Source: Natronomonas halophila (GTDB lineage Archaea; Halobacteriota; Halobacteria; Halobacteriales; Haloarculaceae). Taken from it: a stretch of DNA of 64,000 nucleotides. Positions 1 to 64,000 of the stretch are shown piece by piece. Below the pieces are notes generated by a model, which was not told the origin of the DNA, searched no databases, and saw only the letters and a list, made by a program, of their open reading frames with translations. Within the stretch, counting starts at the first letter, position 1. Each line of letters begins with the position of its first letter. Position numbers and translations under genes: made by a program. The stretch spans positions 2,976,001 to 3,040,000 of the forward strand of contig NZ_CP058334.1 in assembly GCF_013391085.1 (NCBI RefSeq), in the 5' to 3' direction.

Positions 1-1100
1 AGGAACGGCTGGTCGCCGAACCACGGCGTGTTCAGCCACGAGAGTATCGTGACCGCGAGCGTGACGACGAATACGCCGACGATGCCGACGGTAGACCACG
101 TCGTGGCCCGGCCGTGGCGGGTCCCGAGCAACTGGGTCACGGCGACGGTCACCGCTGCGGCCCCGAGGAACACGAGCAGGATGGCCGTCGACACCTGGTG
201 GGTAAAGACGGTCGCCAGGCTGAACACGAAGAGGAGCCCGACGAGCCAGAGGTCGTCGGTGTAGTACAGTTTGGTGACACAGTAGAGCGCGCCGAGGAAG
301 AAGACGAGACCGAGGCTCGTCGGGATGATGTGGATGCCCCAGCGGATGAACTGGTCGGCGAAGGCGAAAAGCGCCGTCGCGAGAAGCGCCCAGCGGACCG
401 GCACGAAGAGTTTCCCGGTCGTGTAGACGAAAAGCGCCGACAGCGGAAGCAGGAGGCCGGCGGAGAGATACATCCCCGTCCGCACCGACCCGAACGTGAG
501 CGCGCCGATGGCGCCGAGGGTGTGATACAGCGGCGCCATGATGTACTTGCTGTCGGAGATTGCCGACAGCGATTCGGCCTCGACGATGCCGGTGATGTAG
601 ACGGGGACGTGCGTCCAGATGTCCACGCCGATGAAACCGGGCGTGAGGAACAGCGCCGTCATCCGAATGACGACGGCAGCGACGAGGATCTGAACCAACA
701 CCAGCCCGGGAACAAGGGCCTCGTCGTCGACGACCAGAATCTGAGCGAGAATCGTCGCTCCGATGGCCCCCGTCAGCAGGTAGACGGGCGTCGTCCGCCC
801 GCCCATGGAGTAGGTCAGGAGGACGAGGCCGGCCAGCCCCGCGAAGACGAACGAGGGTAAGTACCCGATGACGGCCCGGGGGAGGACGGCGAACTCGAAG
901 GCCGTCGACTGGCGGTTCTGTGCAGCCAGATAGACCACGCAGGCGACGCCCGCCGCCGTCGGGATGACGACGAAGAGCACCTCCTGGGTCAGCAATCGCA
1001 GTCCGAGCAGGAGCACGCTCGCGATGACGCCCACCTTCGCGAGCGTGACATCGAGCCGGTCGCCGACCAGCAACTGCTGGAGTCTGTTCTGGTGACTCAT
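1..1100 (-). CDS. Multi-pass membrane protein, possible GT-C type glycosyltransferase (3' end outside window)
   Basis: The reading frame opens with MSHQNRLQQLL at 1100 and stays open to the window edge, so at least 366 residues are present and the C-terminus is missing. Most of the visible chain is hydrophobic, with about eight or more membrane-spanning segments beginning around residue 25. A loop after a membrane segment carries GVDIWTHVP and later SDSKY, acidic patches resembling the first extracytoplasmic loop of GT-C (GT39-like) transferases; this resemblance is weak. Its position at the edge of a surface-glycan locus fits a lipid-linked-sugar transferase or polymerase, but the family is inferred, not recognised. 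No TATA box lies at the leaderless distance, so it may be read from an upstream promoter. Confidence 0.6.
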   Translation of the reverse strand, partial: MSHQNRLQQLLVGDRLDVTLAKVGVIASVLLLGLRLLTQEVLFVVIPTAAGVACVVYLAAQNRQSTAFEFAVLPRAVIGYLPSFVFAGLAGLVLLTYSMGGRTTPVYLLTGAIGATILAQILVVDDEALVPGLVLVQILVAAVVIRMTALFLTPGFIGVDIWTHVPVYITGIVEAESLSAISDSKYIMAPLYHTLGAIGALTFGSVRTGMYLSAGLLLPLSALFVYTTGKLFVPVRWALLATALFAFADQFIRWGIHIIPTSLGLVFFLGALYCVTKLYYTDDLWLVGLLFVFSLATVFTHQVSTAILLVFLGAAAVTVAVTQLLGTRHGRATTWSTVGIVGVFVVTLAVTILSWLNTPWFGDQPF

Positions 1101-1419
1101 CGGTTCCGGCCCCTTTGTGCGCGGTGCTGTGTCATCGATCCCACACCCCAAGTGGGTCGAAACCCGTGCGGTTCGCCGTGTCGATACTGTCTCCGTTCAT
1201 TATCTGTCTCACAACCATTCGCCTTGCTTGCCGTAGCGGGATTGCACGGATTGTTATATTCGCCATACCCCGAGCGAAGACCGGGTAGAGAGCGCTTTCT
1301 CGGGGGTGAAAACACGACGACGGAACCCGGATATAAGGACTTACCACCGGTACGGATGGATTACTGACACGTCGGCGAAGCCCCGGCCGAAGTCCACACT
1401 CCGCAACGACCGCCGCCGC
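1101..1419. other. Non-coding gap between the membrane protein and the glycosyltransferase
   Basis: About 320 bases with no convincing gene. Two TATA-like stretches are visible, around 1250-1260 and 1328-1337 (both nearly symmetric, so usable on either strand). On the minus strand they could drive the membrane protein gene with a leader of 100 nt or more. Short open frames here lack the codon bias of the neighbours. Confidence 0.4.
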
Positions 1420-2349
1420 TTACAGCACCGATTCGTACACCGCGCGAATCCGTTCGCCCATCCGGTCGAGGCCGAGCGGTTCGATGGCCGCTCGTCCATC
1501 GGAGGGTCCGCCGCGTTCGAGGACGTCGACGAGTCCCTCCACGAGTTGTTGGTCGGTACGACAGACGTGCGAGGGGTCGACTCCCGCGAGGCGTTCGCCG
1601 ACGTCCCCGACGTCCGTCGCGACGACCGGCAGGTTACACGCCATCGCTTCCTTGACCGAGTTCGGCGACCCCTCGCTTTTCGAGGTCAAAAGCAGCGCGT
1701 CGGCGGCGTTCATATATAAAGGCATCCGCGCGTGTGGGACGTCGTGGAGCGTCTGGATGACGATCTCGTCGTCGAGGTGGTCCCGAACCTGCTCGACGAC
1801 GCGCTCCGCGCGCGGGTAGTCCTTCATCTCCCGTTTGGCCGCATACGGGAAGAGGACGTGTCTGGCGTCGTCCCGCCAGCCGACCGCGGCCCGCGCCTCG
1901 GGTCGGGGCATCGGCCGGAACAGTTCCAGGTCGATGCCGTGGGGGATGACGTGGCAATCGACCGCCAGCGCGTCGGCCATCTCCTCGCTCATGACGATGA
2001 CGGCGTCGGCCCGCCGGGCACACCACTTGCTGAGCGGGGCCATCCCCCCCAGCAGGTCCGACCCCCACAGCGTGAGCACGACCGGGCGGTGCGGCTGGGC
2101 CAGCGCCATCGGCGCTGTCAGCCCGTAGTTGGCATGGACGAGGTCGTACGGCTCCAGCGCCTGCCGGAGCACGCGGCCGTAGAACCCGACGTAATCGAGC
2201 GGCGAGCGACTGCCCGCCGCCTCGTCGGTGACCCCCCGACTCCCGGCCACGCTCAGCGTCGTCTCCGTGATGCCCTGTCGCTGTAGCGCTTCGACCTGTT
2301 GTTCGTAGAACGGTGCGTCATCGTTGGTAACGAGATTCAATACCTGCAT
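1420..2349 (-). CDS. Glycosyltransferase family 4 (GT-B fold)
   Basis: A 309-residue cytosolic glycosyltransferase predicted to move a sugar from a nucleotide donor to a lipid-linked or protein glycan. The N-terminal Rossmann half contains the acceptor-side loop HANYG and LTLWGSD. The C-terminal half carries the GT4 signature SKSEGSPNSVKEAMA, with the E-x7-E acidic pair that binds the donor sugar, preceded by HGIDLELF, a typical donor-site segment. It is shorter than the usual 350-400 residues because the N-terminal domain is compact. It stands alone on its strand, divergent from the sulfatase-like gene at 2572. A TATA-like stretch (CTTATCC on the minus strand, near 2395) lies upstream. Donor and acceptor cannot be told from sequence. 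Confidence 0.88.
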   Translation of the reverse strand: MQVLNLVTNDDAPFYEQQVEALQRQGITETTLSVAGSRGVTDEAAGSRSPLDYVGFYGRVLRQALEPYDLVHANYGLTAPMALAQPHRPVVLTLWGSDLLGGMAPLSKWCARRADAVIVMSEEMADALAVDCHVIPHGIDLELFRPMPRPEARAAVGWRDDARHVLFPYAAKREMKDYPRAERVVEQVRDHLDDEIVIQTLHDVPHARMPLYMNAADALLLTSKSEGSPNSVKEAMACNLPVVATDVGDVGERLAGVDPSHVCRTDQQLVEGLVDVLERGGPSDGRAAIEPLGLDRMGERIRAVYESVL

Positions 2350-2571
2350 GGATGCCCCGACGAGCGGCCGTCTAGCGGGTTCCTCGACGCCGGATAAGTC
2401 GACGGGGGCGGCCCGTTCGGTTTGTTATGGTCTCCTTACTGGTACGGGCGACTCCGCGGACGACTGGCGGCATCGCCGAACGGGCTCTTGGCTGTTCTTA
2501 ACAAAGATTCCTGGTACCCCAGATGCGCCCAGTAATGCCTCCAACTGCCCTGCAGTCTTCGACGGATACCG

Positions 2572-3876
2572 ATGAGTGACGCCGCGCCGAACATCACACT
2601 CGTCTCCATCGACAGTCTCCGCGGCGACCACTGTGGCTACCTCGGCGACGACCGGGGACTCACGCCCGAACTGGACGAACTCGCCGCCGAGGGGGTGGCC
2701 TTCGAGAACGCCATCGCGACCGGTCCCCAGACGTTTTCCTCGATGCCGTCGGTCTTTACCGGCCGGCCGCGGCCGCCGACTTCCCTCGAAAACTACCCGC
2801 AGGAAAGCCACTGGGAGCGGCGGCTGGCGGCCATCGACGGCCACCTGCGCCGCTACGCGTCGCTGGCCGAGCGCCTGCAGGAACTCGGATACGACACGGC
2901 GGGTGTGACGCCGAACCCGTGGGCCTCGATGGCCTCCGGCTTCGACCGCGGCTTCGAGCGGTTCGTCGACTTCTCCGACCGCGGGTCGAAGGGATGGCCC
3001 CGCGCGCTCGCCGACCGCGTTCCCGGCATCGACGCCGACTCCCGGCCGGTCGAACTACTGTTGAACATGCTCGCTGGCGGGGAGTTTTTCGCCCAGTGGG
3101 GGGACCTCTACGACGAGATTCTGCGGACTCGCGAGGGGCTCTCCGAGCCGTACTTCCTGTGGGTGTTCATCCTCGATACCCACTTTCCCTTTATCACCTC
3201 CCGGGCCCACCGCGAAGAGCAGTCGCTGCTCGGAACCTACACCAGCGCCTATCGGTCCTCCGAGGCGATGCGGGGCAACTGCGCGGGCATGTCCGAGGAG
3301 GTCCGCGAGTCCGTCGGGCGGAGTTACCGCGACACCATCCGCGCGAGCGACGCCTTCCTCGGGCGGCTCCGGTCGGACCTCGCGGCCGACGACCCGGTGT
3401 TCATGATCCATTCGGACCACGGGGAGTCCTTCGGCGAACACGGCAACTACGGCCACCACCACAGACAGGTCTACGAGGAGAACGTCCACGTCCCCTACGT
3501 CGTCCACAACGCGGACGTGAGCGCGAACGTCAGCGCGCCGACGTCGCTGGCGTCCGTCTACGACACCGCACTCACCGTCGCCCGGGAGGGGACCTTCGAC
3601 CCATCCGACGTGACCGCCCCGTCCGTCATCGCCTCCAGCGAGTGCGGCACCAACCGGGCCGTTCGAGGCCCGCAGTTCAAATACATCGAGCGGGGCGACG
3701 AGCGGCTCCTCTTCGACCTCGACGCCGACCCCGACGAGGTGATGGACCTCTCCGAGCAGCGCCCGGACCTGTGCCGGAAGTTCCGCCGACGGCTGACCCA
3801 ACTCGATAGCCACACCGCCGAGACGGAGCAACTTCACCGGGCGACGAAAACGCTCGCGTCCCACGGCGGCATCTGA
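2572..3876 (+). CDS. Sulfatase/alkaline-phosphatase superfamily protein
   Basis: 434 residues with the fold signatures of the family: the first metal aspartate in VSIDSLRGDH (D14) and the second metal site in HSDHGESFGEHG around residue 280. The segment TFSSMPSVFTGR aligns with the nucleophile loop C/S-x-P-S-R-x-x-L-x-T-G-R of true sulfatases but puts Thr54 at the nucleophile and lacks the Pro and Arg, so formylglycine chemistry is not expected. A phospho- or sulfo-transfer/hydrolysis role on surface glycans is likely. There is no signal peptide, so it probably acts in the cytosol or at the inner membrane face. ATG at 2572 gives the complete N-terminal strand; an untranslated leader of about 70 nt is possible. 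Confidence 0.85.
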   Translation: MSDAAPNITLVSIDSLRGDHCGYLGDDRGLTPELDELAAEGVAFENAIATGPQTFSSMPSVFTGRPRPPTSLENYPQESHWERRLAAIDGHLRRYASLAERLQELGYDTAGVTPNPWASMASGFDRGFERFVDFSDRGSKGWPRALADRVPGIDADSRPVELLLNMLAGGEFFAQWGDLYDEILRTREGLSEPYFLWVFILDTHFPFITSRAHREEQSLLGTYTSAYRSSEAMRGNCAGMSEEVRESVGRSYRDTIRASDAFLGRLRSDLAADDPVFMIHSDHGESFGEHGNYGHHHRQVYEENVHVPYVVHNADVSANVSAPTSLASVYDTALTVAREGTFDPSDVTAPSVIASSECGTNRAVRGPQFKYIERGDERLLFDLDADPDEVMDLSEQRPDLCRKFRRRLTQLDSHTAETEQLHRATKTLASHGGI

Positions 3877-3978
3877 CCCACGGGTCTCGGTCGGCTTTCC
3901 TTTCGATACGAACGGCGAAAAACAGCGGCAGCAGAGACGGCCGGTGTCGGCTCGGTTCTCCTCTTCGGACGCTCTTCG

Positions 3979-4941
3979 TCAGACTCGACGCCGTGCCACG
4001 AGCAGACCGATGGTGAGCAACGCCAACAGCGTGCCGACGACCCCGAGACTCCCGTCGCCCTCCGACTCGGTTGACATCTCGGCGTCGGCCGCCGCCGTCT
4101 CGGTGTCCGGGTCGGTATCCAGCGACTCGGGCGTGGTTGCCTCCGTTTCCGTCGTCGGGGTCGACGTAGTCGACGTCTCGCTCGTGGTCGTCTCCGAGTC
4201 GGTTCCACCGTCCGAACCGCCGGCGCTGGCGTCCTCACTGGTCGATTCGCCGCCTTCCTCGACCGTGATCGGCATTTCGACTCGGTCGCCCTCGGCCTCG
4301 GCAACGAGCGTCCGCACGCCGACATGGCTCGCACTGCTGTCCCAGGTCAGTTGGGTCCGTACCGTCTGGCCGGGCTGTATGTGGAGGCCATCCCGATCAA
4401 CAGTCGCGTTGTCGACTGCAAGCCAGGTCTGTGCCGATGCCGCAACCTCGCCCGTGTTCGTCGTGTCGACCGTCACCTCCAGCGTCTCACCGGCGGTAAT
4501 CGGCGCGTTGGTTTCGACGATGCTGATATTGAAAAACGCGCCCTCCTCTATCGTGGCGGACCCGCGCGGATAGTCGTCGTCGCTCTGGACGCTGAAGGTG
4601 GTGTCTCCGGCATCGCCCTCACCCGTCTGCCACCGAAGCGTCACGTTCTGGCTTTCGTTCGGCGAGAGCGTCACCGGTGGGTGTTCCACCGAATCGACGA
4701 TTTCCAGGTTGTCGTCCTTCAGGTGAATCTGCTGGCTGTCCATCACGTCACCGGTGTTCGTAATCGTGGCGTTGACGACGAGCGGCTCGCCTTCGGTTAT
4801 CGGCGCGTTCGTCCCCGTAATCTCGACGTCGAAGTTGGCTCCCTCGTCTTCGTGTTCAGCGGCGCTTACCCCGCCAGTAAGTGTAAATAACGTTACTAAA
4901 ACCACGGTCGCCACCAGCATCCACGTACGGTCTCGAACCAT
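3979..4941 (-). CDS. Exported surface protein with two CARDB-like domains and C-terminal membrane anchor
   Basis: 320 residues. A Sec-type signal (hydrophobic residues about 7-25, ending near VSAAEH) precedes two repeated Ig-like/CARDB-type units, each starting with TNAPIT-G-ETL or a close variant, at about residues 43 and 145. A Ser/Thr/Glu-rich linker (about 235-295), typical of an O-glycosylated stalk, leads to a hydrophobic helix SLGVVGTLLALLTIG and a terminal RRR. The anchor resembles archaeal sorting signals but lacks the PGF tripeptide, so archaeosortase processing is uncertain. N-x-S/T sites are present. TATA CATACTTAACC lies about 28 nt before the start, supporting a leaderless ATG at 4941. 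It diverges from the gene at 5169. Confidence 0.8.
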   Translation of the reverse strand: MVRDRTWMLVATVVLVTLFTLTGGVSAAEHEDEGANFDVEITGTNAPITEGEPLVVNATITNTGDVMDSQQIHLKDDNLEIVDSVEHPPVTLSPNESQNVTLRWQTGEGDAGDTTFSVQSDDDYPRGSATIEEGAFFNISIVETNAPITAGETLEVTVDTTNTGEVAASAQTWLAVDNATVDRDGLHIQPGQTVRTQLTWDSSASHVGVRTLVAEAEGDRVEMPITVEEGGESTSEDASAGGSDGGTDSETTTSETSTTSTPTTETEATTPESLDTDPDTETAAADAEMSTESEGDGSLGVVGTLLALLTIGLLVARRRV

Positions 4942-5133
4942 GACTCATACCACAGCGGAATCGTGGTTAAGTATGCACTGGATACCGGACCCGAGCGATT
5001 TCGTAGAGTTACGCCGGCGGCGATAAGACGTTCCTACCGGGTGTTTGGGCGGGGCGTACCCCTGTCGCGGCCCTCGTCTCGCCGGTTCGCCCGAATTGCG
5101 AGCAGGTAGTTCCGGATTACCCTCCGTTTCCTC

Positions 5134-5141
5134 CATATAAC
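5134..5141 (+). promoter_or_regulatory. TATA box of the PT-rich surface protein gene
   Basis: CATATAAC is centred about 31 nt before the ATG at 5169, the spacing expected for a leaderless or nearly leaderless haloarchaeal transcript. The minus-strand gene at 4941 has its own TATA-like CATACTTAACC near 4965-4972. Confidence 0.6.
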
Positions 5142-5168
5142 AAATGATACGCTGGCCCTTCAGTCCGT

Positions 5169-6014
5169 ATGCGACGGGGTTCCAGCGTCTGTCTCCTGAC
5201 GGTCGTTCTACTGACCTGTGTACTCGGGGGCGCACTCCCGGACCTATCCGCCGCCGACAGCTCGGCGACGGCGGGTACAGGCAACCACTCGAACGTCTCG
5301 TCGGTCCTCATTGAACCTGTCTCGCCGCTACCGCCGATTCCCCCGCTTCCTCCGTCATCCCCCACGCCGACGCCAACGGTCACGCCGACGCCCGCCCAGA
5401 CGCCGACACCTTCGTCTACTCCGTCGGCGACACCCTCAGCGACACCATCGTCGACACCCACAGCGACGCCGTCTCCTTCTCCAACGCCGTCGCCGACTCC
5501 GAGCGCGACGCCTGCACCGGCTGCGACGCCGCGGCCGACGGTCGAACCGGCGCCGACGGTCACGCCGACGCCAACCACGACACCGGCCCCGTTCCGGATT
5601 TCGACCTCCGAGGAGACGGCCATCGAAATCGTCGACGCATCCATTTCGCCGGACTGGGTTCGGGCGGGCTATACGTCCACGGTCCGGGTGACGCTCCACA
5701 ACCCATTGGAGCGCGATAACCTGACGGTTCGCATCGTCCACGTCGAGGACCGGATTGCGACGCACAACGTGACCGTCCCCGCGGCCACGACGGTCGACCG
5801 CACCTTCGAAGTCACCTTCGAGACTCCCCGCTCCGGCATCCTCGTGGTGAACGACGTCCCGGTCGACGAACTGACCGTAGCCACGGCGGACGACGAGCCC
5901 ACGACGACGAAGATGGCCACCGAGGTCGACGACCAGCCCGGGTTCGGTCCGTTCGTCGCGCTATTTGCCCTCCTCCTCGGCGTGTTGGCCGCACGTCGGT
6001 CGATGCGGGACTGA
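5169..6014 (+). CDS. PGF-CTERM-type surface protein with long Pro/Thr-rich stalk
   Basis: 281 residues. The N-terminal signal peptide is hydrophobic to about residue 28 (ends near LSAADSS). Residues about 55-135 are an almost pure Thr/Pro/Ser/Ala repeat (TPTPTVTPTP, SATPSATPSSTP and similar), an extended stalk likely to be O-glycosylated. Residues 150-235 form one beta-rich domain with several N-x-T sites. The C-terminus is PGFGPFVALFALLLG followed by AARRSMRD: the PGF tripeptide, hydrophobic helix and basic tail of archaeosortase A substrates, so cleavage and lipid attachment to the cell surface is expected. Function beyond display is unknown. Confidence 0.82.
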   Translation: MRRGSSVCLLTVVLLTCVLGGALPDLSAADSSATAGTGNHSNVSSVLIEPVSPLPPIPPLPPSSPTPTPTVTPTPAQTPTPSSTPSATPSATPSSTPTATPSPSPTPSPTPSATPAPAATPRPTVEPAPTVTPTPTTTPAPFRISTSEETAIEIVDASISPDWVRAGYTSTVRVTLHNPLERDNLTVRIVHVEDRIATHNVTVPAATTVDRTFEVTFETPRSGILVVNDVPVDELTVATADDEPTTTKMATEVDDQPGFGPFVALFALLLGVLAARRSMRD

Positions 6015-6109
6015 CCGTCGACTCGTTGGCGGTCGGATGCGGTCGGGTCGCCGTCCGGTCCGCCGGGGTTCGTTGGTACTACCGACCCGATAGCAGCGGC
6101 GAAAACAGG

Positions 6110-6391
6110 TTACAGGTAGCCGAGCGACTCCAGGCGCTCCTGGATGGCGTCGGAGTCTTCCGGTTCGCTCTGGCTGTGTTCGGGAACCTCCTCTGGGTGC
6201 TCGCCCTCGTCGAGTTCCCGGAGGAGCGCTTCCAGAGCGAAGGTCACGTACTCCTCGACGGACTCGAAGTTCGTCTCCGGAAGCCGCTGTTCGATCTTCG
6301 TCCCGACGTGGTCCGGGAGTCGCACGCACCAGGTCTGGTCGGGCCGCTCTTCGGAGGCTGTTCTGTCGTTCGAAGGTGGGTTCTCGGTCAT
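6110..6391 (-). CDS. Small ribbon-helix-helix-like protein with sulfatase-type C-terminal tail
   Basis: 93 residues. The core WCVRLPDHVGTKIE followed by ESVEEYVTFALEALLREL has the strand-helix-helix pattern of CopG/Arc-like proteins. A Glu-rich linker follows, and the protein ends in QERLESLGYL, a tail like those ending the sulfatase-like proteins at 11501 and 15444. The ATG at 6391 overlaps the stop of the DUF354 gene by four bases, so it is translationally coupled as the last gene of the 9871-to-6110 operon. It could be a DNA-binding regulator of the locus or an adaptor that shares a tail-binding partner with the sulfatase-like enzymes. The assignment rests on pattern only. Confidence 0.72.
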   Translation of the reverse strand: MTENPPSNDRTASEERPDQTWCVRLPDHVGTKIEQRLPETNFESVEEYVTFALEALLRELDEGEHPEEVPEHSQSEPEDSDAIQERLESLGYL

Positions 6392-7527
6392 TGTTCGGTG
6401 GCGGTTTCGAGAATCGTTTCGACCATTCGTTCGGTCACGTCGGGCTGTTCCTCGATGAGGCGGTCGCGTTTCCGGTGCCATTCGGCCTCGTCGATGCCGG
6501 CCTCCACGAGGCGTTTGACCGCCTCGATGGCCCGGTCTTCGTCGCCGAAGGACGACAGCAGGCCGTAGCGGTCCTCCAGTTCGTGGAAGACGTTCTCGTC
6601 GTCGTCGCCGACCATCGTGTTCGTCCGGATTGCCGGCGTCCCGAGCAGGGCCGCCTCCGTCGACATCGTCCCGGAGTCGCCGACGTAGAGGTCGGCGTAA
6701 TAAAGGACGTCGTGGATGGCCTCCGGCGGGGTCGGAAGCGCGTGGTCGGCCAAATCGGGCGGCAGGTCTCCCTCCGCCGAGAGGTAGACCGTCCCGTGCT
6801 CGGAGAGCAACGAGACGAGTTCCCGGGCCGACTCCGGCGAGAGGCCGCGATGGCCGACGTCGTGGTAGGCGTCCCACCCGGCCAACCGGATGAGGAAGTA
6901 CGGCTCCGTCGGGTCGATGCCGTACATCGAGAGCGCGAAGGGCTCCGGTTCGAAGTACTGGGGGTGGAGGTAGGCCAGTTCCTGAAAGTCCAGCGACCGG
7001 CGCTTCTTCGCCGAGACGGGCATCTCGAAACTGTCGGGCGCACACACCGTATCGACGAAGGGCAGCGTCATCCGGTAGTTGAGTATGCGCATCAGCCGCG
7101 AGTCGATGTGCGTGTCGCTGACGACGACGTTCCGACAGCCGACGACCGTCGAGACGTGTGCGGCCGCGGGACTGAGTCGGCTGACGATGACGTCCGGTTC
7201 GAACCGGCGGGCGACCGACAGGAGCCGCTTCTCGCGGAGCAACAACTCCCACATAAGTCCCGGAAACGAATCGCCGCGGGTCGTTATCGGCGCGTGGTCG
7301 ATGCCGTAGGCGTCGAGCAACTCGACGGTCACCTCCTTGACGCGCGAGGCGACGAACGTCTCGTGGCCGCCGCGCTGCAGTACCGACAACGCGTTCCGGA
7401 ACAGGTGCACCTGTGCTGGATGACCGATATCGAAGAGGACGCGAACGCCGCTGTCGGATTCGGAGGGCGTCGGCACGTCGTGGTCCGGGGCACTGGTTCC
7501 TCGCTCCAGCGTAGCCGACAGTACCAT
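6388..7527 (-). CDS. DUF354 family GT-B-like protein (glycosyltransferase or 2-epimerase-like)
   Basis: 379 residues. RVLFDIGHPAQVHLFRNAL at about 29-47 is the DUF354 N-terminal signature. YYADLYVGDSGTMSTEAALL in the C-terminal half is the GT-B nucleotide-sugar pocket shared by UDP-GlcNAc 2-epimerases and MurG-like transferases. The start at 7527 is chosen because it lies two bases after the stop of the dehydrogenase gene and precedes the first conserved strand by a short tail. In the operon it follows a Gfo/Idh enzyme and a UDP-sugar dehydrogenase, so it may use or epimerise their product. Whether it is a transferase or an epimerase is not decidable here. Confidence 0.85.
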   Translation of the reverse strand: MVLSATLERGTSAPDHDVPTPSESDSGVRVLFDIGHPAQVHLFRNALSVLQRGGHETFVASRVKEVTVELLDAYGIDHAPITTRGDSFPGLMWELLLREKRLLSVARRFEPDVIVSRLSPAAAHVSTVVGCRNVVVSDTHIDSRLMRILNYRMTLPFVDTVCAPDSFEMPVSAKKRRSLDFQELAYLHPQYFEPEPFALSMYGIDPTEPYFLIRLAGWDAYHDVGHRGLSPESARELVSLLSEHGTVYLSAEGDLPPDLADHALPTPPEAIHDVLYYADLYVGDSGTMSTEAALLGTPAIRTNTMVGDDDENVFHELEDRYGLLSSFGDEDRAIEAVKRLVEAGIDEAEWHRKRDRLIEEQPDVTERMVETILETATEQ

Positions 7528-7529
7528 CG

Positions 7530-8894
7530 CTACGGCCACCTCCCGCCGATGGAGTAGACGGGGACGTCCGCCGACCCCGCATCGACCGCCCGTCGGCCGT
7601 CGAGAATCGGCGCGTCGAAGGCCGCCCAATCGAGGTCGGCGAACTCGTCGTGTGGCGTCACCACGACGACGGCGTCGACGTCCTGCTCGTAGACGTCCGG
7701 GAGGGCGACCCGTTCGACGTCGAGGTCGTCCCAGTCGTCCAACATCGGGTCCGCGGCGAGCACCGTCGACCCCTCTTCCCGGAGCAGTCGGGCGATGGGC
7801 AGCGACGGGGCGTTCCGGAGTTCCTCGATGTTGGCCTTGTAGGTCATCCCCAGCAGGAGGACACGGGAATCGGCCGGGGCGACGCCCTCCGTATCGAGGA
7901 CGTGCCGGAGCATCGATACGGTGTAGTCGGCCATCCCGTCGTTGATGTCTCGGGCAGTCGGAAGGAGGGGGTCGTCGACGTCGAAGGCGCCGGTGAGGAA
8001 GTACGGGTACACCGGGATGCAATGGCCGCCGACGCCGGGGCCGGGGGTGTGAATCTCACAGAACGGCTGTGTGTTGGCGACGTCGATGGCCTCGTTGACG
8101 TCGATGTCCATCGGCCGGGAGTACTTCGCCAGTTGGTTCGCCAGCGCGATGTTGACGTCCCGGTAGACGCCCTCGAAGACCTTGACGGCCTCCGCGGTCG
8201 TCGCGTCGGTGGTCTCGACGATGCGATTATCGCTGATTTCGTCGTAGATGAGCGCCGCGGCGCGGGTGCTTTCGGCGTCGACGCCGCCGACCACCTTCGG
8301 ATGGGTCCCGCGAATGTCGGCCAGCGCCTGCCCGCTGACGGTTCGTTCGGGGCAGGCGGCGGCGCCGAACTCCTCGGGGGAGAGGCCGCTCGTCTCGGCC
8401 AGCAGGGGGACGACGAGGTCGGTCGTCGTTCGCGGCGGCACCGTCGATTCGACGACGACGAGGTCGCCGGGCGACAGTCCCGCGCCCACGTCCCGGACCG
8501 CCGACAGAAGCGCCGCGAGGTCGGGTTTCTGTTCGTCGGTCAACAGCGTCGGCACCATGAGGACGTGGACGGCGGCCTCCTCGGCGGCCGCGGCCGAATC
8601 CGTCGTCGCCCGGAAGGCGCCGTCCTCGACCATGTCAGTGACGAGTTCCGAGAGTCCGGGTTCCCGTTTGATATGGCAGTCGCCGTTGTTGATGGTCTGC
8701 ACGACGTCCTCGTCGATGTCGACGCCGATGGCGTTCCCGGAGACGGCCGCATAGACAGCCGCCAGCGGCAGGCCCATCTTCCCGAGGCCGTAGACGGCGA
8801 CCGGTACGTCACCGCCGGTGAACGCCGCTCGCTGGGCGGTTTCGTCCTCGGCGGCCCCGTACAGGCCCGTGCGTTCGCCGACCTGCTGGCTCAT
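7530..8894 (-). CDS. UDP-N-acetyl-hexosamine 6-dehydrogenase (WecC/WbpA family)
   Basis: 454 residues. It oxidises C6 of a UDP-HexNAc to the uronic acid with two NAD+. The Rossmann motif VYGLGKMGLP is at 34-43. The central helix AEAVKVFEGVYRDVNIALAN is shared with UDP-ManNAc dehydrogenases. The catalytic cysteine sits in GVGGHCIPVYPYFL (C292). The C-terminal substrate domain is complete. About 30 extra residues precede the first strand; ATG at 8894 overlaps the stop of the Gfo/Idh gene by four bases and is therefore preferred. Clustered with the Gfo/Idh enzyme it would supply a UDP-HexNAc-uronate for 3-amination. GlcNAc versus ManNAc substrate cannot be told. Confidence 0.92.
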   Translation of the reverse strand: MSQQVGERTGLYGAAEDETAQRAAFTGGDVPVAVYGLGKMGLPLAAVYAAVSGNAIGVDIDEDVVQTINNGDCHIKREPGLSELVTDMVEDGAFRATTDSAAAAEEAAVHVLMVPTLLTDEQKPDLAALLSAVRDVGAGLSPGDLVVVESTVPPRTTTDLVVPLLAETSGLSPEEFGAAACPERTVSGQALADIRGTHPKVVGGVDAESTRAAALIYDEISDNRIVETTDATTAEAVKVFEGVYRDVNIALANQLAKYSRPMDIDVNEAIDVANTQPFCEIHTPGPGVGGHCIPVYPYFLTGAFDVDDPLLPTARDINDGMADYTVSMLRHVLDTEGVAPADSRVLLLGMTYKANIEELRNAPSLPIARLLREEGSTVLAADPMLDDWDDLDVERVALPDVYEQDVDAVVVVTPHDEFADLDWAAFDAPILDGRRAVDAGSADVPVYSIGGRWP

Positions 8895-9871
8895 TGGACC
8901 ACCCGCTTGGGCTTCAGCGCCATTTCCTCGATATCCGTGGCGATTTCGAGAACGCGAATCGCGTCCTCGGCGGTGACGAGGGGTTCGGTTCCCTCCCGGG
9001 CGGCCTCGATGAACGCTTCGAGTTCGGCCTTCAGCGGTTCGCCGTTCTCGACGATGGGGCGTTCGACGACGCTCTCGTGACGGTAGCGGATGTCGCCGTC
9101 GGATTCGATGTATTCGGGCAGCGAGCGCCGGTGAATCTCGACGGTCTGACTGATGAAGTCGACGTTCACCCGACAGGAGATGGCGGTAACCGACAGTTTC
9201 CGGACCTTCTCCTGAGTGAGGCGGCTCGCGGTCAGGGCGGCGACGCTCTCGTTTTCGAACCGGAACTGGACGGTGGCGTGCCGCTCGTCGCGGGCCGCCG
9301 CCGATACCGACTCGATTTCGCTGTCGACGAGTGATAGCAGAATGTCGATATCGTGGACCATCAGGTCCATGATGACGCTGTCCTCGTTGTCCCGGTTCAG
9401 GGGCGGGCCGAGGCGGTCGATGTCGATGGCGACGACGTCGAGGTCGGGGACGATATCCGCGAGCACGCGCGTCGCGGGATTGAACCGCTCGATGTGGCCG
9501 ACCTGTAGCGTAACGCCGGCCGCTTCCGCTCGCTCGGCGAGGTCGCGTCCCTTATCGAGGTCGTCGACGAACGGCTTCTCGACGAGGACGTCGATGCCAC
9601 GCTCGATACATTCCAGTGTCGTCTCGTAGTGATACGGCGTCGGCACGGCCACCGAGACCACATCGACGGAATCCAGAAGTTCCGAGCGACTCATCGACTG
9701 GGTACCGTACTCGGCAGCGACGGTGGCGGCTTGGTCCGCGTCGACGTCCGTAACGCCGACGAGGTTGGCATCGCGCAGCTCGCTGTAGACCCGGGCGTGG
9801 TTCTGCCCCATCGACCCGACACCGATGACGCCGGCGTCGAGCCGCTGGGTGGAGGTGTTCGTCTCGGTCAT
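8891..9871 (-). CDS. Gfo/Idh/MocA oxidoreductase, likely UDP-HexNAcA 3-dehydrogenase (WbpB/WlbA-like)
   Basis: 326 residues. N-terminal NAD-binding motif GVIGVGSMGQNHARVY (14-29); the family motif VEKPF with Lys99; and GHIERFNPA, where the His-Glu-Arg-Phe-Asn-Pro pattern is typical of the WlbA/WbpB branch that oxidises C3 of UDP-GlcNAcA. It is the first gene of a tight operon with the dehydrogenase (4-base overlap), DUF354 and RHH-like genes. Together with the aminotransferase (26878) and acyltransferase (27975) it would make a 2,3-diacetamido uronic acid donor. Upstream, 9872-10151 holds no gene; a TATA-like CTATAACA lies on the minus strand near 10065. Confidence 0.88.
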   Translation of the reverse strand: MTETNTSTQRLDAGVIGVGSMGQNHARVYSELRDANLVGVTDVDADQAATVAAEYGTQSMSRSELLDSVDVVSVAVPTPYHYETTLECIERGIDVLVEKPFVDDLDKGRDLAERAEAAGVTLQVGHIERFNPATRVLADIVPDLDVVAIDIDRLGPPLNRDNEDSVIMDLMVHDIDILLSLVDSEIESVSAAARDERHATVQFRFENESVAALTASRLTQEKVRKLSVTAISCRVNVDFISQTVEIHRRSLPEYIESDGDIRYRHESVVERPIVENGEPLKAELEAFIEAAREGTEPLVTAEDAIRVLEIATDIEEMALKPKRVVQ

Positions 9872-10151
9872 GTGTCGGCCCGATCACTCCGATGGAGGGC
9901 GTCGGTGCGTGGGACCGATATCGAACCCGTGTCGGTGGTATCCGGACGGTACCGCGTCCCGTAAGCTGGTGTTACTTCCGGGCGTTCGCACCGACGTCTT
10001 CGGGTATGAGTACGGTTTTCGACTACTCGGTAAGACACAGTTCCAATCTCGGCGGAACACCTATTGTTATAGTCTGCTTGCGGCGTGTAGGGGTTTCATA
10101 CGGCGGTTCGCGCCGGAACGCCGAACGCGGGGGGCCACTCAGAGGTGGGGC

Positions 10152-11429
10152 TTAGCTCCGACAGGCACCCATTACGTCCCGGACGATTCCGACGATTCGT
10201 TGTCTGTCGGCCGCATCGACGTACGGGTGGGTCGGCAGCGTGAGGATTTCGTCCTGAAGTCGCGCGGCGCCGGGGAACTCCTCGGCGTCCAGCGGCGGCC
10301 AATCGTAGAGGGCGGCCGTCCCGATGCCCGCCTCGGCGAACCGCCGTTCCAGTTCGGCCCGACGCTCGGTGCCATCGACCAAAATCGGGTAGCGGACGTG
10401 CTGATGCTTCGAGAGGCCGTCGACGGGGCGGACGTGCCTGATTCCCGGACAATCGGCCAGTTCGCTCGCGTAGACGCGGGCGGTGTGTTCCCGCTGGCGT
10501 CGGTGGTCCTCGAGTCGGTCGAACACGCGGCTTGCGATGGCCCCCTGAAAGTTCGAGAGGGTCGCGAACGGCGGTTCGTATGGGACGCCGAACTTGGCTT
10601 CCGGGTGGGTGCTAAAACGGTTATCGTCGCCGCTGAAGCGGTCGAGCCAGTCGCTGGCCTGCGAGTAGACGTAAAACAGTCGCGGGTGACCGAACGCCGC
10701 ATAGCCCGACAGAACGCCGAGGTTCGGCGAAACGGCGGGACGCCCCTCGTCGGCGAATTCGAGGTCGTCGTTTCGGGAGACGACCATCCCGCCGCCGACC
10801 GGAATCGGCTTGCCCTGCTGGAAGTTCAGCACCGAGCAGTCACCGAACGTGCCGAGGCGGTCGCCCTCGTATTCGGCGCCCAGCGCGTAGCCCAGCGCTT
10901 CGACGAGGAAGATGTCGTTGTCACGGCAGTACGATTCGATTTCGTCCATCGACGAACCGTAGCCCAACACGTTGACCGCGACGATGGCGAGGGTATCGTC
11001 GGTCGGCAGCGCCTGGATGGCGTCCATGTCCAGCGCCATCGTCTCGGGGTCGACGTCGTACCGGGTGAAATCCAGCCCGACGCCCTCGATTGCGTCGGGG
11101 AAATCCAGGCTACAGAACGCCGGAATCAACACCTCGGTTCGGTCCTCGGCCGTTTTCGCGTCCAATTCCAGAAGACACGCACCCAGTGCGCGCCGAAACG
11201 AGGTGTAGGTCCCGACGGCTGTCGCATCGAGGAACGCCCCGATATCGTTGCGGAACTCGTCGCGGCCGGCCGCCGACAGCTGGCCGGCGACGCCGGCCGC
11301 GATGTCGGCCGGACCGAGCGGCGTGACCGCCGCGGGGACGTGCCGAAAGCGACGCGGGCGGTCCCACCCTTCAGAGCCGGTGGCTCTCTCGAGGAGGCGT
11401 TCGACCGACGAGGGTTCGTCCTGTTGCAT
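10152..11429 (-). CDS. DegT/DnrJ/EryC1/StrS-family PLP protein, divergent
   Basis: 425 residues with the overall DegT fold. The PLP lysine is K207 in FQQGKPIPVGGGM. The segment that normally reads E-D-x-A-Q-A-x-G reads VEALGYALGAE here, so the Asp that contacts the PLP ring nitrogen is replaced by Ala and the Gln by Tyr. The N-terminal 30 residues are an extra acidic tail. It stands alone between the Gfo/Idh operon and a sulfatase-like gene on the same strand. It may be a sugar aminotransferase with altered chemistry or a non-aminating homologue. A second DegT protein in the locus (26878) has all residues, so this one probably has a different job. Confidence 0.82.
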   Translation of the reverse strand: MQQDEPSSVERLLERATGSEGWDRPRRFRHVPAAVTPLGPADIAAGVAGQLSAAGRDEFRNDIGAFLDATAVGTYTSFRRALGACLLELDAKTAEDRTEVLIPAFCSLDFPDAIEGVGLDFTRYDVDPETMALDMDAIQALPTDDTLAIVAVNVLGYGSSMDEIESYCRDNDIFLVEALGYALGAEYEGDRLGTFGDCSVLNFQQGKPIPVGGGMVVSRNDDLEFADEGRPAVSPNLGVLSGYAAFGHPRLFYVYSQASDWLDRFSGDDNRFSTHPEAKFGVPYEPPFATLSNFQGAIASRVFDRLEDHRRQREHTARVYASELADCPGIRHVRPVDGLSKHQHVRYPILVDGTERRAELERRFAEAGIGTAALYDWPPLDAEEFPGAARLQDEILTLPTHPYVDAADRQRIVGIVRDVMGACRS

Positions 11430-11500
11430 TCGCTGATTGCTTCGGGGCCGTTTTCAAAGGTATGGGCTTCTTACCGGCGGTTCCGGGGCCCGTCACCCCG

Positions 11501-12460
11501 TTATACGTACCCCAGGTGTTCGAGATGCTGCTGGACGTCGTCGTCGGGACCCGTATCCTCGCTGTCGGTCTCGTGGCTGTACTCGGGCTCGTATTCGCCG
11601 GTGTCGGTAGCGCTCAACTCGACCCACGGGACGCGCCGGAGGGTCGGATGCGGAACCCCGATGGGGTGTCTGTGAACGCCCAGTTCCCCGAAGCATTCGC
11701 CGTGGTCCGCCGTGAGGACGACCGATTCGGCGTCGATGCTCTGCAGCAGGACCTCGACGTGGTCGAGCGCCCACCGGAGTTCGTCGAGATAGAGCTCCCA
11801 GACCGTCTCTTTGGCGACCGTTCCCTCCGCGAGATGCTTCAGGGGCCGGCGCTCGTAGTCGTGGAGGTCCCGGTCCTCCGTTCGGGCCGCCCGCGTGTAC
11901 GGCGTGTGCGGGTGTTTGTAGTGGATGATGTGTCGGGTCGGGTCCATCGACCGGTGGAGGGAGATCGCCCGGTCGGTCAGGACTTGCGGCGAGAACTGCT
12001 CGTCGTCCTCGGGGTTCGACTGCAACGCCGAGTAGAAATTCCCGAACTCGCTTGCGGGGACGATATCCCAGTCGACGAGGTCGAACAGGGGTTCGTTCGA
12101 CGTGTAGGGGTCGTCGCCCCCTTCGAGGATTTTCGCCGAATAGACGTTCATCGACGTGTACGCGGTTTCGGCGATTTCCTCGCGGTACTCGTTCGTGAAC
12201 GTGTTCGCGATCCACTCGGGCGTCGCGCTCCCGACGGAGGTAATCGAGTCGATGGCCCGCCCATCGAGGAAATCGTACTCGTCGGCGACCGCTTCGAGCG
12301 CATCGACGCGACAGGTGTCCAGAATGACGAGCACGTCCCAGTCCTTGCTGAAGACGTTCGTCCCGAGCGGCATTCTGGAGGTGAGGGCGTACCAGCCGCT
12401 CAAGTAGAGTCGATACGGGTAACTCAGTATCTCCTTGAACGACTCGTGATTCCGTTTCAT
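11501..12460 (-). CDS. Sulfatase-like (alkaline-phosphatase superfamily) protein
   Basis: 319 residues, shorter than usual for the family. The first metal site is VLVILDTCRVDAL with D48, and the second is VLTADHGECFGELG around residue 248. The nucleophile loop is SITSVGSATPEW, with no Cys/Ser-x-Pro-x-Arg motif, so the nucleophile is a Ser or Thr and formylglycine is unlikely. IHYKHPHTPY supplies family histidines. The chain ends QQHLEHLGYV, the same tail type as in the proteins at 6110 and 15444. A minus-strand TATA (CATAATTAAC) about 30 nt upstream of 12460 supports the start. Likely it modifies a charged group (sulfate or phosphate) on a surface glycan. Confidence 0.82.
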   Translation of the reverse strand: MKRNHESFKEILSYPYRLYLSGWYALTSRMPLGTNVFSKDWDVLVILDTCRVDALEAVADEYDFLDGRAIDSITSVGSATPEWIANTFTNEYREEIAETAYTSMNVYSAKILEGGDDPYTSNEPLFDLVDWDIVPASEFGNFYSALQSNPEDDEQFSPQVLTDRAISLHRSMDPTRHIIHYKHPHTPYTRAARTEDRDLHDYERRPLKHLAEGTVAKETVWELYLDELRWALDHVEVLLQSIDAESVVLTADHGECFGELGVHRHPIGVPHPTLRRVPWVELSATDTGEYEPEYSHETDSEDTGPDDDVQQHLEHLGYV

Positions 12461-12936
12461 GCAGTCGGCTTCCGGCCATCCTGAGTTAATTATGAACTCC
12501 GTACTGCTGTGGGCGGGCGGTAAGAGCCGATTACTCGTTGCGGAGGTGATTATGAGTGCCCTACACCGAGGTAAGCGTCCGTTATCGGGTACGCCCGTGA
12601 GTCGCCTTCGGGAGCCATCCGTACGGACATCGTCTAGGTTCCATGGGTTGATGTACCGGTCGTTTATAAGCCGGAGTCGGTGTCGAGGGCTGCGCGCGAG
12701 ATCTCCGCTCGGTCGGCACCGAAACCGGTATTCCCGCGATACTGGGCGTATAAGAACTCCTTACTGGCCGATATCCACCGCTTACGGCTGAACGAGTCTC
12801 GTAAAACGAGCGACTGTGACTGGTTAGCAACCGGTACGCATCCGTAACAATTACTGGTGCGTCCGAGACCAACTGTAGCCAATACCTACTCAATCCCGTA
12901 AATAGGGTTATACGAGTAAGTGGGTCATACCCGTCT
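12461..12936. other. Long divergent intergenic region with several TATA-like boxes
   Basis: 476 bases between the minus-strand sulfatase-like gene and the plus-strand Tat-exported beta-helix gene. It holds at least four TATA-like elements, near 12487-12494 (minus, for the sulfatase-like gene), 12661-12668, 12745-12752 and 12908-12913 (plus). Base composition is less GC-rich than the flanks. Open frames across it do not show haloarchaeal codon bias. An unannotated short transcript is possible. Confidence 0.45.
12908..12913 (+). promoter_or_regulatory. TATA box of the Tat-exported beta-helix gene
   Basis: TTATAC is centred about 26 nt before the ATG at 12937, indicating a leaderless transcript and supporting that start codon. 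Confidence 0.65.
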
Positions 12937-15318
12937 ATGCCAGACAGGCATGATGAACCTACCGCGAAGGAGCAAGACGACCGGGAAACGACGAACAAAT
13001 CGCTCAGCCGACGACGGCTGATTCAGATCGGCGGGACGGGTCTCGCCATCGGCGCGCTCGGGACGGTCGGGGCGTCGGCCCTGGATACCGACCTCTCCAA
13101 CAGCATCGTCATCGACGGGACGGTCTCCTCGGAAACAGCGGCCTACGAGTTCCTGACCTCGGGGGATGTCGCGCTACATCCCGACCTCGGTTCGAACACC
13201 GATTCCACGAACCTCAACAGCGGCCACGTAACCGGTACCGTCGGGAACGAAACCCACGCTTACCAGTTCAACGGGACGCTTTCGTATCTCGACGTCGACG
13301 GGAATGCCGAAATAACGCTTCTCTACGGTGACAGCGGGGCCACGAACACCGACCGCCTCGAAATCGTCGCCGCCAGCGACGGGAGCGTCGACTACCAGAT
13401 CACGAGTTCCGACACCGTCGAGAAGGTCACCGACAACGGCGACCGCTCGGCCAACGACGGGGAAGACACCGTCACAGAGAACAACGACGGCACGTGGACC
13501 GTTACCGGGTCGACCGCCAACGGCTCCGGCGACACCTACGATTTCCACGGCAGTATCGATCATTTCGAACCCGTCACGGGCGACTTCACCCTCTTTTTCA
13601 ACGGCGAGGAAACGACGGTCACCGAACTGACCGGCCAGAAAGTCGACGACGGTGAAACGACGGTCGACCGCGAGCACTGGTACTCCTTCGAGGCGACCGG
13701 CGACCAGTACGCCGACTACTACATCGAGGTCGAGGACGGCGGCAACATGATTCCCTCGACGGTCGACGACGCCGTCATCGAGAACGACTTCCACTGGATC
13801 AACGACGACGGGACGAAAGCGGCGGGTCGAATCGACCCCGGCGAAACCCATGCCTACGCGTTCGACACGCTCGTCGCCGACGTCACCATCGACGGCGAGG
13901 CCGACGCCACGGTCAATGGCTCGCCGTCCGACCTCAGCAACTACCCGCAGGATACGGCCTCCGGTGACCACTGGAAGGGCTACTTCCCGTGGCATATCGA
14001 GGGCGAGACCCGCGATCACTGGTACTCCTTCGAGGCGACCGGCGACCAGTACGTCGACTACTACATCGAGGTCGAGGACGGCGGCGACATCATCCCGTCG
14101 CTGGAGAACGACGCGATAGTCGAATACGAGTTCTTCTGGATCGGCGACAACGGCACGAAGGCGGCCGGTCGGGTCGACCCCGGCGAGACCCACGCCTACG
14201 CGTTCGACACGCTCGTGGCTGACGTCACGGTCGAGGGCGGTGCGGTTCAACCCCTCGTCAACGGGGCGGAGTCGAACCTGGGCATCTATCCGCAGGATAC
14301 GGCCTCCGGCGACCACTGGAAGGGCGGCTTCCCGTGGCAGGACGATGACCAGCAGGTCACCAGCGATACGGACGTCGGCATCCGCCACGACCTCTACGAC
14401 GGCCCGCTCGGTGGGGGCGACGGAATGTCATCGAGCGCCGTCTACAGCGCATCGGACGCGGATATCGTCGTCAACGACGGTAACGTCGATGGGGCGCTCA
14501 GCGGTGCATCGTCGGGCGACGTGATTTACGTCGACGGTTCGGCCAGTGGCTTTACCGCCGACGTTTCGAACGTGACGATTGCGGGGAACCGCGGAATCGG
14601 CAGCGACGGAGAAATCACGGGTAAAGTCGACGTCGTGGCGGACGACGTGCGCCTCGACGGGCTTAAAATCAGCCCCGGCAGCGGCACGGCACTATCCATC
14701 GACGCGCAGAACCTGGTCACCTACAACTGCGCTATCGTCAATGGTAGTAACAAGGTCGTCCGGTTCGAGCGGAAGAACACGGCGGCGCGGTTCACCCAAT
14801 GTAAGTTCGCCCATTACGACGGGTACGGCGTCTCCCTCAACCACTACGAGCACGACGAAGCCCACAAGGTTGTCTTCGAGTACAACGAGTTCACCGACCT
14901 CGGACGCCACGGCCTCATCCTCGGGTCGGCCTGGGCGGCCGTTCGGGACAACCACACGTACGGTAATATGACGGAACTTTCCACGGACCACTGGATTTCG
15001 TTCCGCGCGCCCAACGAATACGGCATCAATGGTGGTTCGGCCCCCGTCGAGTGCGGCGCTCCGTGTGGGAACGGCGTCATCGAGCACAACCTGCACGAGA
15101 TTACGGGGACGGACGGCAAGTCCCGACTCGCCGTCGTCCGCGGCGAACCGACCGACGGCGTCTGGGTTCAGGACAACGAGGCGCCGGGCAACACCGCTCC
15201 GACCGGCGGCTGCCACTCCAACGGCACCCACGGCGGCTGGGGCGAGCAGCTCGTGATGCAGAACGCATCGTCGACGAACGACTTCTCCAACGTCTTCATC
15301 GAGAACAACCAGCGGTAA
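12937..15318 (+). CDS. Tat-exported parallel beta-helix protein with internal domain duplication
   Basis: 793 residues. The twin-arginine leader is SRRRLIQIGGTG followed by a hydrophobic stretch and ASALD, around residues 24-51. Residues about 55-240 are beta-rich. Residues 247-360 and 361-474 are two near-identical 114-residue units, each starting HWYSFEATGDQY and ending near GDHWKG-FPW. From about 500 to the end a right-handed parallel beta-helix follows, with regular turns of the NNH/GNxG type and a polysaccharide-lyase-like look. Probable role: binding or cleaving an extracellular polysaccharide. Substrate and catalytic residues are not identifiable. It heads a run of plus-strand surface-glycan genes. 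Confidence 0.8.
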   Translation: MPDRHDEPTAKEQDDRETTNKSLSRRRLIQIGGTGLAIGALGTVGASALDTDLSNSIVIDGTVSSETAAYEFLTSGDVALHPDLGSNTDSTNLNSGHVTGTVGNETHAYQFNGTLSYLDVDGNAEITLLYGDSGATNTDRLEIVAASDGSVDYQITSSDTVEKVTDNGDRSANDGEDTVTENNDGTWTVTGSTANGSGDTYDFHGSIDHFEPVTGDFTLFFNGEETTVTELTGQKVDDGETTVDREHWYSFEATGDQYADYYIEVEDGGNMIPSTVDDAVIENDFHWINDDGTKAAGRIDPGETHAYAFDTLVADVTIDGEADATVNGSPSDLSNYPQDTASGDHWKGYFPWHIEGETRDHWYSFEATGDQYVDYYIEVEDGGDIIPSLENDAIVEYEFFWIGDNGTKAAGRVDPGETHAYAFDTLVADVTVEGGAVQPLVNGAESNLGIYPQDTASGDHWKGGFPWQDDDQQVTSDTDVGIRHDLYDGPLGGGDGMSSSAVYSASDADIVVNDGNVDGALSGASSGDVIYVDGSASGFTADVSNVTIAGNRGIGSDGEITGKVDVVADDVRLDGLKISPGSGTALSIDAQNLVTYNCAIVNGSNKVVRFERKNTAARFTQCKFAHYDGYGVSLNHYEHDEAHKVVFEYNEFTDLGRHGLILGSAWAAVRDNHTYGNMTELSTDHWISFRAPNEYGINGGSAPVECGAPCGNGVIEHNLHEITGTDGKSRLAVVRGEPTDGVWVQDNEAPGNTAPTGGCHSNGTHGGWGEQLVMQNASSTNDFSNVFIENNQR
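13675..14358 (+). repeat. Tandem in-frame duplication, 342-bp unit x 2
   Basis: Two adjacent copies with period 342 bp (114 codons), 13675-14016 and 14017-14358, inside the beta-helix protein gene. Long stretches are identical at the DNA level (for example the bases encoding HWYSFEATGDQY and the run around QDTASGDHWKG), so the duplication is recent or kept alike by gene conversion. Confidence 0.8.
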
Positions 15319-15443
15319 GAACGACCCCCGCCTGTCACTGGCGCGTCCGGAATCGGACACGCTACCCGGCGTCTCTCGTTCGAAACGACTTACGCTGCAA
15401 CGCCGATTTTTAAACGGATGAACCGAGGCCGAATAGCGATGCG

Positions 15444-16799
15444 ATGAATACGTCACAGGCGGTTCATAACAAAGTCTACGTTCCACAGCAACGGGGCATG
15501 AGCAGCGTCGCACTCGTCGTCTTGGATACTCTCCGATATGACTACTTCGAGGAGATCTTCGACTGGCTTGATGGTGCCCGATTCACCCGCACGTATTCGA
15601 CGTCGCACTGGACCGTCCCGGCTCATGCGTCGCTTTTCACCGGCCGGTACGCCAGCGAGGTCGGCGTTCACGGGTCGTCACCGACGCTCGAATGTCCGGA
15701 GGGGACCGTAGCAGAGGCGTTTCAGGCGGCCGGCTACCGGACCCGATGTCTCACGGCGAACCCCCAACTCTATCAGTACGACGGGTGGGACCGTGGTTTC
15801 GACGAATTCGTCGGAGCGGCCGGGCTCACACCGACTGCTGCCGACGTTTTCGATTGGGCAGCACACATCGAGGAAACCAACCCCGGTCTCGGCCGATATC
15901 TCTCCGGCCTCTCGGACTGTCTTTTCGGCGACTGTAATACCGTTCGCTCACTCCGACATGGGTACGAACTCTACCGGACGCCCACGTGGGACGGCGGCGC
16001 AAAGGCAGTCAAAAAGCGACTGGAGGCGACGGACTTCGCCGACGACGAGTTCCTCTTCGTCAACCTCATGGAAGCCCACACGCCGTATCACCCGCCGACG
16101 GGCGGAGACGACCCCGTCAGCGTCGTTATCGCGGATGCGATCGCCGAGGACGTCACCGACCCCGAAACGGTGCGGGCCGCCTATCGGACTTCGGTCGAGT
16201 ACCTCTCGGAGGTCTATCGGGAGATTTTCGCGGAACTCGAATCGTCGTTCGACTACGTCATCACCCTCTCCGACCACGGGGAGTTACTCGGCGAACACGG
16301 ACTGTGGAACCACTCTATCGGCCTGCATCCCGAGTTGATACACGTCCCGCTTGTCATCAGCGGTCCCGACATCACCCCTGGCCTTCGAAACGAGGTGACG
16401 AGCCTTCTCGACGTTCATCGAACGACGGCGAGTCTCGCGGGCATCGACGTCGATTCCCGGGGCCGAAACCTGTTCGAACCGCTCGATTCCCGGGAGTTCC
16501 TCTTCGAGTCCCACGGGTTGCTCCCGTTTCATCGCGCCCAGTTCGAGCGAAAGGGGTTGTCGGAGGCCGAATTCCGCCATTGGCAGACCCCACTCAATGG
16601 ATTCGTCGATGGCGATGGGAATTACTGCTACGAGACGGAACCCGGGGATTTCCGGGTTATCGGCGACGGGGACCTGACCGAATCGAAACGCCGACTCGAC
16701 GACCTCGTCGAGGGAATCGAGAAACGTGACCTGGGGGATGCGAATTTCGAGGTCTCAGATGGGGTGAGAGCACGACTCGAAGAACTAGGCTATGCCTAA
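15444..16799 (+). CDS. Sulfatase/alkaline-phosphatase superfamily protein with Thr at the nucleophile site
   Basis: 451 residues. VALVVLDTLRYD carries metal Asp28; HWTVPAHASLFTGRYA is the nucleophile loop with Thr57 where sulfatases have Cys or Ser, Pro59 kept and the usual Arg replaced by His61; TLSDHGELLGEHG around 272-284 is the second metal site. EAHTPYHPP provides active-site histidines. The C-terminus ARLEELGYA matches the tails of the proteins at 6110 and 11501. TATA TTTTTAAAC (15406-15414) lies about 34 nt upstream of ATG 15444; an internal Met19 is an alternative start. It lies between two beta-helix exported proteins, which suggests joint action on one surface polymer. Confidence 0.87.
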   Translation: MNTSQAVHNKVYVPQQRGMSSVALVVLDTLRYDYFEEIFDWLDGARFTRTYSTSHWTVPAHASLFTGRYASEVGVHGSSPTLECPEGTVAEAFQAAGYRTRCLTANPQLYQYDGWDRGFDEFVGAAGLTPTAADVFDWAAHIEETNPGLGRYLSGLSDCLFGDCNTVRSLRHGYELYRTPTWDGGAKAVKKRLEATDFADDEFLFVNLMEAHTPYHPPTGGDDPVSVVIADAIAEDVTDPETVRAAYRTSVEYLSEVYREIFAELESSFDYVITLSDHGELLGEHGLWNHSIGLHPELIHVPLVISGPDITPGLRNEVTSLLDVHRTTASLAGIDVDSRGRNLFEPLDSREFLFESHGLLPFHRAQFERKGLSEAEFRHWQTPLNGFVDGDGNYCYETEPGDFRVIGDGDLTESKRRLDDLVEGIEKRDLGDANFEVSDGVRARLEELGYA

Positions 16800-16954
16800 A
16801 TGGGATACGCTGTCGCCTTTCGGTCGTTAGCGTGGATATGTGACCGGTTCGAACGATGTTCGAACGGTTTTTGAAACGGTCCGAGAGTGGCGAAGAACCC
16901 GATAATCGTTTCATAACCATACCTGTCCGGCCCGTGCAGTCTATCTGCCTGTAA

Positions 16955-18406
16955 ATGAAAGAGAAATTCGAAGAAGCCATCGGTGACGTCGAGCGACGAG
17001 ATGTTCTAAGGGGGGCCGGTATTGCTGGCGGTGCGGGCGTTCTTGGTGTCGGGTTATACGGAGCAACCAGGGACGACCCGGGTCCCGAGGACCCGCCGGA
17101 AACGCCCGACGGAACCGAGGAACCTACCGAGGAGCCTGATGAACCGCCACCGGAAGAGCGGTTCGATACCGTTGTGAACGCTGTCGAAGCCGGTGCCGAT
17201 CCGGACGGGAACGAACCGATCAACTTCCTCTTCGAGGAGTACGACGACGACAGCACGCTGTTCGTCTTTCAGTCCGGGACCTACGAGATGGAACCGTTCC
17301 AGATAGCCGACCGGACGCAGGTCGGTCTCGTGAAATCGGGGGACGAACGCCCGCGATTCGTCCCTACGGAGGGGGGCTGTCGTGGCGGTCATCCCTACGT
17401 CTTCTTCAACGGCGTCGGCGACCTGTTACTCGAGGACATTCGGTTCGATTTCCGCGATACCGACAGCGGTGGGCCCTTACATTTCTATCTCGAGGGCGAG
17501 TCGACGATTCGGAACGTCACCTACGAGGGGAGTTGTGAGAACCAGCTCGGAATCGTCAGAATAGATGTCAATGACCCCGACGGCTCCGCGCTCGTCGAGA
17601 ACTTCCATTCCGTGAACATTCGAGGTGACAAAAAAATCACGGGGATGTACGTAAGCGACAACCACTCGGGTGAACTGACGTTCCGGGACTGCCAAGTGAA
17701 CGGGTTTTCGGATAATGGCCTCTACGCTTCGGCTCCCGGCGCCCCCAACGGTGGTGATGGCCTGGTTAACGTCATCGGTGGGACCTACCGCAACAACAAC
17801 ATCGCGAACGTCCGGCTCGGTTCGACGGGGGCGAAAGCACAGGACGTGACCGTCGTCGTCGACGGCGAAACGACCGGATGGGGCCAGTTAAACGCCCGTG
17901 GCATCCGGTTGCGAAACAAATCCGGGCAACGCATCGACAACTGCGAGATATCCTTCGAGGCGGACGCCGCTGACAGTTTCGGCGCGGTCGTGATTCACGG
18001 GTCGAACGGGGGTGGGACCGTCACGGATACGGATATACGGTTGGACCGGGACGATGTCCCCGCAGTCAGGGCGTTCCCGCCCAAAGACGAACCGGACCAA
18101 ACCCCCGTTTTCGATGGCGTATCGATTACCGGGGATGCCGGTAGCGGGGTGATAGCAGAAATCGCGGGCCGGGACGGGACGGTTTTCCGAAACTGTACTA
18201 TCGAGCAATCCGGGGCCGATAGACGGGGGTTCCTGTTTCGGGATTCACAGAACTGCCGTATCGTAGATAGTAGTATCGCCGTCGGAAAGCAACCAGCCAC
18301 GCTGGACGATTCGAGTCTCACCATCGAGAATACCACCATCGCGACGGCGAACGACGAGCAGTTCTTCGAGGAACTCCAACTGGAGGACGAGTCACTTACG
18401 CTCTGA
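16955..18406 (+). CDS. Exported right-handed beta-helix (pectin-lyase-fold) protein
   Basis: 483 residues. N-terminal VERRDVLRGAGIAGGAGV (about 12-29) is a Tat-like leader. Then comes an acidic Pro/Glu/Asp-rich linker (about 42-70), then NAVEAGADPDG, a typical entry strand into the pectin-lyase fold, followed by many short beta turns to about residue 470. No lyase or hydrolase catalytic set can be named. It is separate from, and not closely similar to, the beta-helix protein at 12937, but the shared architecture and a sulfatase-like gene between them suggest a common extracellular substrate. Confidence 0.78.
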   Translation: MKEKFEEAIGDVERRDVLRGAGIAGGAGVLGVGLYGATRDDPGPEDPPETPDGTEEPTEEPDEPPPEERFDTVVNAVEAGADPDGNEPINFLFEEYDDDSTLFVFQSGTYEMEPFQIADRTQVGLVKSGDERPRFVPTEGGCRGGHPYVFFNGVGDLLLEDIRFDFRDTDSGGPLHFYLEGESTIRNVTYEGSCENQLGIVRIDVNDPDGSALVENFHSVNIRGDKKITGMYVSDNHSGELTFRDCQVNGFSDNGLYASAPGAPNGGDGLVNVIGGTYRNNNIANVRLGSTGAKAQDVTVVVDGETTGWGQLNARGIRLRNKSGQRIDNCEISFEADAADSFGAVVIHGSNGGGTVTDTDIRLDRDDVPAVRAFPPKDEPDQTPVFDGVSITGDAGSGVIAEIAGRDGTVFRNCTIEQSGADRRGFLFRDSQNCRIVDSSIAVGKQPATLDDSSLTIENTTIATANDEQFFEELQLEDESLTL

Positions 18407-18619
18407 CGGCCCGCGACTTGCCGTGGTTGGCCCTGCCCTGACTTTTAAATCATCACCGACGGCGTCCGGGTAGGGCGTCCATTACAACTTGATTGAGAGT
18501 GCTGGTTCCGATATCTCACCGATACACCGACGACGGCCGACGGGGAACACCCCAATCGTCCCGTCCGGCACCCACCGGCGAATCGCCGAGATACAACCCC
18601 GAAACGAGGTTCTCCAGAC

Positions 18620-19729
18620 GTGACGATATCCGAGTTGGCCGACCACGACGGCGACGCCGCTCCACAACTGTCGGTCGTTATCATCGCCTACAACGAGGAA
18701 GACCGGATTCGAGAGTGCATCGAGTCCGTCTTCGATGCCTGTCGGGACGTCGATGGGTTCGAGGTCATCCTCGTCGATTCGAATTCGACCGACCGGACAG
18801 TTGAGTACGCGACGGAGTATCCGATTACGGTCCTTCGGATACCCTCCGATGACCTGACCACGCCCAGCGCGGGGCGCTACGTCGGCACACACGTTGCCAG
18901 CGCCGAGCGGATCCTCTTCGTCGATGGGGATATGGAGTTGACCGAGACGTGGCTCCCTGAGGCGATGGCATATCTGGCGGCCCACGATGACGTCGCTGCG
19001 GTCGAAGGCTGTCTCAATAACTCGACGCAGACGGGTATCTCGGAAGCCGACAAGCTCGGCGGTGCCATGCTCTCGGATGCCGAAGCCCTCGACGAGATCG
19101 GTGGGTTCGACCCGTACCTCCGCAGCAACGAGGATATCGACGTGGGGTTTCGACTCAGGGCGGCCGGCTATCGACTGGTTCGTCTCCCGGAGGTATCGGT
19201 GATACATCCCGAGGACGATACGATATCCGAACCCATCCGCCGCTGGGGGCATGGATACTACATCGGCCAGGGCCAGATACTTCGGAGCCGGCTCGATTCG
19301 CCAACGATACTGAGATGGCAACTCCGGCGGCAGCGGTACAAACTGGGGCTTCTGGCCTGGCTTTCTGCGGGTGTCGTTTCGCTGTTCGTCGCGCCGCTGC
19401 TGTTGCTGTGGACGCTACTGTCCCTGCTCGGATTCGGTATCGTCGCCTCCAGACGGGGGGTGATGCGGTCGGTTACCATCCTCACCGCGAAAACGCTCGG
19501 AATTGCTGGGCTGTTTATCGGCCTGACTCGACCGATACCGCCAGCCGAGGAATACCCGCTTTCGGCAGTCGAGGTGGTCGCAACTGGTCGGACGCTCGCG
19601 GGACCAGCGCGGAACGGGGAGGGAACCGGGGATGAGGACGGGTCCCCGGAAGGAGAAACGACTGCCGGGGACGAGAAATACGCCGCTGGAAACCGGGACG
19701 ATGACGCCGGTAAATCGGTGGATAACTAA
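18620..19729 (+). CDS. Glycosyltransferase family 2 with C-terminal membrane helices
   Basis: 369 residues from a GTG start; there is no ATG, GTG or TTG between the upstream in-frame stop (18494) and 18620. GT-A core: LSVVIIAYNEEDRIRECIES opens the domain, VDSNSTDRT is the nucleotide loop, FVDGDMEL holds the metal-binding acidic pair near residue 98, and SNEDIDVGFRLRAAGY is the ED acceptor motif. Two hydrophobic helices (about 240-285) anchor the enzyme, then a low-complexity acidic Gly/Glu/Asp tail. A TATA-like CTTTTAAAT at 18440-18448 would give a leader of about 150 nt. It precedes the deacetylase gene on the same strand by 45 bases and probably shares its transcript. Confidence 0.87.
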   Translation: MTISELADHDGDAAPQLSVVIIAYNEEDRIRECIESVFDACRDVDGFEVILVDSNSTDRTVEYATEYPITVLRIPSDDLTTPSAGRYVGTHVASAERILFVDGDMELTETWLPEAMAYLAAHDDVAAVEGCLNNSTQTGISEADKLGGAMLSDAEALDEIGGFDPYLRSNEDIDVGFRLRAAGYRLVRLPEVSVIHPEDDTISEPIRRWGHGYYIGQGQILRSRLDSPTILRWQLRRQRYKLGLLAWLSAGVVSLFVAPLLLLWTLLSLLGFGIVASRRGVMRSVTILTAKTLGIAGLFIGLTRPIPPAEEYPLSAVEVVATGRTLAGPARNGEGTGDEDGSPEGETTAGDEKYAAGNRDDDAGKSVDN

Positions 19730-19774
19730 GCAAATTCGGAAACTCCCCGAGGCCATGACCGGAGTGATCTCGTA

Positions 19775-20680
19775 GTGGGGTCCGTCGTCTTCTCCATCGA
19801 TGCGGAACTCGGCTGGGGTTTTCACGACTACTCCAACCCGCCGACCGACCGCATCGAATCCGCTCGTCCCGGATGGAAGACGCTCCTCGAAATCTTCGAA
19901 ACGTACAACGTGCCCGCGACGTGGGCCGTCGTCGGCCATCTCCTTCTGGAGGACTGCAATGGCATCCACGCCGACCATCCGGCCGTCGACGGCTGGTTCG
20001 CCCGCGAGCGCGGCGCGTGGCGCGACCGGCGGGACCTCCGGTTCGGTCCCGACCTCGTCGAAGCCATCGCCGAAGCCGACGCCGGCCACGAAATCGGCTG
20101 CCATTCCTTCTCGCACGTTCTCTTCGACGACCCCCGAACCACCCGCGATATCGCGCGGGCCGAACTGGAAACCGCCATCGAGGTCGCCCGGACGTTCGAC
20201 ATCGAGTACGAATCGTTCGTCTTCCCGCGGAACGCGGTCGGCCACCGGGAGTTGCTCGCCGAAACCGGGTTTTCCTGTTATCGCGGGGCGGCCGACCCAC
20301 CCGAGAGCCGCCTGCGCCGGCCCTTAGAGAAACTCTTGGCGACTATCGACCCCCAACGCGTCGAACTGGTCGAACCGACCGTGGACAAGCACGGCCTCGT
20401 AGACGTGCCGCCGTCGCTTTTCTGTTTCAGGTTCGAAGGAATGCCCCGCGCCGTCGTCGAGACGCTCGCCGAGGACCCCATCGTCCGGCAGGCCAAACAC
20501 GCCATCGACCGTGCCAGCCGCACCGACGGGGTCTTCCACGCGTGGCTTCACCCGAACAACCTCCAGGCCGAGCGGGATGCCCGGCGGATGGAATCGATTA
20601 TCGCATACGCGGCCGAAAAACAAGCGACGTCGGACCTGCGGATAGAGACGATGGCCGACGTCGCAGAACGGGCGCAGTAG
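19775..20680 (+). CDS. Polysaccharide deacetylase family protein
   Basis: 301 residues, GTG start at 19775, since the nearby ATG at 19755 is in another frame and stops after six codons. VVFSIDAELGWG holds the metal Asp/Glu of the NodB domain; GHEIGCHSFSHVLFD is the second motif with the metal histidines; FVFPRNAVGH and a C-terminal AWLHPNNL follow the NodB order. It acts as a zinc-dependent deacetylase of N-acetylated sugar, in the cytosol or at the membrane since no signal peptide is visible. It converges with the flippase gene 18 bases downstream. Confidence 0.85.
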   Translation: MGSVVFSIDAELGWGFHDYSNPPTDRIESARPGWKTLLEIFETYNVPATWAVVGHLLLEDCNGIHADHPAVDGWFARERGAWRDRRDLRFGPDLVEAIAEADAGHEIGCHSFSHVLFDDPRTTRDIARAELETAIEVARTFDIEYESFVFPRNAVGHRELLAETGFSCYRGAADPPESRLRRPLEKLLATIDPQRVELVEPTVDKHGLVDVPPSLFCFRFEGMPRAVVETLAEDPIVRQAKHAIDRASRTDGVFHAWLHPNNLQAERDARRMESIIAYAAEKQATSDLRIETMADVAERAQ

Positions 20681-20698
20681 CGGTAAGCTATCCAGCGA

Positions 20699-22198
20699 CT
20701 ACCCACCCGAATCGACGGCGAACTCGTAGGGGATGGGCAACTGGTCGAGGATGCCGACGATTTCGTCGACGTCGAGGGCGCCGGTCAAAATAGCGGCACC
20801 GCCGTATCCCGCGGCCCCGACCACCGGGACGACGACGAGTGCCAGAACGTCGCTCGTAATCAGGCTATCGACGGCGAAAATGAGCAGGCCGGCGGTGACG
20901 GCGGTCGCGCCGATACGGACCGGCCGAATGTCGACGAGCGGGTCGTAGCCGATACGTCTGGCGGCCCACACGAGCAGCCCGAACATCGACCCGTAGGCGA
21001 TGCTGGTGGCGACTGCGGCGCCGTTCATCCCGAATCGGGGGATGAGCGTCGCGTTCAGGGCGACGTTGAGCAACGCGGCGATGCTGACGGCGGCGATGAG
21101 CGTCTTCAGTTCTCCCGAGCCCTGACAGATGGCCTGTAGCGGGCGGGCGACCGCGAAACCGACCGCCCCCGGAAGCAACAGGAGAAGCGGCACCGTCGCC
21201 ACCGTGAACGGGTCGCCGTAGTACAGCGGCACCACGCGGTCCGCGAGCGTGGCGAGACCGATGGCCATCAGAACCACTAGCAGGGCGGTATAGCGGGTGA
21301 TTCGCCCGGAGAGTTCGGTTATCTGCTCCCGTTTGTCCTCGCTCCAGAGGTTCGAACTCGAATGGAGGAGGAGGGTCTGCAGGAGGATGGGGACGATCCA
21401 GATGTACTCCGCCAGCGACAGCGCCGCCTTGTAGTAGCCGGTCGCCTCGTCGCCGACGAGCGTCCTGACCATGACGACGTCGACGTGGAACAGCGACATC
21501 ACCAGCAGGACCAGCACGATGTTGAGGCCGTTGAAGGAGAGAAACTCCCGGTACGGCACCCTCCCCGGCAACGTGAACAGCCGTCGAATCGAGATGCGTC
21601 GAAGGATGACAGTGCCCGCGATGAGCGCGACGAGGGCGTTGGCGACGATGTGGCCGACGAGCATGCCGAACACGCTGAAGCCGGCGAGAACGAGGCCGAT
21701 GCCCAGCCCGACCGTGACCGTCTTCTTGAGGACGCCGAGTGGGCCCTTGATGTGTTCGAGGCCGAACCCGAGGACGGTGTGCATCGAGAGGCCGCGGAAC
21801 TGGCCGACGAAGACGAACCCGGCGAGCACGTAGAAGTAGGTGGTAAAGCCCTCCCCGAAGAGGGCCGCGAAGCCGAGGCTGGTGAACGTCACGAGGACGA
21901 TGACGCCGAGAACCGCCATACAGAACGCCAACACGAGGTAAAACTGGATGACGCGTTCGACCCACCCATCCTCGTCGCGTTCCTCGGCGACGAACTTCTG
22001 TACTCCCTCGGTGATGGCCGCGCTGATGGGAATCATATACAGCGAGTAAATCGAGAGCAACACGGCGTAGTCGCCGTAGTTGCCGGGGCCAAGCAGGCGG
22101 ACGATAATCGGCGTCGAAATCACGGCGATAAGGGTCGCCAGCACCTTCGGCCCCAGCAGCGAGAGGAACCGACGGAAGAGCCGTGCGGTCCCGTTCAT
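20699..22198 (-). CDS. Wzx-like polysaccharide/lipid-linked oligosaccharide flippase
   Basis: 499 residues with about 12-14 membrane helices and the Wzx/MATE-type opening LLGPKVLATLIAVISTPIIV then RLLGPGNYGDYAVLLS, the family hallmark. It would flip lipid-linked glycans across the membrane. It is the last gene of the operon 25396 to 20699; its ATG overlaps the stop of a possible 96-codon gene by four bases (ATGA). The C-terminal 60 residues are less hydrophobic but still carry two helices. Substrate is probably the glycan made by the surrounding transferases. Confidence 0.9.
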   Translation of the reverse strand: MNGTARLFRRFLSLLGPKVLATLIAVISTPIIVRLLGPGNYGDYAVLLSIYSLYMIPISAAITEGVQKFVAEERDEDGWVERVIQFYLVLAFCMAVLGVIVLVTFTSLGFAALFGEGFTTYFYVLAGFVFVGQFRGLSMHTVLGFGLEHIKGPLGVLKKTVTVGLGIGLVLAGFSVFGMLVGHIVANALVALIAGTVILRRISIRRLFTLPGRVPYREFLSFNGLNIVLVLLVMSLFHVDVVMVRTLVGDEATGYYKAALSLAEYIWIVPILLQTLLLHSSSNLWSEDKREQITELSGRITRYTALLVVLMAIGLATLADRVVPLYYGDPFTVATVPLLLLLPGAVGFAVARPLQAICQGSGELKTLIAAVSIAALLNVALNATLIPRFGMNGAAVATSIAYGSMFGLLVWAARRIGYDPLVDIRPVRIGATAVTAGLLIFAVDSLITSDVLALVVVPVVGAAGYGGAAILTGALDVDEIVGILDQLPIPYEFAVDSGG

Positions 22199-22485
22199 CG
22201 GTCCTGTGGCTCGGTGAGGCCCGGACGGGTCGGACGATGTCGCCCCGAGACGTTGGCGGGTGGCAGCAACGCGGGGCGAGGGCTATCCGTCCGGTCCGCC
22301 GTGGTGTGGGTGGGTGCTACCTGCTTCATCGTGGGTCGTCGTCCCGAGCGCGCCGCGTGCGCTCGTGATTCGTCGGTCCGAACGGTCCCGTTCGGGGTGT
22401 CGTCGCCGTTGGTCGTCCCGTTCTCCGTCGTTTCCGATTGGCCGTCCGACCGGGGCCACCCCCCGAAGCGGGCCGCCGTTCTCAC
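22195..22485 (-). CDS. Possible small disordered protein, translationally coupled
   Basis: A 96-codon frame that exactly bridges the gap between the HAD gene and the flippase gene: its GTG overlaps the HAD stop as GTGA, and its TGA overlaps the flippase start as ATGA. Third codon positions are mostly G or C, as in real genes here. The product is rich in Thr, Arg, Pro and Gly, with no hydrophobic segment or known motif, so it would be disordered. The alternative is that this is a 284-base spacer and the overlaps are chance. Confidence 0.42.
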   Translation of the reverse strand: MRTAARFGGWPRSDGQSETTENGTTNGDDTPNGTVRTDESRAHAARSGRRPTMKQVAPTHTTADRTDSPRPALLPPANVSGRHRPTRPGLTEPQDR

Positions 22486-23177
22486 CGTTCCTTCGAGAGG
22501 CTCTGGTTTTGGCGCGCGTGGTTAGCCGTGGCCAGGATATCCAGCAGGCAGTTCAGATGCCGGATATCGTGGTCGGGAGCGGATCGTTCGTCGACCGGTT
22601 CGATGTCGGTGTATCGGCCGCGGCGGACCCGGACTGTCGTCATCCCGAGGTCGTTGGGGGCGCGGAAGTCGCTCCGCGGGTCGTCGCCGACGTAGACGGC
22701 CGCCCGCGGAGACACCGACAGATTCGAGAGGACGTGCTCGAAGACGGTCGAATCCGTCTTCGAGCGACCGAGGTTCGGCGTGACGAGCACCTCGTCGAAG
22801 TACTCGCGAATGCCGAGTCGACGGAGTTTCGTGTGGCCCTCCCGGCCGTCGGTGATACAGCCGAGCTGGTAGTCCCCGTCGAGTTCGGACAGCACCGACT
22901 CGGTTTCGGGGTAGGGTTCGAGCGGGTCGGTGGCGCCGTGGTAGGCCTCGACCAGTTCGTCGACCAGTTCCGGTGCGAGGCCGTGGCGGTCGACCAGCGT
23001 ATCGAAGGTGCCCTCGGAGAGGTCGTCCTCGAAGTAGATGTCGTACAGTTCCGCGTGGTACTGTCGACCGGTGAGCGCTTCGAGGTAATCGCCGGCCTCG
23101 TCGAGGCCGGCTTTCGCGTACCGAAGGTAATCGTAGAGCGTGTCGTCGAGGTCGAAACAGACGGCGTCGATTGTCAT
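22482..23177 (-). CDS. HAD-superfamily hydrolase
   Basis: 231 residues. Motif I AVCFDLDDTLYDY with the nucleophile Asp near residue 9; CITDGREGHTKLRRLG is motif II with Thr; a Lys in GRSKTDSTVFEHVL (motif III); and YVGDDPRSDFRAPNDLGM is motif IV. It is a phosphatase, probably acting on a sugar phosphate or related small metabolite. ATG 23177 overlaps the stop of the ATP-grasp gene by four bases, which fixes the start; a longer frame upstream only re-reads that gene. Confidence 0.88.
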   Translation of the reverse strand: MTIDAVCFDLDDTLYDYLRYAKAGLDEAGDYLEALTGRQYHAELYDIYFEDDLSEGTFDTLVDRHGLAPELVDELVEAYHGATDPLEPYPETESVLSELDGDYQLGCITDGREGHTKLRRLGIREYFDEVLVTPNLGRSKTDSTVFEHVLSNLSVSPRAAVYVGDDPRSDFRAPNDLGMTTVRVRRGRYTDIEPVDERSAPDHDIRHLNCLLDILATANHARQNQSLSKER

Positions 23178-24292
23178 TGTGTCAGGTGCACCTCCTCGGG
23201 TTCGGAATCGACGTGGAACGTTCGCCCATCGGGCGACCGGAAGAGTTCCTGCCAGTAGCGGACCATATGCGTGCCCCACGCGATATCGACCGCCGGCAGT
23301 GACTCCCCGAGAGCGTGTTTCACGCCGAGATACGGCATGTTCGCCCCGGCGCCGACACACATGACGATGGTCCCGGCGACGCGGGGGTTGATTTCGATTA
23401 CTTTCGGTTCGCCATCGGCGTCGTACTTGAACTGGATGTTGACGTTGTACTCCAGGCCGAGACTTCGACTGATGTCGGCGGCCTCGGCGATGAGGTCCTC
23501 GCGCTGCTCGACGGTTCCCTCGAAAGTGATGCCCGCGCGGGTTCGCGACCGGGAGCGCGGGACGACCGGGCCGACGCTGTCGCCCATCGCGAGGACGTCG
23601 ACGCTGTATTCCTCGCCGGGCAGGTACTCCATGACGGCCAACTCCGGGAACTCCTCGGCCGACGAGAGGACCGGCAGGACCTCATCCAGCGTCGTGACGG
23701 CGCTGTTGGGCTTTTCCTCAAGTAGGCGCGTCAGTCGGTCGGTCCGCTCGTCGAGGACGCGGAATCCGCGCATTCCGCTGGCGACGGGCGGCTTGAAACA
23801 GACCGGCCGCTCGGGGTAGCCGAGTTCCTCGACGGCCGCGACGAACTCGGCTTCGGTGTCGACGCGGTGGTAGGCCGGCGCCGACTCGAAGCCCTCCTCG
23901 GCGAGGAACCCGTAGAGTTTCCCCTTGTCGTTAGCGACGTCGAGGACATCGGGGTCCGAGACCATGATGGTGGCCTCGAAGGCGTCGCGGTTGGCCGCGA
24001 GCGGCTCGATTTCGTCCGTCGTCAGCGGGAGGATGACGTCGGCGTCGACCCGGTCGGCGACTTCGGCCATCCGGGGGATGTACGCCTCGTCGGTGCCTGC
24101 GGGAACGATGTAACTCTCGTCGACGAGCGCGAACCCGTAGGCTTCCGAATCCATGTCGACGCCGACGATTCGGACGTCCCGTTCGTCGGTCGCCCGGAGG
24201 CTCCTGACGATGCCGGAGGCGCCGGGTGCGCCGGCGCCGGTCATCAGGACCGTCAGTTCGCCGTCCGCCGATTGTGATGTGTTTCGGCTCAT
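23174..24292 (-). CDS. ATP-grasp domain ligase
   Basis: 372 residues. N-terminal Rossmann-like part with LMTGAGAPGASGIVRSL; the central ATP-grasp subdomain has VCFKPPVASGMRGFRV and a later VMEYLPGEEYSVDVL; the metal site IEINPRVAGTI is near residue 305. The carbamoyl-phosphate-synthase-large-like branch is common in surface polysaccharide loci, where it forms an amide or similar bond between an acid and an amine (for example on a uronic acid). Start 24292 is adjacent to the stop of the GT2 gene (24293). The substrate is unknown. Confidence 0.86.
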   Translation of the reverse strand: MSRNTSQSADGELTVLMTGAGAPGASGIVRSLRATDERDVRIVGVDMDSEAYGFALVDESYIVPAGTDEAYIPRMAEVADRVDADVILPLTTDEIEPLAANRDAFEATIMVSDPDVLDVANDKGKLYGFLAEEGFESAPAYHRVDTEAEFVAAVEELGYPERPVCFKPPVASGMRGFRVLDERTDRLTRLLEEKPNSAVTTLDEVLPVLSSAEEFPELAVMEYLPGEEYSVDVLAMGDSVGPVVPRSRSRTRAGITFEGTVEQREDLIAEAADISRSLGLEYNVNIQFKYDADGEPKVIEINPRVAGTIVMCVGAGANMPYLGVKHALGESLPAVDIAWGTHMVRYWQELFRSPDGRTFHVDSEPEEVHLTQ

Positions 24293-25396
24293 CTATTGCT
24301 CCGTGGGCATGATGCTTTCTGCGGCGTTGCTCGTTTCGTCGCGGGCGTCGGTTCCGTCCGCAGTCGCGTCCGTGTCGGCACCGGTGGCGGGGGCGTCGGC
24401 TTGGGTTTCCCCCGAATCGTCGTCGGGCGCGACCTGCGTCTCCAGGTGGTCGCTGTTCTCGTGGTCGAGGATGGACGCCGACAGGAACGTGAGGAGGCCG
24501 GCGGTCGTCGCGAGCGTCCAGGTCCCGCTTTCGCCGTCGCGGGAGAGTACGGATTTCAGCAGGCCGAGACCGCTGAGCGTCGAGATGACCATGCCGAGAA
24601 CGTACAGCGGCGCGATGGGGCTGTACCCCGTCATGAGGTACTTCCGCTGGAGTCGCCACAGGAAACTCCGGAAGAGCATCCCCGAGACGCGGGGGATGTA
24701 TTCGGTGTAGTCGATGTGGCTCTTCCAGCCCTCGCTGTAGGCGTATTCGGAGGACCGTGGCACGTCCGCGACCCGGACGTCCGCCGCGTTGAGACGCACG
24801 AGCAGGTCGTTGCAGTAGCCGTAATACTCGTACATCCCGTCGATTTCGGTCCGCTCCAGCGCCGACAGCGAGATGGCGGTGTAGCCGTTCTGGGAGTCCA
24901 TCGTCTCCCAGTAGCCGCTGGCGATTTTGGTGAGATACGAGAGAACGACGTTGCCCAGCAGCCGGAATCGGGGCATCTCCGCCCAGTCTTCGGGGCGGGC
25001 AAAGCGGTTGCCCTTGGTGTAGTCGGCGACCCCGTCGGCGATGGGGTCGAGATACCGCGTGAGCACCTCGGGGTTCATCTGGTCGTCGCCGCCGAGGACG
25101 GCCGTGGCGTCGATTCCCTCCTCGCGGGCGTGCTCGTAGCCGGTCTTGATGGCGCCGCCGACGCCGCGGTTTTCCTCGTGGCGAATCGGGACGACGAGGT
25201 CCTCGAAGTGGCCGTCGTGAACCTCGTTTCGCGCGTCGCTGTGTTCCTGTATCTCCGCCCAGGTCCCGTCGGTCGACCCGTCGTCGATGATGTAGGCGCG
25301 GTCGACGAAGTCGGGCAACTCGGCGATGACGTCGCCGACGAACCCCTCCTCGTTGTAGGCGGGGACGACCACGGCGACGGTCATCTCCCTATACAT
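24293..25396 (-). CDS. Glycosyltransferase family 2 (dolichyl-phosphate sugar synthase-like)
   Basis: 367 residues. GT-A core with VAVVVPAYNEEGFVGDVI, IIDDGSTDGT, the metal site VLGGDDQMNP and the TKGNRF segment seen in dolichyl-phosphate mannosyl/glucosyltransferase relatives. Two hydrophobic helices (about 258-320) then an Asp/Thr/Ala-rich tail of about 45 residues. It probably loads a sugar onto dolichyl phosphate at the cytosolic face. It is the first gene of the operon with ATP-grasp, HAD and flippase genes. Start may be 25396 or Met5 at 25384. Confidence 0.87.
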   Translation of the reverse strand: MYREMTVAVVVPAYNEEGFVGDVIAELPDFVDRAYIIDDGSTDGTWAEIQEHSDARNEVHDGHFEDLVVPIRHEENRGVGGAIKTGYEHAREEGIDATAVLGGDDQMNPEVLTRYLDPIADGVADYTKGNRFARPEDWAEMPRFRLLGNVVLSYLTKIASGYWETMDSQNGYTAISLSALERTEIDGMYEYYGYCNDLLVRLNAADVRVADVPRSSEYAYSEGWKSHIDYTEYIPRVSGMLFRSFLWRLQRKYLMTGYSPIAPLYVLGMVISTLSGLGLLKSVLSRDGESGTWTLATTAGLLTFLSASILDHENSDHLETQVAPDDDSGETQADAPATGADTDATADGTDARDETSNAAESIMPTEQ

Positions 25397-25459
25397 GGCG
25401 GAGTCCCTCGGATGCTGTCGGTTGGTTTCGGCGCTGTGCGTCGGCCGTCGTATCGACCA

Positions 25460-26194
25460 TCAGTTGGTACCTCCGTTCATGAACTCTCGGCGGGCGTTTC
25501 GGCTGGCGTGACTGCAGGTGTGGCTTACGGCCATCTCGATACGTTTGTCGAAACTCGCGTCTTCTTCGCCCCACAACCCCGGATGGGTGAGTATCTGCAT
25601 CGTCTCGGGGAGGGCCTCCAGCGGCGGCGGGTCGTCCCGCCAGCGCTGGCTGGAGTCGGCGATGTAGTCGATGTCCGTGAAGAACCCCGGCCCGTAGGTG
25701 TTCTGGAAGCCGTCGAAGTCGTAATCGAGGACCCACGACGGCGGCCGGTGGAAGGAGACCGTTTCGGTCGGCGGGACGACGGTCTCCAGGATTGCGCGTT
25801 CCTCGGCGACCCGGGTTTCGAGGTCGGCTTCCTCCGGCGGTGATTCGGCGGGCCAGTACTCGTGGGTGCTGAAATGCAGCGCCACCTCGTGGCCCAGCGA
25901 ATCGATTTTCTGGAGGGATTCACGGTGTTCGCCTTCGAGCGGGTTGTATAGCGGCGACGTGAGCAGCACGCAGTACGTCGACGTGACGCCGAGGTCGGCC
26001 TCGATTTGGGCCATCTCCACCGCGGCGTCTATCCGCAGGTCCACGTCGTGGCGGAGGGCGACGTCGCCGTCGCCGAGCTCCCCCGAGAACGTCCGGAAGT
26101 CGTAGCCGTCGCCGAGCAATCGCTGGAGGAACTGGCGATACCAGCGATGCGTGAACTCGACCCCCTCGAGCAGTTGTGTGGCTTGTTCGACCAT
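25460..26194 (-). CDS. Divergent polysaccharide-deacetylase-fold protein
   Basis: 244 residues. VALRHDVDLRIDAAVEMA matches the NodB first motif with a metal Asp pair; SLGHEVALHFSTHEYW is the second motif with His residues; SFHRPPSWVLDYDF and ILTHPGLWGE give the later conserved Arg-Pro-Pro and His-Pro positions. This branch is found next to glycan genes and acts on N-acetyl or other acyl groups of sugars. No signal peptide. It sits 63 bases upstream of the GT2 gene on the same strand and may share its transcript. Confidence 0.8.
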   Translation of the reverse strand: MVEQATQLLEGVEFTHRWYRQFLQRLLGDGYDFRTFSGELGDGDVALRHDVDLRIDAAVEMAQIEADLGVTSTYCVLLTSPLYNPLEGEHRESLQKIDSLGHEVALHFSTHEYWPAESPPEEADLETRVAEERAILETVVPPTETVSFHRPPSWVLDYDFDGFQNTYGPGFFTDIDYIADSSQRWRDDPPPLEALPETMQILTHPGLWGEEDASFDKRIEMAVSHTCSHASRNARREFMNGGTN

Positions 26195-26269
26195 TCCGGG
26201 TCGTTCGAGGTGAGGACGTGGGGTAGTAATGAATCGCCTACGCGGGCGCGAGGCCGGATTATGACCTGC

Positions 26270-26866
26270 CTACCGGCCGACGCTACGGATGCGCGCCCCG
26301 ACCGCGCTGACCGCCCGGACGACGGGTGTGAGTCCGGGCGTGCCGTCCCAGAGCCAGACCGCGACGGTCCCGAGCGGGAGCAGGAGGTAGAGCACGAGAA
26401 GGGTGAGGGTGTCCATCGCCGCGAGCGAGGTGAGGAACTCCCCGAGGTACGCCAGCCCGCGGCCGAGGCCGAGGTCCTGTTCGTAGGGCGTCCGGGGAAC
26501 GACCGGCCAGAGAACCCGGGCCGGGAGCGGGGCGATGCCGTACCGAAGCGGGTCGAAGACGTCGGCAGCCAGATGTGACCAGTAGCCAACGACGAAGGCG
26601 ATGCCGACCTGCGTTCGCCCGGCGCGGGCGCTCCAGACGAGTAGGCCGACCCCAAGTGGAGCCGCGAGAAAGACCGAGTGACCGAGCGCGTAGCCGGTCG
26701 GAAACAGGCCGAGCCCCCAGGAGAGCGGCTTGTCGAGGAGGTCCGGAAACTGGGTGGCGACCGCCAGAGCCAGCACGGCGAGGTCGGCCGGCGGGTCCCG
26801 ACCCAGGGCGCGAAGCGACAGCGAGTAGAGTAGATAGCCCAGCGCCGCGTGCTCCCAGGGCCACAT
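26270..26866 (-). CDS. Membrane-bound metal-dependent hydrolase, YdjM/DUF457-like
   Basis: 198 residues. It opens PWEHAALGYLLYS, with a His-containing first helix, then FPDLLDKPL, a later GHSVFL and YWSHLAADVFDP. This spaced His/Asp pattern within five or so membrane helices is typical of YdjM (LexA-regulated membrane hydrolase) relatives. Enzymatic activity of the family is poorly known. It lies on the minus strand 11 bases after the aminotransferase operon, likely a passenger gene. Confidence 0.78.
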   Translation of the reverse strand: MWPWEHAALGYLLYSLSLRALGRDPPADLAVLALAVATQFPDLLDKPLSWGLGLFPTGYALGHSVFLAAPLGVGLLVWSARAGRTQVGIAFVVGYWSHLAADVFDPLRYGIAPLPARVLWPVVPRTPYEQDLGLGRGLAYLGEFLTSLAAMDTLTLLVLYLLLPLGTVAVWLWDGTPGLTPVVRAVSAVGARIRSVGR

Positions 26867-26877
26867 TCAGGGGGCCC

Positions 26878-27978
26878 TCACAGCGGCGTTCGGTTCCGGG
26901 GCGTGCCGAGCGCTTCGACGATACGGTCGAGGTCGGCTTCGCTCAGGCCGGGGTGGACCGGCAGCGACAGCACCTCGTCGGCGGCCGTTTCGGCGGCCGG
27001 CGTCTCGGCGTCGAATCCCTCGTAGGCGCCGAGTTCGTGAATCGGCGTCGGATAGTAGACCCCCGAGTCCACGCCCTCGTCGGCGAGGTGTTCTTTGAGT
27101 TCCTCGCGGTCCTCGGCCCGGACCGTATACTGGTGGTAGGCGTGATTGGTGCCGTCGGGTTCGACGGGGGCGTCGATGCCGACGACGTCGTCCAGCGCCG
27201 CGGTCAGCCGTCGGGCGTTCTGCCGTCGGCGTTTCACCCACTCGGGGAGGCGTTCCAGCTGGACTCGGCCGATGGCGGCGGCGATGCTCGTCATCCGGTA
27301 GTTGTGGCCCACTCGCGTGTGGGCGTAGGCGTCGTCGCCGGTCCGGCCGTGGTTGATGTAACTGGCGACCCGCTCGGCGACGCGGTTGTCGTCGGTGAGT
27401 ATCATCCCGCCCTCCCCGGTGGTCATGTTCTTGGTCGGGTAAAAGGAGAACGCGGCGGCGTCCCCGAAGGTGCCGACCGACTGACCCCGGTAGGTGGCGC
27501 CGTGGGCCTGCGCGCAGTCCTCGATGAGGTCGACGTCCTCGTCGGCTGCGATGTCCTGGAAGGCGTGCATGTCGGCGGGCAGGCCGTAGAGGTGAACGAC
27601 CAGTATGGCGTCGGCGTCGTGTTCGCGGACGGCGCGTTCGGCGGCGGAGGGGTCGAGATTGTACGTCAGCGGGTCGATATCGGCGAAGACGGGCGTCGCG
27701 CCGGCCAGTCGAATCGCGTTCGCGCTGGCGACGAAGGAAAGCGGCGTGGTGACGACGGTGTCACCCTCGCCGATATCGAGGGCTTCGAGGGCGGCATGGA
27801 GCGCGGCGGTGCCGTTGGCGGTGCCGACGGCGTGGTCGGCCCCGCAGTAGTCGGCGAACTCGGTCTCGAAGCGGCGGACTTCGGGGCCGTCGGCGACCAT
27901 CCCGTCTTCGAGGACGGTGCGGACGGCGTCTATCTCCTCGGTCTCGAAGCGTGGGTCGGAAAGCGAGATCATACTCAT
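26878..27978 (-). CDS. DegT-family sugar aminotransferase (WbpE/WlbC-like)
   Basis: 366 residues. Complete DegT/DnrJ/EryC1/StrS enzyme: NGTAALHAAL phosphate-binding turn, EDCAQAHGA with PLP-contacting Asp154, and FSFYPTKNMTTGEGGM with catalytic Lys183. It transfers an amino group from glutamate to a 3-keto (or 4-keto) UDP-sugar. It overlaps the acyltransferase gene by four bases. The pair of 3-aminotransferase and N-acetyltransferase, with the dehydrogenase and Gfo/Idh genes at 7530-9871, matches UDP-diacetamido-uronate synthesis. Start could be Met1 or Met3. Confidence 0.9.
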   Translation of the reverse strand: MSMISLSDPRFETEEIDAVRTVLEDGMVADGPEVRRFETEFADYCGADHAVGTANGTAALHAALEALDIGEGDTVVTTPLSFVASANAIRLAGATPVFADIDPLTYNLDPSAAERAVREHDADAILVVHLYGLPADMHAFQDIAADEDVDLIEDCAQAHGATYRGQSVGTFGDAAAFSFYPTKNMTTGEGGMILTDDNRVAERVASYINHGRTGDDAYAHTRVGHNYRMTSIAAAIGRVQLERLPEWVKRRRQNARRLTAALDDVVGIDAPVEPDGTNHAYHQYTVRAEDREELKEHLADEGVDSGVYYPTPIHELGAYEGFDAETPAAETAADEVLSLPVHPGLSEADLDRIVEALGTPRNRTPL

Positions 27979-28559
27979 GCTATCAGGTTCTCCGGCGGCA
28001 GGCGCTCGGGCAGCGGGCGGTGTTCGGCGGGGACGCCGACGGCGAGCGTCTCCGGCGGGACGTCGTCGATGACGACGGCACCGGCGGCGACGAAGGCACC
28101 TTCACCGACGGTGACGTCCGGGAGAATCGTCGCGTTCGCGCCGACCGAGACGTCGTCCTCGATGGTCGGGCCTTCGAGGTCCACGTCGACCCGGAGCGGG
28201 TAGGGGTCGTTCGTCATGACCGCGTTCGGGCCGAGGAAGACCCGGTCGCCGATTTCGGTCTCGGGTGGGACGTAGACGCCGGTCTGGATGCTCACGTTCG
28301 AGCCGACGGTCACCGCGCCGTCGAGGACCGACTTCGTCCCGAGGACGACGTCGTCGCCGATGGTCGTGTCTTCGCGCACGAGCGCGTCGTGGCCGGTGAC
28401 GAACCCATCGCCGATCGTCACGCCGGCGTAGATTTTCGTTCCGGAACGAACGGTCGCGTCGTCGCCGATGACGGCCGGGCCGACCTCGCTGTCGTACTCG
28501 TAGCCGACGGTGGCCCCCTCGTCGATGTGGACGTTCGACCCCAGTTCGGCGCTCGTCAT
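27975..28559 (-). CDS. Hexapeptide-repeat sugar N-acetyltransferase (WbpD/WlbB-like)
   Basis: 194 residues made almost entirely of left-handed beta-helix hexapeptide repeats (for example VGYEYD, IGDDAT, IGDGFV, IGDDVV, VGSNVS, VGANAT), ending in PPETLAVGVPAEHR. Proteins of this size and pattern acetylate the 3-amino group of UDP-2-acetamido-3-amino uronic acids, consistent with its 4-base coupling to the aminotransferase. It is the first gene of that operon; 28560-28778 upstream shows no gene. Confidence 0.87.
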   Translation of the reverse strand: MTSAELGSNVHIDEGATVGYEYDSEVGPAVIGDDATVRSGTKIYAGVTIGDGFVTGHDALVREDTTIGDDVVLGTKSVLDGAVTVGSNVSIQTGVYVPPETEIGDRVFLGPNAVMTNDPYPLRVDVDLEGPTIEDDVSVGANATILPDVTVGEGAFVAAGAVVIDDVPPETLAVGVPAEHRPLPERLPPENLIA

Positions 28560-28778
28560 CCGTTCACCGTCGGAACGATGCGTTGCATGGCTGATTCAGT
28601 CGAGAGTGATGGTATCGATAGCATTGCTGTTTCCGTGTTTCGAGGGCCAAACCGCGCCCTCGGCGGGGAAGCGTAATCGTGAGGCAGGCTTTGTTATGCA
28701 TCCCCTTCGGGCAGAGGAGGTGAGAAGGAAACGGGTCGTGGCCGGCGAGCGGTACTCGACGAGGAATCGGACGCGGGC

Positions 28779-29432
28779 TTATGCCTGAGCGTCGTCCGCG
28801 TCCTCCTCGTCGTTCCGTCGCAGCCAACTGATGTTCGCGATAGAGTACGTCGAGAAGGCGAGAATCGCGGTGGCGACCGCGAGGTCGACGACGGGAACCG
28901 TCGTCATCGGCTGCAACAGGAGCGCGACCCCGAGAACGAGCGCGCCCGCAAGCGACAGCGCCACCGAGTAGACGTGCCACGGCGGCTCGTCGGCCTCGTC
29001 GTCGGTATCGAGATACCGATAGAGCGAGTCGGCGTTCTCACCGAGTTCGATGACGCCGCGCGGTTTGTTGAACGAGATAACGCCGACCCCGTCCATCTTC
29101 GGCAGATGGCACTGATAGAGGCCCACGTAGACGCGCTTGCGCTCGCTGGAGGAAATCTGTCGGACGTCCTTGTCGTTCTCCCAGGCAGCGATCTGTTCGG
29201 CGACCTCGCTCAGCGAGACGCGCTCCTCGGCCTCGTAGAGGTATTTCAGCACGTATCGGCGTCGCTGGTTTTTCAGTATCCCGAACACCTGATCGAGCGG
29301 TAACGACTCCACACGCGAGTCGTCGGTCTCCCCAGCCTCGTCGGCCATCGACTCGGAGTCGGCCTCCCCATCTTGGATCTCCGCGGGCAGTACCTCGTCG
29401 CTCGCGGACACCTCGTTCATTGTTTTTGACAT
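28779..29432 (-). CDS. Membrane-attached winged-helix regulator (DUF7344-like)
   Basis: 217 residues. After an acidic N-tail comes LDQVFGILKNQRRRYVLKYL, SLSEVAEQIAAWEND and KRVYVGLYQCHLPKM, a winged helix common in haloarchaeal regulators, then two C-terminal membrane helices (about 153-200). It probably senses something at the membrane and binds DNA. A purine-rich GGGGGG-AG stretch 10-15 nt before ATG 29432 could be a ribosome-binding site. Paralogous to the protein at 30028 and divergent from it; the 595-base gap between them holds both promoters. Confidence 0.82.
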   Translation of the reverse strand: MSKTMNEVSASDEVLPAEIQDGEADSESMADEAGETDDSRVESLPLDQVFGILKNQRRRYVLKYLYEAEERVSLSEVAEQIAAWENDKDVRQISSSERKRVYVGLYQCHLPKMDGVGVISFNKPRGVIELGENADSLYRYLDTDDEADEPPWHVYSVALSLAGALVLGVALLLQPMTTVPVVDLAVATAILAFSTYSIANISWLRRNDEEDADDAQA

Positions 29433-30027
29433 CTTCCGCTCCCCCCTTTCTGGATACTTACCAAGGGATTCCGGATATTAATAGGTATATTACGACTGAA
29501 CCGACGTGTTGCATAGCCAACTGGACTGTTCACCGGCTCGGCGTCGACGCTCCGACTCCGTGATGGACGCCCGCCCCGCGGCATCGGGGCGAACCGCCCT
29601 GCTGGCGTTCGGTTCGTGATCCGGTTCCGCTCTCTGAATCCGTGTGGTGTGTTGCGGTTCATGGCTTTGTAGTCCGCGAGACCCCATCCGTTCCCAATAT
29701 GGAATCCCTATCGTTGATATGTTGAAGGCTCAATCCCCGTTACCGAGCCCCAGATTTCGGTACGACTATCCTGACACCACCTACCCTGTTTGTTATTGAC
29801 CGCCTATGCGAGGATAGCCGCTTTTTTCGTTAGCGGAATCCCGGCGTCAAAACGGGATGGTTCCTTCTCGTTATTATTCGACATATCACATGTCTGTCTG
29901 AGAGAGTATGCTGGTCGTACCCTCGTTATCTAGGCCGTAACAAAGCATACACGACCAGACCACAGTAGTATGAGAGCGTCAACTCCGCTAGCCGAGTTCG
30001 AAAGGACAGGCATACACGGCAGGGAAA
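29433..30027. other. 595-bp divergent control region between two paralogous regulators
   Basis: No credible gene. TATA-like boxes occur near 29470-29492 (minus direction). Two copies of GCATACACG are at 29945-29953 and 30010-30018, 65 bp apart, just before the plus-strand regulator. TTCC-CAATAT-GGAA, an inverted repeat, lies around 29693-29706. AT content is higher than in flanking genes. The length is unusual for a two-gene promoter, so additional regulatory RNA or binding sites are plausible. Confidence 0.5.
29945..30018 (+). promoter_or_regulatory. Duplicated GCATACACG element upstream of a regulator gene
   Basis: Exact 9-base motif GCATACACG at 29945-29953 and again at 30010-30018, spaced 65 bp (about six helical turns) apart, the second ending 9 bases before the ATG at 30028. 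The spacing would place both on one face of the DNA. They may be operator half sites for one of the two flanking winged-helix proteins. Confidence 0.4.
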
Positions 30028-30585
30028 ATGAGCTCTGACGCTGACACGTCCGGTGCGATGTCGCCGGATCTCGTCTTCGAGATACTCAGCAACACGCGCA
30101 GGCGGATGGTGTTGTATTACCTTCGTCAGCACGACGGGGTGGCGACCGTCAAGGAGCTCGCCGAACAGATCGCGGCGCTGGAAAACGACGTCGAGGTCGA
30201 CGAGCTCCGCCGCCAGCAGCGAAAGCGGGTGTACGTCTCCCTTTATCAGACCCACGTGCCGAAACTGGAGGACGCAGGCATCATCGAATACGACGATTCC
30301 AGCGGCGAGGTACGACTTACGAACCGTGCAAACGAGTTCGATTCCTATCTGACACCGACGTCGGAACCGACGTATCGCTGGCGATTACACTATCTCGGTC
30401 TCGCGGTGGTTGGCGGCTTGCTGTTCGCTCTGTCCACCCTCGGGGTTCCGGGTCTGGCGGCGATTCCGACCGGCCTGCTGGGTATCGGGCTGATGCTCGC
30501 CTTCGCGGTTTCGGCTGGCGTTCAGTACTGGCGACAGAAACAGCGTGAGCAGGAGATTCCCGCCGAACTACTGAAACACGACTAA
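30028..30585 (+). CDS. Membrane-attached winged-helix regulator (DUF7344-like), paralogue
   Basis: 185 residues. LVFEILSNTRRRMVLYYLRQ, KELAEQIAALEND and KRVYVSLYQTHVPKLED give the same winged helix as the 28779 protein. Two C-terminal helices (about 115-160) anchor it, followed by a charged tail ending HD. It is shorter than its paralogue, mainly in the N-tail. Probably a transcription factor tethered at the membrane. The two genes face away from each other and may cross-regulate. Confidence 0.82.
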   Translation: MSSDADTSGAMSPDLVFEILSNTRRRMVLYYLRQHDGVATVKELAEQIAALENDVEVDELRRQQRKRVYVSLYQTHVPKLEDAGIIEYDDSSGEVRLTNRANEFDSYLTPTSEPTYRWRLHYLGLAVVGGLLFALSTLGVPGLAAIPTGLLGIGLMLAFAVSAGVQYWRQKQREQEIPAELLKHD

Positions 30586-30587
30586 CC

Positions 30588-30806
30588 TCAGCGGCACTCG
30601 TCGAGCCGACAGACGCTGCCGGGGTCGGCGACCATGAACTCCTCGCTTTCGAGGTGGTCGGCCTCGCCCGGGAGAATCATGTAACTGCCACCCTTCTTCT
30701 CTTCGAGCTTGATGACCGTCAGCGGCTGGAGTTCGTAATCGAGGTCGGTATGCGAGTCCGGGTCCGAGGCAGCCTCCTCCCACGCCTCCCCGATAGAAGA
30801 ATTCAC
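30588..30806 (-). CDS. Small acidic protein of unknown function
   Basis: 72 residues from a GTG at 30806 (a longer upstream extension has no bias). YELQPLTVIKLEEKKGGSY is a recognisable beta-strand pair and the C-terminus carries SVCRLDECR, with two Cys five residues apart. Strongly acidic, no membrane segment. It lies 2 bases from the stop of the convergent regulator. Function unknown. Confidence 0.6.
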   Translation of the reverse strand: MNSSIGEAWEEAASDPDSHTDLDYELQPLTVIKLEEKKGGSYMILPGEADHLESEEFMVADPGSVCRLDECR

Positions 30807-31133
30807 TGTACCGACTCCTCGAGGTGCGTTCGGTAGAAAGACGCTACCGGCGCAGAATACGTGGTAAGTGTTTGCTTCCCACAACTCGTCTGGTCGGGCC
30901 CGTTATCCATACCCCCGTTCTCGCTAATCACCGGAACTGCCTCCGTGTGCATACTGGGTAAGTGCCTCCTACTACAAATAACGGTTCTGGCGGGTTGTTT
31001 ACCGGGTTGTTACGTCTACGTGTTCGTTCCGTATAGTTCGCTCCGTCGATACCACTGAGGAATACTGAGGGCCGGAGAAAGGGGGTTCGGGTCTGCAGGG
31101 ACGAGACAGGGAACGACTACTCGCAGTGCGTTG
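30807..31133. other. Gap without recognisable gene
   Basis: 327 bases between the small acidic protein gene and the HalOD1 gene. Contains T-rich and A-rich patches (around 30965-31030) and no frame with haloarchaeal codon bias. Nothing further can be assigned. Confidence 0.35.
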
Positions 31134-31430
31134 TCAGGTTCTGATAGTTATCTCACCGCTGGCGGTGACGGTGAGCTGGTATTCGTCGACGGGGAACGTA
31201 ACACAGCCACGGGGCGTGTCGGTCGTCGTAGTGAACAACTCGTCCAGGGCGTCCAGATCGATGGAATCGAAGACGACTGTATCGCCGTTTTCGACATCGT
31301 ATCCTGGAAGCGACTCGAGAGACATGAGCACTGCCGTGCTCAGTTCCGTCTCGTCGAGGTTTGCGGTAGTTTGGTAGACTACTGTCCCGTCCATCGCTGT
31401 ACAACTATCTCCCTTCCCGGCATGAGACAT
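31134..31430 (-). CDS. HalOD1 output-domain protein
   Basis: 98 residues, of which about 80 are one HalOD1 (halobacterial output domain 1) unit: TELSTAVLMSLESLPGYD, then DSIDLDALDELFTT, then GCVTFPVDEYQLTVTASG. These single-domain proteins are thought to be output modules of haloarchaeal signal networks; their targets are unknown. The start at 31430 is chosen because TATA CTTTTATG lies 25-31 nt upstream on the minus strand, giving a leaderless message. Confidence 0.83.
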   Translation of the reverse strand: MSHAGKGDSCTAMDGTVVYQTTANLDETELSTAVLMSLESLPGYDVENGDTVVFDSIDLDALDELFTTTTDTPRGCVTFPVDEYQLTVTASGEITIRT

Positions 31431-31454
31431 TATCGGTGTTTGGGGCCACAACTC

Positions 31455-31461
31455 ATAAAAG
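31455..31461 (-). promoter_or_regulatory. TATA box of the HalOD1 gene
   Basis: Reading on the minus strand, CTTTTAT is about 28 nt before the ATG at 31430, supporting a leaderless transcript and this start codon over the internal Met13. Confidence 0.6.
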
Positions 31462-32042
31462 CGTGTTGAAAGACTGGCAGCTAGTACGAAAGAAACACTC
31501 GCCTCAGGCCTTCTATTGCCGGATATATAGCCCTCAATACATCCTTGGCTCGAACATGTTCGGGGGTCGGTGATGTGCCCGCCACCTCGAACCCTCTGAC
31601 CCCTTCGGCGCGGTGTGGCTGGCTCCGAACCGGTCGCCACCTTCGGCACGGGGTCCGGTGTCCCGCAGGGTTTCCTACTCCTTTCACGCGTGCGAGGGCA
31701 CAAACCGGTCCGCGATGGCTGCCGACCGAGTTTCGCGGGATGATTACGGTCGTATTTCCCGAAAGGGGCCGGTAAGGTGAGCCTTTCGTCGCCCAGTATT
31801 CGTTTCACGGCGCTCGGCAAGACGGGGGGATGATTCGGTCCGCTGGTGGCGGTTTGAGGTTCTTACTCGAGATCTGGAGGGTTTGAACGGACGAAATGGC
31901 TATACAAGCGCGAGTGGGAATTACAGCATCGGCACCCGGACTTGTCGACTACCAACCCGCAGGCATTCGAACGTATCAGGTATCCACATGGGTATGACCA
32001 CACAGCAAACCGCCTCCGAAGGAGAACGCGTACGGAGAACAG
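31462..32042. other. Long unexplained non-coding region, possible ncRNA
   Basis: About 580 bases with no convincing protein gene. On the plus strand a TATA-like GGATATATAG (31522-31531) is followed by GC-rich, moderately structured sequence with short hairpins such as CCGAA-N12-TTCGG near 31635-31656 and a GAAA tetraloop stem near 31759-31769. A second TATA (CTATACAAG, about 31901) precedes the winged-helix gene by about 140 bases. A tiny frame of 21 codons starting at 31988 overlaps the start of the gene at 32043. No known RNA family was recognised. Confidence 0.4.
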
Positions 32043-32318
32043 ATGAGTGCTGACTGGGACGAGGTTAGCTACGTAATCAGTTCCTCGTATCGGGTCAAAG
32101 TGCTACAGCGACTGGCGGAATCGCCCGCGACGCCCTCCCGTATCGCCGAGGAGACCGACTGTCCTATCGCCCACATCTCGCGGGCGCTCCGCGGCCTCCG
32201 GGAGCGAGAGCTCGTCGACCTGCTCGTTTCGGAAGACCAACAAAAGGGTCGCGTCTACGGCATCACCGAACACGGCGAACACATCTGGGAGACCATCGAA
32301 GCACAGAACCTGGCGTAA
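32043..32318 (+). CDS. Small winged-helix transcription regulator
   Basis: 91 residues, nearly all one winged helix: VSYVISSSYRVKVLQRLAES, TPSRIAEETD, then the recognition helix AHISRALRGLRERELVDLL and the wing KGRVYGITEHGEH. ArsR/MarR-like, DNA-binding, no sensor domain or membrane helix. It probably works as a dimer on a nearby promoter. Confidence 0.82.
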   Translation: MSADWDEVSYVISSSYRVKVLQRLAESPATPSRIAEETDCPIAHISRALRGLRERELVDLLVSEDQQKGRVYGITEHGEHIWETIEAQNLA

Positions 32319-32335
32319 GCACCGAACCGGCGGAA

Positions 32336-32443
32336 CTACTCGTCTTCTCCGGGCATCAGTTGCTCCGGCGTGCGCTCGTAGGCCGGCGTCGATGCGAACT
32401 CTGCGATCCGGTCCAGGTCGTGCTCTGACAGGAATTCCGTCAT
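32336..32443 (-). CDS. Very small protein, 35 residues
   Basis: A short frame starting MTEFLSEHDLDRIAEFA and ending PEQLMPGEDE, acidic and soluble, with haloarchaeal codon choice (mostly G/C at third positions). TATA-like ATTACTA lies about 30 nt upstream of the ATG at 32443 on the minus strand, which fits a leaderless gene. It converges with the winged-helix gene 17 bases away. The N-terminal helix SEHDLDRIAEFA and ERTPEQL pattern look like a folded mini-protein; function unknown. Confidence 0.62.
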   Translation of the reverse strand: MTEFLSEHDLDRIAEFASTPAYERTPEQLMPGEDE

Positions 32444-32678
32444 AGACTGATAGTGTCGCTACGGGTGGATAGTAATGGACTACCTAGAGTAATCGTGACA
32501 TACGGTATCACGAACTTCTGGAAATTCCGCGCATACATCTCATAGCCGGCCGTTTCCAAGAAATCTCCGCCGGTATTCCTCGTCTAACGGGGCGTGTATC
32601 GTGGTTTCCGCGGTCGTCGCAGCGCGGCCTCGTCGGGCTCTCGGGCTGCTCGGTGTGGGTGTCTTTCGGGGGAATCCG

Positions 32679-32891
32679 TCAGATGATGTCCTTCAGCGAG
32701 CGGAGGAGGTATCCCAGAATAACGCCGCTGAACAGGACGAGCGGACCGGCTGACATGCGCCCCTCGGAGACGAGAAACGCCATCCCGACGAACATTCCCA
32801 ACACGATGAGAAGGGCGACGAGCAACACGGCGCCCCGGTATGCGGACAGTCCCGCCTCCTGTAGCCGCCGTCTGGTTCCGTCGGAAGACAT
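32679..32891 (-). CDS. Small membrane protein with two helices
   Basis: 70 residues from ATG 32891. A basic N-terminus (GTRRRLQEAGLSAYRG) is followed by two membrane helices, AVLLVALLIVLGMFVGMAF and GPLVLFSGVILGYLL. The upstream in-frame ATG at 32918 overlaps the TATA box (CTCTATAACT, 32919-32928), so the inner start is preferred. Function unknown. Confidence 0.68.
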   Translation of the reverse strand: MSSDGTRRRLQEAGLSAYRGAVLLVALLIVLGMFVGMAFLVSEGRMSAGPLVLFSGVILGYLLRSLKDII

Positions 32892-33235
32892 GTCAGGACC
32901 GTCGGCCAACCGGGCCATAGTTATAGAGCATCAAATACCGCAGGCGTCAGGCGGCGGCCGCCGTTTTCTGCCGCGGCTACTGTCCCTCGGAGCCCCGCCT
33001 CGACTCGGCCGCCGACGCAGGGTGTCCTCGCGGAACGAAAGCGTCGGATATCGGCCGAATAATCCGTAACAACCGTATTACAATGGGCAACGGACGCATT
33101 GGTCCATGCGGAGGTCGGCTTCGGGCACCATCCGACGTGACCTCCGAACCCCCACCCCACCCCCACCCAATGACCCCGGACGAACCGCATGGTATCGTCC
33201 CGGGGTACTTTTTGTTACCAGCGGACTCGTACTGC
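32892..33235. other. Intergenic region with G-quadruplex motif
   Basis: 344 bases between two minus-strand small genes. It holds the promoter of the small membrane protein (TATA near 32919-32928), a C-tract cluster at 33149-33168 and a short T-rich stretch after the stop at 33236 that may end the upstream transcript. No gene seen. Confidence 0.45.
33149..33168 (-). other. G-quadruplex-forming motif
   Basis: On the minus strand the sequence is four G-tracts of 3, 5, 4 and 5 bases separated by single T residues (20 bases in all). One-base loops favour a very stable parallel quadruplex. It lies about 70-90 bases downstream of the 33236 stop in the direction of minus-strand transcription, so it would appear in that RNA or block elongation. 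Confidence 0.7.
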
Positions 33236-33430
33236 TCACTCCTCGGTGTCGTCGCTGGCCTCCAGTTCGTAGACCATGACCTCGAAGTCCGGGGCTCCGT
33301 CGTCGGAACGGAACACCCAGGAGCCTTCCAGGTCGATGCTGCTTTCCAATGCCACAAGGAGGAGTTGGCCGAGGAGAGCCTCGAACTCCTCGGCGCTCGA
33401 AACGTCGTCGAAGGGCGACTCAGATGTCAT
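33236..33430 (-). CDS. Small acidic protein of unknown function
   Basis: 64 residues from ATG 33430 (MTSESPFDDVSS), with helix SAEEFEALLGQLLLVALES and a C-terminal strand-like segment SWVFRSDDGAPDFEVMVYEL. Strongly acidic, soluble. It resembles other short haloarchaeal regulatory proteins of the HalOD1 neighbourhood but does not carry that domain clearly. A longer start at 33481 lacks the bias of coding sequence. Confidence 0.6.
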   Translation of the reverse strand: MTSESPFDDVSSAEEFEALLGQLLLVALESSIDLEGSWVFRSDDGAPDFEVMVYELEASDDTEE

Positions 33431-33677
33431 AATGATTGTAGAAGGGACACGAACGGTGAGTCGATTAGCCGATTGTAACATAACGACCTACTCGAAATAT
33501 GTCGTCGTCCCCGGATAACTCGCTCAGCAAAACACGTCCAACCTCTTCTGTGGTAACGCATACAAACCGAACGGGGATAGTAGTACCGAATGGCATGGTA
33601 CACCAAGCATTTGAAAACAGGGGGCAAATGTCACTGGGGAGACTTTAACCGGGCCCGCAACGAACTACCGGTAATCG

Positions 33678-34334
33678 ATGAGTGTCATCGTCGAGGCAAC
33701 GCTCCCATCGACGTCCTTCGAGTTGGGGCGGATTCTACGGGTCGAGGGTGAGACCCACGTCACCCTCGAGACGATGGTCCCGCTCGGAGGCAAGCCTACC
33801 CCCTTCGTCCGCATTCAGGACCACGGGCGGGACTCCTTCGAGCAATCCGTCCGTGACCATCCCTCCGTCGGTGACATCACGCAGGTCAGCACCCACAACG
33901 GCGAAACGCTGTACGCGCTCGATTGGACCCCCTCTGAGGACTCGTTTTTCGAGAGGATTCGGGAGATGGACGCCGTCCTTCTGGGGGCAAGCGGCGGCGC
34001 CAACACCTGGGGAATCGAACTCCGGTTTCCGAGCCACGACGCGCTCTCGGAGTTCCGCGACTACTACGTCGAGGCGGGTATCAGCGTGACCGTCAACCGG
34101 ATATATAACCCTACCAGCCCCGACGCTGGCCCGTGGTACGGCCTCACGCCGCCCCAGCGGGAGACGCTCATCTACGCGGTCGAAGCGGGCTACTACTCCC
34201 TGCCGCGCGGCATCTCAACGAAGGAACTCGCCGAGGAGTTCGACATCTCGGACCAAGCGGTCACCGAGCGCCTTCGACGCGGCATCACCGTACTGGTCGA
34301 GAACACGCTTCTAACCGACGAAACCGGAGAGTAG
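33678..34334 (+). CDS. Bat-type HTH_10 transcription regulator
   Basis: 218 residues. An N-terminal alpha/beta sensor-like half (about 1-140) typical of single-domain Bat relatives, then LTPPQRETLIYAVEAGYYSL, GISTKELAEEFDISDQAVTE and RLRRGI, the HTH_10 helix-turn-helix, at about 155-205. The family activates genes in response to light, redox or stress in halophiles; the signal here is unknown. ATG at 33678 gives the full first strand. Confidence 0.87.
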   Translation: MSVIVEATLPSTSFELGRILRVEGETHVTLETMVPLGGKPTPFVRIQDHGRDSFEQSVRDHPSVGDITQVSTHNGETLYALDWTPSEDSFFERIREMDAVLLGASGGANTWGIELRFPSHDALSEFRDYYVEAGISVTVNRIYNPTSPDAGPWYGLTPPQRETLIYAVEAGYYSLPRGISTKELAEEFDISDQAVTERLRRGITVLVENTLLTDETGE

Positions 34335-34419
34335 ACACGGAGCCCATTCCGCTGGGACGGTCCCGCGACGGAGCGCCATCAATCATACATACGGTGGGCG
34401 AGAACACCCCGGACGTATA

Positions 34420-34878
34420 ATGACCTTTGGATTGACAAGTCCCGCATTCGACGATGGCGCCCCGATACCCGAGAGGTACGGCTACGACGAGCGAAACGAG
34501 AACCCGCCGCTGGAAATCGAGGACGTCCCCGAGGAGACGGAGGCACTCGCGCTCATCGTCGACGACCCCGACGCCATCGAACCCGCGGGCAAGATCTGGG
34601 ACCACTGGCTCGTCTGGGATATCAGCCCCGAGACGCGGACGATACCGGAAGACTGGGACCCCGCTCTCGCGGGCGCCACCGAGGGCGAAAACGACTTCGG
34701 CGAACGCGGCTACGGCGGCCCGAGCCCGCCCGACGGGGAACACACCTACCGGTTCGAACTCTACGCGCTGGACTCCGAACTCGGCCTGCCGGAATCGGCG
34801 GATGCCGACGCATTACGGGAGGAGATGGACGACCACGTCATCGAGAAGACGGTGCTCCACGGCACCTACACGCCGTAA
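34420..34878 (+). CDS. YbhB/YbcL-type PEBP (Raf-kinase-inhibitor-like) protein
   Basis: 152 residues. Family motifs: NPPLEIEDVPEETEALALIV, DDPDAIEPAGKIWDHWLVWD with the ligand-pocket Asp and His, GYGGPSPPDGEHTYRFELYA and HVIEKTVLHGTY at the end. Small cytosolic phosphate/phospholipid-binding protein of uncertain function. It converges with the alpha/beta hydrolase gene, ends 9 bases apart. Confidence 0.92.
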   Translation: MTFGLTSPAFDDGAPIPERYGYDERNENPPLEIEDVPEETEALALIVDDPDAIEPAGKIWDHWLVWDISPETRTIPEDWDPALAGATEGENDFGERGYGGPSPPDGEHTYRFELYALDSELGLPESADADALREEMDDHVIEKTVLHGTYTP

Positions 34879-34887
34879 GCGGCCTGC

Positions 34888-36633
34888 TTATTCGACCAGC
34901 GGCACGTCCACGCTGATGTTTTCGAACAGCACGGTCCCGGGCGTCCGGACCGACCCGTGGGCGAAGGACATGTCCGACACCGCGGAGATGGTCAGATAGA
35001 GGGTTTCGCCTTCCGGCACGTCGACGGCCACGCCGGGCAACTCGACGTTCCGGCTCTCGCCGACGACGGGGTCGGGTTCGCGGAGCGGCAGCATGTTGTT
35101 CTGGACGACCCGCGCCGTCGCGGGCGATTGCCCGACCGAGAGCGCGAAGAAGACCCGCTGGTCGACGCCGATGCTGGTCACGTCGGCACTCAACTCGGGG
35201 ATGCCGCCGACCGTCAGTGGTCCCTCCGCGAGTTCGAGATGGATGGGCGTGCCCGCGCCGGTCGGGGTGGCTGCGGGGCCACCGTCCGCGCCGTCGGCCG
35301 CGTCGGCGACCGTTTCCGGGTCGTACTCGCCGGGGAAGCCCTCGCCGGTGGCGACGGTTCGGTCGTCGACGCCGCTTGCGTGGTCGATATCGAGGTTCCC
35401 CGACCCGTCGTTGGCGACGCCGAGGTCGATGCCGCTTGCCAGCGTCGTCCGATTCTCAAGGGAGTCCAGCGAGAGACAGCGACCGCCGTCGGCGGTCGTC
35501 AGCGAATAGGCCGACCCGACGAGGTCGCGGGCGTCGCCCGCGTCGTCCCGGACCGCCTCGAAGAACTGCAGGCGGAGTTCCGCGAATCCGGAACTTCGGA
35601 TGACCTCCGTCCCGGAACTGGGAGCGTCCGTCGAACACGAGTCCTCGAAGTTGAGTTGCCCCGGCGGCAGGACGTTGGGCAGCGCGTGGCCGCCGTTGTA
35701 GGCGACGACGGCGCTCCGTTCGCGGGCACGGTCGGAAAGCGCCCGCTCGAAGTTCTGCCAGGCCTGATTGAGGTTGAACAGGTTGTCGCTGGTCCCCTGT
35801 CCGAAGAGGACGGGAATATCGAGTTGCAGGCCCTCCTCGACGAAGCCGCTCGGGCCGTGTCCGAAGAACCGCCCGTCGAGGTCCGAGATGCCCGGTATCT
35901 CGCCGTTCGGCCATTGGCCGGTCGTTATGCCGTAGGCGAAGCCACGGTGGACGTACTCGGGGACGTTGGGCGCGCCGAGGCCGTAGAGCGCCGCGACCCA
36001 CGCCGAGCGCACGACGCCCCGCGGCGCGAGGGACTCGCTGAGGTCGAACCACGTTATCTGTGGTGCCAGCGCGTCGAAGCGTGTGTAACCCTTCTCCCGA
36101 ATCTCGGTGAAGGCGCCGACCAGTTGATAGGCGCCGCCGTAACTGCCGCCGATAGCGAAGACCATCGGGTCGCTGGCCCGGCCTTCGGGTCGCGTGCCGG
36201 CGCTGCCCCTGCTTCGGGCGACCCAGTCGAGTTCCTCGACGTAATCGAGCACCGCGATGACGTCCCGCCCCTCCCGGTCGGGGTCCTGAACGTGGGCCTG
36301 CCCGCCCGATTCGCCGTGGCCCCGCTGGTCGAAACTCAGGACGCCGAAGCCGCGGTCCATCTCGACGGCGAAGGCGCCATCGCTGTTGGTCCGGGAACCT
36401 GACCACCCGTGGGAGTGGAGAATCATCGGCACGGGGTCGTCGGCGCTGGCGCCGGCCGGCTTATAAATGGTCATCGCGATATCGGTGCCGTCGTAGCTCT
36501 CGATGGTGACGTTCTCGCGAGTGTGGTCGCCATCACCGGCGACGGTGCCGACGCCGCCGAGGGCGAGGCTGCCGGCGGTCGCCGAGGAAAGTGCGAGCAG
36601 TCGTCGGCGACTCAGGTTCGGCCCGTCGGTCAT
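34888..36633 (-). CDS. Tat-exported CocE/NonD-family alpha/beta hydrolase
   Basis: 581 residues. Twin-arginine leader LSRRRLLALSSATAGSLALG (8-27). Catalytic serine in GGSYGGAYQ at about residue 163; SHGWSGSRTNSDGAF forms the oxyanion region; a later GHALPN supplies the likely catalytic His, preceded by QGTSDNLF with a candidate Asp. The C-terminal third (about 430-580) is a beta-jellyroll like that of X-Pro dipeptidyl peptidases. It likely hydrolyses an ester or peptide bond outside the cell. Confidence 0.87.
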   Translation of the reverse strand: MTDGPNLSRRRLLALSSATAGSLALGGVGTVAGDGDHTRENVTIESYDGTDIAMTIYKPAGASADDPVPMILHSHGWSGSRTNSDGAFAVEMDRGFGVLSFDQRGHGESGGQAHVQDPDREGRDVIAVLDYVEELDWVARSRGSAGTRPEGRASDPMVFAIGGSYGGAYQLVGAFTEIREKGYTRFDALAPQITWFDLSESLAPRGVVRSAWVAALYGLGAPNVPEYVHRGFAYGITTGQWPNGEIPGISDLDGRFFGHGPSGFVEEGLQLDIPVLFGQGTSDNLFNLNQAWQNFERALSDRARERSAVVAYNGGHALPNVLPPGQLNFEDSCSTDAPSSGTEVIRSSGFAELRLQFFEAVRDDAGDARDLVGSAYSLTTADGGRCLSLDSLENRTTLASGIDLGVANDGSGNLDIDHASGVDDRTVATGEGFPGEYDPETVADAADGADGGPAATPTGAGTPIHLELAEGPLTVGGIPELSADVTSIGVDQRVFFALSVGQSPATARVVQNNMLPLREPDPVVGESRNVELPGVAVDVPEGETLYLTISAVSDMSFAHGSVRTPGTVLFENISVDVPLVE

Positions 36634-36744
36634 CGCGTCTCACCTGCGAGCGGTGTGAGAATGTTCATCGTGCCCGATGGTTGCAGGCAAGTGGGTTAGC
36701 CCTTCAGCCGTCTATCCTCGCGTTTTTAAGAGTCGGTCCGGCCG

Positions 36745-39606
36745 TCAGGTCTCGCGGTCCCGGAGTAAATCGACGAGTTCGTCGAGCGAATGTGGGTCGA
36801 TGCGCTGGCGCTCGCCGGTCGCCGTATAGAAGATGGACGCCGACACCGGTCGGCCGTCGGCCCACGCGTCGGCGACGTGGTAGTAGACGCTCAACTGCTT
36901 GCGGTACTCGGCTTCGGCGTGGCGGCCCCGGTCGGTCTTGAAGTCGATGACGTCGATGCCGTCGGGGTGGTCGACGAGGAGGTCGACGATACCCGTTATC
37001 GCGACCGACCGGCCGTCGACGTCGAGCGGGAGATGGACGTCCTCCTCGGGGCGTAATTCGCCGTCGAGCGAGTCGAGCAAGTCGACGATTGCGCGTTCGT
37101 CGTCGTTGGCTGGCCGAACGTCATCGCCGAGGGCGTACCGTTCGGCGAACTCGTGGACGCGACTACCGAAGTCGGTGCCGCGGCCGTCCTCGACGCCCTC
37201 GAAGACGGCCTCGGACATGAACGAGTGCGGCGAGTAGCCGACCGGGCCGTCGGGTTCGGGTATCGTGACCGACAGCCGTTCGCCGCCGGTGTCGTCGGGG
37301 GCGTGTGGCTGGAGGTCCGGCGTGGCCTCTTCGATTGTGACCGGTAGCTCTTCGAGGAACGTGTTCGGGTCGCTGGCCGTGAAGAGGACGTGCTGTTCGG
37401 CCCGTGTGATGGCGACATAGAGCAGGCGGCGTTCCTCGTCGGCGTCGTCCGGCAGGCAGTAGCGGAGCACGTCCCATCGCCAGTTGTCGTAGACGTGTGG
37501 GCGGGCGTGGTTGTCGTCGAAGACGTCGCATTGCCGGAGGCCGATTTCCTCGTTGTAGGTGATGACGCCGGAGCCGCCGCCCGAGGGCGGGAAGCGGTAG
37601 TCGTTCATGTTCGCGAGGATGACAATGGGGTATTCCAGCCCCTTCGCGGCGTGAATCGTCTGGACGGTCACCGAATCGGTGCCGGCCGGTGCCGACACCT
37701 CGTGTGTGCCGCCGGTTTCGATGTTCGTCTCGATAAAGCGGATGAGGTCGCCGCGGGTCATCGTCGTCGCATCGTAGACCGATTGGACCGTCGTGAGGAT
37801 GGCATCCGCGACGGCCCCATTATGGCCGTAACGCTCGAAGACCCGTCGGGCGATAGTGCTGACCGACTCCAGCGAATCGAGGTCGGCAGCGAACGCCCGC
37901 ATATGGGTCGGATACGTCTCGGTGTCCAGCAGATGCTGAATCTCATCGAGCGTGTAGCCGGCGTCTTCGAGGACGAAGGCCCACCCTCGTTCGCGGTCCT
38001 CCAGCACTCGGAGCCAGCCCAGCAGCCGCTTTGCGGCGTCCGTTCGGAACAGTTCGACGCCGCCCTCGTAGGCGACCGGGAAGTCGTATTCCTCGGCGGT
38101 CGCCAACAGTTCGCGGCCGAAATCACGGGTGCGGGTGAGGACGGCGATATCGCCGAACGTCGGCGCGCGCACCTCGCCGTCGTCCTCGATGGCGTAGGCG
38201 TTGTTGCCGACGATATCGGCGATTTTCGAGAGGACGAGTTCCTCCTCGTCGTCGTGCTGGTAGGCTTCGATGAGCGTGTTCCGAAAGTCGCGATTCGAGG
38301 ACAGCGACACGATACGGTCGTCTATGGCCTCCGTATCGACCGATTCGCGACTGCTGGCGGGAACGGAGAGGGCGTGCTCGGAGAAGTCCAGTACGTCCTG
38401 TGTCGACCGGTAGTTCTCGGTGAGGTCGATGTTCTCGATATCCTCGAGTGGGATGTCAACCCGCGTTTCGTCGCCGTTGAGTTCCTCGGTAAAGCCATCG
38501 AGACGCTCTTCGAACTCGGTGATGTTCCGCACGTCGGCGTACTGGAACGAGTAGATGCTCTGTTTCCAGTCGCCGACCACACAGATGTTCGGCGTATCCG
38601 CGAGCAGCAGCGCGATTTTGAACTGGATTTCGCTGGTGTCCTGAAACTCGTCTATCATCGTGTACTCGAAGGCCAACTCCTCACGGACCGAGGCGTCCTC
38701 ACACAGCAGGACGAACGCGAACAGTTGCAGGAAGCCGAACGTGAGGTAGTTCCGCGCGAGGGCGAACTCCAGATACTCGAAGTAGAGGTCGTGAACGAAC
38801 GAAAAGAGTTCCTCGCGGTCCTCCTCGTAGGCCCGGTCGCCTGTCGTCTCGGGGACGGCCTTGGTCCCACGCTCGCCCCGGAGGTCGGCTTTGGCCGGCG
38901 CCTCGGGCAAGTAGGTACTCGACTTCCCGTAGCCGTTGAGTTTCTTCCGAAGGCGGGACTGCTTGCTCCCGCCGTTGCGCGGTTCGTTGACGTCGTCGAA
39001 GGCCTCGCGGAACGCCTCGCGGTCGCCCTCCAGTTTCTCGCGGCCGTCCCGATACCAGCCGTCGGCGGTCGGGAAGACGCCGCGCGCAGCGAGGTTGTTG
39101 ATGAGGTCCAGCAGGGTGCCGTCGTCGGTGGCGACCCGCAGCAGGTCGTGGTGTTCGGGGTGGCGGTCGCTGAAGGCGCTGCGGAACTCCCGGAAGAGTT
39201 CGGCCTCGACGACGTCGTCGTCGACCACGCGCGTCGACCCCGTAATCCGGTCGTCGATGCCGAGATGCGTCGGCGCGTCGGTACCGTAGGCCTCCAGAAT
39301 TCGGTGACAGAGGCTATGGAAGGTACCGATAGGCGCGTCGGCGAAGGCGCTGGCGCCGTAGTCGCTGTAGGCGACGATGCGGTCCTTCATCTCGCCGGCG
39401 GCGTTGTTCGTGAACGTGAGCAGGAGGATGTCGTCGGGGTCGACGCCCGCCGAATCGACGATATTGGCGTACCGTCTGGTGATGGTGAACGTCTTGCCGG
39501 TGCCGGCGCCGGCGTCGACGAGGTAGAGGCCGTCGGTGCTGTCGATGAGGCGTTGCTGTGCCGGGTTCGGGGACGGGTCGTCGGAGGGTGTAGTGTCGTC
39601 AGTCAT
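36745..39606 (-). CDS. UvrD/RecB-family helicase-nuclease (AddA-like)
   Basis: 953 residues. Walker A DAGAGTGKTF with Lys38; motif II MIDEFQDTSE near 318-327; motif III-like GDWKQSIY; motif VI LLYVAITRAEQH near 730; and a C-terminal PD-(D/E)xK nuclease, IDVIDFKTDRGRH with QLSVYY, at about 885-910. All helicase and nuclease residues are present, so it can unwind and cut DNA ends. It overlaps the companion nuclease gene by eight bases. The pair resembles bacterial AddA/AddB in order and content; in archaea such pairs probably process double-strand breaks or invading DNA. Confidence 0.9.
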   Translation of the reverse strand: MTDDTTPSDDPSPNPAQQRLIDSTDGLYLVDAGAGTGKTFTITRRYANIVDSAGVDPDDILLLTFTNNAAGEMKDRIVAYSDYGASAFADAPIGTFHSLCHRILEAYGTDAPTHLGIDDRITGSTRVVDDDVVEAELFREFRSAFSDRHPEHHDLLRVATDDGTLLDLINNLAARGVFPTADGWYRDGREKLEGDREAFREAFDDVNEPRNGGSKQSRLRKKLNGYGKSSTYLPEAPAKADLRGERGTKAVPETTGDRAYEEDREELFSFVHDLYFEYLEFALARNYLTFGFLQLFAFVLLCEDASVREELAFEYTMIDEFQDTSEIQFKIALLLADTPNICVVGDWKQSIYSFQYADVRNITEFEERLDGFTEELNGDETRVDIPLEDIENIDLTENYRSTQDVLDFSEHALSVPASSRESVDTEAIDDRIVSLSSNRDFRNTLIEAYQHDDEEELVLSKIADIVGNNAYAIEDDGEVRAPTFGDIAVLTRTRDFGRELLATAEEYDFPVAYEGGVELFRTDAAKRLLGWLRVLEDRERGWAFVLEDAGYTLDEIQHLLDTETYPTHMRAFAADLDSLESVSTIARRVFERYGHNGAVADAILTTVQSVYDATTMTRGDLIRFIETNIETGGTHEVSAPAGTDSVTVQTIHAAKGLEYPIVILANMNDYRFPPSGGGSGVITYNEEIGLRQCDVFDDNHARPHVYDNWRWDVLRYCLPDDADEERRLLYVAITRAEQHVLFTASDPNTFLEELPVTIEEATPDLQPHAPDDTGGERLSVTIPEPDGPVGYSPHSFMSEAVFEGVEDGRGTDFGSRVHEFAERYALGDDVRPANDDERAIVDLLDSLDGELRPEEDVHLPLDVDGRSVAITGIVDLLVDHPDGIDVIDFKTDRGRHAEAEYRKQLSVYYHVADAWADGRPVSASIFYTATGERQRIDPHSLDELVDLLRDRET

Positions 39607-42184
39607 CGTTGAGGAGCAAATCGCGGTGGTTCAGATAGCGTTCGTTCGCCTCCTCGCCGAGGCCGTCGACGGGGAACCGTTCGCCCGTCGCGAGGCGGTC
39701 GTTCAACTCCGTCAGGCGCTCGTCGAGGAAGGCCTCGAAGGCATCGAGGTCCGATTCGAAGTAGTTGCGCTCACGGAGTCCAGCGAGCGCGCGAATCGCC
39801 TGGTCACAGCCTTTCTCGACGTCGGCGTCGATATCGGGCGGGACGGCCGCCTCGACGGCCGCCACCAGCGCATCGGCGTATTCGGAATCCCGTATCTCGT
39901 CCCGGTCAGCGTCCGGGAAGCCAAGGTCCCCCATAACCGTCGCATAGGTCTCGTAGCCGAGCGCCTCGAAGGTCCCGCGGCAGTCCGAGTAGCCGTCGCA
40001 CAACTCGTCGTAGGCGGAGCCGCTGGCGACGAAGTCGGCGAACGGTTCGGGGTAGTAGCGAACGGTCGTCAGCAGGTCGGCGGGGTCGGCATCCCCGGTG
40101 ATGACGTCGTCCAGGTTCTCGAGGAAGTGGACGAACGTAAAGGAGAGTCGCTCGCCGGGGCGTTGGCGGCGCTGGTAGGTGAGATACAGCAGTGCCTGAT
40201 AGTCCGGGGTGTCCGTCGGCTCCTCGATGGCGGAGTTCTTGACGACCGCACGGCGGCTCTTCTTCGAGCCGGTTTTGTAGTCGACGAGATGCGTCGGTGA
40301 CTGGACGTAGTCGATGAGGCCCTTCGTGCCGAGGTCCGCGTCCTCGAACCACTGCTCGGTGACGGGCGATTCGATATCGAGGCCGAGATAGTCGGCCACG
40401 AAGTTGGTTCCCCAGCCCGTCGAGGCGTCGATATCGGTCGCCTCGGGCGGATGGAAATCGATGAACTCGGCGATGTTCCGCAGGCCGATTTCGAAGCGAG
40501 TTCGGCGCGTCTCATCCTCGACCGGGCGGACGTACGGCGAGAGTTCGTCGACCATCTCCGCGGCGAGTTCGTCGATGGTCGCCTCGTCGATTCGGTTGCC
40601 GTGTTCGACGTAACACTCCGCGAAGTCGTGGAAGAGGTTGCCCTCCCGGAAGTAGTCGCGGTCCGGGGAGTCGACTACCTGGTCGAAGAAGTAGTCCCGC
40701 GGGGAGTTGACGTAGCTGTTGAGCGACGACTGGCTCAGCGTCTCGTGGCTCGTCGTCCCCACGTCTTCGGCGACCGGCTCGTGGGCGAAGCCGTCGCCCA
40801 TCGACTGGTCCGGGCGGCGATGGCGAACCGACGGGAGGTCGCTGAACCGCTCGTAGTCGGATTCCAGCAGGTCCTCGAAGTAGAGACACGGCGTTACGGG
40901 GTTGCCGCCTGCGGTGTCTTGGACGAGGTAGTGACGCTCGGTGCCGCTCTGTAGCAGGAACTCGAAGCGGTCGCGGTTCCGCTCGTAGGCGTCGTCGGAA
41001 TCGACCCACGGCCGTTCGGGCGACCCCCGGACCCACCCGTCGTCGAGGCCGAGGAAGAAGACGACGGGCCGGTCGACGAAACCCGCGGCCGTCGCATCGG
41101 CCAGAAGCACGCCCTCGTTGTCCCTGTCGATGGGCACTTCGTAGCTGTCGAGATAGAAGGCCACGTCGTCGACGATGTCGGCAGTCAGCGGTTCGTCGTG
41201 GACGTCGAGTTCGCGCAACTCCTCGCGGAACCGGGCCAGCGACGTCCCGACGGCGGCCTCGTATTCGGAGAGCGCCTCGCCGAAGGTTTTCGAGTCGGCC
41301 GTCGCGACGAACGTCTGAATCCACTCGACGGCCGGGTCCTCCAGCGCGGTCACACGCTTGCGGTCGTGTTCGATGCTCGGGTCCGCCCCGAGACGGTTGA
41401 GAACCGGCCGGACGTCGGCGACGCGGATATCCGACCCCGCGAACGCGATTCGAAGCAGGCGGAGCAGCGCCCGCACGTCGGTATCGTCGGTGAATCCGGG
41501 GCCGCCGTAAAACGGGATTTCGGCCGATTCCAGCGCGGATTCAAGCAGCGTCGAATACTCGCTGCCGGCGTCGAGGACGACGGCCACGTCGTCGGCCGTC
41601 TCGGCATTGATGGCATCCACGAGGGCGTCGACGATAGCCGTTGGCGACTCGAAGACCCGGAACGGCGGGTGCTCGAAGGCCTCATCGGTGAAGGGGTCGA
41701 TACGGTCGTAGTCGGCCGGCAGTATCGACCGTTCGAGCGGCGTGAACTGCGGTTCGGCAACGACGGCGACGTCGATGCCCGGGTCGATGGCGTACTCTGT
41801 CAGCCGTTTTGAGGTAGTATCGAGCGCGCGAACCGATTCGAGGATATCCCGGACTTCGGGCGTATCGAAGCGGTCGTATTCGAGAATCGCGCCCGGGCGG
41901 GCCTCGTACTCCCACGACTGGATGACGTCACCGATGGTGCGGGCGGTCCGTTTCCACGAGTAGTCGCTGTCCTCGATGACGTCGAGGAAGGCGGTTCGGT
42001 CCTCGGCGGGTTCCCGGCGGCCGGTCGCGAGTCGGCGTGGCGTCACCGCGAACGTGCCGAGATGGGGGCGGTCGAGACGGCGGTTGATGGCGTCGGCCAG
42101 CGGCGCGTCGGGCACGAGAACGAGGTCGTGGTCGGCGACCGCGTCGTACAGACGGCCGATGGGTTTCGTCCGGCGGAGAGACAC
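39599..42184 (-). CDS. PD-(D/E)xK nuclease protein (AddB-like)
   Basis: 861 residues. The N-terminal two-thirds is a helicase-like scaffold without Walker A (LVLVPDAPLADAINRRL in its place), so no ATPase is expected. The C-terminal nuclease domain has QSSLNSYVNSPRDYFFDQVV, GNLFHDF and HLVDYKTGSKKSRR (about 635) with QALLYLTY after it, the order seen in AddB. The four-Cys iron-sulfur pattern of bacterial AddB is not evident. Coupled to the helicase gene by an 8-base overlap, it is its likely subunit. Confidence 0.85.
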   Translation of the reverse strand: MSLRRTKPIGRLYDAVADHDLVLVPDAPLADAINRRLDRPHLGTFAVTPRRLATGRREPAEDRTAFLDVIEDSDYSWKRTARTIGDVIQSWEYEARPGAILEYDRFDTPEVRDILESVRALDTTSKRLTEYAIDPGIDVAVVAEPQFTPLERSILPADYDRIDPFTDEAFEHPPFRVFESPTAIVDALVDAINAETADDVAVVLDAGSEYSTLLESALESAEIPFYGGPGFTDDTDVRALLRLLRIAFAGSDIRVADVRPVLNRLGADPSIEHDRKRVTALEDPAVEWIQTFVATADSKTFGEALSEYEAAVGTSLARFREELRELDVHDEPLTADIVDDVAFYLDSYEVPIDRDNEGVLLADATAAGFVDRPVVFFLGLDDGWVRGSPERPWVDSDDAYERNRDRFEFLLQSGTERHYLVQDTAGGNPVTPCLYFEDLLESDYERFSDLPSVRHRRPDQSMGDGFAHEPVAEDVGTTSHETLSQSSLNSYVNSPRDYFFDQVVDSPDRDYFREGNLFHDFAECYVEHGNRIDEATIDELAAEMVDELSPYVRPVEDETRRTRFEIGLRNIAEFIDFHPPEATDIDASTGWGTNFVADYLGLDIESPVTEQWFEDADLGTKGLIDYVQSPTHLVDYKTGSKKSRRAVVKNSAIEEPTDTPDYQALLYLTYQRRQRPGERLSFTFVHFLENLDDVITGDADPADLLTTVRYYPEPFADFVASGSAYDELCDGYSDCRGTFEALGYETYATVMGDLGFPDADRDEIRDSEYADALVAAVEAAVPPDIDADVEKGCDQAIRALAGLRERNYFESDLDAFEAFLDERLTELNDRLATGERFPVDGLGEEANERYLNHRDLLLNDD

Positions 42185-42249
42185 GGCCGGAACTCTGCCG
42201 GCGGGAGTAAAACGGTTCGGGGTCCCGTCGCTGCGGCCGCCGTCGGGGG

Positions 42250-42534
42250 CTACGGTTTGCTACTCTCGACGATTTCGTAGCCCTTCGCGCCGACGTAGCC
42301 GACCGCAACGAGCGTACCGAGCAGCGCGGCGAGGCCGAGAAGCCACCGAGGAACCCCGACCCCGGCAACCCAACCGATATGGTCGGACGGCGTCGACGTG
42401 GCCACGGTTTCGGTGGCGGCGCTTGCGGTCGGCACGAACGCGACGTAAAAAGCCGTGAAACCGACCAGACTGACGATTAGCGGACCAATACCGAGAAACC
42501 GATTCGTGGACATCTGCTGCTGTTCTTGTGCCAT
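42250..42534 (-). CDS. Small two-helix membrane protein
   Basis: 94 residues from ATG 42534: a Gln-rich polar N-tail (MAQEQQQMS), a first helix PLIVSLVGFTAFYVAF, a Thr/Ser loop and a second helix WLLGLAALLGTLVAVGYVGA. It has no family match that I recognise. A minus-strand TATA (CCTATAAAAC, 42608-42617) would give a leader of about 45 nt. It follows the pilus-type operon but has its own promoter. Confidence 0.68.
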   Translation of the reverse strand: MAQEQQQMSTNRFLGIGPLIVSLVGFTAFYVAFVPTASAATETVATSTPSDHIGWVAGVGVPRWLLGLAALLGTLVAVGYVGAKGYEIVESSKP

Positions 42535-42706
42535 TTGCTCCCCACCCCTGGGGCGTATCTGTTTTCGGGGAACGACCACGACAAGGGTTCTGCCGGCATT
42601 GAACGGCGTTTTATAGGTTCCCGTAGAACGTCGGTTGATTCCTGTGACCGAGCGGCTATTCGGGACGAATAGCCCCAGAGCACGAACCGGCCTCGGAGCC
42701 ACAGTA

Positions 42707-44746
42707 TCAGAGCGCGAGGACGAACACGAGCGTGCTGGCCGCGACCAGCCCGATGGCGTATTTGACGCCGCTTGCGAGGCGGCCGTCGATGAGTTTTCCG
42801 AGCAGCAGGCCGTTGAGGCCGGCCTGAATCAGCACCGAATGGAAGAACAGCCGACGGTAGATGTCGCCCGATATCGGGGCTAGCTCCAGCCGCGAACCGA
42901 CGAAGAGGGTTCCGGAGGTTCCCTGCTCGGAGATATCCGCGACGACCGGCAGGAAGTACGCGTCGAAGAAGACCACGATACCGAGGTAGACGGCGATGCC
43001 GATGACGACGACGAGGGCGTAGGGATGGACGTAGCGGCGGCGTTCGGCCCGGAGTTCGTTGCGGGTTCGCAGGTTGTCGGCGACGATTTCGAGAACCGGC
43101 GCGAGGTGGTTCGTCGTGCGGAGGCTCTCGGTCACCAGCCGCGTCGACCGACGGATTTCGGGGACTGCGATGCGGTCTGCGAACCGTTCGAAGGCCGCAA
43201 CCGCGTCGTGTTGCCAGTCGATATCGCGCCGGACGCGGTCGAGTTCCGACGCGAGTTCGCCCGTCGTTCGCGTCGTCACCAGTTCCAGCGACTCGCTTAT
43301 CGGCAGGCCGTTCTCGTTGCCTTCGGCGAGTATCTCCAGAGCCGTCGGGAACCGCTCGCGGACGCGGCGTTCGTGGCGACGTTTCCGCTCGTAGAAGTAC
43401 GCGAACGGCGTCGCGGCCATGACAAAGGGCACCGCGGCGAGTGCGGTGCTCTCGGCGACGGGTCTTGGAACGGACAGCGGGTCGACGAGATACAGGCCGA
43501 CGCCGACCATGGCCGCAAGGGGGACCGAGGCGAAAAGCACCGCAGCTGGCCGCTTGCGGAGCGAAGTCCGTGGCCGGTCGCGGAGCCGGTCCCAGAGGGT
43601 CTCGCGGTGCTGTGACTCGTAGGTCGCGATGCGGTCGTCTTCGAACGATTCTCCGGAAGTGCGGAGGGCTTCGACGAGCGCCCGTAACTCGCCGTCGCCC
43701 TGCTCCTGTCGGCGGGGTTCGCTGATATGCGAGGCCCAGGCGCCGACGGACAGCACCGCCAGCGGGATGCCGACGTAGACGAGCACCTCCAGCGGCAGGA
43801 GGACGCCCGGCCACAGCAGGCCGGCGACCATCAGGATGACCAGCAGGAAGATGGGGCCGGCGAAGACGACGGTGACGTACACCTCCGCGAGCGTCTGGAG
43901 GTCCTCCAGCAGGCGTTCGTGCTTCGTCTCGGCCAACTCGCGATAGCGGTCCGCTTCGCTTTCGAGGAACTGGTCGACGTCACCGCCCGTCTCCAGCACG
44001 CTCACGAGTTCGTCGAGGAAGGTCCGCGTCATCTCGCCGGGCATGGTCTTCTGGGCCGCGGCTATCGCCTCGAAGAGGTCACGGTCGAACCAGCGCACGT
44101 CGTCGATGACGTCGTGGAAGGTGCGTGCGGCCGCACCGTAGACGTCCGCCGAATCGCCGAGGCGGTCCATCGATTGGTAGAGGTCCAGCCCGCCGTGGGA
44201 GAGCGCATAGAGGAAGACCACCGTCTGCGGCAGGAGGAAGTCCGTCTTACGTGCGCGCCTGCGTGCTCGAAGGACGGGCGCATAGCGGCGGACTCCCCAC
44301 GTGGCAGCGCCGCCGACGATACCGCCGAGAAGCGCCCCGGCAGGAACGCCGAGCAGCAGCGACCAGCCGAGAAAATAGCCGCCGGCGAGCGCCACGAGCG
44401 TGCCGAGCAAGAGTCCGACGGCGGCACCACCAACTGCCAATCTGAGGCTTCGCGCGAGATACTCGTCGACGGGCACGCGGGTCCGCGAGGCCCGAAGCGC
44501 GTCGTCGAGGTCCTCGTAGTCGCCCGCGCGGTAGCGGAACCAGCCGACAATCGGTCCGTAGGTTTCCCGCAGCGTCGCCTCGTCGGTTTCGGGATGGCGC
44601 TCGATAGCTCCGAACCGGTAGGCCTCGGGATTGCCGTCGTCAAGCGCCGCCTGCGCGTAGGGATGGCCCGGATCGGCCTCTTCGACGGTCACCCCCGTCT
44701 CGCTGCCCACCTCAGGCCGCCCCCCGTCGTCGCCCTCGTCAGTCAT
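42707..44746 (-). CDS. Type II/IV secretion membrane platform protein (TadC/PilC/GspF-like)
   Basis: 679 residues. Two GspF-like halves of membrane helices (about 115-340 and 410-675) with intervening cytosolic helical bundles. It is the inner-membrane platform that works with the ATPase encoded at 44739, which it overlaps by eight bases. Typical of archaeal type IV pilus-like systems. No pilin or prepilin peptidase gene lies near, so the subunits are encoded elsewhere. Confidence 0.87.
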   Translation of the reverse strand: MTDEGDDGGRPEVGSETGVTVEEADPGHPYAQAALDDGNPEAYRFGAIERHPETDEATLRETYGPIVGWFRYRAGDYEDLDDALRASRTRVPVDEYLARSLRLAVGGAAVGLLLGTLVALAGGYFLGWSLLLGVPAGALLGGIVGGAATWGVRRYAPVLRARRRARKTDFLLPQTVVFLYALSHGGLDLYQSMDRLGDSADVYGAAARTFHDVIDDVRWFDRDLFEAIAAAQKTMPGEMTRTFLDELVSVLETGGDVDQFLESEADRYRELAETKHERLLEDLQTLAEVYVTVVFAGPIFLLVILMVAGLLWPGVLLPLEVLVYVGIPLAVLSVGAWASHISEPRRQEQGDGELRALVEALRTSGESFEDDRIATYESQHRETLWDRLRDRPRTSLRKRPAAVLFASVPLAAMVGVGLYLVDPLSVPRPVAESTALAAVPFVMAATPFAYFYERKRRHERRVRERFPTALEILAEGNENGLPISESLELVTTRTTGELASELDRVRRDIDWQHDAVAAFERFADRIAVPEIRRSTRLVTESLRTTNHLAPVLEIVADNLRTRNELRAERRRYVHPYALVVVIGIAVYLGIVVFFDAYFLPVVADISEQGTSGTLFVGSRLELAPISGDIYRRLFFHSVLIQAGLNGLLLGKLIDGRLASGVKYAIGLVAASTLVFVLAL

Positions 44747-46397
44747 CCTCGGCCACCGCGATTCGGTCGGTGCCGCTCGGGAGGCCGTCGGTCCGTTCGA
44801 GCGCTCGCTCGGGGTCTCGACCGAACAGGAACAGGAGGTCCGTCACCGATTCGTAGCCCGTGATGCCGTGGCCGACCATGTGGCCCAGCACCTCCTGTCG
44901 GCGCTTCAGTTCCGTCCGGAGGCGCTCGTCGCTCCAGCCCTGCCGGCCGGCTACCTCCCGTAAGAGCCGCGAGGGGGCGGTCTGGTCGAACGCCCGTGAT
45001 TCGGCGTCGTAGGCGAACACCTCGTCCAGTTCCGGCCGCGTCCGCTCCGGTTCAGCGGGTTCGTGAACCTCGGTTATCGACCGGGCCTTCCGCGCCCGCT
45101 CGCCGTCGATTTCCATCATCTGCTGGAGCGCGATGACGTCGATATCGGAAACGAGTTCGTCGGGAATCGACAGCGGGTCGTTCCGGAGGCGGCGAAGCGT
45201 ATCCCGCGGCGAGTCGGCATGGAAGGTCGTAAAGCCCGCGTGACCGGTGCCCATCGCCTGAAAGAAGGTGAAGACGACGTCGGGGTCGGTCCGAATCTCG
45301 CCGACGATGACGTGGGTCGGCCGCTGGTGGAGCGCCTCCGAGAGCAGTTCGTAGGTGTCGACACCCGGCCGCTCGGCGGCAACGTCGGACTCGCGGGTGA
45401 CGTTCGAAATCCAGTTGTCGTGCGGCAGACTCACCTCGCGGGTCTCCTCGATGGAGACGATTTTCGCATCGGGCGGGACGAAAAGCGAACAGGCGTTCAT
45501 CGAGGTGGTCTTGCCCGATGCGGTCGGCCCGACGAACATCACCGAGCAGTTGTGCTCGATTGCGAGCCACAGGTAGGCCATCTGCTCGACGCTGAAGGTG
45601 CCGTACTCGACCAGTTCCGGCGGCGTGAACGGCTCCTCGCGGAACTTCCGGATGGTGAGGTTCGAGCCGTGGGTGGCGACGTCCGTCCCCAGAGTCACCT
45701 GCACGCGGGAGCCGTCGGGCAACGTCGTCGTCAGCAGTGGTTTCGACGCCGAGAGGTGCCGGCCGGCCCGCTGGGCCATGCGCACGGCAAGGGAATCGAG
45801 GCGTTCGTCGCCCCAGGTCCGGTTCGTGCCGATATTGCCGTAGTCGCGATGGTAGATGTAGGCCGGCCGGTCGCTGCCCCCGACGTGGAGGTCCTCGATG
45901 CCCGGGTCCTGCATGAACGGGTCGACGACGCCGAACCCGAGGAAGTCCCGCCGCAGGTAGTAGGCGACCTTCTGGCGGACGCCGGGGTCGACGTGTCGCA
46001 GTTCGTCGGCGACGAACTCGTCGAGCAGGCCGTCGCTCGACCGGTCGGCCTGCTCGCGGTCGAGGCCGGCATCGAGCAGTCGCGTCCGCACCCGGTCGGC
46101 CGCATCCCGCCGGACGTGGGCCTCGAAGTCGTCGAGGGACGGTTCGGTCAGATGGTAGCGGAGTTCCCGATTCGCCGGGTCACGGAACACCGCGACGTGG
46201 GCGAACGGTTCGTTGACCCAGTAGCCATCCCGAAACTCCCAGTCGTCCGGCCACGAGAAATCGAAGAACGACGACTCCAGAAACGACCGGTCCGGAGCGC
46301 CGAGCGCGGCGTCGGTTTCGAGCGCCGCCGTAACGTCGTCGAGGACGGACGCCTGTTCGTCGCCGTGCGACTCCGTGCCGACAGTGTCGCCCGCCAT
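44739..46397 (-). CDS. Type IV pilus/secretion ATPase (PilB/TadA-like)
   Basis: 552 residues. Walker A FVGPTASGKTTSMNA (about 287-299), Walker B-like IVSIEETREV and the Arg/His boxes VIVGEIRTDPDVVFTFFQAM and GHAGFTTFHAD. It powers assembly of pilus-like filaments. ATG 46397 is chosen because TATA TATACTTTT (about 46430-46438) lies 35-40 nt upstream and the longer N-terminal extension would start inside that promoter. It is the first gene of the operon. Confidence 0.9.
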   Translation of the reverse strand: MAGDTVGTESHGDEQASVLDDVTAALETDAALGAPDRSFLESSFFDFSWPDDWEFRDGYWVNEPFAHVAVFRDPANRELRYHLTEPSLDDFEAHVRRDAADRVRTRLLDAGLDREQADRSSDGLLDEFVADELRHVDPGVRQKVAYYLRRDFLGFGVVDPFMQDPGIEDLHVGGSDRPAYIYHRDYGNIGTNRTWGDERLDSLAVRMAQRAGRHLSASKPLLTTTLPDGSRVQVTLGTDVATHGSNLTIRKFREEPFTPPELVEYGTFSVEQMAYLWLAIEHNCSVMFVGPTASGKTTSMNACSLFVPPDAKIVSIEETREVSLPHDNWISNVTRESDVAAERPGVDTYELLSEALHQRPTHVIVGEIRTDPDVVFTFFQAMGTGHAGFTTFHADSPRDTLRRLRNDPLSIPDELVSDIDVIALQQMMEIDGERARKARSITEVHEPAEPERTRPELDEVFAYDAESRAFDQTAPSRLLREVAGRQGWSDERLRTELKRRQEVLGHMVGHGITGYESVTDLLFLFGRDPERALERTDGLPSGTDRIAVAEDD

Positions 46398-46508
46398 CAA
46401 TCGTCCCTGACGAACGGTCGGATGGCTGAAAAGTATATGGGGCACTCGTTGGACGGACGGTTCGAGGGCCGCATCGCCCGATTTACGTTCACTATGCGTG
46501 GCTGTGTT

Positions 46509-46515
46509 TTTATAC
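46509..46515 (+). promoter_or_regulatory. TATA box of the HNH endonuclease gene
   Basis: TTTATAC is centred about 27 nt before ATG 46539, indicating a leaderless transcript and supporting that start rather than the longer upstream frame. Confidence 0.62.
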
Positions 46516-46538
46516 TATCACGCGTGAGCCCCGACGTA

Positions 46539-47222
46539 ATGCCGCCCCGGTACAGACGCGAGGCGTGGCTGCGCGAACAGTACCACGAGCGGGGACGGAC
46601 ACAGCAGGAGATGGCCGACGCCTGCGACGTCTCACCGCGGACGATACGCGAGTGGATGAACCGACACGGCATCGAGACGCGTGACCTGGAGGGCGAGGAC
46701 CATCCCCTGTACGGCAAAGAGCGGGCCGAGGACGTCAAAGAGCGGATCTCCGAGACGCTGGCGGGTCGGGAATTCGACGAGGAGACGCGAGCGAAGATGT
46801 CCGACGCACATTCCGGCAAAGATCTTTCCGAAGAGCAAAAACGACGAATATCAGCAGCGCTTCGAAACCACGAAAAATCCGAGACGACGCGCCAGCGGAT
46901 GAGTGAATCCCGGTTGGGTGAAGACAACCCGCGGTGGAAAGGAGGACATAGTCGGAACTACGGCCCGGGTTGGACGGCAGCACGAGAAGCCGTGCGGAAC
47001 CGCGATGAAGTCTGCCGAAATTGTGGCGCAGACCGCTCGAGTTCTATCCTTGAGGTTCATCATATCATCCCCGTTCGGGAGTTTCAGCAATCGGACGAGA
47101 TTCCGACAGAAGAGGCACACGACGAGCGAAACCTCGTACTGCTCTGCCGGAACTGTCATGTCGAAGCCCACCACGGCACGCTATCGTTCACCACGGAAAT
47201 ATCGCATCCGGCGGACCGATAG
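46539..47222 (+). CDS. HNH endonuclease with NUMOD3 repeats and N-terminal HTH
   Basis: 227 residues. N-terminal HTH (YHERGRTQQEMADACDVSPR, 15-34), then three to four NUMOD3-type motifs (HPLYGKERAEDVKERIS and relatives, 55-136), then an HNH domain with CRNC at 159-162, LEVHHIIPVREF (171-182), NLVLLCRNCH (198-207) and Cys203/Cys206 closing a zinc site. NUMOD3 motifs are DNA-binding modules of homing endonucleases. Located 54 bases before tRNA-Glu. It may be a free-standing mobile or restriction-like nuclease; its target is unknown. Confidence 0.85.
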   Translation: MPPRYRREAWLREQYHERGRTQQEMADACDVSPRTIREWMNRHGIETRDLEGEDHPLYGKERAEDVKERISETLAGREFDEETRAKMSDAHSGKDLSEEQKRRISAALRNHEKSETTRQRMSESRLGEDNPRWKGGHSRNYGPGWTAAREAVRNRDEVCRNCGADRSSSILEVHHIIPVREFQQSDEIPTEEAHDERNLVLLCRNCHVEAHHGTLSFTTEISHPADR

Positions 47223-47276
47223 CCTCGGTCGAGAAAGACAGTTTTATAACTCCTCCAACCTGAACATCTGATGTCG

Positions 47277-47351
47277 CTCGCTTGGTGTAGCCCGGCCAAT
47301 CATATTGGCCTTTCGAGCCAATGACAGGGGTTCAAATCCCCTAGCGAGCAT
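47277..47351 (+). tRNA. tRNA-Glu (anticodon UUC)
   Basis: Acceptor stem GCTCGCT/AGCGAGC is perfectly paired, with discriminator A at 47351 (no encoded CCA). The anticodon stem TTGGC/GCCAA (47306-47310 with 47318-47322) encloses loop CTTTCGA, anticodon TTC, reading GAA/GAG codons. T stem AGGGG/CCCCT with loop TTCAAAT. D-arm with GG in the loop. No intron. Confidence 0.95.
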
Positions 47352-47461
47352 TCTAAGGCAGTCTCAGTTTCCATAGTCGAGTGTCTCGTCAGTGCTCTGT
47401 GGTCTACTCAATTTGAAGCCATCACCTACTTTTTCGGGTGATATAGATTACTGCAAATCGC

Positions 47462-48061
47462 TTACGCAACCAGCACGGTCTCGCCCGCCCGAACACGCTG
47501 GTTCGAGCCGACGCGAACGTCCTCGGTGTCGTATTCGGGCGGCAGGAGGACGTCGACGCGCGAACCGAAGGAGATGTGGCCGAGGCGGTCGCCGCGGTCG
47601 AGTTCGTCGCCCGCCTCGACGTAGGGGTGGATGCGACGGGCGACGGCGCCGGCGATAAGCGTCAGTTCGTACTCGCCGCAGTCGATAGTGACGCGTTCGT
47701 TGCGGTCCGATTCCTTGGTGAACGCCGGGAGGTGTTTGCCGGGGGTGTGTTCGACCGAGTGGACGGTCGCCGCCGCGGGCGCGCGGTTGACGTGGACGTC
47801 GGTGACGTTCATGAAGACGCCGACGCGGACGCGGTCGCCTTCCTCGCGGATGACCGAGACGCGGCCGTCGGCGGGAGCGACGACGCCGGATGGCGGCGGC
47901 GAGCGGTCAGGGTCGCGGTGGAACCACAGTGCGCCGAGGCCGGCCAGCAGACAGGCGAGGCCTGCGGGTGGGGCGAGGACGGCGAGCGGCACAGCCAGCG
48001 CCAGCGGGTATTTGGCGTATTGCCACGCGCCGGGCGCGAGGGCAGGAAGCGTCGGGAGCAC
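47462..48061 (-). CDS. Archaetidylserine (phosphatidylserine) decarboxylase
   Basis: 199 residues from GTG 48061, after which one or two membrane helices (about 10-45) precede VVAPADGRVSVI, then FMNVTDVHVNR with the conserved His. The self-cleavage site, L-G-S-T in bacteria, reads ISFGSRVDVLLP here, as in other archaeal and short-form enzymes, giving a pyruvoyl group at Ser. Converts archaetidylserine to archaetidylethanolamine. A longer frame to 48178 has poor codon bias and would overlap the Hsp20 promoter. Confidence 0.86.
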   Translation of the reverse strand: MLPTLPALAPGAWQYAKYPLALAVPLAVLAPPAGLACLLAGLGALWFHRDPDRSPPPSGVVAPADGRVSVIREEGDRVRVGVFMNVTDVHVNRAPAAATVHSVEHTPGKHLPAFTKESDRNERVTIDCGEYELTLIAGAVARRIHPYVEAGDELDRGDRLGHISFGSRVDVLLPPEYDTEDVRVGSNQRVRAGETVLVA

Positions 48062-48177
48062 GACTGGAGGATACGGCGCGGGTCCCAAGGCGGTTTCGCT
48101 GCTCGGTCGGCTTCGGGTGTTAGCATATGATATGTCGGCTTTATCTCCGCAGAGCGCCTCTCTACTGTTGAATCGCA

Positions 48178-48561
48178 ATGACGCGAACGACCCCCTTCGA
48201 CGAGATGGACCGCCTGTTCGAGCGTATGCGCCGCTCCATGCTGGGCGGCAACTGGATGGCTGGCGACGCGAACCTCCGGATGGAGACGACCGACGACGGT
48301 TATCTCGTCCACGCCGACCTGCCGGGGTTCGAACGCGAGGACCTCGACCTCCGATTCGAGGACGGGGTGTTGACCATCGACGCCGCCCACGAGGCGACCG
48401 ATGAGGGTCATGCCCGCTCGCGCCGAATGCACGAGTCCGTCCGCGTGCCCTGCGACGTTATCGTCGAGGAAATCGACGCCGACTATCACAACGGCGTTCT
48501 CGAAATCCGTATCCCGACGGATGACGCGCCCGAGGACGGACACCGAATCGACGTGAACTAG
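48178..48561 (+). CDS. Hsp20/alpha-crystallin small heat-shock protein
   Basis: 127 residues. The alpha-crystallin domain runs from TTDDGYLVHADLPGFEREDL to VRVPCDVIVEEIDADYHN and NGVLEIRIP, with the C-terminal I-x-I-like IRIP. It is a holding chaperone. TATA CTTTAT (48139-48144) is upstream. It diverges from the decarboxylase gene. Confidence 0.92.
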   Translation: MTRTTPFDEMDRLFERMRRSMLGGNWMAGDANLRMETTDDGYLVHADLPGFEREDLDLRFEDGVLTIDAAHEATDEGHARSRRMHESVRVPCDVIVEEIDADYHNGVLEIRIPTDDAPEDGHRIDVN

Positions 48562-48761
48562 CCGCCGTCGCTCGGCTATCTGATACTGATGCGGATGTGA
48601 TGGCCGCCGAAACCCCTGCCGCTCGACGGCGCTACTTCGGCCGCTGTTTTTTTAAATCGTTAACCTGTTTTCGATAGTTTCTGTGCAGCGTACGACGTGA
48701 GTCCTTTCTTTTCGAACAATACTGGCCGAGAGCGGCCTATTCGGCCGGTCCGAAGGGCTTG

Positions 48762-48788
48762 CATTAATATGGGTGGCAGGATACCCAT
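48762..48788 (+). promoter_or_regulatory. TATA box and ATGGGT-N8-ACCCAT inverted repeat before the acyl-CoA synthetase gene
   Basis: CATTAATATG (48762-48771) is a TATA-like element about 36 nt before ATG 48802. Overlapping its end is a perfect 6-base inverted repeat, ATGGGT (48769-48774) and ACCCAT (48783-48788), spaced 8 bases. This is a good candidate operator that would block start of transcription when bound. Confidence 0.5.
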
Positions 48789-48801
48789 CAGATAGTAAGT
48801 C

Positions 48802-50757
48802 ATGAGTAGCAATAACGCGGCCTGGTTGCAGGCAGAGGCGGAATACGAGGACGAGGTGATCGGGGAGAACACCATCCCCAGACTCTTCGAGGAGAGCGCC
48901 TCCCGGCACGCCAGTCGGGAAGCCCAGTGGTACAAGGGCGGTATCTACGAGCGCTCGCTGGCGGGCGACGTCGTCCCCGTGGCACCGGCCGACCAGTACG
49001 CGGCGCTGACCTACGCGGAGATGCAGGACATCGTCCGGAACCTCGCCGCCGGATTCCGTGACCTCGGCGTCGAGGCCGATACCCGCGTCGGCATCTTCGC
49101 CAACACCCGGATGGAGTGGGCGCAATCGGACTTCGGTATCCTCACCGCTGGCGGCGTCGTCACGACCGTCTACACCGAATCCTCGCCCGACCAGGTCCAG
49201 TACCTGCTCGATGACCCGAACGCCGAGGGCGTCGTCGTCGAGAACGCGGAACTCCTCGAACGCGTCCTCGAAGTCGAGGACGAACTCGACCTCGGCTTCA
49301 TCGTCGTCATCGACGAGTTCGACGGCTACGAGGACCGCGAGGATGTCCTCTCGCTGGCCGACCTCTATCACCGCGGCGAGGAGGCCTTCGAACTCGACGA
49401 GTACGAATCGTGGCTCGCCGAGCGCGACCTCGATGACCTCGCGTCGCTCATCTACACCTCGGGGACGACGGGCAAGCCGAAAGGCGTCAAACTCACTCAC
49501 GGCAACTTCCGGTCGAACATCAACGGCATCCGCAAGCGGTTCGGCCCCCGTCCGGACAAGGACCCCGAACTGGACACGCTCGACGAGACGTCACGGTCGC
49601 TTTCCTTCCTGCCGCTGGCCCACGTCTTCGAGCGGATTTCGGGCCACTTCCTGATGTTCGGCTCCGGTGCGACGGTCGCCTACGCCGAATCGACCGACAC
49701 CGTCGCCGACGATATCCAGACCGTCCAGCCGACGACCGCTGCCTCGGTGCCCCGCGTTTACGAGCGCATCTACGATAGCCTCCGCGACGAGGCGCCCGAA
49801 GCCATCTTCGAGCGTGCGGTGCCCGTCGCCCGCGAGTGGGCGACCACCGAGAACCCCGGCCTCGGCCTCAAACTCAAATACAAGATATTCGACACGCTCG
49901 TCTACTCGAACGTCCGCGAGAAGATGGGCGGCAATATCGAGTTCTTCGTCAGCGGCGGCGGGTCGCTGTCGAAGCGCCTCGCCCAACTCTTCGACGGGAT
50001 GGGGATTCCCATCCTCGAAGGCTACGGCCTGACCGAGACTTCCCCCGTCGTCTCGGTGAACCCGCCGGAGGACTCCCGTGCCGGCACCCTCGGCCCGCCG
50101 CTCGCGAACGTCGACGTTCGCGTCGACGATTCGGTCGTCTCAGAGGACCGCCGGGCGGAAGCCGACGGCGACATCGGCGAACTTCACGTTCAGGGCCCGA
50201 ACGTCACCGAAGGCTACTGGGAACGTCCCGGCGCGACCGAGGAAGCGTTCACAGAGGACGGCTGGTTCCGCACCGGCGACATCATCGAGTTGACCGACGA
50301 CGGCTATCTCATCTACCACGACCGACTCAAGCAACTCATCGTGCTGGACACGGGCAAGAACATCGCCCCCCAGCCCATCGAAGACGAGTTCGCCACCTCC
50401 GAGCGCATCGAGCAGGCGATGGTCATCGGCGACAACCAGAAGTTCATCGCCGCGCTGTTCGTCCCCAACCTCGAACACCTCGAAAAGTGGGCCGACAAGG
50501 AGGGCATCGACCTGCCCGACGGCCCCGAGGCCATCTGCGACCACGAGGACGTCCGCGCCTACATCGAAGAGGAGGTCGAGGCGGTCAACAAGACCCTCGC
50601 GAAATCGGAGAAAATCAAGGAGTTCCGGCTGGTGCCCGTCGAGTGGACCGCCGACAACGACCTGCTGACGCCGTCGATGAAAATCAAGCGCCGCAACGTC
50701 ATCGACGAGTTCGAAGCGCAGGTCCACGACATCTACGGCGAGGACTACAACGCCTGA
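48802..50757 (+). CDS. AMP-forming long-chain acyl-CoA synthetase
   Basis: 651 residues. P-loop-like LIYTSGTTGKPKGVKLTHGN; GYGLTETSPVVSVN; GWFRTGDIIEL and the hinge DRLKQLIVLDTGKNI; and the C-terminal Lys segment LTPSMKIKRRNVI that catalyses adenylation. Full length for the FadD15-type subgroup. It activates fatty acids for oxidation or isoprenoid side chains in halophiles. An inverted repeat at the promoter suggests regulation. Confidence 0.93.
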   Translation: MSSNNAAWLQAEAEYEDEVIGENTIPRLFEESASRHASREAQWYKGGIYERSLAGDVVPVAPADQYAALTYAEMQDIVRNLAAGFRDLGVEADTRVGIFANTRMEWAQSDFGILTAGGVVTTVYTESSPDQVQYLLDDPNAEGVVVENAELLERVLEVEDELDLGFIVVIDEFDGYEDREDVLSLADLYHRGEEAFELDEYESWLAERDLDDLASLIYTSGTTGKPKGVKLTHGNFRSNINGIRKRFGPRPDKDPELDTLDETSRSLSFLPLAHVFERISGHFLMFGSGATVAYAESTDTVADDIQTVQPTTAASVPRVYERIYDSLRDEAPEAIFERAVPVAREWATTENPGLGLKLKYKIFDTLVYSNVREKMGGNIEFFVSGGGSLSKRLAQLFDGMGIPILEGYGLTETSPVVSVNPPEDSRAGTLGPPLANVDVRVDDSVVSEDRRAEADGDIGELHVQGPNVTEGYWERPGATEEAFTEDGWFRTGDIIELTDDGYLIYHDRLKQLIVLDTGKNIAPQPIEDEFATSERIEQAMVIGDNQKFIAALFVPNLEHLEKWADKEGIDLPDGPEAICDHEDVRAYIEEEVEAVNKTLAKSEKIKEFRLVPVEWTADNDLLTPSMKIKRRNVIDEFEAQVHDIYGEDYNA

Positions 50758-50786
50758 CCGACTGAACGGCCACCTGACCGACACCT

Positions 50787-50793
50787 TTTATAT
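50787..50793 (+). promoter_or_regulatory. TATA box of the Cys-leader/serine acetyltransferase transcript
   Basis: TTTATAT is centred about 31 nt before the ATG at 50821, so the transcript probably starts a few bases before the leader peptide. Nothing like it lies between the leader peptide and the serine acetyltransferase gene, so both are likely on one RNA. Confidence 0.65.
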
Positions 50794-50820
50794 CTCGCTT
50801 GCCACAGTATCCGGTATACG

Positions 50821-50901
50821 ATGGCGCACAGCCACGCCGCATTCACGGTTCGTCCCGCCCGCCGACCAGTCTCGGCTGCGGCGTGCTGCTGTTGCTGCTG
50901 A
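50821..50901 (+). CDS. Putative cysteine leader peptide, 26 residues ending in five Cys
   Basis: The frame starts MAHSHAAFTVRPARRPVSA and ends AACCCCC, with codons TGC TGC TGT TGC TGC then TGA. A run of five Cys codons just before a stop is very unlikely by chance in a GC-rich genome with few cysteines. The gene 84 bases downstream encodes serine acetyltransferase, the first step of cysteine synthesis, so slow decoding when Cys-tRNA is scarce could control it. A hairpin (50916-50932) follows. The peptide is probably not functional itself. The attenuation role is inferred from bacterial cysteine leader peptides; translation is unproven. Confidence 0.72.
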   Translation: MAHSHAAFTVRPARRPVSAAACCCCC

Positions 50902-50932
50902 CTTCTCCGTTCCGTCGTTGCTACCAGTAACG
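50891..50932 (+). promoter_or_regulatory. Alternative pairing element downstream of the Cys codons
   Basis: CGTTGCT-ACC-AGTAACG (50916-50932) forms a 7-bp stem with one G-U pair. The 5' arm sequence GTTGCT also occurs inside the Cys codon run (50891-50896), so AGTAAC (50926-50931) could pair with either. A ribosome stalled on the Cys codons would cover the first copy and leave the second free, as in attenuators. Pairing energies are modest and need computing. Confidence 0.4.
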
Positions 50933-50985
50933 CCGGTTTCGCTTCGCTCGCGTTCCGACCGCATCCGCCACCGACTCCCATCGAT

Positions 50986-51546
50986 ATGATATTCGACCGA
51001 CTCAGAGAAGACGTCCGCACCGCCCTCGCAAAGGACCCAGCAGCAACCAGCGCCATCACCGTCGCGCTCCTGTATCCCGGCCTGCACGCCGTCTGGGGCT
51101 ACCGCATCGCCCACCTCCTGTGGGAGCGCGGCTTCGAGTTCACCGCCCGTGCGCTCTCGCAGTTCGTCCGCCTACTGACTGGCGTCGAAATCCATCCCGC
51201 CGCCAACATCGGCCGTCGGTTCTTCATCGACCACGGCGCCGCCGTCGTCGTCGGCGAGACGGCCGACATCGGCGACGACGTGCTGATGTACCACGGCGTC
51301 ACGCTGGGCGGCGATTCGATGCGCCGCGAGAAACGCCACCCGACCCTCGAAGACGGCGTCACCGTCGGCGCGAACTCGACGCTCATCGGCGATATCGTCG
51401 TCGGCGAGAACGCCACCGTCGGCGCCGGCAGCGTCGTCGTCGAAGACGTCGCGCCCGAAACGACCGTTGCCGGGTCGCCCGCCGAACCCGTCGAAGGTAC
51501 CGGCGCCGACCGCGCGACCTCCGAGGACGCCCTCGAGTGCGAGTAA
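50986..51546 (+). CDS. cysE: Serine O-acetyltransferase
   Basis: 186 residues. N-terminal helical part REDVRTALAKDPAATSAI and YPGLHAVWGYRIAHLLWERG is the SATase hallmark, then left-handed beta-helix repeats with IHPAANIGRRFFIDHG and VLMYHGVTLGGDS, which include the catalytic His residues, and VVGENATVGAGSVVV. It makes O-acetylserine, the precursor of cysteine. Shorter than enterobacterial CysE because the extra N-terminal helical domain is missing, as in EpsC-type enzymes. The start at 50986 follows the Cys-rich leader by 84 bases. Confidence 0.93.
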   Translation: MIFDRLREDVRTALAKDPAATSAITVALLYPGLHAVWGYRIAHLLWERGFEFTARALSQFVRLLTGVEIHPAANIGRRFFIDHGAAVVVGETADIGDDVLMYHGVTLGGDSMRREKRHPTLEDGVTVGANSTLIGDIVVGENATVGAGSVVVEDVAPETTVAGSPAEPVEGTGADRATSEDALECE

Positions 51547-51576
51547 GCTTTTAGCATCGAGCGCCTGCCTTCCGAC

Positions 51577-52182
51577 GTGATTTCGCCGCACGAGACCCTG
51601 CGTGAGGACAGCTATCTCGGCCCGCTCGTCGAGCACCACGGCCACCTCGAACTTGACCCCGCCGACGACATGTTCGAGCGTCTGGTCGTCTCCATCCTCC
51701 GCCAGCAGGTGTCGATGGCCTCGGCCGCGGCGACCCGCGAACGCCTCTACGATGCCGTCGAGGTAACGCCCGAGGGTATCCTCGCGGCCGACCCCGAGAC
51801 GCTCCGGGACGTTGGATTGTCCCGACAGAAGACGGGCTACGTTCGCAACGTCGCCGAGGCGTTCCGCGACGACTACAGCAAGGCCTACTTCGAGGAGTTG
51901 GACGACGAGGCGGTCGTCGACGAACTGACGGAAATCAAGGGTGTCGGCGACTGGACGGCCCGTATGCAGTTGCTCTTCTCGCTGGGCCGGCCCGACGTCT
52001 TCCCGGTCGGCGACCTCGGGATTCGCAAGGGCATGCGGAACCTCTTCGACGAGGACCTGACGCGGGCGGAGATGGTCGAGGAGGCCGAGCGATGGGCTCC
52101 CTACCGGAGCTATGCGAGTCTCTATCTGTGGCGCGTCGAGGAGGACATCGCCGATTCGGTCGCGGAAGTCGTCGGCGAGTAG
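51577..52182 (+). CDS. HhH-GPD DNA glycosylase (3-methyladenine/AlkA-like)
   Basis: 201 residues from a GTG. RLVVSILRQQVSMASAAATR is the AlkA-family helix; LTEIKGVGDWTARMQLLFSL is the HhH hairpin, and VFPVGDLGIRKGM contains the catalytic Asp. It removes alkylated bases. TATA TTTTAG (51549-51554) lies 25 nt before the GTG, indicating a leaderless message. No iron-sulfur cluster cysteines. Confidence 0.9.
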   Translation: MISPHETLREDSYLGPLVEHHGHLELDPADDMFERLVVSILRQQVSMASAAATRERLYDAVEVTPEGILAADPETLRDVGLSRQKTGYVRNVAEAFRDDYSKAYFEELDDEAVVDELTEIKGVGDWTARMQLLFSLGRPDVFPVGDLGIRKGMRNLFDEDLTRAEMVEEAERWAPYRSYASLYLWRVEEDIADSVAEVVGE

Positions 52183-52260
52183 CCACAGCGAGCGACAGGC
52201 GGCGAGTACCGGCCCCTGAGTAGCCGGAAACGACTTGAGGTCGCCGGGCGCGCGTTCGAT

Positions 52261-52464
52261 ATGGTCGATGCAAGCCTCGTTATCGCACTTTTGGCCCTGC
52301 TGACTGGGTTCATTACCGGCGCCGTCTTCTCCTTTGCCGGCGTCCCAATCCCGGCGCCGCCCTCGATTGCGGGCGTACTCGGCATCGTCGGCATCTACAT
52401 CGGCTACAAGGCCATCGACTATCTCGGGTGGGGGTACAACCTCATCGAGGCACTCGGCCTGTAG
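52261..52464 (+). CDS. XapX-domain small membrane protein
   Basis: 67 residues. Two membrane helices, LVIALLALLTGFITGAVFSF and IAGVLGIVGIYIGYKA, joined by the AGVPIPAPPS turn. This is the XapX family pattern; function unknown. It lies upstream of thiE with a 41-base gap, and is probably cotranscribed. Confidence 0.85.
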   Translation: MVDASLVIALLALLTGFITGAVFSFAGVPIPAPPSIAGVLGIVGIYIGYKAIDYLGWGYNLIEALGL

Positions 52465-52505
52465 CGAACGGAAGACCGATACGGGACGGTGTTCTACCGG
52501 GTTGT

Positions 52506-53159
52506 ATGACCGACGAATTCGGCGTGTATCTGGTGACCGACGAGGGCCTTTCAGCGGGTCGCTCGACGGTCGAAATCGTCGAGGCCGCCATCCGTGGCGG
52601 CATCGATGTCGTCCAGTTGCGCGAAAAATCCGCCAGCGCGACCGACCGTTACGAACTCGGACGGAAACTCCGCGAACTGACCCGCGAGGCCGACGTTCCG
52701 CTCATCGTCAACGACCGCGTCGACCTCGCAGTCGCGCTCGATGCCGACGGCGTCCATCTCGGCGACGACGACCTGCCCGTCTCGGTCGCCCGCGAGCAGT
52801 TGGGCGAGGAGGCCATCATCGGCCGGTCGGTCTCGACGCCCGAGGCCGCCCGACGGGCCGAAGCGGCCGGCGCGGATTACCTCGGTGTCGGCGCCGTCTT
52901 CGCGACGGAGTCGAAAGGCGACGTGCCGCCCGAGGAGATGGGTATCGGCCTCGACCGGATTCGCGCGGTTCGAGAGGCGACGGACCTGCCGTTCGTCGGC
53001 ATCGGCGGTGTGACGCCCGAAAACGCCGCGGACGTGGTTCAGGCGGGTGCCGACGGTGTTGCCGTCATCTCGGCGATTACGGGTGCCGACGACCCCGAAG
53101 CCGCGACTCAGGAACTCCACGATGCGGTCCGAGGGCGAGGGGTATCGGCTGATGTCTGA
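52506..53159 (+). CDS. thiE: Thiamine-phosphate synthase
   Basis: 217 residues, TIM-barrel: VYLVTDEGLS, VVQLREKSASATDRYELG, VPLIVNDRVDLAVALDADGV, LGDDDLPVSVAREQL, and ADYLGVGAVFATESKGD followed by PFVGIGGVT. It joins HMP-PP and thiazole-phosphate to give thiamine phosphate. ATG 52506 is the first in the conserved strand; a longer upstream frame overlaps the XapX gene. It overlaps thiM by eight bases. Confidence 0.94.
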   Translation: MTDEFGVYLVTDEGLSAGRSTVEIVEAAIRGGIDVVQLREKSASATDRYELGRKLRELTREADVPLIVNDRVDLAVALDADGVHLGDDDLPVSVAREQLGEEAIIGRSVSTPEAARRAEAAGADYLGVGAVFATESKGDVPPEEMGIGLDRIRAVREATDLPFVGIGGVTPENAADVVQAGADGVAVISAITGADDPEAATQELHDAVRGRGVSADV

Positions 53160-53985
53160 GGTCGATATCGACCTCTCGGCGGCGCTGGCGTCTGTCGAAC
53201 AGGCCGGCCCGCTGGTCAACTCCGTGACGAACAACGTGACGGTCAACGACGTTGCCAACGTCACCCTGCACTGGGGCGGCCTGCCGGTCATGTCCGACGA
53301 CGAACGGGAAGTCGGCGAGATGGTCTCGACCGCACAGGCCTGTCTGCTCAACATGGGCACGGTCGACGAGGCCGGCGAGCGGGCGATGATGGCAGCCGGC
53401 GATGCTGCCAACGAAAGCGACGTTCCCCTCGTCGTCGACCCGGTTGGCGTCGGCGCCACGTCGGTGCGGGACGGCGTCGCCGGACGGCTCGTCTCCGACC
53501 TCGACGTGACAGTCCTGAAAGGCAATTACGCCGAAATCACGGCACTCGTCGGAGAGGATGCGGAGGTCCGCGGTGTCGAATCGGTCGGCGAATACTCCGA
53601 TATCGCCGAAACTGCCGTCGCCTGCGCTCGGGAACACGATACCGTCGTGGTCGCCTCCGGCGAGACGGACGTCGTTGCCACCGACGAAGCCGCCTACGAG
53701 GTGTCGGTCGGCCACCCGCTGATGGGACAGGTCGTCGGCACCGGCTGTATGCTCGGGGTCACCCTCGCGACGTTCGGCGGCGGCCTCGGCGTCGACCGGC
53801 CGCTCGAAATCGCGCTCGCGGGCACCGCCTGCTTCGGCCTCGCCGGCGAACGCGCAGCGGATGAGGGCGAATACAACGGCCCTGCGAGTTACAAAACGGC
53901 GTTCCTCGATACGGTCGCCAACATGGGTGCGGCGAACGCCCCCGTTGCCGACGAGCGTATTGAGCGGGTGCTTTCGGTGGAGTAA
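53152..53985 (+). CDS. thiM: Hydroxyethylthiazole kinase
   Basis: 277 residues. PLVNSVTNNVTVNDVANVTL is the ThiM N-terminal signature; VDPVGVGATSVRDGV and LKGNYAEITALVG follow; GTGCMLGVTLATFGGG is the anion-hole segment, with Cys at the site where related kinases have catalytic Asp/Cys. It phosphorylates the thiazole alcohol for ThiE. ATG 53152 sits inside the thiE end, fixing the start; coupling is tight. No TPP riboswitch pattern was found upstream. Confidence 0.93.
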   Translation: MSEVDIDLSAALASVEQAGPLVNSVTNNVTVNDVANVTLHWGGLPVMSDDEREVGEMVSTAQACLLNMGTVDEAGERAMMAAGDAANESDVPLVVDPVGVGATSVRDGVAGRLVSDLDVTVLKGNYAEITALVGEDAEVRGVESVGEYSDIAETAVACAREHDTVVVASGETDVVATDEAAYEVSVGHPLMGQVVGTGCMLGVTLATFGGGLGVDRPLEIALAGTACFGLAGERAADEGEYNGPASYKTAFLDTVANMGAANAPVADERIERVLSVE

Positions 53986-54017
53986 GGGCTGACTGTTTTA
54001 AAATCGAGAGATTGCAT

Positions 54018-54164
54018 CCGCCGAGTGGGGCGCTTGAAAAGCGCCCCCGAGGCGGTTCACCGCGCGACCGCAGGGAGCGCGGGACCAAGGCCCGACCGCA
54101 GGGAGGGCCGCCGTGTCTTTTTCATCGAAGTTTTTGCCGGCGCGCGAAGCGCGCCGTGCAAAAA
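54018..54164. repeat. Array of four stem-loops between convergent genes
   Basis: Four hairpins in 150 bases between thiM and the OsmC gene. (1) GGGGCGCTT-GAA-AAGCGCCCC at 54027-54047, inside an outer CCGCC/GGCGG pair (54018-54022 with 54051-54055). (2) CCGCGC-N11-GCGCGG at 54060-54082. (3) GGCCC-N11-GGGCC at 54089-54109. (4) CGGCGCGC-GAA-GCGCGCCG at 54138-54156, flanked by a further TTTTTGC/GCAAAAA pairing, 54131-54164. Hairpins 2 and 3 carry the identical 11-base loop GACCGCAGGGA. T-runs near 54117-54123 and 54131-54135 suit termination. Confidence 0.7.
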
Positions 54165-54172
54165 GTTCGTGG

Positions 54173-54571
54173 TTAGAAAGCGCCCGTCGTCACGTCGACG
54201 TCGGCGTAGAGGCTCTCCTTCAGCGAATCGTGGACGTGGCAGATGTCCTCGCCGAGTTCGAGAACGTCGTCTACCTCGTCGTCGCTGAGGTCGGCCTCGA
54301 TTTGCATGTGGAAGCGAATCGCGGTGAGGTCGTCATCGTCGTTGATGTCGGCCTCGGCTTCGGTTTCGACCTTGCCGAGGTCGATGTCGAGTTCGTTCGA
54401 GGCGCCGGCACGGCAGGCGAACGTAAAGCAGGAGGCGTAGTCGGCGACGAGAACCTGATTGGGGCTGGGGCCTTCCTGCTCGGTTGCGTCGATGCTGAGT
54501 TCGAAATCGCCGGCACGGCTCAGCGCGTGATACTTCTCTTCGTTGACGGTGGTGGTGTTTATATCAGCCAT
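54173..54571 (-). CDS. OsmC/Ohr-family peroxiredoxin-like protein
   Basis: 132 residues. PSPNQVLVADYASCFTFACR carries the first redox Cys (C48) and LGEDICHVHDSL carries the second one. OsmC reduces organic hydroperoxides via a Cys pair. ATG 54571 lies about 30 nt after TATA TTTTTATG (54597-54604, minus), which favours it over the longer start at 54595. It is the convergent neighbour of thiM. Confidence 0.9.
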   Translation of the reverse strand: MADINTTTVNEEKYHALSRAGDFELSIDATEQEGPSPNQVLVADYASCFTFACRAGASNELDIDLGKVETEAEADINDDDDLTAIRFHMQIEADLSDDEVDDVLELGEDICHVHDSLKESLYADVDVTTGAF

Positions 54572-54630
54572 AACAATCGAACGGTCGCACGGCACGCATA
54601 AAAAGGTGGGTCGCTTGCGGTCGGCTCCTG

Positions 54631-55356
54631 TCAGCCGTCCAGCGTGAACGTCTCTTCGCCTTTGAGGATGACTGCCTCGGCCTCGGTGCCGGTGGCCTTC
54701 AGTTCGCGTTCGAAGTCGGCGGTGTCGATTTCGATGGGCGGGAAGGTGTCGTAGTGCATCGGGGCGGCGTAGTCGACGCCGAGCCAGTCGGCGGCGATGG
54801 CGGCCTGTGTCGGCCCCATCGTGAAGTGGTCGCCGGCCGGCAGCGCGGCGAAGTCGGGCTCGAGGAACGGCCCGATGACGTCGCGCATCTCGGTCAGTAG
54901 GCTGGTGTCACCGGCGTGGTAGAAGGCGGTGTTGTCGCGGTCGGCTTCCTGCGTGGGCTTCTTTTCGCTGATGACGAAACCGCCCGGGACGCCGGCGGAG
55001 GCGCCGTAATCGGTCTCGATGCCGTTGGTGTGGGCCGCCTGTGTCATCGTCACCCACGCGTCGCCGCACTCGACGGTGCCACCGATGTTCATCCCTATCC
55101 CCCCGACGGCGTCGTAGTCGCCGAAGTTGTCCTCGACATAGGAGACCAGTTCCGGCACCGCGACGAGGCCAGCACCCTCGTAGCGGTCGACGTCGCCGAT
55201 GTGGTCGGCGTGGCCGTGCGTGAGGAGGACGTAGTCGGGGTCCAGTTCCTCGGGGTCGGTGTCGGTCTTCGGGTTGTCGAAGAACGGGTCGATGAGTAGG
55301 TCGGTATCTTCGAGGCTCACATGCCACGTCGAATGACCGTACCAGGTAAGGTCCAT
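54631..55356 (-). CDS. Metallo-beta-lactamase-fold hydrolase, UPF0173 family
   Basis: 241 residues. [20 protein letters not shown] opens the family; [10 protein letters not shown] (46-55) binds the metals; [13 protein letters not shown] and PMHYDTFPP provide further His/Asp ligands. Cytosolic hydrolase of unknown natural substrate. A minus-strand TATA-like CTTATTAGTG (55385-55394) precedes the start by about 30 nt. Confidence 0.9.
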
Positions 55357-55470
55357 AGCGGGTACAACTACTCAAGAATCACTAATAAGCGTACGTGACG
55401 CTATTTGTTCAAATACTGACACACCGTATCGATTCGAGGGAGTTAGGGCAGTCGACGCGCTCGGTCCGGT

Positions 55471-55896
55471 ATGGACGTTCGGCGCGTCGACAGCGAGGCG
55501 GAGATGGCGGATGCCCTTACGGTTCGCCGTGAGGTGTTCATCGAAGAGCAGGGCGTCCCGGAGGACCTCGAAATCGACGGCAAGGACGAGGAAGCGATTC
55601 ATTTCGTCGCCTACAGCGGGGGCGATGCCGTGGGTGCGGCCCGGCTCCGCGAGCACGACGAGGCGGCGGCGAAAGTCGAACGCGTGGCCGTCGTCGAGGA
55701 CGAGCGGGAGACGGGACTGGGTCGGGCCATCATGGATACCGTCGAGGACGCCGCGCGAGCGGAGGGCTACGAGAGCGTTCTGCTCCACGCACAGGCGCCG
55801 GTTATCGGCTTCTACGAGACGTTGGGCTACGAAATCACGAGCGATGAGTTCGAAGAGGCGGGCATCCCCCATCGGGAGATGCGGAAGTCCCTCTAG
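55471..55896 (+). CDS. GNAT-family N-acetyltransferase
   Basis: 141 residues, ElaA/PhnO-like: VRREVFIEEQGVPEDLEIDG, VGAARLREHD, VERVAVVEDERETGLGRAIM with the acetyl-CoA loop R-x-x-G-x-G/A variant, and HAQAPVIGFYETLGYEI. Cytosolic acetyltransferase; acceptor unknown. It shares its terminal CTAG (55893-55896) with the Usp gene. Confidence 0.87.
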   Translation: MDVRRVDSEAEMADALTVRREVFIEEQGVPEDLEIDGKDEEAIHFVAYSGGDAVGAARLREHDEAAAKVERVAVVEDERETGLGRAIMDTVEDAARAEGYESVLLHAQAPVIGFYETLGYEITSDEFEEAGIPHREMRKSL

Positions 55897-56330
55897 CGGA
55901 CCAGCGTGACGGTAGTGCCGGCCTTGCGGGAGACCTCGTCGGCGACGCTGCCGAGGGTCGCATCGGCGTAGCCACCGTGGCCGTGGCTCCCCAGAACAAG
56001 ACGGTCGACGTCCTCTTCCTGCGCGTAGGAGAGAACGACGTCCGCAGGGTCGCCTTCCTCGATTTCCGTTTCGAGGGGGACGCCCGGGTCGCGCTCGCGT
56101 GCCTCCTCACAGACCGCTTCGGCCTGCTCTTGTGCCTGTTCCCACCAGTCGTCGCTGGCGCCCGGATAGTTCGCGGGCGCGTCCGTCGGCAGGTCCTCGG
56201 GGGCGACGTAACTCGGGTCCGTCGGGTCGATGACGGTGAGGGCGGTTACTTCGGTCGGGTCGCTATCGAAGGCCGCTTCGAGCGCGCGAAACGACGCCTC
56301 CGACCCGTCTATCGGCACGAGTACGTGCAT
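55893..56330 (-). CDS. Universal stress protein (UspA)
   Basis: 145 residues. MHVLVPIDGSEASFRALEAA opens the fold; the ATP-binding signature VLGSHGHGGYADATLGSVAD is followed by VSRKAGTTVTLV. ATP-binding stress protein. The stop codon (TAG on the minus strand) is the reverse of the TAG of the convergent GNAT gene, sharing the same CTAG. Confidence 0.93.
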   Translation of the reverse strand: MHVLVPIDGSEASFRALEAAFDSDPTEVTALTVIDPTDPSYVAPEDLPTDAPANYPGASDDWWEQAQEQAEAVCEEARERDPGVPLETEIEEGDPADVVLSYAQEEDVDRLVLGSHGHGGYADATLGSVADEVSRKAGTTVTLVR

Positions 56331-56400
56331 ACGCGGCGGTTCACATGGTAGCTACTTGACAGTAGGGGCCTTTTAGGGGCGGGCGGCCGATATCGTCAGT

Positions 56401-57300
56401 GTGACACGACTCGTCGTCGCGGTCGGTGGGAACGCCTTGGCCGCCGACGGTAGCTTCGACGCACAGCGCCGGACGGTCGCGGAGACGGCCGAATCGCTCG
56501 CCGCTGCCGTCGACGCTGAGGACGCCCTGGTCCTCACCCACGGCAACGGCCCGCAGGTCGGCAACAAACTGCTGGAAGTCGCGGCCGCCGACACCCCGGA
56601 CCGCCCGCTGGACGTCCTCGTCGCGGAGACACAGGCGAGTCTCGGTAGTCTACTCGGCCGGGCGCTGGATGCTCGCCTCGACCGCCCGGTCTCGACGCTC
56701 GTGACACGAGCGGTCGTCGACCCCGAGAGTTCGGCCTTCGCGAACCCGACCAAACCCATCGGCCCGTGGTACACCGAGGAAGAAGCCGCCGACAAACCCT
56801 TCGAGACGAAAGACGTCGGCGAGGGCGAACGGTCGTATCGACGAGTCGTCCCCTCGCCCGAACCGACCGCCGTGCCCGAAACCGGGGCAGTCGATGCTCT
56901 GCTCGAAGCCGGCGAGGCCGTCATCTGCGGCGGTGGTGGCGGGATACCGGTCGCCCCCGAGGACGACGGCTCCGAGAGCATCGAGGCAGTCATCGACAAG
57001 GACTACACCGCGAGTATCGTCGCCGACGCCATCGATGCCGACCGCCTCGTCTTTCTGACGGACGTGGACTACGCCTATCTGAACTACGGGACCGACGACC
57101 AGCAGGCCCTCGAATCGGTGACGCCGGGTGAGGTCCGGGGGTATCTCGATGCGGACGAGTTCGGCGAGGGGTCGATGGGGCCGAAGATGGCGGCCTGTGC
57201 TCGCTTTGCCGAAGAGGGTGGCGAAGCCGTCATCGCGAGCATCGACGACCCCGCGGCCGCCCTGCACGGAAAGACGGGCACGACGGTCCGACTCGATTAG
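56401..57300 (+). CDS. arcC: Carbamate kinase
   Basis: 299 residues from GTG 56401. VVAVGGNALAADGSFDAQRR, LTHGNGPQVGNKLLEVAAAD, VICGGGGGIPVA, VIDKDYTASIVADAIDADRL and GSMGPKMAACARF are the full carbamate-kinase set. It converts carbamoyl phosphate and ADP to ATP, ammonia and CO2. No arginine deiminase or ornithine carbamoyltransferase gene is nearby. TATA CCTTTTAGG (56370-56378) is 27 nt upstream, a leaderless GTG. Confidence 0.93.
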   Translation: MTRLVVAVGGNALAADGSFDAQRRTVAETAESLAAAVDAEDALVLTHGNGPQVGNKLLEVAAADTPDRPLDVLVAETQASLGSLLGRALDARLDRPVSTLVTRAVVDPESSAFANPTKPIGPWYTEEEAADKPFETKDVGEGERSYRRVVPSPEPTAVPETGAVDALLEAGEAVICGGGGGIPVAPEDDGSESIEAVIDKDYTASIVADAIDADRLVFLTDVDYAYLNYGTDDQQALESVTPGEVRGYLDADEFGEGSMGPKMAACARFAEEGGEAVIASIDDPAAALHGKTGTTVRLD

Positions 57301-58613
57301 AACAGTTCGTCCTCGTAGGTATCGAGGAAGGTACCGAAATCGCCGTGGTGGAATTCCACGCGGTAGCGCGTGCGGACGATGGGTGGCTCCACGTCGATGA
57401 CCGACCCGAGGTCGTGGGGTGTGCCGGCGATCACGCAGTCGGCATCGACGTTCGCGATGGTCGCTTCGAGGTCGGCAACCTGCTCGTCGGAGTAGCCGAC
57501 CGCAGGCAGGAGGTTTTCGAGGTGTGGATAGTTCGCCAGCGTGTCGGCGACGGTGCCGACCGCGTGTGGACGGGGGTCGGCCAACTCCGTGGCGCCGTAC
57601 TTCCGAGCGGCGATGGTCCCGGCCCCGTAGTCGGCATCGCCGTGGGTGAGCGTGGGGCCGTCCTCGACGACCAGCACACGCGCACCCCCGATGCGGTCGG
57701 GGTCGTCGACGGTCACGACCGAATCGGCGTGCCAGTAGTCGGCGTCGGTGTGCTCGCGGACGGTTCCCTCGACCTGCTGGATAGCCTCATCGTCGGCGCT
57801 GTTTTCCTTGTTCGAGACGACGACGTCGGCGCGCCGGAGGTTGGTCTCGCCCGGGTGATACCCCGTCGTGTCGTCCGGCCGGAGCGGGTCCACCAAGACG
57901 ACGTGGATGTCCGGTTCGGCGAAGGCGAGTTCGTTGTTGCCGCCGTCCCAGATGACCACGTCGGCCTCGCCGGCAGCGTCGAAGACGTCGGCGTAGTCGA
58001 CGCCCGCGTAGACGACGTGGCCGCGCTCGATGTGCTGTTCGAACTCCTCGCGCTCCTCGATGGTGACATCGGCGAGGTCCTCGCGGGTGGCAAAGCGCTG
58101 GACGCGGCGCTCCGCGAGGTCGCCGTAGGGCATCGGCTCCCGGACGACGGCGACGTCGTAGCCCCGGTCGTCGAGTTCGTCTGCAAGCCCGCGGGCGACC
58201 TGTGATTTCCCGCACCCCGTGCGGACGGCATTGACCGCGAGGACGGGCACGTCGACGGCGAGTTGTACCGAGTCGGGGCCGAGAATCCGGAAGTCGGCGC
58301 CCGCCGCTTCCGCGCGGGAGGCCAACTCCATCACGTGCTCGAAGGAGACGTCCGAGTAGGAGAAGACCGCTTGGTCGACGTCGTGTTCGCGAATCAGGTC
58401 TTCGAGGTCAGCCTCGGGTTCGATGGGGATGCCGTCGGGGTAGCCCTCGCCGGCCAGCGACGGCGGATAGCGCTCGTTCGTGGCTTCGAGTTCGCCGAGG
58501 TTCTGGCCCGGCGCCTGAGTGAAGGCGACCACGTCGACGTCCTCGCGGCCGCGAAAGACGGTGTTGAAATCGTGGTAGTCGCGGCCGGCCGCACCGAGGA
58601 TGAGTACGCGCAT
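57297..58613 (-). CDS. Cyclic 2,3-diphosphoglycerate synthetase-like GTPase
   Basis: 438 residues. LILGAAGRDYHDFNTVFRGR is the N-terminal Rossmann signature of this family; VNAVRTGCGKSQVARGLAD is a P-loop; VIWDGGNNELAFAEPDIHVV and VDPLRPDDTTGYHPGETN follow. The methanogen enzyme forms cyclic 2,3-DPG; haloarchaeal homologues are common but their product is unproven. It ends four bases into the convergent carbamate-kinase stop (TTAG shared). Confidence 0.87.
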   Translation of the reverse strand: MRVLILGAAGRDYHDFNTVFRGREDVDVVAFTQAPGQNLGELEATNERYPPSLAGEGYPDGIPIEPEADLEDLIREHDVDQAVFSYSDVSFEHVMELASRAEAAGADFRILGPDSVQLAVDVPVLAVNAVRTGCGKSQVARGLADELDDRGYDVAVVREPMPYGDLAERRVQRFATREDLADVTIEEREEFEQHIERGHVVYAGVDYADVFDAAGEADVVIWDGGNNELAFAEPDIHVVLVDPLRPDDTTGYHPGETNLRRADVVVSNKENSADDEAIQQVEGTVREHTDADYWHADSVVTVDDPDRIGGARVLVVEDGPTLTHGDADYGAGTIAARKYGATELADPRPHAVGTVADTLANYPHLENLLPAVGYSDEQVADLEATIANVDADCVIAGTPHDLGSVIDVEPPIVRTRYRVEFHHGDFGTFLDTYEDELF

Positions 58614-58687
58614 TGCTATCGGTGTCGGCGCGCTCTCGCAAAAAGGTCAGGCGTTGACTTTCTTGGGGCTATGCTCGGAAGCGGACC

Positions 58688-58867
58688 CTACTCCGCGGCG
58701 TCGCGGATGACTTCAAGGTCCGTGTTCGTCCGGGCGTACTCCGAGAGGGGATGTCGCGCCTCGCAGTCCGGACAGTCGAACGATTCGCCGGGGTCCGGAA
58801 GCTCCGAGGGTGTCGCCTCCCAGTGCTTCTCACAGTCGGGACAGACCAGTTCGACAAACGCCTCCAT
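58688..58867 (-). CDS. Small two-CxxC zinc-ribbon protein
   Basis: 59 residues. C9-x2-C12 and C32-x2-C35 form a zinc ribbon (VCPDCEKHW and FDCPDCEARH). ATG 58867 is about 27-30 nt after a minus-strand TATA TTTTTATG (58893-58900), so an upstream Met in the same frame is not used. Function unknown; haloarchaea carry many such ribbons. Confidence 0.82.
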   Translation of the reverse strand: MEAFVELVCPDCEKHWEATPSELPDPGESFDCPDCEARHPLSEYARTNTDLEVIRDAAE

Positions 58868-58913
58868 ACGAGTGGAATTCTCAGCGGTTGACATAAAAAG
58901 GACGTGGCAAATT

Positions 58914-59876
58914 CTATAGGTACTCGCCCAGCGTCTCGATGAACGCCCCCTGGTCCGGCGACGAAGAGAGGAACTCGATTTCATCGAATCCGGCCTCCTT
59001 GTGGCGTTCTCTGACTGCCAGCACGTCGTCGATATCGGTGGTGATGAGTCCCCACTCGTCCATCTCCGAGAGCGGCACCTCCCGGCCCTGGCGTTCGATT
59101 TCTCGGGGGTCGGCGACGCCCTCTGAGAAGTCGACGGCCATCGTCCCGCGCCAGAACGCGGCGGCTTCCCGGCAGGCGTCCTCGTCGTCGCCGTAGGAGA
59201 CGAGGAACTGCCGGATGCGGTCGATATCTTCTGGGTCTCGGCCCGCTGTCTCTGCGCCGCGTTCCAGCGCGGGGACGAGTTCGTCCTCGTAGGTGTCGAT
59301 ATCCGCGAGCGTGAGGAAGCCGTCGGCGTACTTTCCGGCGACTTCGGCGGTGTTCGGTCCGTTGCCGGCGACGTACAGGGGAACGCGTTCGTCCGGTAGG
59401 GTGTAGAGGCGCGCGTCGTCGAGCGTCCAGTAGTGGCCGTCGTAGTCGTGGTAGCCGCCGTCCCACAGGCGGGTGATGATTTCGCAGGCGTCTTCGAGGC
59501 GGGCTTTCCGCTCGGGGTATTCCGGCCACTCGTAGCCGAGCGGCTTTTCGTTCATCGCCTCGCCCGTCGCCAGTGTGACGAAGGGCCTGCCGGGATACAT
59601 CGCCCCGAGCGTGGCGAAGGCCTGTGCGATGAGGCCGGGGTGGTACCGGCCGATGGGCGGGGTGACGCCCGTCCCGAACCGAATATCGTCGGTGCGTTCG
59701 AGTGCGGCCCCGAGCCACGGCCACGCGGCGCCGCAGTGGGCGTCGGTGTGCCACCACGGATGGAAGTGGTCGCTGGTCCAGATGGAGTCGAAGCCGGCAT
59801 CCTCGGCGGCCGTCGCGTGGTCCAGCAGCGTCGTCGGTGCGTGCTGCTCGTGGGCGGTAAAGAGGCCGGTGCGCAT
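58914..59876 (-). CDS. F420-dependent LLM-class oxidoreductase
   Basis: 320 residues. TIM-barrel bacterial-luciferase fold: DHATAAEDAGFDSIWTSDHF, GTGVTPPIGRYHPGLIAQAF, and LATGEAMNEKPLGYEWPEYP, typical of the F420-dependent glucose-6-phosphate-dehydrogenase-like branch common in halophiles. Cytosolic redox enzyme; substrate unknown. Confidence 0.88.
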   Translation of the reverse strand: MRTGLFTAHEQHAPTTLLDHATAAEDAGFDSIWTSDHFHPWWHTDAHCGAAWPWLGAALERTDDIRFGTGVTPPIGRYHPGLIAQAFATLGAMYPGRPFVTLATGEAMNEKPLGYEWPEYPERKARLEDACEIITRLWDGGYHDYDGHYWTLDDARLYTLPDERVPLYVAGNGPNTAEVAGKYADGFLTLADIDTYEDELVPALERGAETAGRDPEDIDRIRQFLVSYGDDEDACREAAAFWRGTMAVDFSEGVADPREIERQGREVPLSEMDEWGLITTDIDDVLAVRERHKEAGFDEIEFLSSSPDQGAFIETLGEYL

Positions 59877-59979
59877 ACGGGGCGTTTCTCAGGCAGCCAA
59901 CAAAAGACTGGGGCGTCGCGGGCCTTCGTCGCCTGCGGCTTTCGTGAACTCTTAAGCGTCGGCCAACCAACGCGGGCGT

Positions 59980-60741
59980 ATGCGACGTGTTCGATTCCGC
60001 GACCCCCACGGCGACATCCGCCACGGGGCGTGGGCCGACGAGGAGATTCGAGCCTTCCCGAGCGACGGCCAGCGAGTGACCGCCGACGAGGAGTATTTCG
60101 ACCCAGCGGAGGTCGATGTCCTCCCGCCGACGGACCCCTCGAAAATCGTCTGTGTCGGCCTCAACTACGCCGACCATGCCGAAGAACAGGGCAAGGAGGT
60201 CCCCGACCGACCGCTGTTGTTCCTCAAGCCGCCGAACACCGTCGCCAGCCACGAGCAGACGGTCGAACTTCCGGAAGGCAAGGAACGCCTCGACTACGAG
60301 GCCGAACTCGGGGTCGTCATCGGCGAACGCGCCAGCGACGTCTCCGAAAGCGAGGCCAGCGACGTCATCGCGGGCTTTACCTGCGTCAACGACATCTCGA
60401 ACCGCGACGACCAGGCCGTCGAGACCAACTGGGTCCGCGGGAAGGCCTTCGACGATGCGGCGCCCATCGGCCCCGTCGTCGCCTCGCCCGACGAGGTGCC
60501 ACTGGACGCCTCGGTCAAATGCCGCGTCAACGGGGAACTCCGGCAGGACTCCTCCCGCGAGCAGTTCATCTTCACCGTCCCGGAACTCATCGCGGAGATT
60601 ACCAACTACGTCACGCTGCAACCGGGCGATGTGATTTCGACGGGCACCCCGGAGGGCGTCGGCCCGCTCTCTGACGGCGACACCGTCGAAATCGAAGTCG
60701 AGGGCGTCGGTACCTTGCGAAACGAGGTTTCGATTCCCTGA
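59980..60741 (+). CDS. Fumarylacetoacetate hydrolase-family protein
   Basis: 253 residues. VCVGLNYADHAEEQGKEVPD, then LDYEAELGVVIGERAS with metal Glu, ISNRDDQAV and STGTPEGVGPLSDGD. It may cleave C-C bonds of 2-oxo acids or decarboxylate oxaloacetate. TATA CTCTTAAGC (59949-59957) is 27 nt upstream. Its stop TGATG overlaps the start of the next small gene by one base. Confidence 0.92.
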   Translation: MRRVRFRDPHGDIRHGAWADEEIRAFPSDGQRVTADEEYFDPAEVDVLPPTDPSKIVCVGLNYADHAEEQGKEVPDRPLLFLKPPNTVASHEQTVELPEGKERLDYEAELGVVIGERASDVSESEASDVIAGFTCVNDISNRDDQAVETNWVRGKAFDDAAPIGPVVASPDEVPLDASVKCRVNGELRQDSSREQFIFTVPELIAEITNYVTLQPGDVISTGTPEGVGPLSDGDTVEIEVEGVGTLRNEVSIP

Positions 60742-60938
60742 TGTACTACTGGTTCCGCCCCTCGGTCCATTTCTGCGAGACGGCGGACGCCGAGCGGACG
60801 CTCTGCGGAACGGAGATAACCGGTATGTCGCCGACGATTCGGCCGGTTCCCGATGGCGCGGACTCGGAGAAGTTGTTCGCCGACCGCGAAGCCAACGTCT
60901 GTGGCAACTGTCTGCGAATCGTTACGGCCGAGGACTGA
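60741..60938 (+). CDS. Small Cys-rich protein, probable zinc binding
   Basis: 65 residues. Four Cys (12, 22, 54, 57), the last pair CGNC, look like a zinc ribbon with distant halves. ATG overlaps the FAH stop (TGATG), so it is coupled to it. Soluble, unknown function, possibly an accessory protein of the hydrolase. Confidence 0.72.
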   Translation: MYYWFRPSVHFCETADAERTLCGTEITGMSPTIRPVPDGADSEKLFADREANVCGNCLRIVTAED

Positions 60939-60954
60939 CGCAGTCCCCGACGAC

Positions 60955-61422
60955 TCAGAACGGGAGGCCGTATCGGCTGGCGACGCCGAGGAGGCCGGCC
61001 ACGAGCAGCAGGCCAGCAGCGAAGACGGCCGCCGCGAGGTAGAAGGACCGAGCCGCGCGTGCGGGTTCGCGAATCTTCTTCTCGTCGACGCCGCGCTGGG
61101 CTTTCGCGCTCCCGATTTCGACGGCAGCAGCAAGGGCCAGCCACAGCGCCAGCATCGTCAACACGAGATGGCCGCCGCCGCTGCCGGTCAGGCTTTCGGC
61201 GGTATACAGCGTCCCCGCGAGGTGGCCGCCACTGATAAATAGCAACACGGCGCTGCCGCGGGTCACCCACTGGAGTTTTGAGACGATACTACCGAAGGCT
61301 TCCGGTGACACCTCGCCGTCCATCGCCAGCGGGAGCACCGACCAGACGGCGAACAGCACCGACCCGGTCCACAACGCTGCGAACGCGCTATGGATGATAT
61401 ACATCGCGGTATCCAGAACCAT
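60955..61422 (-). CDS. CopD-family transmembrane protein
   Basis: 155 residues, four membrane helices with IHSAFAALWTGSVLFAVWSV, a helix-borne His typical of CopD, and WVTRGSAVLLFISGGHLAGT. It may handle copper or electrons at the membrane. ATG 61422 is 25-31 nt after the TATA TTTATAAG (61446-61453, minus); the longer start at 61443 would sit only a few bases from that box. Confidence 0.82.
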   Translation of the reverse strand: MVLDTAMYIIHSAFAALWTGSVLFAVWSVLPLAMDGEVSPEAFGSIVSKLQWVTRGSAVLLFISGGHLAGTLYTAESLTGSGGGHLVLTMLALWLALAAAVEIGSAKAQRGVDEKKIREPARAARSFYLAAAVFAAGLLLVAGLLGVASRYGLPF

Positions 61423-61445
61423 ATCGGCTATCCGGCCGCCCACTT

Positions 61446-61453
61446 CTTATAAA
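61446..61453 (-). promoter_or_regulatory. TATA box of the CopD-like gene
   Basis: On the minus strand TTTATAAG lies about 28 nt before ATG 61422, giving a leaderless transcript. Confidence 0.62.
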
Positions 61454-61540
61454 CCAGCCAAGCGGCAGGCCGCTACGTGCCCCGTCGCCCGTCCCCGACC
61501 CGTCGGTGGGGTTTTGCCCACCGGCCACCAGGCGTGGAAT

Positions 61541-62263
61541 ATGAACCTTCGCGAGGCCTTCGCCCCCGAGGGCATCGTCGCCGTCGTCGGCGCGGGCGGC
61601 AAGAAGTCGACGCTATACGCGCTCGCCGCCGAATGCCAGCGCGCGGTCGTCACGACGACGGTCCGCATCCCGCCGTTCGAGGGTCACGTCGACCGCCTCG
61701 AAATCACCGACGACCCCGTTGCGGTCCTCGAAGCCAACGACGAGTGGCCGCTCGGACTGGTCCCCGGTCGCGATGGCGACCGGAAGCGGTATCTCGGCTA
61801 CGAGACGGATACCGTCGACGCGATGGTCGAAGCGACCGACGCACCCCTGCTGACGAAGGCCGACGGCGCACGCACGCGCTGGCTGAAAGCGCCGAAGGAG
61901 GACGAACCGCAGATTCCCGACGCCGCGAGCGTGGTCGTCCCTGTCGCCAGCGTCAAATCGGTCGGCGAACCGCTCGCCGAAGAACACGTCCACCGTCCCG
62001 AACGGGTCGCCGACCTCACCGGCCGCGAACCCGGTGAGGAGATTCAACCCGAAGACGTCGTCACCGTGCTCACCCATGAGAACGGCGGCCTGAAGGACGT
62101 TCCCGAGGACGCGCGCGTGGTCGCTCTCTTGAATATGGTCGACGACGAACCCCTCGAAGCGACAGCACGCGAAATTACCGACGAGGTTCTCGCTCACCCG
62201 CGCATCGACCGGGTCGTCCTCGGTCGAATGGACCTCCGAAAGGTCGTCGACGTCGTGGCGTAG
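61541..62263 (+). CDS. YqeC-like selenium-cofactor/molybdenum-hydroxylase accessory protein
   Basis: 240 residues. VAVVGAGGKKSTLYALA is the family P-loop variant; VTTTVRIPPF, PLLTKADGARTRWLKAP and VVPVASVKSVGEPLAEEHVH are further YqeC signatures. Linked in bacteria to selenium-dependent molybdenum hydroxylases. Here it is 1.4 kb from the MobA gene, which fits a cofactor role. ATG 61541 gives the P-loop at residues 13-24. Confidence 0.86.
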   Translation: MNLREAFAPEGIVAVVGAGGKKSTLYALAAECQRAVVTTTVRIPPFEGHVDRLEITDDPVAVLEANDEWPLGLVPGRDGDRKRYLGYETDTVDAMVEATDAPLLTKADGARTRWLKAPKEDEPQIPDAASVVVPVASVKSVGEPLAEEHVHRPERVADLTGREPGEEIQPEDVVTVLTHENGGLKDVPEDARVVALLNMVDDEPLEATAREITDEVLAHPRIDRVVLGRMDLRKVVDVVA

Positions 62264-62268
62264 CGCGG

Positions 62269-62895
62269 CTATTCGTCCACCAGTTCGAACGTCGCTTCGA
62301 CGGTTGCAGTTACCTCGATGGGGTCCGGTTCGAAGCCGTCCGGGCCTTCTGCCAACGCGTCGTCGACGATGCTCTCGAAGCCGTCCGACCCCCCGGTCGT
62401 CGTCACGTCTAGCAACTCGCCGACAGCGAGTCCCTCCGGCGCGGCGATGGCCTCCGCGTCCTCGCGGGCCGTCGTCATCGCATCCCTGAGTGCCTCGCGA
62501 CGGAGTTTCGCTTGGGTGTCCTCGCTCACTTTGAAAAAGACGTCCCGGATGCCCGTCCCCGTGGCGGCGTCCGTGACCGTCGTCACGACATCGCCGGCCG
62601 TCTCGGGCCGACAGTCGACGGTCATCTCCACCAACGCGCGGTGGTCCGGGTCGCTTTCGTTCACGCCGAAGGCGTCGTCCTGATTCTCGATTCGAGCGCT
62701 CGTCGTTCGGATCTCTTCGGGGTCGATTTCCTCGTTCTGCAGCGCGTCACGGACCGAGGCCTCGGCATCTCGCGCCCGGTTGCGAGCGTGCGTTGCGCTG
62801 TCGGCCCGCCCCTCGACCCACACCTCGACCGCGGCGAACGTCGCCGTCGCGGTCGCACGCCCCTCACCGTCGACCGTCACCGTTCGGTCGGTCAT
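62269..62895 (-). CDS. SIMPL-domain (DUF541) protein
   Basis: 208 residues. VTVDGEGRATATATFAAVEV opens the fold, then TSARIENQDDAFGVNESDP and LRREALRDAMTTAREDAEAI. No signal peptide or membrane helix is visible, so it is cytosolic. Function of SIMPL proteins is poorly known. It converges with the YqeC gene 5 bases apart. Confidence 0.87.
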   Translation of the reverse strand: MTDRTVTVDGEGRATATATFAAVEVWVEGRADSATHARNRARDAEASVRDALQNEEIDPEEIRTTSARIENQDDAFGVNESDPDHRALVEMTVDCRPETAGDVVTTVTDAATGTGIRDVFFKVSEDTQAKLRREALRDAMTTAREDAEAIAAPEGLAVGELLDVTTTGGSDGFESIVDDALAEGPDGFEPDPIEVTATVEATFELVDE

Positions 62896-62947
62896 GGCCC
62901 AATCGAGGTGCGGCCAGCGTATAATTCCTTGTCAGACGGTGACGTGC

Positions 62948-63649
62948 TTAGAACTCCTCGACGTGCGGGCGCAAATCGAGTTCCAGTGTCCACGCCGAGC
63001 GGTCCTGCTCGACGAGATACCAGTAGTTGTCGGCAATGGCATCTGGGTCGAGGTACTCCTCAGAGTCGTCGGGGTCGCTACCCGGCGGCAGGATGCCGCC
63101 GTCGATGACGACGTGGGCGACGTGGACGCCTTCCGGGCCCAACTCGCGGGCCATCGATTCGGCGAGGCCGCGGCAGGCGAACTTGGCGGCACTGAATCCC
63201 ACGGCGCCCTCACGACCCCGGACCGACGTCGTCGCGCCGGTGAAGATTACGGTCCCGCCATCGCCCTCGACCATATCGGGGACGGCCTCCTGTGAGCAGT
63301 GCAGTGCCGATTCCGGGCCGACCGCCAGTGCCTGCCGAAAGTCCTCGGGGTCCTGTTCCAGCAGGCCGTCCCACGACGCCGCGCTGGCGTGATTGACGAG
63401 GATATCGACCGCGCCAAAGCGCTCGCGCGTCCGCTCGAAGGCCGCCTCGATGTCGTCGCTATCGGTGAGGTCCGTCGGAATGGCTGTCGCATTGCCCGGC
63501 GTTTGGTCCCGCAGTCGGTCCGCGAGTGAGTTGAGATACGATTCCGAGCGCGCAAGCAGGGCGACCGAACAGCCCTCCTCGGCGAACCGCTCGGCGATGG
63601 ACTCTCCCAGTCCCGGTCCGACCCCAGCGATGACTGCCGTTCGTGACAT
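62948..63649 (-). CDS. Short-chain dehydrogenase/reductase lacking the catalytic Tyr
   Basis: 233 residues from ATG 63649. AVIAGVGPGLGESIAERFAE binds the cofactor, then VDILVNHASAASWDG (NHAS instead of NNAG) and IFTGATTSVRGREGAVGFSA plus AKFACRG. The catalytic Tyr of YxxxK is Phe here, with Lys kept, as in a known SDR subgroup with altered chemistry. The start at 63649 replaces a 9-residue upstream extension. Confidence 0.85.
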   Translation of the reverse strand: MSRTAVIAGVGPGLGESIAERFAEEGCSVALLARSESYLNSLADRLRDQTPGNATAIPTDLTDSDDIEAAFERTRERFGAVDILVNHASAASWDGLLEQDPEDFRQALAVGPESALHCSQEAVPDMVEGDGGTVIFTGATTSVRGREGAVGFSAAKFACRGLAESMARELGPEGVHVAHVVIDGGILPPGSDPDDSEEYLDPDAIADNYWYLVEQDRSAWTLELDLRPHVEEF

Positions 63650-63694
63650 GAGGGAGCCATCGGACGCCAGCGCCAAGAAATGCCACCCAGAACT

Positions 63695-64000
63695 CTACAA
63701 CTGCTCGCTTGCCCACGCCAAATCTTCGGGCGTATCCACGCTCTCGAAACTGTTGAGCGAGCCGTGGTCGATCAGGTCGGCCCGCTCGACGATGTCGTAG
63801 TCCAGCGAGAACAGGGGTTCGATGATGCGCGTGTCCTCCTCTTCGAGGGCCTCTTCGCAAGCGTCGGCCATTGGCTCGGGGCGATAGACCGCATGGAGCG
63901 GTTCGAACCAGTCGCCTGGTCGGGGGACGGCGGCGTCGTGGCCGTCCGCGCGCTCGAAGAGATAGTCGAAGAGGTCGGGGTCCAAAAGTGGCATATCCGC
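63695..64000 (-). CDS. mobA: MobA-like molybdenum cofactor guanylyltransferase (5' end outside window)
   Basis: The last 101 residues only; the frame runs out of the window at 64000 with ADMPLLDPDLFDYLFERA, the MobA metal motif D-M-P. WFEPLHAVYRPEPMADACEE and SFESVDTPEDLAWA near the end match C-terminal MobA. It transfers GMP to molybdopterin to form the Mo-bisMGD cofactor. Near the YqeC gene. Confidence 0.85.
   Translation of the reverse strand, partial: ADMPLLDPDLFDYLFERADGHDAAVPRPGDWFEPLHAVYRPEPMADACEEALEEEDTRIIEPLFSLDYDIVERADLIDHGSLNSFESVDTPEDLAWASEQL

Follow-up and report, generated by a model that had tools for sequence, protein, structure and literature searches.

The cysE Locus of Natronomonas halophila

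The DNA analyzed here, referred to throughout as the window, is a stretch of 64,000 nt from Natronomonas halophila (GCF_013391085.1, contig NZ_CP058334.1, positions 2,976,001 to 3,040,000), and all coordinates given below are those of the window. On its forward strand lies cysE (50986..51546), encoding a serine O-acetyltransferase whose identity as CysE is established by a match to the equivalog TIGR01172 (E 1e-67, above the cut-off). Upstream of this gene, and on the same strand, is a short open reading frame of 26 codons followed by TGA (50821..50901, stop codon at 50899-50901; MAHSHAAFTVRPARRPVSAAACCCCC), termed the leader. Its ATG at 50821 is located approximately 28 nt past a strong TATA box (TTTTATAT; 50786..50793, + strand; TTTATAT at 50787-50793), which is the sole promoter seen, and the spacing of the two predicts that transcription starts at the leader ATG or a few nucleotides away from it. 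The leader ends in a run of five Cys codons, TGC TGC TGT TGC TGC (50884..50898, + strand), that abuts the stop codon and comprises the proposed regulatory codons of the locus.

The leader stop and the cysE ATG at 50986 are separated by 84 nt. Directly 3' of the stop is a pyrimidine tract, CTTCTCC (50902..50908, + strand), proposed below as the entry site of a termination factor. Beyond it, also on the forward strand, lies a hairpin of up to 11 pairs (50912..50936), found in Natronomonas only, whose core reads CGTTGCT-ACC-AGTAACG (50916-50932); a copy of GTTGCT is present inside the Cys-codon run as well (50891-50896). The leader-cysE region contains neither a sigma-70-like promoter nor a terminator-like site, and it produced no Rfam match at E values up to 1. 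The positions that a sequence-only reading of this DNA had assigned to the TATA box, the ATG, the Cys codons, the TGA, the GTTGCT copy, the hairpin, and cysE are correct to the base.

To gauge how often such a frame arises by chance, 10,250 ATG-initiated ORFs of 12-45 amino acids were scanned in 1.6 Mb of the organism's own genome together with the window (1.66 Mb, half of the genome). Four or more Cys in the last six codons were seen in a single ORF, the cysE leader; no other member of the subset of 380 preceded by a TATA-like box reaches even three. No leaders with runs of other amino acids stood out in the same 1.66 Mb. One ORF with a Ser run, at genome position 325288, was considered and rejected, as it precedes a histidine-kinase-like gene and has no link to serine. 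Likewise, no Cys leader was observed before the cysteine synthase genes of this genome at the three best matches.

Conservation of the Leader within the Family

The leader was compared across 93 cysE loci drawn from 18 genera of the family to which the window belongs, including Natronomonas (genus g1, containing Natronomonas CBA1123 and N. gomsonensis), Halorientalis, Halapricum, probably Haloarcula, and others. At each locus the ORF was chosen by its TATA box, with a Cys condition applied to weak boxes only. Stop codons flagged inside some of the cysE matches proved to be the normal termini of the genes. A TATA-led ORF of 23-33 codons occupies the same place at 77 of the 93 loci, representing 13 of the 18 genera, and its ATG follows the first base of a TATA-like hexamer by 29-34 nt. 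Every one of the 77 leaders has a Cys among its final nine codons, with two or more in 74. Within the last 27 nt, Cys codons number 204 in frame as compared to 5 and 12 in the other two frames, and, codon by codon, Cys is most frequent in the five positions next to the stop (-1 to -5; 22-49 of 77 leaders at each), approaching zero further upstream; both of these counts include one mis-picked locus (L196), and because the loci are phylogenetically related the numbers do not represent independent events. Consistent with this concentration is the rarity of Cys in the bodies of the peptides (36 of 1259 residues). Compared in this way, the loci show that selection on the Cys codons is reading-frame-specific. 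The preference for TGT over TGC (159 vs 45) was not counted as evidence, since TGT already accounts for 56% of Cys codons genome-wide and the zone is rich in T.

When the window is viewed alone, the Cys run (TGCTGCTGTTGCTGC) resembles a simple repeat, and the whole feature might be taken for a chance low-complexity TGC repeat within untranslated leader DNA. Set against this notion are the conservation of the run in relatives, its strict frame bias, its mixed composition of Cys and Arg and of TGT and TGC, and the uniqueness of a Cys-run leader in half of the genome. The comparative data have already refuted the chance repeat, and its probability is negligible. The sequence-only reading had named a lack of conservation of the Cys run and of the open frame in related species as an outcome that would speak against the leader; conservation of both extends over 13 genera.

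Beyond the Cys run, the leaders have little in common. Cys-terminated frames in named relatives include ACRCCC and ACRCCY in Natronomonas, GCCRC in Halorientalis, and GCRCR in Halapricum, and both the number and the spacing of Cys residues differ between genera (CCCCC, CRCCC, CCRC, GCR). No sequence is common to the N-terminal parts of leaders from different genera, indicating that the Cys run has been kept as its surroundings changed. Genus g3, which we take to be Haloarcula (sensu stricto), provides 12 alignable leaders in which the TGT/TGC codons at positions 24-25 are almost invariant; substitutions among these leaders display no third-position excess, which suggests that conservation does not concern the peptide sequence itself. 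Two g3 loci, L184 (G131) and L186 (G201), presumably belonging to Haloarcula hispanica and H. marismortui, respectively, both carry the leader MGDRTSRHVARPLRTTGSHRFSRRCCRF, and cultured model strains may thus exist for tests.

These observations bear upon the idea that the leader encodes a small, functional Cys-rich protein, with a role in metal binding or redox chemistry, that precedes cysE by happenstance. The Cys cluster is indeed conserved, and many small zinc-finger proteins are found in haloarchaea (PMC10716476). The variable number and spacing of the Cys residues, the lack of a C(P)XCG pair, and the unconserved N-terminal part do not fit such a protein, nor does the fact that the frame is tied to cysE and to the cysE promoter, and we regard it as a very improbable explanation. 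Instead, a variable peptide and varying Cys spacing argue for a run of codons that would be read by the ribosome over a metal-binding or redox peptide.

Association of the Leader with cysE

If the leader belongs to cysE, the two should remain together irrespective of their neighbors. Genes found upstream of the leader at the family loci fall into many unrelated clusters, and this diversity indicates that the leader travels with cysE. Furthermore, a search of 142 family genomes for the pattern TATA-ATG-CysCysCys-stop returned 13 in-frame matches, 12 of which are located 55-88 nt before cysE. At the level of sequence, the link of the leader to cysE is thereby shown to be near-exclusive, and the claim made from the window alone, namely that a leaderless-looking, TATA-led Cys leader ORF belongs to cysE, is strongly supported by the relatives. 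Judged from these comparisons, the leader is a genuine feature that is conserved and that belongs specifically to cysE.

The leader is absent at 16 of the 93 family loci, including those of five Natronomonas relatives and of the Halorhabdus-like genus g5, and is thus dispensable. A Natronomonas genome that we believe to be that of N. pharaonis is also without it. In three of the five Natronomonas relatives (L085, L087, L089) a strong TATA box is retained approximately 100-150 nt before cysE and the leader frame is gone, such that cysE in these organisms should have a long untranslated leader. At L083 (G333, Natronomonas; about 1336-1413), the leader frame and the hairpin are retained and the run is reduced to a single Cys (AAAAGCRR), which looks like decay of a sensor with its hairpin intact. 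On a quick and weakly resolved CysE tree, in which gains and losses are not separable, the presence of the leader is clustered (10 changes vs 49 when labels are shuffled).

The leader does not extend to the cysE loci that were sampled in the order's other families. At L147 / L322 (genome G180, family f12), a TATA-led frame of 51 codons containing ERCCCP runs into the start of cysE in another reading frame, and represents a possible second architecture or a possible remnant; the CysCysCys frame of L147 is not present at fourteen other f12 loci. Finally, no comparable ORF precedes 71 bacterial cysE relatives, among which three stray matches were obtained.

Features of the Region between Leader and cysE

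Across the family, 25-180 nt separate the leader from cysE (median approximately 65 nt; the value of 180 derives from a mis-picked locus), and the frame of the leader relative to that of cysE varies between the 77 loci. An independent promoter in this interval had been named in the sequence-only reading as a finding that would count against control by the leader. No further TATA box is present in 76 of 77 cases, the exception being a T tract, and no second TATA box separates the leader of the window from its cysE. A Shine-Dalgarno motif before cysE was also not found in 76 of 77.

One explanation for this arrangement is translational attenuation, whereby the message is always full length and the leader governs access of ribosomes to the cysE start, for example by blocking entry or by refolding of the RNA near cysE. 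The long 5' region, the presence within it of a uORF that is likely translated, and the missing Shine-Dalgarno motif all accord with this explanation, as do the covarying hairpin that in Natronomonas lies downstream of the leader and ahead of cysE and the description of the mycobacterial counterparts as affecting translation of the downstream gene (PMC9031893). Against it stand the distance to be bridged and the lack of a structure conserved family-wide: in Haloferax, reinitiation by coupling becomes weak once the distance exceeds 30-40 nt (PMC12548453), a range that the median gap exceeds, and in the window 49 nt lie between the end of the hairpin and the cysE ATG, leaving the start uncovered. 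On balance translational attenuation appears rather unlikely. With a gap of 84 nt here and a median near 65 nt, leader and cysE were also rejected as a termination-reinitiation coupled gene pair.

A second explanation is that of a classical attenuator with two alternative structures, in which the Cys run and the 5' arm of the hairpin compete for AGTAAC and the position of the ribosome decides between them. This two-partner switch had been proposed from the window sequence, and the part of the proposal that stands is the hairpin. In the window its folding energy has a z score of -2.3 relative to dinucleotide shuffles, with values down to -6.4 in Natronomonas relatives; in an alignment from six Natronomonas genomes 94% of cells are paired and 2 pairs are compensatory, six sequences lending the structure modest support. 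The alternative pairing with the Cys run is likewise possible in the window and in five relatives, at -8.8 to -16.8 kcal/mol. In all six genomes, however, the local hairpin is the more stable of the two (-11 to -22), the pairing with the Cys run is in part a by-product of the TGTTGCT codon sequence, and no T run follows the hairpin. Moreover, most of the other genera with a leader do not have the hairpin, and the mean structure z score over the whole family is approximately -0.4, from which it follows that a hairpin switch cannot be the general mechanism. The two-partner switch is consequently weakly supported, and as an account of cysE control we consider it improbable.

What does recur across the family is a bias in base composition. 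From approximately 18 nt before the stop to 18 nt after it, T and C predominate and A is almost missing, after which the T frequency is approximately 0.13. Where an all-pyrimidine hexamer is present, it lies at most 20 nt from the stop at 51 of 54 loci, as compared to approximately 5 expected from shuffled sequences. Counted from the first base of the final Cys codon, the pyrimidine tract has its median start at 12 nt and its median end at 20 nt; by footprint estimates, the leading edge of a ribosome stalled on that codon should reach about to the start of the tract. The notion that the tract shifts so as to keep its distance to that codon constant was not borne out by any significant correlation. 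The family-wide tract points to a mechanism that would operate independently of the hairpin.

Individual lineages depart from this pattern. In genus g3 the pyrimidine tract is short and is followed by a small, constant hairpin. At seven loci of genera g11, g17, and g4 (L157-L159, L165, L196, L198, L207) a stem GAGC(G)...(C)GCTC, with TTTCTC or TTTTTT after it, overlaps with the stop codon. Lying where a ribosome positioned on the stop would leave its footprint, this stem resembles a miniature intrinsic terminator, and in g11 the GAGC-GCTC stem with its T-rich tail constitutes a lineage-specific form.

Proposed Mechanism of cysE Control

Taken together, the organization, conservation, and specificity of the leader suggest that it acts as a cysteine-responsive leader-peptide attenuator of cysE, a reading to which we assign a probability of roughly 0.85; that the leader ORF places cysE under cysteine-responsive control of some kind may be held with marginally greater confidence still. 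We infer the direction of this control, translation of the leader, stalling of the ribosome, and FttA as the terminator. Rho is to our knowledge absent from archaea, and FttA/aCPSF1 represents the plausible counterpart.

According to the proposed mechanism, the transcript would begin with, or immediately beside, the leader ATG; ribosomes would load on its leaderless end and translate approximately 25 codons, the last of them being the Cys run. If Cys-tRNA is plentiful, the ribosome would reach the stop and leave, exposing the pyrimidine-rich RNA that follows, and transcription would end before cysE, most likely through the action of FttA/aCPSF1. When cysteine is short, the ribosome would halt on the Cys codons with its leading edge abutting or covering the tract, and would stay near the polymerase; transcription would then run on and CysE would be made.

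FttA prefers U-rich RNA, which is needed 30-36 nt behind the polymerase (PMC11616081), and this spacing, counted from the leader tract, would place the point of termination before cysE. The candidate FttA site is the tract located 0-20 nt after the stop and upstream of cysE, which is C/U-rich and not a run of U; the U-rich preference of FttA is known from other archaea and not from haloarchaea. That ribosomes exclude FttA is so far a published proposal (PMC11616081; PMC8116511). We put forward only tentatively, at somewhat less than even odds, the full form of this mechanism: an archaeal transcription attenuator in which a stalled ribosome keeps FttA off its pyrimidine site, and which evolved independently of the bacterial cysteine attenuators. 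The choice of a termination version over a translational version is, in our judgment, evenly balanced.

According to a 2021 study, archaea have no known example of either transcription attenuation or antitermination (PMC8448881). No archaeal cysteine leader was found in the literature searched, which covered few subscription journals such that an earlier report is possible. Judging by its sequence, the leader resembles a cysteine sensor that works through the ribosome, a type for which all earlier descriptions come from bacteria. The common laboratory species Haloferax volcanii lies outside of the leader-bearing family, and this fact, along with the absence of the leader from the probable N. 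pharaonis genome, may explain why the leader has been overlooked. As a conserved cysteine leader before cysE, it would provide a specific and testable candidate for attenuation in culturable genera, and would allow a test of whether ribosomes protect archaeal transcripts from FttA, a question raised previously (PMC11616081; PMC8116511).

Comparison with Known Leader Systems

Small ORFs within haloarchaeal 5'-UTRs are not without precedent, as uORFs have been reported in the long 5'-UTRs of Haloferax volcanii (PMC4983044); none that we have seen is described as amino-acid specific. The closest likeness is found in mycobacteria, which produce leaderless Cys sORFs (Shell 2015, PMC4633059) and in which polycysteine sORFs are reported to mediate cysteine-responsive attenuation (Canestrari 2020, via PMC9031893, PMC13236596). 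Similar to these, the archaeal leader is a leaderless-looking short ORF with a C-terminal Cys cluster, directly upstream of a cysteine gene and with a run that is conserved in relatives. Unlike the mycobacterial sORFs, which are read by a bacterial ribosome and polymerase and precede cysA2 and other genes, it is found before cysE. Given that no such leader precedes the 71 bacterial cysE genes, the likeness to bacterial cysteine attenuators is probably convergent and not the result of descent.

Candidate Cys leaders have additionally been described for the cys operons of Mycobacterium and Propionibacterium acnes and for cbs of Bifidobacterium, with Rho suggested as the factor involved (PMC1262725), and the archaeal leader shares with these actinobacterial sequences a Cys run near the stop and the lack of a conserved terminator hairpin. 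As in the trp, his, and ilv attenuators, regulatory codons are situated in a leader ORF before a biosynthesis gene for the same amino acid; unlike those attenuators, the archaeal leader is without family-wide competing hairpins and without an intrinsic terminator. Assignment to the trp-type, intrinsic-terminator class was rejected, there being no terminator-like site and a hairpin in Natronomonas only.

In the tna operon of E. coli, the ribosome masks a Rho site after the leader stop, and its arrest depends upon the nascent peptide and tryptophan. The tna operon is itself named in the work on actinobacterial leaders (PMC1262725). The mechanism proposed here is similar in that a ribosome retained at the leader's end would shield a factor-loading site just downstream, and differs in that the archaeal leader, having no conserved peptide, would use the codon run itself.

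Follow-up and report, generated by a model that had tools for sequence, protein, structure and literature searches.

What is the row of four hairpins that lies between two convergent genes of a Natronomonas chromosome (3.21 Mb), and what might it do there? The site falls within the window analyzed here (the whole stretch of 64,000 nucleotides, to which all positions below refer unless a genome is named), and two of its hairpins seemed at first to present the same 11-base loop. Here, we describe the site, the repeat family to which it belongs, and the readings that its sequence allows.

The thiM-osmC site

The left gene, thiM (hydroxyethylthiazole kinase; Pfam PF02110, E value 3.6e-62), runs on the plus strand from 53047 to 53985 (stop TAA, 53983 to 53985), and the convergent right gene encodes an OsmC-like protein (PF02566, E value 1.2e-16) on the minus strand from 54173 to 54595 (stop codon, 54173 to 54175). 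All gene calls were made with a codon-score script, not taken from annotation. The four adjacent hairpins reported in the preliminary description were recovered, with stems of 9 bp (54027 to 54047), 6 bp (54060 to 54082), 5 bp (54089 to 54109), and 8 bp (54131 to 54164), the last extendable to 15 bp with one bulge. The site folded better than all of 200 dinucleotide shuffles (z = −4.9 as RNA and −5.6 as DNA).

Read on the plus strand, hairpin P1 (54018 to 54055) has a 9-bp stem with a GAA triloop (54036 to 54038) and, past a GA/GA step, five additional outer pairs (CCGCC, 54018 to 54022, with GGCGG, 54051 to 54055). Hairpin P2 (54060 to 54082) encloses GACCGCAGGGA, which contributes a GA/GA step, CC/GG, and a GCA triloop, within CCGCGC/GCGCGG; hairpin P3 (54083 to 54117) encloses a second GACCGCAGGGA within GGCCC/GGGCC on an invariant base, GACC/G(T)GTC. 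The linker GTGTCTTTTTCAT (54113 to 54125, plus strand) is invariant in 22 of 22 aligned copies and contains a T5C tract (54118 to 54123) that may act as a plus-strand terminator. Hairpin P4 (54126 to 54169, plus strand) consists of an 8-bp GC stem with a GAA triloop, TTTTTGC/GCAAAAA, and, past a G·G mismatch, four additional pairs (CGAA, 54126 to 54129, with TTCG, 54166 to 54169). It carries T5 tracts on both strands, that of the minus strand (54160 to 54164) lying 8 nt past the osmC stop codon. GNA triloops (GAA, GCA, GCA, and GAA) cap all four hairpins.

Because P1 and P4 have these extra outer pairs, we place the whole element, which is of the type called A below, at 54014 to 54169 (156 bp, plus strand), where it ends 3 nt from the osmC stop codon. 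The covariance model R1 matches it over the same span (G000:C1:3030014-3030169; 149.4 bits; E value 2.7e-41; alignment A1), this copy being one of the 22 on which R1 was trained.

Both GACCGCAGGGA copies are present as first described (54066 to 54076 and 54094 to 54104), but the 11-mer is itself paired: it is structured as GA-CC-GCA-GG-GA, in which tandem G·A pairs lead through two base pairs to a GNA triloop, and is not an open loop. The suggestion that function and conservation reside in the shared loop had to be abandoned, since at the same positions other copies have GAGCGAAGCGA, GAACGAAGTGA, or no tandem-GA step.

A repeat family with constant linkers

A search of the chromosome found GACCGNAGGGA at 96 sites (6 for the reversed control), so the motif is not unique. 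Reading 94 of them, with sites of identical context merged, revealed several element types in which linkers are constant and hairpins variable. Type A has the architecture GCATCCGC-P1-GCGGTTC-P2-GGGACCRAGG-P3-GTGTCTTTTTCAT-nnnn-GTTTTTGCC-P4-GTGCAAAAAG-n'n'n'n', and its linker pattern occurs at 47 sites (5 in the control). R1 was built from 22 aligned type A copies (alignment A1, copies passing a strict regular expression; a T-tract anchor had found 34) and has 40 matches of at least 82 bits in its own genome. Type A copies number about 43, counting these 40 and three matches at 57 to 66 bits and leaving out two at 62 to 63 bits that were assigned to type B by eye.

In the 22-copy MAFFT alignment, linkers are nearly invariant and hairpins covary strongly: paired cells amount to 97.7%, double changes occur in 16 of 42 pairs, and 76 cells are double changed (21.4 when shuffled, 2 to 6 in slid versions). 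Of 134 elements, defined by regular expression and drawn from many genomes, 120 have outer P4 arms that are complementary for 4 bp or more (1,000 shuffles: mean, 39.3; maximum, 56); arm classes include CGAA/TTCG, GAAC/GTTC, CGAC/GTCG, and CCAT/ATGG. Motif counts, fold z-scores, and covariation rule out a chance origin of the hairpins. What is conserved is the set of inter-hairpin linkers together with a structural rule, C-G-closed triloops and tandem GA/GA steps.

Other elements share parts of this design. Type B (L012, L022, L028, and L065 in G000, and others) combines the left and right modules of type A with a different middle (GTAGCGCCGACTGACTAACGC-hairpin-GGCTGGAAGGAGGCGCGCATATTTTCACC). 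Types C (L040, L048, L051, L052, L043, and L027) and D (L014, L026, and L069) are separate multicopy intergenic families with GACCGNAGGGA tips and other linkers; they adjoin ordinary genes such as those for SRP54 and SHMT, and an IS605 origin was rejected because 10 nearby open reading frames were ordinary genes and none was a transposase. Double-hairpin modules of about 60 to 70 nt, with constant linkers of their own (GACGCAGCCCATCAG, GGCATGACGAAAG, and CCGAACCGTCGTGG), are recurrently inserted within elements (G015:C1:1456167, G009:C1:3219039, G015:C2:952652, and G015:C1:1506747). Head-to-head pairs of elements lie about 70 to 90 nt apart (L072, with 2815169-2815357 on the minus strand and 2815428-2815584 on the plus strand; L019; L047); in some, both outer ends are near stop codons, and the centers have a weak consensus and no uniform promoter.

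R1 matches were found in 45 of 60 genomes, the source genome included. Among the counts listed, many genomes of the same genus have 18 to 42, and five, at 98 to 99% completeness, have only 1 to 4 weak matches; type A is thus patchy within its own genus and dispensable. After osmC, which was found in 19 other Natronomonas genomes, the sequence is unlike that at the thiM-osmC site, and no type A element occurs in the 330 bases covered per genome. Most of the weak R1 matches read in other genera and in the poor same-genus genomes (14 loci) are a simpler form, GCATCCGC-P1-GCGGTTC-P2-CTTTTTCA-nnnn-GTTTTTG-P4-AAAAAG-n'n'n'n'; a few others are still of type A or are missing the left end. Double changes occur in 11 of 26 predicted pairs among 15 simple elements. 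The left-module pattern, GCATCCGCGN{8,38}GCGGTTC, is present in 101 of 155 genomes of the class Halobacteria (4 reversed-control matches in all), although some of the matches listed resemble chance matches in coding sequence. At L035 and L055 (G000) and L153 (G041; another family), elements abut genes with GGM-rich C termini, which we take to be thermosome subunit-like.

A palindromic repeat family, one of the possibilities first raised for the hairpins, is therefore what the GACCGNAGGGA sites, the linker pattern, the R1 matches, and the left-module pattern in many genomes establish. The preliminary description was to be dropped if its motif proved unique to this site and absent from close relatives, and on checking that was not the case.

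Gene ends and a probable role in termination

The 43 type A copies lie between convergent genes in 22 cases, tandem genes in 20, and divergent genes in 1, and G015 (N. gomsonensis) and G009 added 16 elements, from two contiguous regions in synteny, with counts of 6, 10, and 0. Pooled, the 59 elements comprise 28 convergent, 30 tandem (15 ++ and 15 −−), and 1 divergent, against a background of 141 convergent, 139 divergent, and 446 tandem among 726 intergenic regions. The deficit of divergent sites is significant against both 139/726 (binomial P = 5.4e-5) and the 58 of 161 regions of at least 150 bp (P = 1.2e-10). Thirty-one of the 43 type A elements have a minus-strand open reading frame whose end lies −2 to +19 nt away (two of the 31, at 8021 and 2053636, disagree with the gene calls), and the minus-strand T5 tract therefore comes right after its stop codon. 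The thiM-osmC copy likewise has a T5(C) tract close behind the stop codon: T5 on the minus strand and T5C on the plus strand. A terminator scan of 53900 to 54700 found no bacterial-type hairpin followed by a T run; the T5C tract starts 8 nt downstream of the GGCCC/GGGCC stem of P3.

In a Haloferax reporter, termination reached 95% of transcripts with inserted T5C and 59% with one hairpin (PMC7237163). From gene-end placement and this precedent, the family would most likely comprise intergenic gene-end elements that serve as bidirectional transcription terminators and insulators, with fast hairpin turnover. The bidirectional terminator of the preliminary description thus stands as the best functional guess, and one drawn from placement and T5 tracts. 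Against it stand the lack of a hairpin followed by a T run in the scanned interval and the dispensability of type A; moreover, the elaborate hairpins go unexplained if haloarchaeal termination needs no more than a T tract.

Site retention and hairpin replacement between species

G015 and G009 share about 93% identity across much of their syntenic region. Together they hold 51 R1 elements, of which 31 were matched between the same flanks in the other genome and 6 were unmatched; of the other 14, 3 had just a single flank and 11 allowed no judgment. None of the 37 assessable comparisons revealed a precise empty site, in a sample biased toward occupied places because regions outside the contiguous part were chosen for holding R1 matches. 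By eye, the 6 places without an R1 match hold another form of the element (3), a remnant (1), or a different neighborhood (2).

The 31 matched elements reduce to 15 clean site pairs, with an element between the same genes in both species, and in these pairs single hairpins are wholly replaced by sequences that are again self-complementary. At G015:C2:16854 and G009:1369829, the difference is almost confined to P4. For the 9 of 15 site pairs that could be segmented, mean identity was 0.94 in the right flank, 0.72 in the left flank, 0.86 in P1, 0.59 in the middle, and 0.74 in P4 (non-orthologous elements: P1, 0.75; middle, 0.52; P4, 0.63). P1 is identical in 3 of the 9, and its frequent retention tempers any claim of general turnover. 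The P4 loop is inverted in 3 of the 9 (G009:C1:1363255/G015:C2:23828, 206871/952652, and 1573220/1381310, with loops GTT/AAC, ACA/TGT, and GCA/TGC), which is what template switching would be expected to leave when it inverts a hairpin. At some orthologous sites the element type itself switches (A-like versus B, B versus simple). Of 36 right-hand genes in the source genome, 8 have orthologues (at least 78% identity) in G009/G015 that carry an element at the corresponding stop codon, and for one of these eight shared genes the arms are GAAA/TTTC, GAAC/GTTC, and CGAC/GTCG in three species. Template switching is a known source of multibase compensatory change (PMC8794818), and the replacement pattern would be compatible with it or with conversion between copies.

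The same comparisons bear on the strongest rival of the terminator reading, a selfish, nonautonomous mobile repeat (like REP/BIME, PATEs, or small mobile repeats) without host function and tolerated only at gene 3' ends. Many copies, patchiness within the genus, head-to-head pairs about 70 nt apart, and recurrent double-hairpin modules inserted inside hairpins all suit such a repeat, and elements of this kind are known from Haloquadratum (PMC3119063). We consider it unlikely nonetheless: no precise empty site was seen, the 6 orthologous places without an R1 match are otherwise explained, and the 8 of 36 right-hand genes keep their element at the same stop codon in the G009/G015 orthologues. 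Plasmids, phages, and viral contigs gave no match to the element. Counts of the Y1 (RAYT) transposase (PF01797) do not appear to follow copy number, with 0 in G010 (about 30 elements) and 4 in G002 (4 weak matches), some genomes being incomplete.

Strand preference

Loops and stems were counted in 79 elements (43 plus 36). Triloops cap 262 of 311 hairpins (186 GNA, 22 TNC, and 54 other), with C-G closing 252 of them, and tandem steps are GA/GA in 195 cases against TC/TC in 2; the excess of GNA and GA/GA therefore indicates that one strand is favored. This one-strand dependence is more than a purely symmetric terminator would need and counts against the terminator reading. Isolated G·T and A·C mismatches are equally frequent (20 each, among 2,614 Watson-Crick pairs), with no RNA-type wobble bias, and on that equality the stems look maintained as near-perfect DNA palindromes rather than as RNA helices. 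The RNA and DNA parameter sets of ViennaRNA give no special energy to GNA triloops, and neither discriminates between the two levels.

The strand bias of loops and GA/GA steps would also suit a structured small RNA gene, transcribed on the plus strand from its own promoter near GCATCC, folding into P1 to P3 and ending at T5C. Conservation of linkers and covariation resemble those of noncoding RNA families, and some copies have a TATA-like sequence about 20 to 25 nt upstream. Yet 42 upstream regions share no uniform TATA or promoter, for which reason an own promoter was rejected as a general feature, RNA helices should favor G·U where G·T and A·C stand at 20:20, and tandem copies are divided 15:15 by orientation. 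Rfam gave no hit at the gathering score at the site (one tRNA elsewhere in the window) and none at E values up to 1. We regard the small RNA gene as improbable, more so than the mobile repeat. No tRNA genes were found in 11 loci, mostly copies for which no right gene on the minus strand is evident.

Least plausible, and very much so, is that the DNA hairpins, cruciform or single stranded, bind protein or organize the chromosome at convergent gene ends independently of termination: C-GNA-G triloops and tandem G·A steps are described as unusually stable in DNA, and C-G closure of 252 of 262 triloops and wobble symmetry agree with such a role, but it does not need the conserved T5 tracts and linkers, and the ViennaRNA sets give the triloops no special energy.

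Proposed mechanism

Under the terminator and insulator reading, RNA polymerase arriving from the right gene would stop at T5 soon after passing the stop codon, and that from the left gene at T5C/T5 after the hairpins, possibly assisted by hairpins extruded from the plus DNA strand or formed in RNA. Perfection of the stems may be upheld in the DNA itself, through template switching inside a palindrome or through conversion with other copies as donors; rapid turnover of hairpins between unchanging linkers would then be accounted for.

More tentatively, and with the balance somewhat against it, haloarchaea might carry modular gene-end elements genome-wide and exchange single hairpins in them as cassettes (replaced, inverted, or nested independently), linkers and position being vertically inherited, through a DNA-level mechanism that accepts only palindromes which pair perfectly and have C-GNA-G loops on one strand. 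Selection, or the preference of an enzyme, would in that case act on the form of a hairpin and not on its sequence.

Conserved at many gene ends in Halobacteria and absent from Rfam, the element would offer a defined cis-element on which haloarchaeal termination and the insulation of convergent genes can be tested. The turnover of its hairpins amounts to a natural experiment in the making and keeping of perfect stems, and template switching or conversion is directly testable because two species, about 93% identical around these sites, have the element between the same genes but differ in its hairpins.

Comparison with known systems

We place the element among intergenic palindromic gene-end elements, as a variant not previously described in the literature searched (titles and abstracts, none of which describe it; subscription journals were mostly outside the search). 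Its working would resemble that of a BIME or a convergent-gene terminator. BIME/REP elements of enterobacteria are likewise intergenic palindromes, present in many copies at the 3' ends of genes; they avoid divergent regions and form head-to-head pairs. REP palindromes are conserved in sequence, whereas here the hairpins vary and the linkers are constant.

With archaeal T-tract terminators, as PMC7237163 presents them for Haloferax, the element shares T5C downstream of stop codons and hairpins near some termination sites, and it lies downstream of genes, with 1 of 59 copies between divergent genes. It differs from them in its size (about 150 bp) and its several hairpins, in the conservation of its linkers, in its high copy number, and in having T5 on both strands. 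In a bacterial-type intrinsic terminator, a T run directly follows the stem, an arrangement of which 53900 to 54700 has none.

The PATEs and small mobile repeats of Haloquadratum (PMC3119063) are also short, noncoding, palindrome-rich haloarchaeal repeats. In contrast to these, the present element has no evident terminal inverted repeats (by eye, its ends, GCATCCGC on the left and AAAAAGTTCG on the right, do not form inverted repeats of the prominent kind seen in SMR-A), is kept between the same genes, and has ordinary neighbors; the strain-specific insertion with an empty site that is typical of IS605/PATE was not seen in the 37 comparisons, biased as these are to occupied places. Finally, the template-switch evolution of RNA hairpins treated in PMC8794818 has in common with our case multibase compensatory change in one event; RNA genes are concerned there, whereas the present case is one of DNA repeats in which entire hairpins give way to others that differ in length.
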